A program made the translations under genes and the position numbers. DNA of 13,108 nt. Source: Alphaproteobacteria bacterium. GTDB taxonomy: Bacteria; Pseudomonadota; Alphaproteobacteria; Rs-D84. The notes under the pieces were generated by a model that did no database searches, was not told the DNA's origin, and saw only the letters and a list, made by a program, of their open reading frames with translations. Below, piece after piece: positions 1-13,108 of the stretch. The DNA is taken from the NCBI GenBank assembly GCA_017936185.1, contig JAGBGA010000103.1, positions 1 through 13,108 on the forward strand, read 5' to 3'. How positions within the stretch are numbered: the stretch's first letter is position 1; each line of letters starts with the position of its first letter.

Positions 1-1
1 A

Positions 2-2530
2 ACCGTTAAATCCGCACGCATCGTCGGTGATGTTATGGGTAAATATCACCCACATGGGGACAGTTCTATTTACGAAGCAATGGTGCGTATGGGCCAAGAC
101 TTTTCAATGGGCGAAATGTTGGTCCAAGGACAAGGTAACTTTGGTTCGCGTGACGGCGATAAAGCCGCGGCCATGCGTTATACCGAAGCGCGACTTTCAA
201 AACTGGGCGCGTCGTTGATGGACGACATGGACAAAGACACCGTTGATTGGCAACCGAACTTTGACGGTTCGTTACAAGAACCAGTTGTGTTACCGACAAA
301 ATTTCCAAACTTTTTGGTAAATGGCGGTTCGGGTATTGCCGTTGGTATGGCAACAAATGTGCCAACATACAACTTGGGCGAAATATGCAATGGTATTTTG
401 GCAATTCTTGATAATAAAAATATTACAGATGATGAATTGTTCGGAATTATACCGGGGCCAGACTTTCCAACCGGCGCAATGATTATGGGACACGCCGGCG
501 CGTACAAGGCACACACAACCGGACGCGGTTCAATCATTGTGCGTTCAAAAACACACATCGAAGATTTTCGTGACCACCAGGCAATTATCGTTGATGAAAT
601 ACCGTATCAAGTCAACAAAGCACAGATGATTATAAAAATTGCCGAATTGATAAAAGACAAACGTATCGAAGGTATTTCTGAAATCCGCGACGAATCGTCC
701 AAAGAAGGTTTACGTATTGTTATCGAACTGAAACGCGATGCGATTGCCGATGTTGTATTGAACCACTTGTTCCAATACACAGAAATGCAAACCAGTTTCC
801 CTGTTAATATGATGGCGCTGAATCGTGGACGTCCAATGTTGTTTAATGTTCGCGGGGTTTTGGATGCATTTATCGAATTTCGCGCCGAAGTTATCAGACG
901 TCGTACTATATTCGATTTGAACAAAGCGCGCAATCGTGCGCACACATTGTTGGGGTTATCGGTGGCGGTTGGTAATTTGGACGAAGTTATCGAACTGATT
1001 AAGTCAAGTCCAAATCCCGAAGCCGCACGCGAAGCGTTGATTTCACGCGGATGGAAGGCATCAGATATTGAATCTTATATCCAATTAATCGACGACCCAA
1101 ATACAGAATATAAAGACGGCATGTTCTTTATGAGTGAAGACCAAGCACGCGCAATCTTGGAATTACAACTGCACAGATTGACCGGGTTGGAACGCGATAA
1201 AATCCATAATGATTTAACCGCACTTGGGGCGACGATTCGCGACCTTCTTGAAATATTGGGCAGCCAAGAACGCATCGTTCAAATCATACGCGAAGAAACA
1301 GAATCTGTGCGCGACAATTGGGCATCACCAAGACGTACAGAAATTTCCGATGCAGAAATAGATATCGATATCGAAGACCTTATCGCACGCGAAGATATGG
1401 TTATCACCGTTTCAAATACCGGATATATAAAACGTGTGGCACTTGATACATATCGTGCACAAAAACGCGGTGGCAAAGGACGCAACGCAATGGCAACAAA
1501 AGACGACGATTATGTTGTACAAGTGTTTGTGGCAAATACACATACGCCATTGTTGTTCTTTAGTTCCAAGGGTTTGTGCTATAAATTAAAAACGTACAAA
1601 TTACCCGAAGCGGCCGCCGCGGCAAAAGGACGACCACTGGTTAACCTGTTGCCGTTGTCCCAGGGCGAAACAATTACCGCCATTTTGCCGGTCCCAGAAG
1701 AAGATGTTGCACGCGTCGCAGAATCAGGCAAAGAACATTTCTTGATGTTTGCAACGGCGTCGGGAACAGTGCGCAGAAACAGAATGAGCGACTTTGATTC
1801 AATTCGTGCAAATGGTAAAATTGCAATGAAACTGGACGAAGGTGACAGCTTGATTTCCGTACTTCCATGCAATGAAGACCAAGATGTATTCTTGGCAACA
1901 TATCGTGGACGCGCAATCAGATTCCCTGTACCGGAAATTCGTGTGTTTGCTGGACGTAACTCGACCGGGGTGCGCGGAATCACACTGGGCAAAGATGACA
2001 GAATTATCGGAATGGCAATGCTGAATCGTGGCGAAGCAGACAGTGCTGTTCGTGCCGCATATATCAAGCAATCACGCGCACTTCGTCGTGCAGAAACAGG
2101 TATCGAAGAAGAAGCAGATGCAGACGAAGAAACAACAACACTGGTTCTTGATGATGCCAAAATGGCAGAAATGGCCGCACGCGAAGAATTCATTTTAACA
2201 ATTTCGGAAAATGGATTTGGTAAACGCACCAGTTCTTATGAATACCGATTGACACATCGTGGCGGGGGCGGATTTACAAATATAAAACTGGGCGGTAAAA
2301 ATACCGCAGTGGCGGGTTCTTTCCCAGTCGACGGCGACCATGATATTCTGATGGTAACCGACGGCGGAAAAATCATTCGTACGCCGGTGCGTGACGTTCG
2401 TATCGCAGGACGCAGTACCGCCGGGGTTACTTTGTTCAGAACCGCAGATAATGAAAAAGTCGTTTCCGCAATTTCAATCGAAAGCGCAAACGAAGAAGAA
2501 AACAACCAAGAAGAACAAGTAACAGAATAA
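2..2530 (+). CDS. gyrA: DNA gyrase subunit A, 5' end missing
   Basis: Subunit A of DNA gyrase cuts and rejoins double-stranded DNA to introduce negative supercoils, as an A2B2 complex with GyrB. The frame is open from base 2, giving 842 residues; comparison with E. coli GyrA suggests about 62 N-terminal residues lie outside the window. The winged-helix region has GKYHPHGDS, and the catalytic tyrosine is in AAMRYTE (codon 179-181). GNFGS rather than GNWGA, and the GyrA box QKRGGKG (bases 1460-1480), mark gyrase rather than ParC. The C-terminal third is the DNA-wrapping beta-pinwheel, with an acidic, Glu/Asp-rich insert at about residues 698-712 and a Glu-rich tail. At the quinolone positions (E. 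coli 83 and 87) it has Ser and Glu, the unmutated-looking Ser and a common alternative acidic residue. Identification is secure. Confidence 0.97.
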
Positions 2531-2536
2531 ATAACC

Positions 2537-2542
2537 AGGGGG
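2537..2542 (+). promoter_or_regulatory. Ribosome binding site of the MerR-family gene
   Basis: AGGGGG, 7 nt before ATG 2550, in the 19-nt gap after gyrA. It fixes the start and supports translation from a shared gyrA transcript. Confidence 0.75.
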
Positions 2543-2549
2543 CGCAGGT

Positions 2550-2918
2550 ATGGAAAATAATGAATACTTTGCATCAATTAATGAAGTATCCAAAAAATTG
2601 GATATACCTGCGCATACGTTGCGATACTGGGAAAAACAATTCCCGGTCGCAATTCGCCCAACCACAGGCGCCGGCGGTCGAAGATATTATCGGACTGAAA
2701 CAGTGGCGCGCTTGAAAATAATTAAAGATTTGCTTTATACGCATGGCATGACAATTGCCGGGGTAAAAAAATTATTGCGCGATGGAAATTTGCCAACGTC
2801 GGCAGATGAACTGAATATACAAGATGTGCCACAAAAAAAACCGCACAATAATGATGATTACCACGAAATTAATATGGCAATCGATTTATTGAAAAATGCA
2901 CGCGATATTCTTGGGTAA
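2550..2918 (+). CDS. MerR-family transcriptional regulator
   Basis: A 122-aa protein with an N-terminal MerR-type winged helix-turn-helix: residues 7-31 include INEVSKKLDIPAHTLRYWEKQF, followed by a wing with GGRRYYR at about 43-49. This resembles the small MerR proteins that many alphaproteobacteria encode next to ihfA. The C-terminal part (from about residue 85) is polar, with a short helix ending in ARDILG, and has no cysteine pair, so metal sensing of the classical MerR kind is unlikely. The ATG at 2550 is chosen because AGGGGG lies 7 nt upstream and the gene starts 19 nt after the gyrA stop, suggesting co-transcription. It ends 6 nt from the convergent transporter gene. Family is confident; target genes are unknown. 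Confidence 0.9.
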   Translation: MENNEYFASINEVSKKLDIPAHTLRYWEKQFPVAIRPTTGAGGRRYYRTETVARLKIIKDLLYTHGMTIAGVKKLLRDGNLPTSADELNIQDVPQKKPHNNDDYHEINMAIDLLKNARDILG

Positions 2919-2924
2919 AAAAAA

Positions 2925-3443
2925 TTAAATCGCAATGCCAAGAAGATGCTTGGCCAATTCACCAATCATAAACGAAACAACCGACACAGATGCGCATATT
3001 ATTAACATTTCAAGCGCATGCTTTATAAAGCCGCGACCATGCGCGCGCCCAATGCAAAAGTTACATAAAAATATAATCAATACTGCAATAACAAAAGATA
3101 AAAACAATGCACTGTATGTGTGCGTTAACAAGAAATATGGCAAGATTAATAATGCGCACGTCCCTAGATACGAAACACCGGTTGTAACCCCGGCACGAAA
3201 CGCATGCGGATTTTCATTTGTGCGTTCTGCCAAATAACATGACGCCCCCATCGAAAGACCGGCCGCAACCGACGCAATAATCGCAGATAATATTATCAGC
3301 CGGCGATTCGCCAATGCAAATGTCAGACCACCAATCATTCCCGTCAAAGACACCAATGCATCATGCATGCCCAAAACAACCGCCGATGCGTATTTATATT
3401 GTCGCGCCATACCCAAGACAATAACATACACAAAAGACATCAT
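2925..3443 (-). CDS. Small VIT/CCC1-family (iron/manganese) transporter-like membrane protein
   Basis: A 172-aa integral membrane protein of about five hydrophobic segments. The N-terminal half has the pattern of the VIT1/CCC1 family (DUF125): GMHDALVSLTG in the first segment (Asp28) and GLSMGASCYLAERT at the end of the second (Met65, Glu73), matching the G-x-x-D-G-[LI]-V-S and S-M-G-x-x-x-[YF]-L-A-x-[RK] signatures. Family members move Fe2+ or Mn2+ out of the cytosol, in eukaryotes into vacuoles. At 172 aa it is shorter than eukaryotic VIT proteins and lacks the cytoplasmic metal-binding domain between segments 2 and 3. The start is the first of two adjacent ATGs; no strong Shine-Dalgarno is visible. 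It begins 21 nt after the last VirB6-like gene, so it is probably the end of that operon. Transport of metal is inferred from the family. Confidence 0.8.
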   Translation of the reverse strand: MMSFVYVIVLGMARQYKYASAVVLGMHDALVSLTGMIGGLTFALANRRLIILSAIIASVAAGLSMGASCYLAERTNENPHAFRAGVTTGVSYLGTCALLILPYFLLTHTYSALFLSFVIAVLIIFLCNFCIGRAHGRGFIKHALEMLIICASVSVVSFMIGELAKHLLGIAI

Positions 3444-3464
3444 GCCACAGGAATGAAAACAGAA

Positions 3465-4760
3465 TCATTTACTTTTTTTGAACGCGTCAACCCAGTCACG
3501 CACCGCACCCGTTATCTTTTTCCAAAATGTGGATATATCACCACGCATTTGGTCACCAACCTTGGTATCAATTGACCCACCAAGGTCGGTGGCAATTTTA
3601 CCGGCACGACTGGCAAACCACCATGTCAACAGCGCAACCAACAATGTTGTCCAGAAATCTGCACCTTGAAGTGTTGGAACATTTCCCGCCAGGTCGGACT
3701 TTACAACACCCGATAACAAGGCCGCACAAAACGCAATAACAACAGACAAAGATACATAATATATCGATGCGTTAATAAAACGCTGAATCTGGGTGGAAAG
3801 ACTTTCGGGCGCAAATATACCCAAAAAGCTGTTAAATATATTGCCGGCGATACCCTTGTAATTTGTATTTCCAACTGTTTCTTTTATTGCGGTGAACGGC
3901 AACATTATTATACCAAGAAACAAATCCGCAACAACCCCAAGGGCCATAAACGCAAACTTCCACGCAATCATAACAAACGCAACAATAAATATTGCGCCAC
4001 CCATAAATGTAAACACACTGCGCCCAATGCCCGCCAACATCCATTGCCATCCCGCCGCAATCGCCGTATAACAAAATCCAGACAGACGCGTCGGCAAACA
4101 TAAAATATTTGCAACAGAATCAGAATCAATCAAGCCACGCGCCGATGTATGCGACGCCGCATATTCGCGAATGGCCGCGCATGTGTCTGGTAAATAAGCA
4201 CCCGAACTTTGCGCCACAGACTTTAATATTAAATCCGCAAGATATGAACCAACACCAATAATCGGCCCCATTATCCACATAAAAATCTGGGCGGGACCAA
4301 AACTTAACACAATCGACCAGACGATAATTAAAAATCCTTTCTTGACGATGGACATTAATAATTCTTTTATCTTGCCATCGCCGTCGGTCATCATTTTATA
4401 CGTTTCAAACATTATCCAAAACGCATACATGACAATAATAAACACAATTATAAAACGCCCCAATGCCGCATCAATTGCGTTGGCAACAAGCGACATGGCA
4501 TTCATAAATGCAATGCCAACCTTTGCTTCGATTGGGACATAGTCGGCAACCAATTGTTTTTGAAATTCACCACTGAACTGTTCAACATCGTCCGATAATT
4601 GTGCGGTAAAAATCGCTTTGTTGTTTTCTGTGGCATATGAACCGGCATCACCAACATCGGGTAAAAAATTCGCCGACGCACCAAACGCAGGCGCACAGCA
4701 AACAATAATGGTCAAAAATACAAATAACCGCGATAAAAATTTACGTATCGATTGCAACAA
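3465..4760 (-). CDS. VirB6/TrbL-like type IV secretion membrane protein, paralogue 1 (431 aa)
   Basis: A 431-aa polytopic protein that fits the VirB6/TrbL family, the inner-membrane channel component of type IV secretion systems. Residues 1-30 look like a cleavable signal peptide (basic start, hydrophobic core, AFGASA). A periplasmic stretch follows to about residue 80, then hydrophobic segments near 102-118, 143-163, 253-291, 333-351 and 368-384. It has the motifs shared with its four neighbours: x-Pro-[IVF] after the second post-signal segment (GPIIGVG, 165-171), [LFY]-Pro-[LF] in the central segment (MLPF, 286-289), and a charged C-terminal helix (TFWKKITGAV onward). The start is TTG at 4760, with AAAGGA about 8 nt upstream; no ATG is available nearby. 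The gene starts 1 nt after the stop of paralogue 2, so translation is probably coupled. Function is by family and context. Confidence 0.78.
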   Translation of the reverse strand: MLQSIRKFLSRLFVFLTIIVCCAPAFGASANFLPDVGDAGSYATENNKAIFTAQLSDDVEQFSGEFQKQLVADYVPIEAKVGIAFMNAMSLVANAIDAALGRFIIVFIIVMYAFWIMFETYKMMTDGDGKIKELLMSIVKKGFLIIVWSIVLSFGPAQIFMWIMGPIIGVGSYLADLILKSVAQSSGAYLPDTCAAIREYAASHTSARGLIDSDSVANILCLPTRLSGFCYTAIAAGWQWMLAGIGRSVFTFMGGAIFIVAFVMIAWKFAFMALGVVADLFLGIIMLPFTAIKETVGNTNYKGIAGNIFNSFLGIFAPESLSTQIQRFINASIYYVSLSVVIAFCAALLSGVVKSDLAGNVPTLQGADFWTTLLVALLTWWFASRAGKIATDLGGSIDTKVGDQMRGDISTFWKKITGAVRDWVDAFKKSK

Positions 4761-4761
4761 A

Positions 4762-6267
4762 TTATCCGTCCTTTTTTTGCATTGCGTCTGTTACCTTTTT
4801 GGTGATTTTTTCAGGAACCGCCCATACCGCACGACCAACATCATGCACCCATGCGCCATAATCAAATGTTTCACCAGGTGTCACAAGGTCTTTTTCGCCC
4901 GGATTCATTGGTAATTTAATATTACCCTTGGGGAACAGTTTATCGATTTTGGGGCTGACCGCGTAATAATATAAAAAGAACAAGCACAACATCATTAACA
5001 AAAAGTCAAAACCATTGCCCAAGAAATTAAATGCACCGGGATATGTACGTTCAACCTGGGCACGACGCGCAACAAAGCAGTCTTTGAATTTATCTTTGTC
5101 CATTTCGCCGTCGGACAAAGCAACACTTTCACATTCAGAAAACACATTCATGACCGATAATGTTTGGGCGTCTGGATTTTCGGGACGAATTCCCATCATT
5201 GGTGGCAATATTGCCGTATATCCATCGTTGGGGCCCGGGTAAAATTCGTCGGCACAGAAAGATACCATGCCAAATATAACCAATACTTTTAACGTTATCG
5301 CAACAATGCGAACCGCCGAAGATACCAACATTCCAACAGACGCAGACAGCAAACCCTTGGCCTTGGCCCAGACTTGTTCAAACGCGGTCGCCGCCAACAA
5401 CAGTGGCAAAAAGATAATAAGAAACACCAATTTAAATACGACGGTTAATATCTGGAAAAATAAATCAAATCCAATTATCAAAAACATTATCACCAATGCC
5501 AAACCTGCAAGCCACGTAAACACGCCCCCACCCAGCCCCAGCCAAGAATAATTCATTAATGAAAATCCACCCGCGGCACCCGCCAACATAACCGCGTTTA
5601 TATTGCCAATTACACACATAAAGGGCTGTAAAATTGGGTTTAAAATGTCACTTGCATCGTCAACCGGACTGTTGTCTGTTGTTTCAAGCGCGCCACACTG
5701 GGCTGCATCGGCAACCCCAGTTGCCAACATTGATAATTCAGACCCAACAAATAATACCGGCGTTATGGTTATCTTGGAAACAGTTTTAAGTGCCGTTGTG
5801 CCACCCATCCCCAGCGCACCCATCAATGCACCAACAATTAAAACACGAAGGCCCAGTTTCCATACCTTGTCAAACCAGCCTTTGAATTCAATTTTTACTT
5901 CGTTTGGCTTTAAATCGGATGTCTTTTTCGCAATATCGAATAAATATTGGCCGGTATATATAAATATATAAACCCCAACACCCAACGCCATTAATATCCA
6001 TATGTGGTCAACCATTAATGTCCAAAAACGCGATGCCGCATTGCCAATAACAGCAAACAAATCTGCAATATAGCCACACATAAAACATCCATTGGCCGAT
6101 GCGATGTCACCATCTTGGACCCCGGCGGCGGTCAGAAAGTTATCCATACTGGTGTACGTTAATTCGGCACCGCCCAATGATGACGACAAATACCATATAC
6201 CAACCCCCAGCGCAATCAGCGCCATAACAATTCGGACCGCAAGCATAATTAACTTTGCTTTTAACAT
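4762..6267 (-). CDS. VirB6/TrbL-like type IV secretion membrane protein, paralogue 2 (501 aa)
   Basis: The largest of the five VirB6/TrbL-like proteins. An N-terminal hydrophobic segment (about 10-27) is more likely an uncleaved anchor than a signal peptide. A CFMC motif lies at 61-64, before the next membrane segment (87-105); further hydrophobic segments are near 137-155, 245-293, 320-338 and 420-437. Family landmarks are the x-Pro motif TPVLFVG (169-175) and FLPLL (286-290). A large soluble loop at about 338-415 contains several cysteines (C338, C379, C397) and is specific to this paralogue; the C-terminal 60 residues are polar and Lys-rich. The start ATG overlaps the stop of paralogue 3 by one base (TAATG), indicating translational coupling. 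Family assignment rests on topology and motifs shared with the neighbours. Confidence 0.78.
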   Translation of the reverse strand: MLKAKLIMLAVRIVMALIALGVGIWYLSSSLGGAELTYTSMDNFLTAAGVQDGDIASANGCFMCGYIADLFAVIGNAASRFWTLMVDHIWILMALGVGVYIFIYTGQYLFDIAKKTSDLKPNEVKIEFKGWFDKVWKLGLRVLIVGALMGALGMGGTTALKTVSKITITPVLFVGSELSMLATGVADAAQCGALETTDNSPVDDASDILNPILQPFMCVIGNINAVMLAGAAGGFSLMNYSWLGLGGGVFTWLAGLALVIMFLIIGFDLFFQILTVVFKLVFLIIFLPLLLAATAFEQVWAKAKGLLSASVGMLVSSAVRIVAITLKVLVIFGMVSFCADEFYPGPNDGYTAILPPMMGIRPENPDAQTLSVMNVFSECESVALSDGEMDKDKFKDCFVARRAQVERTYPGAFNFLGNGFDFLLMMLCLFFLYYYAVSPKIDKLFPKGNIKLPMNPGEKDLVTPGETFDYGAWVHDVGRAVWAVPEKITKKVTDAMQKKDG

Positions 6268-7499
6268 TATTTGCTATCCTTTTTCTTGTCATCATCTTTG
6301 ATTACAGCGTCTTTACCAACACCGGCAACTGTTTGGGCCACCTTGTTAATGCCGGAAAATGCAGTTGACGCCAACTTCATGACATCGTTTGCCAATTGTT
6401 CGCCATGCTGCTTTTCTTCACCAACGCCAAAACATTCAAGTATCATACCGGTTACTTTCTTGGTTTGGTCAAAGATATAATTCAATACATATACCAATAC
6501 GGCACAACCAACAAGACTGATTGCGGCAAGGTTGTCTGTATTCAAGTCCGCTTCAAGAATCTTGCCGGTTGTTATTTGTTCCATTAAACTTACACTTGAT
6601 TGGTCGGGCGCAGAAAAGAATTTTGCCACAACAACCATAACAATGGTAAATGTTATCGTCGCAGATGCCAAGGCAACAATTGAATTTATCAAATTCTTGA
6701 ATTGGTGAACACCAACATTTTGTCCCAACTTTCCAACCCATGCCGGAACATGTTCGGCACCCTTGAACGCGACCAGCGCCAATGAAAACGGAAAGAAAAA
6801 TGCAAAGTACGCCATCGCAATAATAATGTCGGCAAAATAGCAACAGTATTTAAAGAACAACTTGAAAAAGCCAATCACCATGTACAAACCAACAAAGAAT
6901 AACAATAAATGTTTTATCAAATTACTTGGCGGGACAATCGCGCGCCATGTTATTGCATTTTCCATAACTGCAATGCCCAACTTCATATAGGCTTGGAATT
7001 GTGTAATTGTCGTTTTCATTAACAATATAACCTGGTCGCGTAATTGCGGACGATAGAATCCATTATCACTGATTTCGCGCGGTTGATATGTAACTTTTTC
7101 TTCGACCGCGGCGGTATCCATGCCAACCATACTTTGGGTGTAAATGCGCGCAATTTGCGTCACAGGTTCAAACGTTACCGTTGTTATAAAGCGCGGTAAT
7201 GCAACACCAAGACTTAACAACCCCATCGCAACAAGACCATTTATTACAACTTTTTGAATCGATTTTTCATAAAAGACATCTTTGACGCCACCACTGATGT
7301 TTTTCCAAAAAGCACTGATTACAAAAAAGGCAAATATTACACAGAATATAACCACCGCCAATGTCGTCAATTTCGTGTATGCCAATGCGGCGGCGTCTGA
7401 TACAATTTGAAACAGACGGTCAAAGACTTCGCAACCCCAACATTGCACCACAGATTCCACCGAAGATGATAAAAAATCATTCATTTGCCTTTTATCCAC
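6267..7499 (-). CDS. VirB6/TrbL-like type IV secretion membrane protein, paralogue 3 (405-410 aa)
   Basis: A VirB6/TrbL-like polytopic protein without the N-terminal signal or anchor segment of its neighbours. It opens directly with a soluble stretch carrying CWGC (residues 20-23 from the GTG), then hydrophobic segments near 45-63, 86-101, 195-213, 225-247, 272-292 and 328-344. Shared motifs are LPRFITTVTFEPV (101-113, almost the same as LPRMVTQIAIEPI in paralogue 5) and FFPF (235-238). The tail is very charged (KDDDKKKDSK). Two starts are possible: GTG at 7499, with AAAGGA 5 nt upstream, or ATG at 7484, which overlaps the previous stop as ATGA and has AAAGG very close. The longer form is given; the shorter would be 405 aa. 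It is the closest relative of paralogue 5 by eye. Confidence 0.78.
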   Translation of the reverse strand: MDKRQMNDFLSSSVESVVQCWGCEVFDRLFQIVSDAAALAYTKLTTLAVVIFCVIFAFFVISAFWKNISGGVKDVFYEKSIQKVVINGLVAMGLLSLGVALPRFITTVTFEPVTQIARIYTQSMVGMDTAAVEEKVTYQPREISDNGFYRPQLRDQVILLMKTTITQFQAYMKLGIAVMENAITWRAIVPPSNLIKHLLLFFVGLYMVIGFFKLFFKYCCYFADIIIAMAYFAFFFPFSLALVAFKGAEHVPAWVGKLGQNVGVHQFKNLINSIVALASATITFTIVMVVVAKFFSAPDQSSVSLMEQITTGKILEADLNTDNLAAISLVGCAVLVYVLNYIFDQTKKVTGMILECFGVGEEKQHGEQLANDVMKLASTAFSGINKVAQTVAGVGKDAVIKDDDKKKDSK

Positions 7500-8749
7500 C
7501 CGATTCCTTTGCCAATGTTTTTACCGGCATCTGAAATAATTTTGACGCTGTTCTTGACGTCGCCTTTAAGGTTATTGTAAAGACCATCCATGCCACTGCC
7601 AACATATGTGTTTAATTGCTTGTTTGTTATTTCAAAGATTTTAAACATTAAATAGAATGTTAATATCGCCGCCAACCATGTTACAGAATGTTCGCCAAAA
7701 CCAGATATGTTGGGCACAGATTGCGGGACGTTGCTGACCGAACTGCCACCGGCGGCGACAACAAATACAGGCTGGGTAAAATTAAATAATGCGCGAACGA
7801 TTGCCAAGTTTATGCACAACATAAATGCGCACGCAATCATCGTTACAATTAATTGCTGAAGCGCTTTGGTAATACCACTGAATGCCGGCCATATGTCCAA
7901 CCATTTGTCATTTGGCTTGGCAACATACATCAATACATTAAATGGATATATTATCAATGCGGCACCAAAATTAAATATTCCTTGGATAACCAATAATGAC
8001 ATGAACAAATTACAGCCGATAAATGTAAAGATTAATAACAGACCGGTTATAATATCAAGAAATCCGTTGCCGGCACCAATCAAGGACATAAGGTTTTTTA
8101 AACCTTGGGTAAGGATACCAAAACCACGTTCGGCAATCTTGTTGTTTGCACGCGCAAGGTCATATACAGGCTGAATCAAAAATTCGCACGATTCGGGGGA
8201 CAGCCATTCTTTTTCAAGAATATCACGCGGGCATTCTATCTTTTTAGAATCAACACCCGATTCGTTTATCGTTTCGGTTATAACGTGGGTATAGATTGAA
8301 CCCAACTGAAGAAATGGATTTATTAACCACTGGGTCATATAAACAGGCTTTAACTGTAATAAAAATATGGACGCAATTATAACACGCAAGCCAGGCTTCA
8401 TTATATTTTCAATGATTTTCATCGGCGATACGCCATTCGCCATTTCACCGGTGTTTGACCAACCAAAAAATTCACCCCAAGATTTCGGAATGTACATCTT
8501 GATAATCGACATAACCAATGTTATGCCCAAAAAGCACCATATCAATATGTAAATAATGCCAATATGATTGCCGTCTGTTACAAAAAATTCGTACACGCCC
8601 GTCGCAACCATCATAATAGAATCAAGAACCAATGGAACAAATGGCGCCAGGTTTATCGCATCAATCAAACCGTTCGCGTGCGCAGAAGACGGGGTAAAAA
8701 ATACCGCCACAGCCAATATCGTATATATCAGTTTTTTTATTAAATACAT
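7481..8749 (-). CDS. VirB6/TrbL-like type IV secretion membrane protein, paralogue 4 (422 aa)
   Basis: First gene of the minus-strand VirB6 operon. The 422-aa product starts with a clear signal peptide (MYLIKK, hydrophobic core, TPSSAHA, cleavage after about residue 25). Hydrophobic segments follow near 38-57, 64-83, 121-134, 233-275, 300-320 and 355-372. It has INPFLQLG (143-150) as its x-Pro motif and IYPF (267-270) as the central Pro motif, and ends in a Lys/Gly-rich amphipathic stretch. It lacks the CxxC of paralogues 2, 3 and 5 but has a cysteine pair (C173, C188) in the main loop. The frame is open upstream to about 8962, but that would run across the divergent promoter and the next gene; ATG 8749 precedes the signal peptide and lies about 19 nt from a predicted transcription start. 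No Shine-Dalgarno is evident. Confidence 0.78.
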   Translation of the reverse strand: MYLIKKLIYTILAVAVFFTPSSAHANGLIDAINLAPFVPLVLDSIMMVATGVYEFFVTDGNHIGIIYILIWCFLGITLVMSIIKMYIPKSWGEFFGWSNTGEMANGVSPMKIIENIMKPGLRVIIASIFLLQLKPVYMTQWLINPFLQLGSIYTHVITETINESGVDSKKIECPRDILEKEWLSPESCEFLIQPVYDLARANNKIAERGFGILTQGLKNLMSLIGAGNGFLDIITGLLLIFTFIGCNLFMSLLVIQGIFNFGAALIIYPFNVLMYVAKPNDKWLDIWPAFSGITKALQQLIVTMIACAFMLCINLAIVRALFNFTQPVFVVAAGGSSVSNVPQSVPNISGFGEHSVTWLAAILTFYLMFKIFEITNKQLNTYVGSGMDGLYNNLKGDVKNSVKIISDAGKNIGKGIGWIKGK

Positions 8750-8774
8750 CTTTTGTTTTATATTTATCTTTTCA

Positions 8775-8803
8775 ATTATATCACATTTAAGACAAAATGT
8801 GAT
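8775..8803 (-). promoter_or_regulatory. Promoter of the minus-strand VirB6-like operon
   Basis: On the minus strand, ATCACA (plus coordinates 8798-8803; 4 of 6 matches to TTGACA) is followed by a 17-nt spacer and a perfect TATAAT (8775-8780) preceded by TGA, an extended -10. Transcription would begin near 8768 and leave about 19 nt before ATG 8749. Inferred from the sequence only. Confidence 0.65.
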
Positions 8804-8806
8804 ATA
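8777..8806. repeat. Perfect 12-bp inverted repeat, 6-nt spacer (candidate operator)
   Basis: The left arm TATATCACATTT (8777-8788) and right arm AAATGTGATATA (8795-8806) are exact reverse complements around AAGACA. Each arm contains the -35 of one promoter on one strand and most of the -10 of the other promoter on the opposite strand. It could be a binding site for a dimeric regulator, or simply two copies of the same promoter in opposite orientation. It is not a terminator: no T-run follows and it sits at starts, not ends. Confidence 0.8.
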
Positions 8807-8808
8807 CT
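8780..8808 (+). promoter_or_regulatory. Promoter of the plus-strand VirB6-like gene
   Basis: ATCACA (8780-8785), a 17-nt spacer and TATACT (8803-8808) preceded by TGA mirror the minus-strand promoter. Only 8 nt separate the -10 from ATG 8817, so the message would be leaderless or nearly so. The -35 shares bases with the other promoter's -10. Confidence 0.62.
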
Positions 8809-8816
8809 TAAAAACA

Positions 8817-10106
8817 ATGAATCGGTTAAAAAAATTTTGGATAGTATTTTGTTCGTTCTTGCCATTTGGGGCAATGGCGGTGCCGCCGTTGTTAATTGGT
8901 GGAATTGCCGCGGCGGTCGGAATCGTCGGTTTTTCGATATATCGTTCTTCGACACCGGTCAATATGTCCGAAGCACTGCAATTTTTATCCAGTTGTTGGA
9001 CATGTCAACTGTTCGCAGACATTATGTCGACAATGTCAAACATATTGCCAAAAGTATATAACGAATTGGGCAAGGTTATTATACCATTCACAATCATTTT
9101 AACCGCAATATGGATTGCGTGGAAATTGCTGACGGGGTATTTCAATAATAAAATTGAAGACCCTTGGTCGATTACCAGTACGTTTGGAATGCACTTTTTA
9201 AAAATGGGGGTGGTTTGTGTACTGTTGGTGGCGCCACTGCCACGAATGGTGACACAAATTGCAATCGAACCGATATTTAATGTGGGAATGTCATTAAACC
9301 GAATGGTGGTGCACGATGATAAATTTGATACGTGCGTTATCGCAAGTGCAATCGCAGACCCACTGTCGGCCAGCAGCAAAGCCGCCGAACAAGGTGCATT
9401 TTCACCAAGATTACGACATAATTTGGCATGCGAATTGGGGGGCGTACACCAGGTAACAGGTCTTGGGATGACAATTGGTTGGACAATGCTGAATATGGCG
9501 TTCGATGGAACATATATGCACAAAGTTTTAAACGGAATTCCAATATTCCCAAATGTGCCAATATTCTGTGCGGGGGTACTGATATTTATACTGTTCTTTG
9601 CGGCACTGTTGCCAATTCCAATGTATTTTCTTGAAATCTTTATAACGTTGGCAATGGACCTGGTGATGTTGCCGTTGATGCTGTTGGCGTGGCTGTTCAA
9701 GGGGTGGGCGATATCACTGAAAGGGGCCGGGCAAACGATTCGAGGAATTATTGACCGCGTAATTTCAGGGACACTGGGATTGGCGATAACAGGTGTGTTT
9801 TTATCATTCGCTGTTATGTTCTTGAATGCGGTTTTTGGCGACATTGAATCGGCAACTGTATTGGAAACAGCCCTGAAAAACAATGACGCAACGATACTGA
9901 TGGACGGTTTAATGATGCGCAATGACAGTATTATAACAATCGTGATGATGGGGATATTTATCACGATGTTTATGACAATGATACCGGCATTGGCCAAGAC
10001 TTTGTTCAGTGTGGAAATTTCAGACAAGTTCTATAAAACCGCAAAAAGCAATGTCGACACATTGTGGAAAGGCGTGAAAACTGTGTATTCCAGAATAAAA
10101 AAATAA
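8817..10106 (+). CDS. VirB6/TrbL-like type IV secretion membrane protein, paralogue 5 (429 aa)
   Basis: The fifth VirB6/TrbL-like protein, transcribed divergently from the other four. It has a signal peptide (MNRLKKF, hydrophobic core, GAMA, cleavage near residue 21), then hydrophobic segments near 23-41, 86-104, 128-144, 247-267, 272-295, 318-340 and 372-393. CWTC is at 60-63, the x-Pro motif EPIFNVG at 151-157, and MLPL at 284-287 within the central segment; the end is a basic amphipathic stretch (LWKGVKTVYSRIKK). LPRMVTQIAIEPI closely matches LPRFITTVTFEPV of paralogue 3. The frame is open upstream to about 8568, but that part is antisense to paralogue 4; ATG 8817 gives the signal peptide and fits the promoter. 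There is no Shine-Dalgarno, in line with a leaderless message. Partners and substrate are unknown. Confidence 0.78.
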   Translation: MNRLKKFWIVFCSFLPFGAMAVPPLLIGGIAAAVGIVGFSIYRSSTPVNMSEALQFLSSCWTCQLFADIMSTMSNILPKVYNELGKVIIPFTIILTAIWIAWKLLTGYFNNKIEDPWSITSTFGMHFLKMGVVCVLLVAPLPRMVTQIAIEPIFNVGMSLNRMVVHDDKFDTCVIASAIADPLSASSKAAEQGAFSPRLRHNLACELGGVHQVTGLGMTIGWTMLNMAFDGTYMHKVLNGIPIFPNVPIFCAGVLIFILFFAALLPIPMYFLEIFITLAMDLVMLPLMLLAWLFKGWAISLKGAGQTIRGIIDRVISGTLGLAITGVFLSFAVMFLNAVFGDIESATVLETALKNNDATILMDGLMMRNDSIITIVMMGIFITMFMTMIPALAKTLFSVEISDKFYKTAKSNVDTLWKGVKTVYSRIKK

Positions 10107-10156
10107 AAATCAAGCGCTTTATTTAACCAAGCCCCCTTTTTTGTGCGTTCCGAATC

Positions 10157-10165
10157 TGATATAAT
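10157..10165 (+). promoter_or_regulatory. Extended -10 promoter of the 169-aa unknown gene
   Basis: TGATATAAT is a perfect extended -10 (TATAAT at 10160-10165). No good -35 is seen; a T-rich tract lies at the expected distance. Exactly 8 nt separate it from ATG 10174, the same distance as at the paralogue 5 promoter, again predicting a leaderless transcript. Confidence 0.6.
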
Positions 10166-10173
10166 TCATAGCA

Positions 10174-10683
10174 ATGACAAAGTTTCCGATTCTTTATTGG
10201 CCACGTAAGACAACTGGGGATAACGAATACCAGTTGGCACGTCAAGTTATTAACAACACAACGGGAATTATCCCAGATGTGTGTTCTGATGACACAGATA
10301 TCGCAACAATATTGGAACAAAATCCAAATGCGGTTATTTATTACCCTGTGTTTTGCGAATCGACCGGATGGTGGGGCGAATTGCTGGGCAGTGACGCAGT
10401 GGTCAGTGATAAACTGATTATTTCACCCGAATGCCAATTGATGGTTATTGAATTACATAAAAATGCGGCGTCGCGTGGTAAAAACCAACTGTTGGCGGCC
10501 GAAATTTACCCATCAAGCGGGTTCTTTAAAAAGATGAATTCGGGTATCGCAACCGTTGCAGATATGTTGGCAACAAATACGGGAACGATTTTGGCACTTT
10601 TTTCGGGCAAAAACCAAAGCCAATTTATAAATATCTTGGAATCAACCGGGAATTCGTACCTGGGTTGCATCGGTCGGTATTAA
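10174..10683 (+). CDS. Unrecognised 169-aa protein
   Basis: I do not recognise a family. The 169-aa product is soluble-looking, with no signal peptide or convincing membrane segment. Alternating beta- and helix-like stretches (for example AVIYYPVF at 53-60, KLIISPE at 80-86, QLMVIELH at 88-95) suggest an alpha/beta fold. It has Cys37, 61, 87 and 165, without CxxC spacing, and a polar middle with ESTGWWGELLG (62-72). Codon use looks like the neighbours'. The only near start is ATG 10174, placed just behind a TGATATAAT promoter and without a Shine-Dalgarno. It lies 67 nt after paralogue 5 and before rpmE, which has its own promoter, so it may be transcribed alone. A real gene is likely from its intact frame, start context and compact spacing. 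Confidence 0.7.
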   Translation: MTKFPILYWPRKTTGDNEYQLARQVINNTTGIIPDVCSDDTDIATILEQNPNAVIYYPVFCESTGWWGELLGSDAVVSDKLIISPECQLMVIELHKNAASRGKNQLLAAEIYPSSGFFKKMNSGIATVADMLATNTGTILALFSGKNQSQFINILESTGNSYLGCIGRY

Positions 10684-10706
10684 TGTAATCAAAATGGCAT
10701 TATTGC

Positions 10707-10734
10707 TTGATTTCTGTAAAAAACCTTGTATAAT
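10707..10734 (+). promoter_or_regulatory. Promoter of rpmE
   Basis: TTGATT (10707-10712), a 16-nt spacer and a perfect TATAAT (10729-10734) form the best sigma-70-type promoter in the window. Transcription would start near 10741, giving a leader of about 27 nt with AAAGG at 10755-10759. The two upstream in-frame TTG codons (10726, 10735) lie within or before this -10 and so would not be in the message. Confidence 0.7.
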
Positions 10735-10754
10735 TTGCGGGCTAAAATTCAACC

Positions 10755-10759
10755 AAAGG
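10755..10759 (+). promoter_or_regulatory. Ribosome binding site pointing to the ATA start of rpmE
   Basis: AAAGG lies 8 nt before ATA 10768 and 5 nt before ATC 10765. It is the only Shine-Dalgarno-like sequence in the leader, so it decides where initiation must occur. Confidence 0.65.
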
Positions 10760-10767
10760 TTAAAATC

Positions 10768-10980
10768 ATAAAAAAAGGAATTCATCCAGAATACCACGAA
10801 ATCAACGTCACAAGAACAGACGGCAAGACAATTAAAATGTATTCTTCTGTGAAAAAAGACTTGGTTTTATCAACAGATAACTTGAACCATTCTGCATGGA
10901 CAGGTCAACGTTCAAACGCCGGTGACAAAGGTCAACGCGCATCTGAATTTAAAAAGAAATTCGCGGGCTTTAACTTCTAA
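10768..10980 (+). CDS. rpmE: 50S ribosomal protein L31, apparent ATA start
   Basis: A 70-aa ribosomal protein L31, which sits at the central protuberance and helps bridge the subunits. It matches alphaproteobacterial L31: KKGIHPEYHEINVTRTDGK at the N-terminus, then HSAWTG and a basic end KKKFAGFNF. The zinc-ribbon cysteines of E. coli RpmE are absent, so this is a zinc-independent form. L31 proteins normally begin Met-Lys-Lys/Ser-x-Ile-His-Pro, and here the codon at the Met position is ATA (10768-10770), preceded by ATC. AAAGG at 10755-10759 is 8 nt upstream, ideal for that codon. No ATG, GTG or TTG lies between the predicted transcription start and the conserved region. Initiation at TTG 10726 or 10735 would add 11-14 residues but conflicts with the promoter. 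The start is therefore uncertain; the identity is not. Confidence 0.9.
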   Translation: MKKGIHPEYHEINVTRTDGKTIKMYSSVKKDLVLSTDNLNHSAWTGQRSNAGDKGQRASEFKKKFAGFNF

Positions 10981-11021
10981 ACCAAAAAACCTTGTTTGCA
11001 TAATACTTGGGGGGCAACGAC

Positions 11022-11726
11022 ATGGAATTGTTAATAAAAGGTTCAACCGAATTAAACAAAATGTTTATGGCGTTGCAACGCACTGCATCGGGTTTGCGTC
11101 GCGATTTTGGCGAAGTTGAAAACCTGCAACAATCGTTGCGTGGGGCACGTGATTTCGTACAAAAAGCGGCAAATCGAATCGAAGAAAGTATTTTAAGCGA
11201 CTTGTTGTTGGTTCGTCCGGCGGCGGGTTTGTTGACACCAAATGTTTCACGCGTCGGTGATGGACGCGATGAATTTGTGTTGGCACTGTCGGGGGCGTCA
11301 AATTTTGTTCGCGGAAATCCGCATTTCGCAATTTCGTTGGCACTTCGTTCAAATGACGAAACGAAAATTGCGTTGGTATATTCACCAATTGATGAACGTC
11401 TTTATTATGCCGAAGCGGGCAATGGCGCATATGTATTTTCGGCATATCATTCGGCACGTATAAAGGTTTCAAACCAAAAAGAACAAGGCGATTTAACCGT
11501 TGCATATAATACATCTGATGCGCGGCCGATTATTGGTGATGTTCGTCGCACAGGATGCCCGGCACTTGATTTGGCGTGGGTGGCGGCCGGAAAATTTGAT
11601 GCATATGTATCAGACCCATTGGATTTTGCAGAAATTGCCGCAGGTGACTTGATTGTTCGTGAAGCCGGCGGACATATCGAAATGATGGCCGACCTGGTCG
11701 CGACAAATGGCAAGATAGAGTTATAA
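11022..11726 (+). CDS. SuhB/inositol monophosphatase-fold protein, catalytic residues lost
   Basis: A 234-aa protein aligning by eye over its whole length with SuhB/IMPase enzymes: LRRDFGEVENLQ (25-36), PHFAISLAL (100-108), VYSPIDERLYYAEAGNGAYV (119-138), RRTGCPALDLAWVAAGKFDAYV (175-196) and IAAGDLIVREAGG (205-217). The fold is kept, but the Mg2+ ligands are not. The usual GEE motif is replaced near LLTPN (70-74), the DPLDGT motif reads LALSGA (87-92), and the late WD of WDIAAG reads AE in FAEIAAG (202-208). The early motif with Asp reads AANRIEE. Dephosphorylation of inositol phosphate is therefore improbable. E. coli SuhB has a second role as a Nus factor in rRNA antitermination, and a non-catalytic role of that kind is a reasonable inference. 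ATG 11022 is chosen for GGGGGG 7 nt upstream. It lies 41 nt after rpmE, probably co-transcribed, and ends at a strong terminator. Confidence 0.85.
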   Translation: MELLIKGSTELNKMFMALQRTASGLRRDFGEVENLQQSLRGARDFVQKAANRIEESILSDLLLVRPAAGLLTPNVSRVGDGRDEFVLALSGASNFVRGNPHFAISLALRSNDETKIALVYSPIDERLYYAEAGNGAYVFSAYHSARIKVSNQKEQGDLTVAYNTSDARPIIGDVRRTGCPALDLAWVAAGKFDAYVSDPLDFAEIAAGDLIVREAGGHIEMMADLVATNGKIEL

Positions 11727-11754
11727 AAAATCCCGCAAACGCGGGATTTTTTTT
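11725..11754. terminator. Bidirectional intrinsic terminator
   Basis: A 12-bp stem, AAAAAATCCCGC and GCGGGATTTTTT, around an AAAC loop, flanked by A-tract and T-tract so that it works on either strand. It ends the rpmE-suhB unit and the convergent pnp-ybaB unit. The T-tract overlaps the ybaB stop codon (11753-11755), and the A-tract overlaps the last stop base of the SuhB-like gene. Confidence 0.93.
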
Positions 11755-12052
11755 AATTGGGCATTGGCATGCCGGCGGTCGCTTCACCCATTACGCGGTC
11801 AATTGTCGCGTCGGCTTTACGCTTGGCATCCATATATGCCGACATAACAATGTCGGCCACAGCATCGGCGCCCTGGGACAAAACGTCTGGACGAATCGTT
11901 ATCTTTAACAAATCGTATTTTCCAGTCATGTCAACAATGCATGCACCACCATCGGCAATGCCTTTTATCATTGTTTTTGCCAATTGTTCTTGGGCATCGG
12001 CGACTTTGTTTTGAAGTGCGGCCGCCTGGGCCATTAATGATTCCATGTCCAT
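11753..12052 (-). CDS. ybaB: YbaB/EbfC-family nucleoid-associated protein
   Basis: A 99-aa protein of the YbaB/EbfC family, small dimeric DNA-binding proteins associated with the nucleoid. The N-terminal helix is Gln/Ala-rich (SLMAQAAALQNKVADAQEQL, 5-24), followed by the family's beta-sheet core with ACIVDMTGKYDLLKITI (37-53; compare G-x-V-x-V-x-x-x-G-x-x-x-[VI]). A second helix, IVMSAYMDAKRKADATIDRVM (68-88), and a Gly/Met-Pro tail (TAGMPMPN) complete it; length is typical. ATG 12052 has GGAGG 5 nt upstream. The family's usual neighbours are dnaX and recR; here it instead follows pnp and an unknown gene by 13 nt, on the same strand. Confidence 0.92.
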   Translation of the reverse strand: MDMESLMAQAAALQNKVADAQEQLAKTMIKGIADGGACIVDMTGKYDLLKITIRPDVLSQGADAVADIVMSAYMDAKRKADATIDRVMGEATAGMPMPN

Positions 12053-12065
12053 GTTTCCCTCCGTC

Positions 12066-12422
12066 TTATTTTGTTTTTATGTGCAGCATTTGAAGAATTT
12101 TTTGGGGTATGCCACGCAACTTTGCCACCCCAGACTGCAATTCCAATGATGGAACAAATACGGTATTTGTATATTCAACCATCTTGTCCAAAGGCATTTC
12201 AAAGGCACGCGATGTCGCAATTGAAACATAGCGCACAAAGCCCGATGGCGTATTATGGCGACATTGGATTTCTGCATACTTTAAACTGCTGTCACGTTCT
12301 TGCCAAAGGGACAAACAAAAATTTTCTTCCAGATACTGCTTGAACTTTGGGACGTCTTGGACGGCGCACCCCAAGTGCACCGCCCATTGTTTATCCGTCC
12401 ATTTTAATTGTTCGGGTGTCAT
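12066..12422 (-). CDS. Unrecognised 118-aa protein between pnp and ybaB
   Basis: I do not recognise a family. The 118-aa product is soluble, with no signal peptide or membrane segment. It opens with a polar helix-like region containing two Trp (MTPEQLKWTDKQW), then KFKQYLEENFCLSLWQERD (26-44), a beta-like RYVSIATSRAF (64-74) and a basic C-terminus (KLRGIPQKILQMLHIKTK). Cysteines at 19, 36 and 54 have no motif spacing. The ATG at 12422 has AAGG about 10 nt upstream, overlapping the pnp stop region; the gene starts 11 nt after pnp and ends 13 nt before ybaB. This tight packing argues for a real, co-transcribed gene, perhaps with a role in RNA or nucleoid handling, but that is only guilt by association. 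Confidence 0.72.
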   Translation of the reverse strand: MTPEQLKWTDKQWAVHLGCAVQDVPKFKQYLEENFCLSLWQERDSSLKYAEIQCRHNTPSGFVRYVSIATSRAFEMPLDKMVEYTNTVFVPSLELQSGVAKLRGIPQKILQMLHIKTK

Positions 12423-12433
12423 TTACAAAAACC

Positions 12434-13108
12434 TTATTTCTTGATTTCTGCACCTGTTTTCTGGTCAATGCCGACCATAGACATGCGGGTTTTACCGCGT
12501 TTGTCGGCGCCCAGGTAACGGACATAAACTGTATCACCTTCTTTGATGCCGGCGTCTTCGATTTTCGCCAAACGTTCACCGGTGATTTCAGAAATATGTA
12601 CCATCGCTTCAAATCCGTTCATGATTTTTACAAATAAACCGAATTCTTTCATGCCAGATACGGTACCTTTGTAAATCATGCCAACTTCGGGTTCGGCAAC
12701 AATGTCTTTGATGCGACGAATCGCTTCGTCTGCGTCATCCTTGCTGACGGCCATGATTTTAACAGTACCATCATCTTCCAAATCAATAATCGTGTTTGTT
12801 TCACGAACAAGGGCTTGGATTACACTGCCGCCTTTGCCAATTACTTCACGAACTTTGTCTGGGTTGATTTTCATGGTGTATGCCTGGGGCGCGTATTCTG
12901 AAACGTTTGCACGTGGCTTTTTGATTGCTTTTTCAATCTTGCCCAAGATGTGCATACGGCCGTCTTTTGCCTGGGCCAAGGCGCGTTCCATGATTTCAAA
13001 TGTAATTGATGTGATTTTTATATCCATCTGAAGTGCGGTAACACCTTGGTCGGTACCAGTAACCTTGAAATCCATGTCGCCCAAGTGGTCTTCATCGCCC
13101 AAGATATC
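12434..13108 (-). CDS. pnp: Polynucleotide phosphorylase, C-terminal part (5' end beyond window)
   Basis: Polynucleotide phosphorylase degrades RNA 3' to 5' using phosphate, and is part of the RNA decay machinery. The last 224 residues are present; roughly 480 N-terminal residues lie outside the window, judged from E. coli. The fragment begins in the second RNase PH-like core with DILGDEDHLGDMDFK, which holds the conserved active-site aspartates. It continues with ALQMDIKI and HILGKIEKAI, the KH domain (VIGKGG at about residues 89-94 of the fragment) and the S1 domain (GMIYKGTVSGMKEFGLFVKI to KRGKTRMSMVGID). The tail after S1 is short (DQKTGAEIKK), lacking the longer RNase E-binding end of some proteobacterial enzymes. 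It is the first gene seen of a unit continuing with the 118-aa unknown and ybaB. Confidence 0.97.
   Translation of the reverse strand, partial: DILGDEDHLGDMDFKVTGTDQGVTALQMDIKITSITFEIMERALAQAKDGRMHILGKIEKAIKKPRANVSEYAPQAYTMKINPDKVREVIGKGGSVIQALVRETNTIIDLEDDGTVKIMAVSKDDADEAIRRIKDIVAEPEVGMIYKGTVSGMKEFGLFVKIMNGFEAMVHISEITGERLAKIEDAGIKEGDTVYVRYLGADKRGKTRMSMVGIDQKTGAEIKK

Follow-up and report, generated by a model that had tools for sequence, protein, structure and literature searches.

A SuhB orthologue of Candidatus Enterousia maintained without the catalytic metal ligands: a putative pseudoenzyme with a possible structural role in rRNA synthesis

Why would a bacterium with a reduced genome keep a SuhB protein whose catalytic acids have been replaced? 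The question is raised by a suhB-like gene in a 13,108-nucleotide stretch of DNA (the window), which constitutes an entire contig (C19) of a draft genome (786 kb, 71% complete). Named near relatives share up to 92% protein identity and come from gut MAGs, some of whose records bear the name Candidatus Enterousia. The window host is Candidatus Enterousia, a gut alphaproteobacterium with a reduced genome. Excerpts of a 2025 paper (PMC12306168) place Enterousia in the GTDB order Rs-D84 and describe reduced genomes and a probable symbiotic or parasitic life.

The suhB-like gene and the features that bear on it are located in the window as follows.

10726..10980, plus strand: rpmE, encoding ribosomal protein L31 (PF01197, 58.2 bits), directly upstream of suhB
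11022..11726, plus strand: suhB-like gene of a putative pseudoenzyme of 234 residues (PF00459, 95.5 bits on the frame starting at TTG 11007)
11100..11129, plus strand: RDFGEVENLQ motif (residues 27–36), a signature of alphaproteobacterial SuhB
11232..11243, plus strand: LTPN (residues 71–74) replacing ITEE, with the loss of E. coli E67 and E68
11280..11297, plus strand: LALSGA (residues 87–92, aligned as L-ALSGA) replacing IDPLDGT, with D84 deleted and D87 changed to S
11628..11633, plus strand: AE (residues 203–204) replacing WD, with D212 changed to E
11725..11753, plus strand: putative intrinsic terminator after suhB, a hairpin followed by a T run (fold −19.7 kcal/mol, z −5.3)

The open reading frame begins with ATG at 11022, ends with TAA at 11726 and is preceded by GGGGGG at 8–13 bases ahead of the start codon. 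Its product belongs to the inositol monophosphatase family by the PF00459 profile, for which the cut-off is 27 bits, and aligns with E. coli SuhB at 30% identity over 227 columns (BLASTP, E 2e-26). The NCBIfam equivalog model of inositol-1-monophosphatase (PRK10757) gives 81.5 bits, below the required 332 bits. Among solved structures, the best match by sequence is 3luz, annotated as extragenic suppressor protein suhB (3.6e-34, or 1.5e-99 with a 57-row profile). A protein search scored 8000 candidates and yielded 2465 of them at E ≤ 1e-30; the best 120 of these 2465 are solely close relatives with 89–95% identity and, where a name is given, are called hypothetical protein or inositol monophosphatase. 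The terminator at 11725..11753 is absent from the list of a consensus terminator scanner. A promoter scan of the window returned four sites against 3.9 expected, and Rfam gave no match in the window.

The active site was compared with that of E. coli SuhB, in which we take D44, E67, D84, D87 and D212 to be the active-site acids and the last four to be the catalytic metal ligands of SuhB and IMPase. The alignment bears out the original prediction that GEE, DPLDGT and WD have given way to TPN, LALSGA and AE. Among the 69 genus members (66 from the genome search and three from a later search), position 67 is P in 67, S in one and T in one, and position 44 varies (A in 34, S in 29, E in four, T in one and I in one). 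The D84 gap and the D87 serine occur in 69/69 genus members and in 17/17 members from other genera of the Enterousia family. S90, A92, A203 and E204, at E. coli positions 87, 89, 211 and 212, are invariant in the 69. Across 86 family members, which comprise the 69 and the 17 from nine further genera (the frame-broken G183 included), none of the five E. coli acids is kept in any sequence. The claim that all visible ligands are lost thus stands as far as identity is concerned, but not to the letter, as one acidic side chain stays as Glu at position 212 in every genus member. Neither realignment with MAFFT (111 sequences, later 131, with E. coli among them) nor BLASTP against E. coli SuhB restores an acid at a shifted position. 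With the metal site gone, the protein has almost certainly also lost phosphatase activity, as judged from these replacements.

In the protein tree, seven IMPase paralogues split from all SuhBs (SH-aLRT 88). A pattern of the RDFGExExLQ type, degenerate and derived from the very sequences on which it was tried, is present in 129/129 alphaproteobacterial SuhBs and 0/7 paralogues and is absent from E. coli SuhB. Judged from its tree placement and this motif, the window protein is an orthologue of alphaproteobacterial SuhB. A second, catalytic SuhB was also sought, and 64 of the 66 suhB-bearing genus genomes contain no other PF00459 protein. In the other two, G035 and G036, an intact-looking IMPase paralogue accompanies suhB, and G064 has a paralogue alone, with no suhB. 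The acidic pair and the DPxDG(T/S) and WD motifs look intact in the paralogues of G035, G036, G064, G074 and G082, one of the two G074 paralogues being split over two frames. The ligand loss therefore appears specific to the SuhB line.

Selection on the gene was estimated from pairwise Nei–Gojobori dN/dS values, using pairs with 0.1 < dS < 1.2 and reading both neighbours from stop to stop. An open suhB frame was found by the query search in 66 of the 70 genus genomes, which rules out chance or a single faulty read as its origin. The median dN/dS of suhB is 0.120 (276 pairs, 66 genomes); the value for rpmE is 0.118 (506 pairs, 66 genomes), and that for the other neighbour, the open reading frame at 10174–10683, is 0.141 (219 pairs, 62 genomes). 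Because its dN/dS of 0.12 is similar to that of rpmE, suhB appears maintained rather than decaying, in agreement with the earlier reading of the gene, and the SuhB of Enterousia is on these sequence data probably a maintained pseudoenzyme. The adjacency to rpmE likewise extends beyond the window: in all 66 genus loci fetched, rpmE immediately precedes suhB on the same strand. The frame was also said to be full length, which is correct for its own family, although the protein ends about 16 residues before the end of E. coli SuhB.

Several further observations concern the surrounding DNA. The rpmE frame as listed begins with a TTG just before a TATAAT word, 15 codons ahead of the L31 domain, and contains no ATG or GTG between that TTG and the domain, leaving the start codon ambiguous. 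The 169-residue open reading frame at 10174–10683 has no Pfam or NCBIfam match and lies upstream of rpmE in 62/66 genus loci. Between 3465 and 10106, five large open reading frames resemble membrane proteins, four on the minus strand and one on the plus strand; the plus-strand frame, nearest to rpmE and suhB, is present in 61/66 genus loci. None of the five has a Pfam match over cut-off, nor a PHROGs match among those scanned, and visual inspection suggests a likeness to secretion membrane proteins of the VirB6/TrbL type.

With the active site gone and the protein kept, catalysis looks dispensable, and SuhB presumably serves something other than chemistry, probably the production of rRNA. A precedent exists in E. 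coli, in which the effects of suhB mutation are relieved without the need for SuhB phosphatase activity, according to excerpts of PMC6614801; the statement that the Nus role of E. coli SuhB is independent of catalysis agrees with this source. The same excerpts describe SuhB as binding the AR2 domain of NusA through K251 and L254, binding RNA, either boxC itself or the stretch separating it from boxA, and being required for NusB/E entry. In excerpts of PMC4807359, the ChIP association of SuhB with rRNA is described as NusB-dependent. Excerpts of PMC10250234 present the SuhB dimer as a hub in contact with NusA, S10 and NusG and call E. coli boxA necessary and sufficient for the rRNA complex, and boxA-dependent control of suhB itself is described in part of PMC5725501.

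The partners of this complex are unevenly preserved in Enterousia. NusA (TIGR01953) was detected in 68/70 genus genomes, the copy of G065 being a fragment, and its C-terminal repeats (TIGR01954) in 67/70. Rho was found in 68/70, with fragments in G034 and G065. NusB was searched for in the 70 genus genomes and 48 others. The TIGR01951 model detects it in 41 of the 118 genomes, comprising 41/48 outside the genus and 0/70 in it. A custom profile built from 18 NusBs of the order and class matches 43/48 non-genus genomes, those 18 being counted among the 43, and misses G070, G077, G083, G110 and G111. Applied to the 70 genus genomes at E values up to 10, it gives no credible match; one hit in a 66-residue frame (E 0.07) was attributed to chance. 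Each search begins with a word-based prefilter, at which a very diverged NusB could be lost. Outside the genus, a degenerate SuhB stands beside a detectable NusB in 10/11 genomes of the sister family f4 and in 1/1 of f5, which argues that the loss of the active site and the loss of NusB were not one event.

The rRNA leader was analyzed in the 16 genus genomes with a usable leader, out of 17/59 with a 16S match; the leader of the 17th (G035, with a partial 16S) reads the same as judged by eye. Twelve plasmid-borne rRNA operons of other alphaproteobacteria served as controls. The boxA core is absent from 16/16 Enterousia leaders, although its flanks remain. TTTGACA occurs in 8/12 control leaders versus 0/16 Enterousia leaders. 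Within up to 400 bases, the best match to TTCTTTGACA in the controls has no mismatch in three, one in six, two in two and three in Azospirillum. In Enterousia it has two mismatches in six leaders and three in ten, like letter-shuffled Enterousia leaders, of which 696/800 give two or three. The boxA core abuts CATTGT directly in the Thalassospira, Tistrella and Sphingobium controls. In Enterousia, the linker CATTGTnAATAAAAGCAG, located just after the old boxA place, is kept in 16/16 leaders, and the final paired base of a predicted leader hairpin lies exactly three bases before CATTGT in 16/16, which leaves no room for a boxA core. Folds were also predicted for seven control leaders, six from alphaproteobacteria and one from E. 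coli. A hairpin followed by an 11–12 base gap and then boxA ACA is seen in Thalassospira and E. coli alone, and in the remaining five the predicted pairing extends into boxA or near it, so that the evidence from the hairpin is confined to the Enterousia leaders.

The 16S–23S spacer contains another [CT]ATTGTnAATCGGTTT element, again lacking the core, in 15/15 genomes with a full spacer, and the leader is predicted to pair with the spacer over 8–11 consecutive bases in 15/15 testable genomes. Two boxA-like words are conserved elsewhere in the Enterousia leader, GCTCATCAAA and aaCTTTGACt, the CTTTGAC of the latter lying inside a palindrome; boxA may have been relocated, with GCTCATCAAA or the CTTTGAC word as its replacement. 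Other elements of the leader (L343–L358) are strongly conserved too, for example AGCTCATCAAA, which is followed by a variable insert in some genomes, and the palindrome TTTGACTAAGTCAAA.

Enterousia SuhB lacks the C-terminal segment in which the NusA-AR2 contact of the E. coli protein lies. Among the contact residues, K251 is found in 0/69 and L254 in 1/69 genus members. The respective counts among catalytic alphaproteobacterial SuhBs are 1/23 and 7/23, and since both residues are mostly absent there too, the loss of this contact is weak evidence.

Taken from these sequences, the absence of detectable NusB and of the boxA core means that the tie to the role of E. coli SuhB may be broken. A maintained pseudoenzyme acting outside transcription, for instance in ribosome assembly next to L31 or by binding another protein, is plausible without being probable. 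Such a protein would go with the failure to find NusB (70/70), the missing boxA core (16/16), the missing AR2-contact segment and the constant presence of a ribosomal protein gene, rpmE, as its neighbor; it would leave unaccounted for the retention of Rho and of NusA with both C-terminal repeats and the conservation, in 16/16 leaders, of the RNA after the old boxA place. The preferred reading, that Enterousia SuhB is a structural factor of rRNA transcription or ribosome assembly working without NusB and boxA, merits middling confidence.

In this structural reading, SuhB would be kept for a job of the folded protein. The likeliest job would be the non-catalytic one of E. coli SuhB, namely that of a scaffold on RNA polymerase transcribing rRNA, which would touch NusA, S10 (whose presence, like that of NusG, is assumed) and the leader RNA and would aid both the synthesis and the folding of rRNA. 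The complex would be stripped down, lacking NusB and the boxA core but retaining the hairpin that precedes the former boxA site, the RNA that immediately follows that site and the leader–spacer helix. The retained parts (the SuhB fold, the NusA repeats, the linker RNA and the leader–spacer helix), together with the losses, would fit such a reduced scaffold. A more specific version, in which a rewired rRNA complex of non-catalytic SuhB, NusA, S10 and RNA downstream of the old boxA has replaced the NusB–boxA module, is possible but rather doubtful. We infer three things from the sequences: the lack of activity, the role in rRNA synthesis and the action of SuhB without NusB. The original prediction that only the transcription role survives is accordingly upheld in part. 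The missing catalytic site, the sole PF00459 protein, purifying selection, orthology and the presence of the NusA repeats suit it, but an unchanged survival of the known role is at odds with the lack of NusB (0/70), of the boxA core (0/16) and of the AR2-contact segment.

It is unlikely that Enterousia SuhB retains enzyme activity through an altered metal site or a different chemistry. Such an enzyme could use the invariant E204 and S90 (69/69) and their neighbors, and the sister family f4 keeps D87 in 10/10 and D212 in 8/10. In 69/69 genus members, however, D84 is deleted and S replaces D87; P replaces E67 in 67/69, and no replacement acid cluster is seen in the alignment. The other families of the order, moreover, have lost different subsets of the acids. 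SuhB was obtained from 17 of 18 genomes of the order outside the Enterousia family, with the second IMPase of G074 set aside as a paralogue. The number of acids kept is one to three in f4 (10 sequences), one in f2 (two), none in f5 (one) and none or one in f6 (three). G071 (f3) keeps all five and has the sole fully intact SuhB among the order genomes sampled.

The position of G071 bears on the number of losses. In the NusA tree, G071 (L068) is sister to the degenerate f6 (SH-aLRT 100), a placement that would call for two or more losses within the order. In the SuhB tree, all degenerate proteins of the order group together with G071 outside (97). A single loss would fit the SuhB tree and conflicts with the NusA tree; long-branch attraction or gene transfer is a possible source of the conflict. 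In the class outside the order, 30 genomes were covered and 26 SuhBs were fetched, with matches in G088, G094 and G116 left unfetched and no SuhB match in G106. All five acids are present in 23/26. The remaining three, from G095 (L110), G104 (L109) and G108 (L098), keep one or two of the five and were set apart post hoc, once their sequences had been seen. With most ligands lost in these three genomes, such losses may have occurred repeatedly within the class.

Two observations touch on the integrity of the gene. In one family genome, G183 (L303), the suhB frame is broken in the C-terminal third, either in reality or through an assembly error. Six genus genomes lack suhB (four of the 70 and two more found later), and rpmE is missing from all six, so that an assembly or binning gap (a missing contig) is likelier than gene loss. 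Slow decay of the gene within a reduced genome, to which the G183 break and the six genomes showing neither suhB nor rpmE could be ascribed, is highly improbable, being already largely refuted by the dN/dS of 0.12 over 276 pairs and the open frame in 66/66 and left with likely assembly or binning gaps for its six absences.

Comparison with known SuhB proteins sets the Enterousia protein apart. E. coli SuhB, whose structures are presumably PDB entries 6ib7, 6tqn and 6tqo, shares the fold and family at 30% identity, and the catalysis-independent role is established there. E. coli, however, retains the catalytic site, the C-terminal segment, NusB and boxA, whereas Enterousia has none of the five ligands, and neither NusB nor the boxA core was detected in the genus. 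Alphaproteobacterial SuhB, with 3luz as the best solved relative, is an orthologue and shares the RDFGExExLQ motif; it differs in having the five ligands in 23/26 class SuhBs, against none in Enterousia, in which the C-terminal segment is also missing. The M. tuberculosis SuhB has the IMPase fold, and in excerpts of PMC2080633 Mg2+ loading of its active site promotes dimerization. Since Enterousia SuhB has no metal site, in contrast to this metal-promoted dimer, any dimer of it must form without such a site. In the portions of the open-access PMC literature covered, no report was found of a SuhB lineage that lacks the catalytic ligands, or of rRNA operons in the Enterousia group that do without NusB and boxA.

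The Enterousia family presents a natural separation of the two lives of SuhB, in which the active site has been lost and the protein kept in a lineage of at least ten genera, with strong selection on SuhB measured in one genus, Enterousia. This lends weight to the idea that what matters about SuhB is not its chemistry. That neither NusB nor the boxA core was found in Enterousia makes it directly testable whether SuhB and NusA serve rRNA transcription without the element called "necessary and sufficient" in E. coli. If the rewired complex is real, the structural role of SuhB would have outlived both its enzyme activity and the classical recruiting signal.
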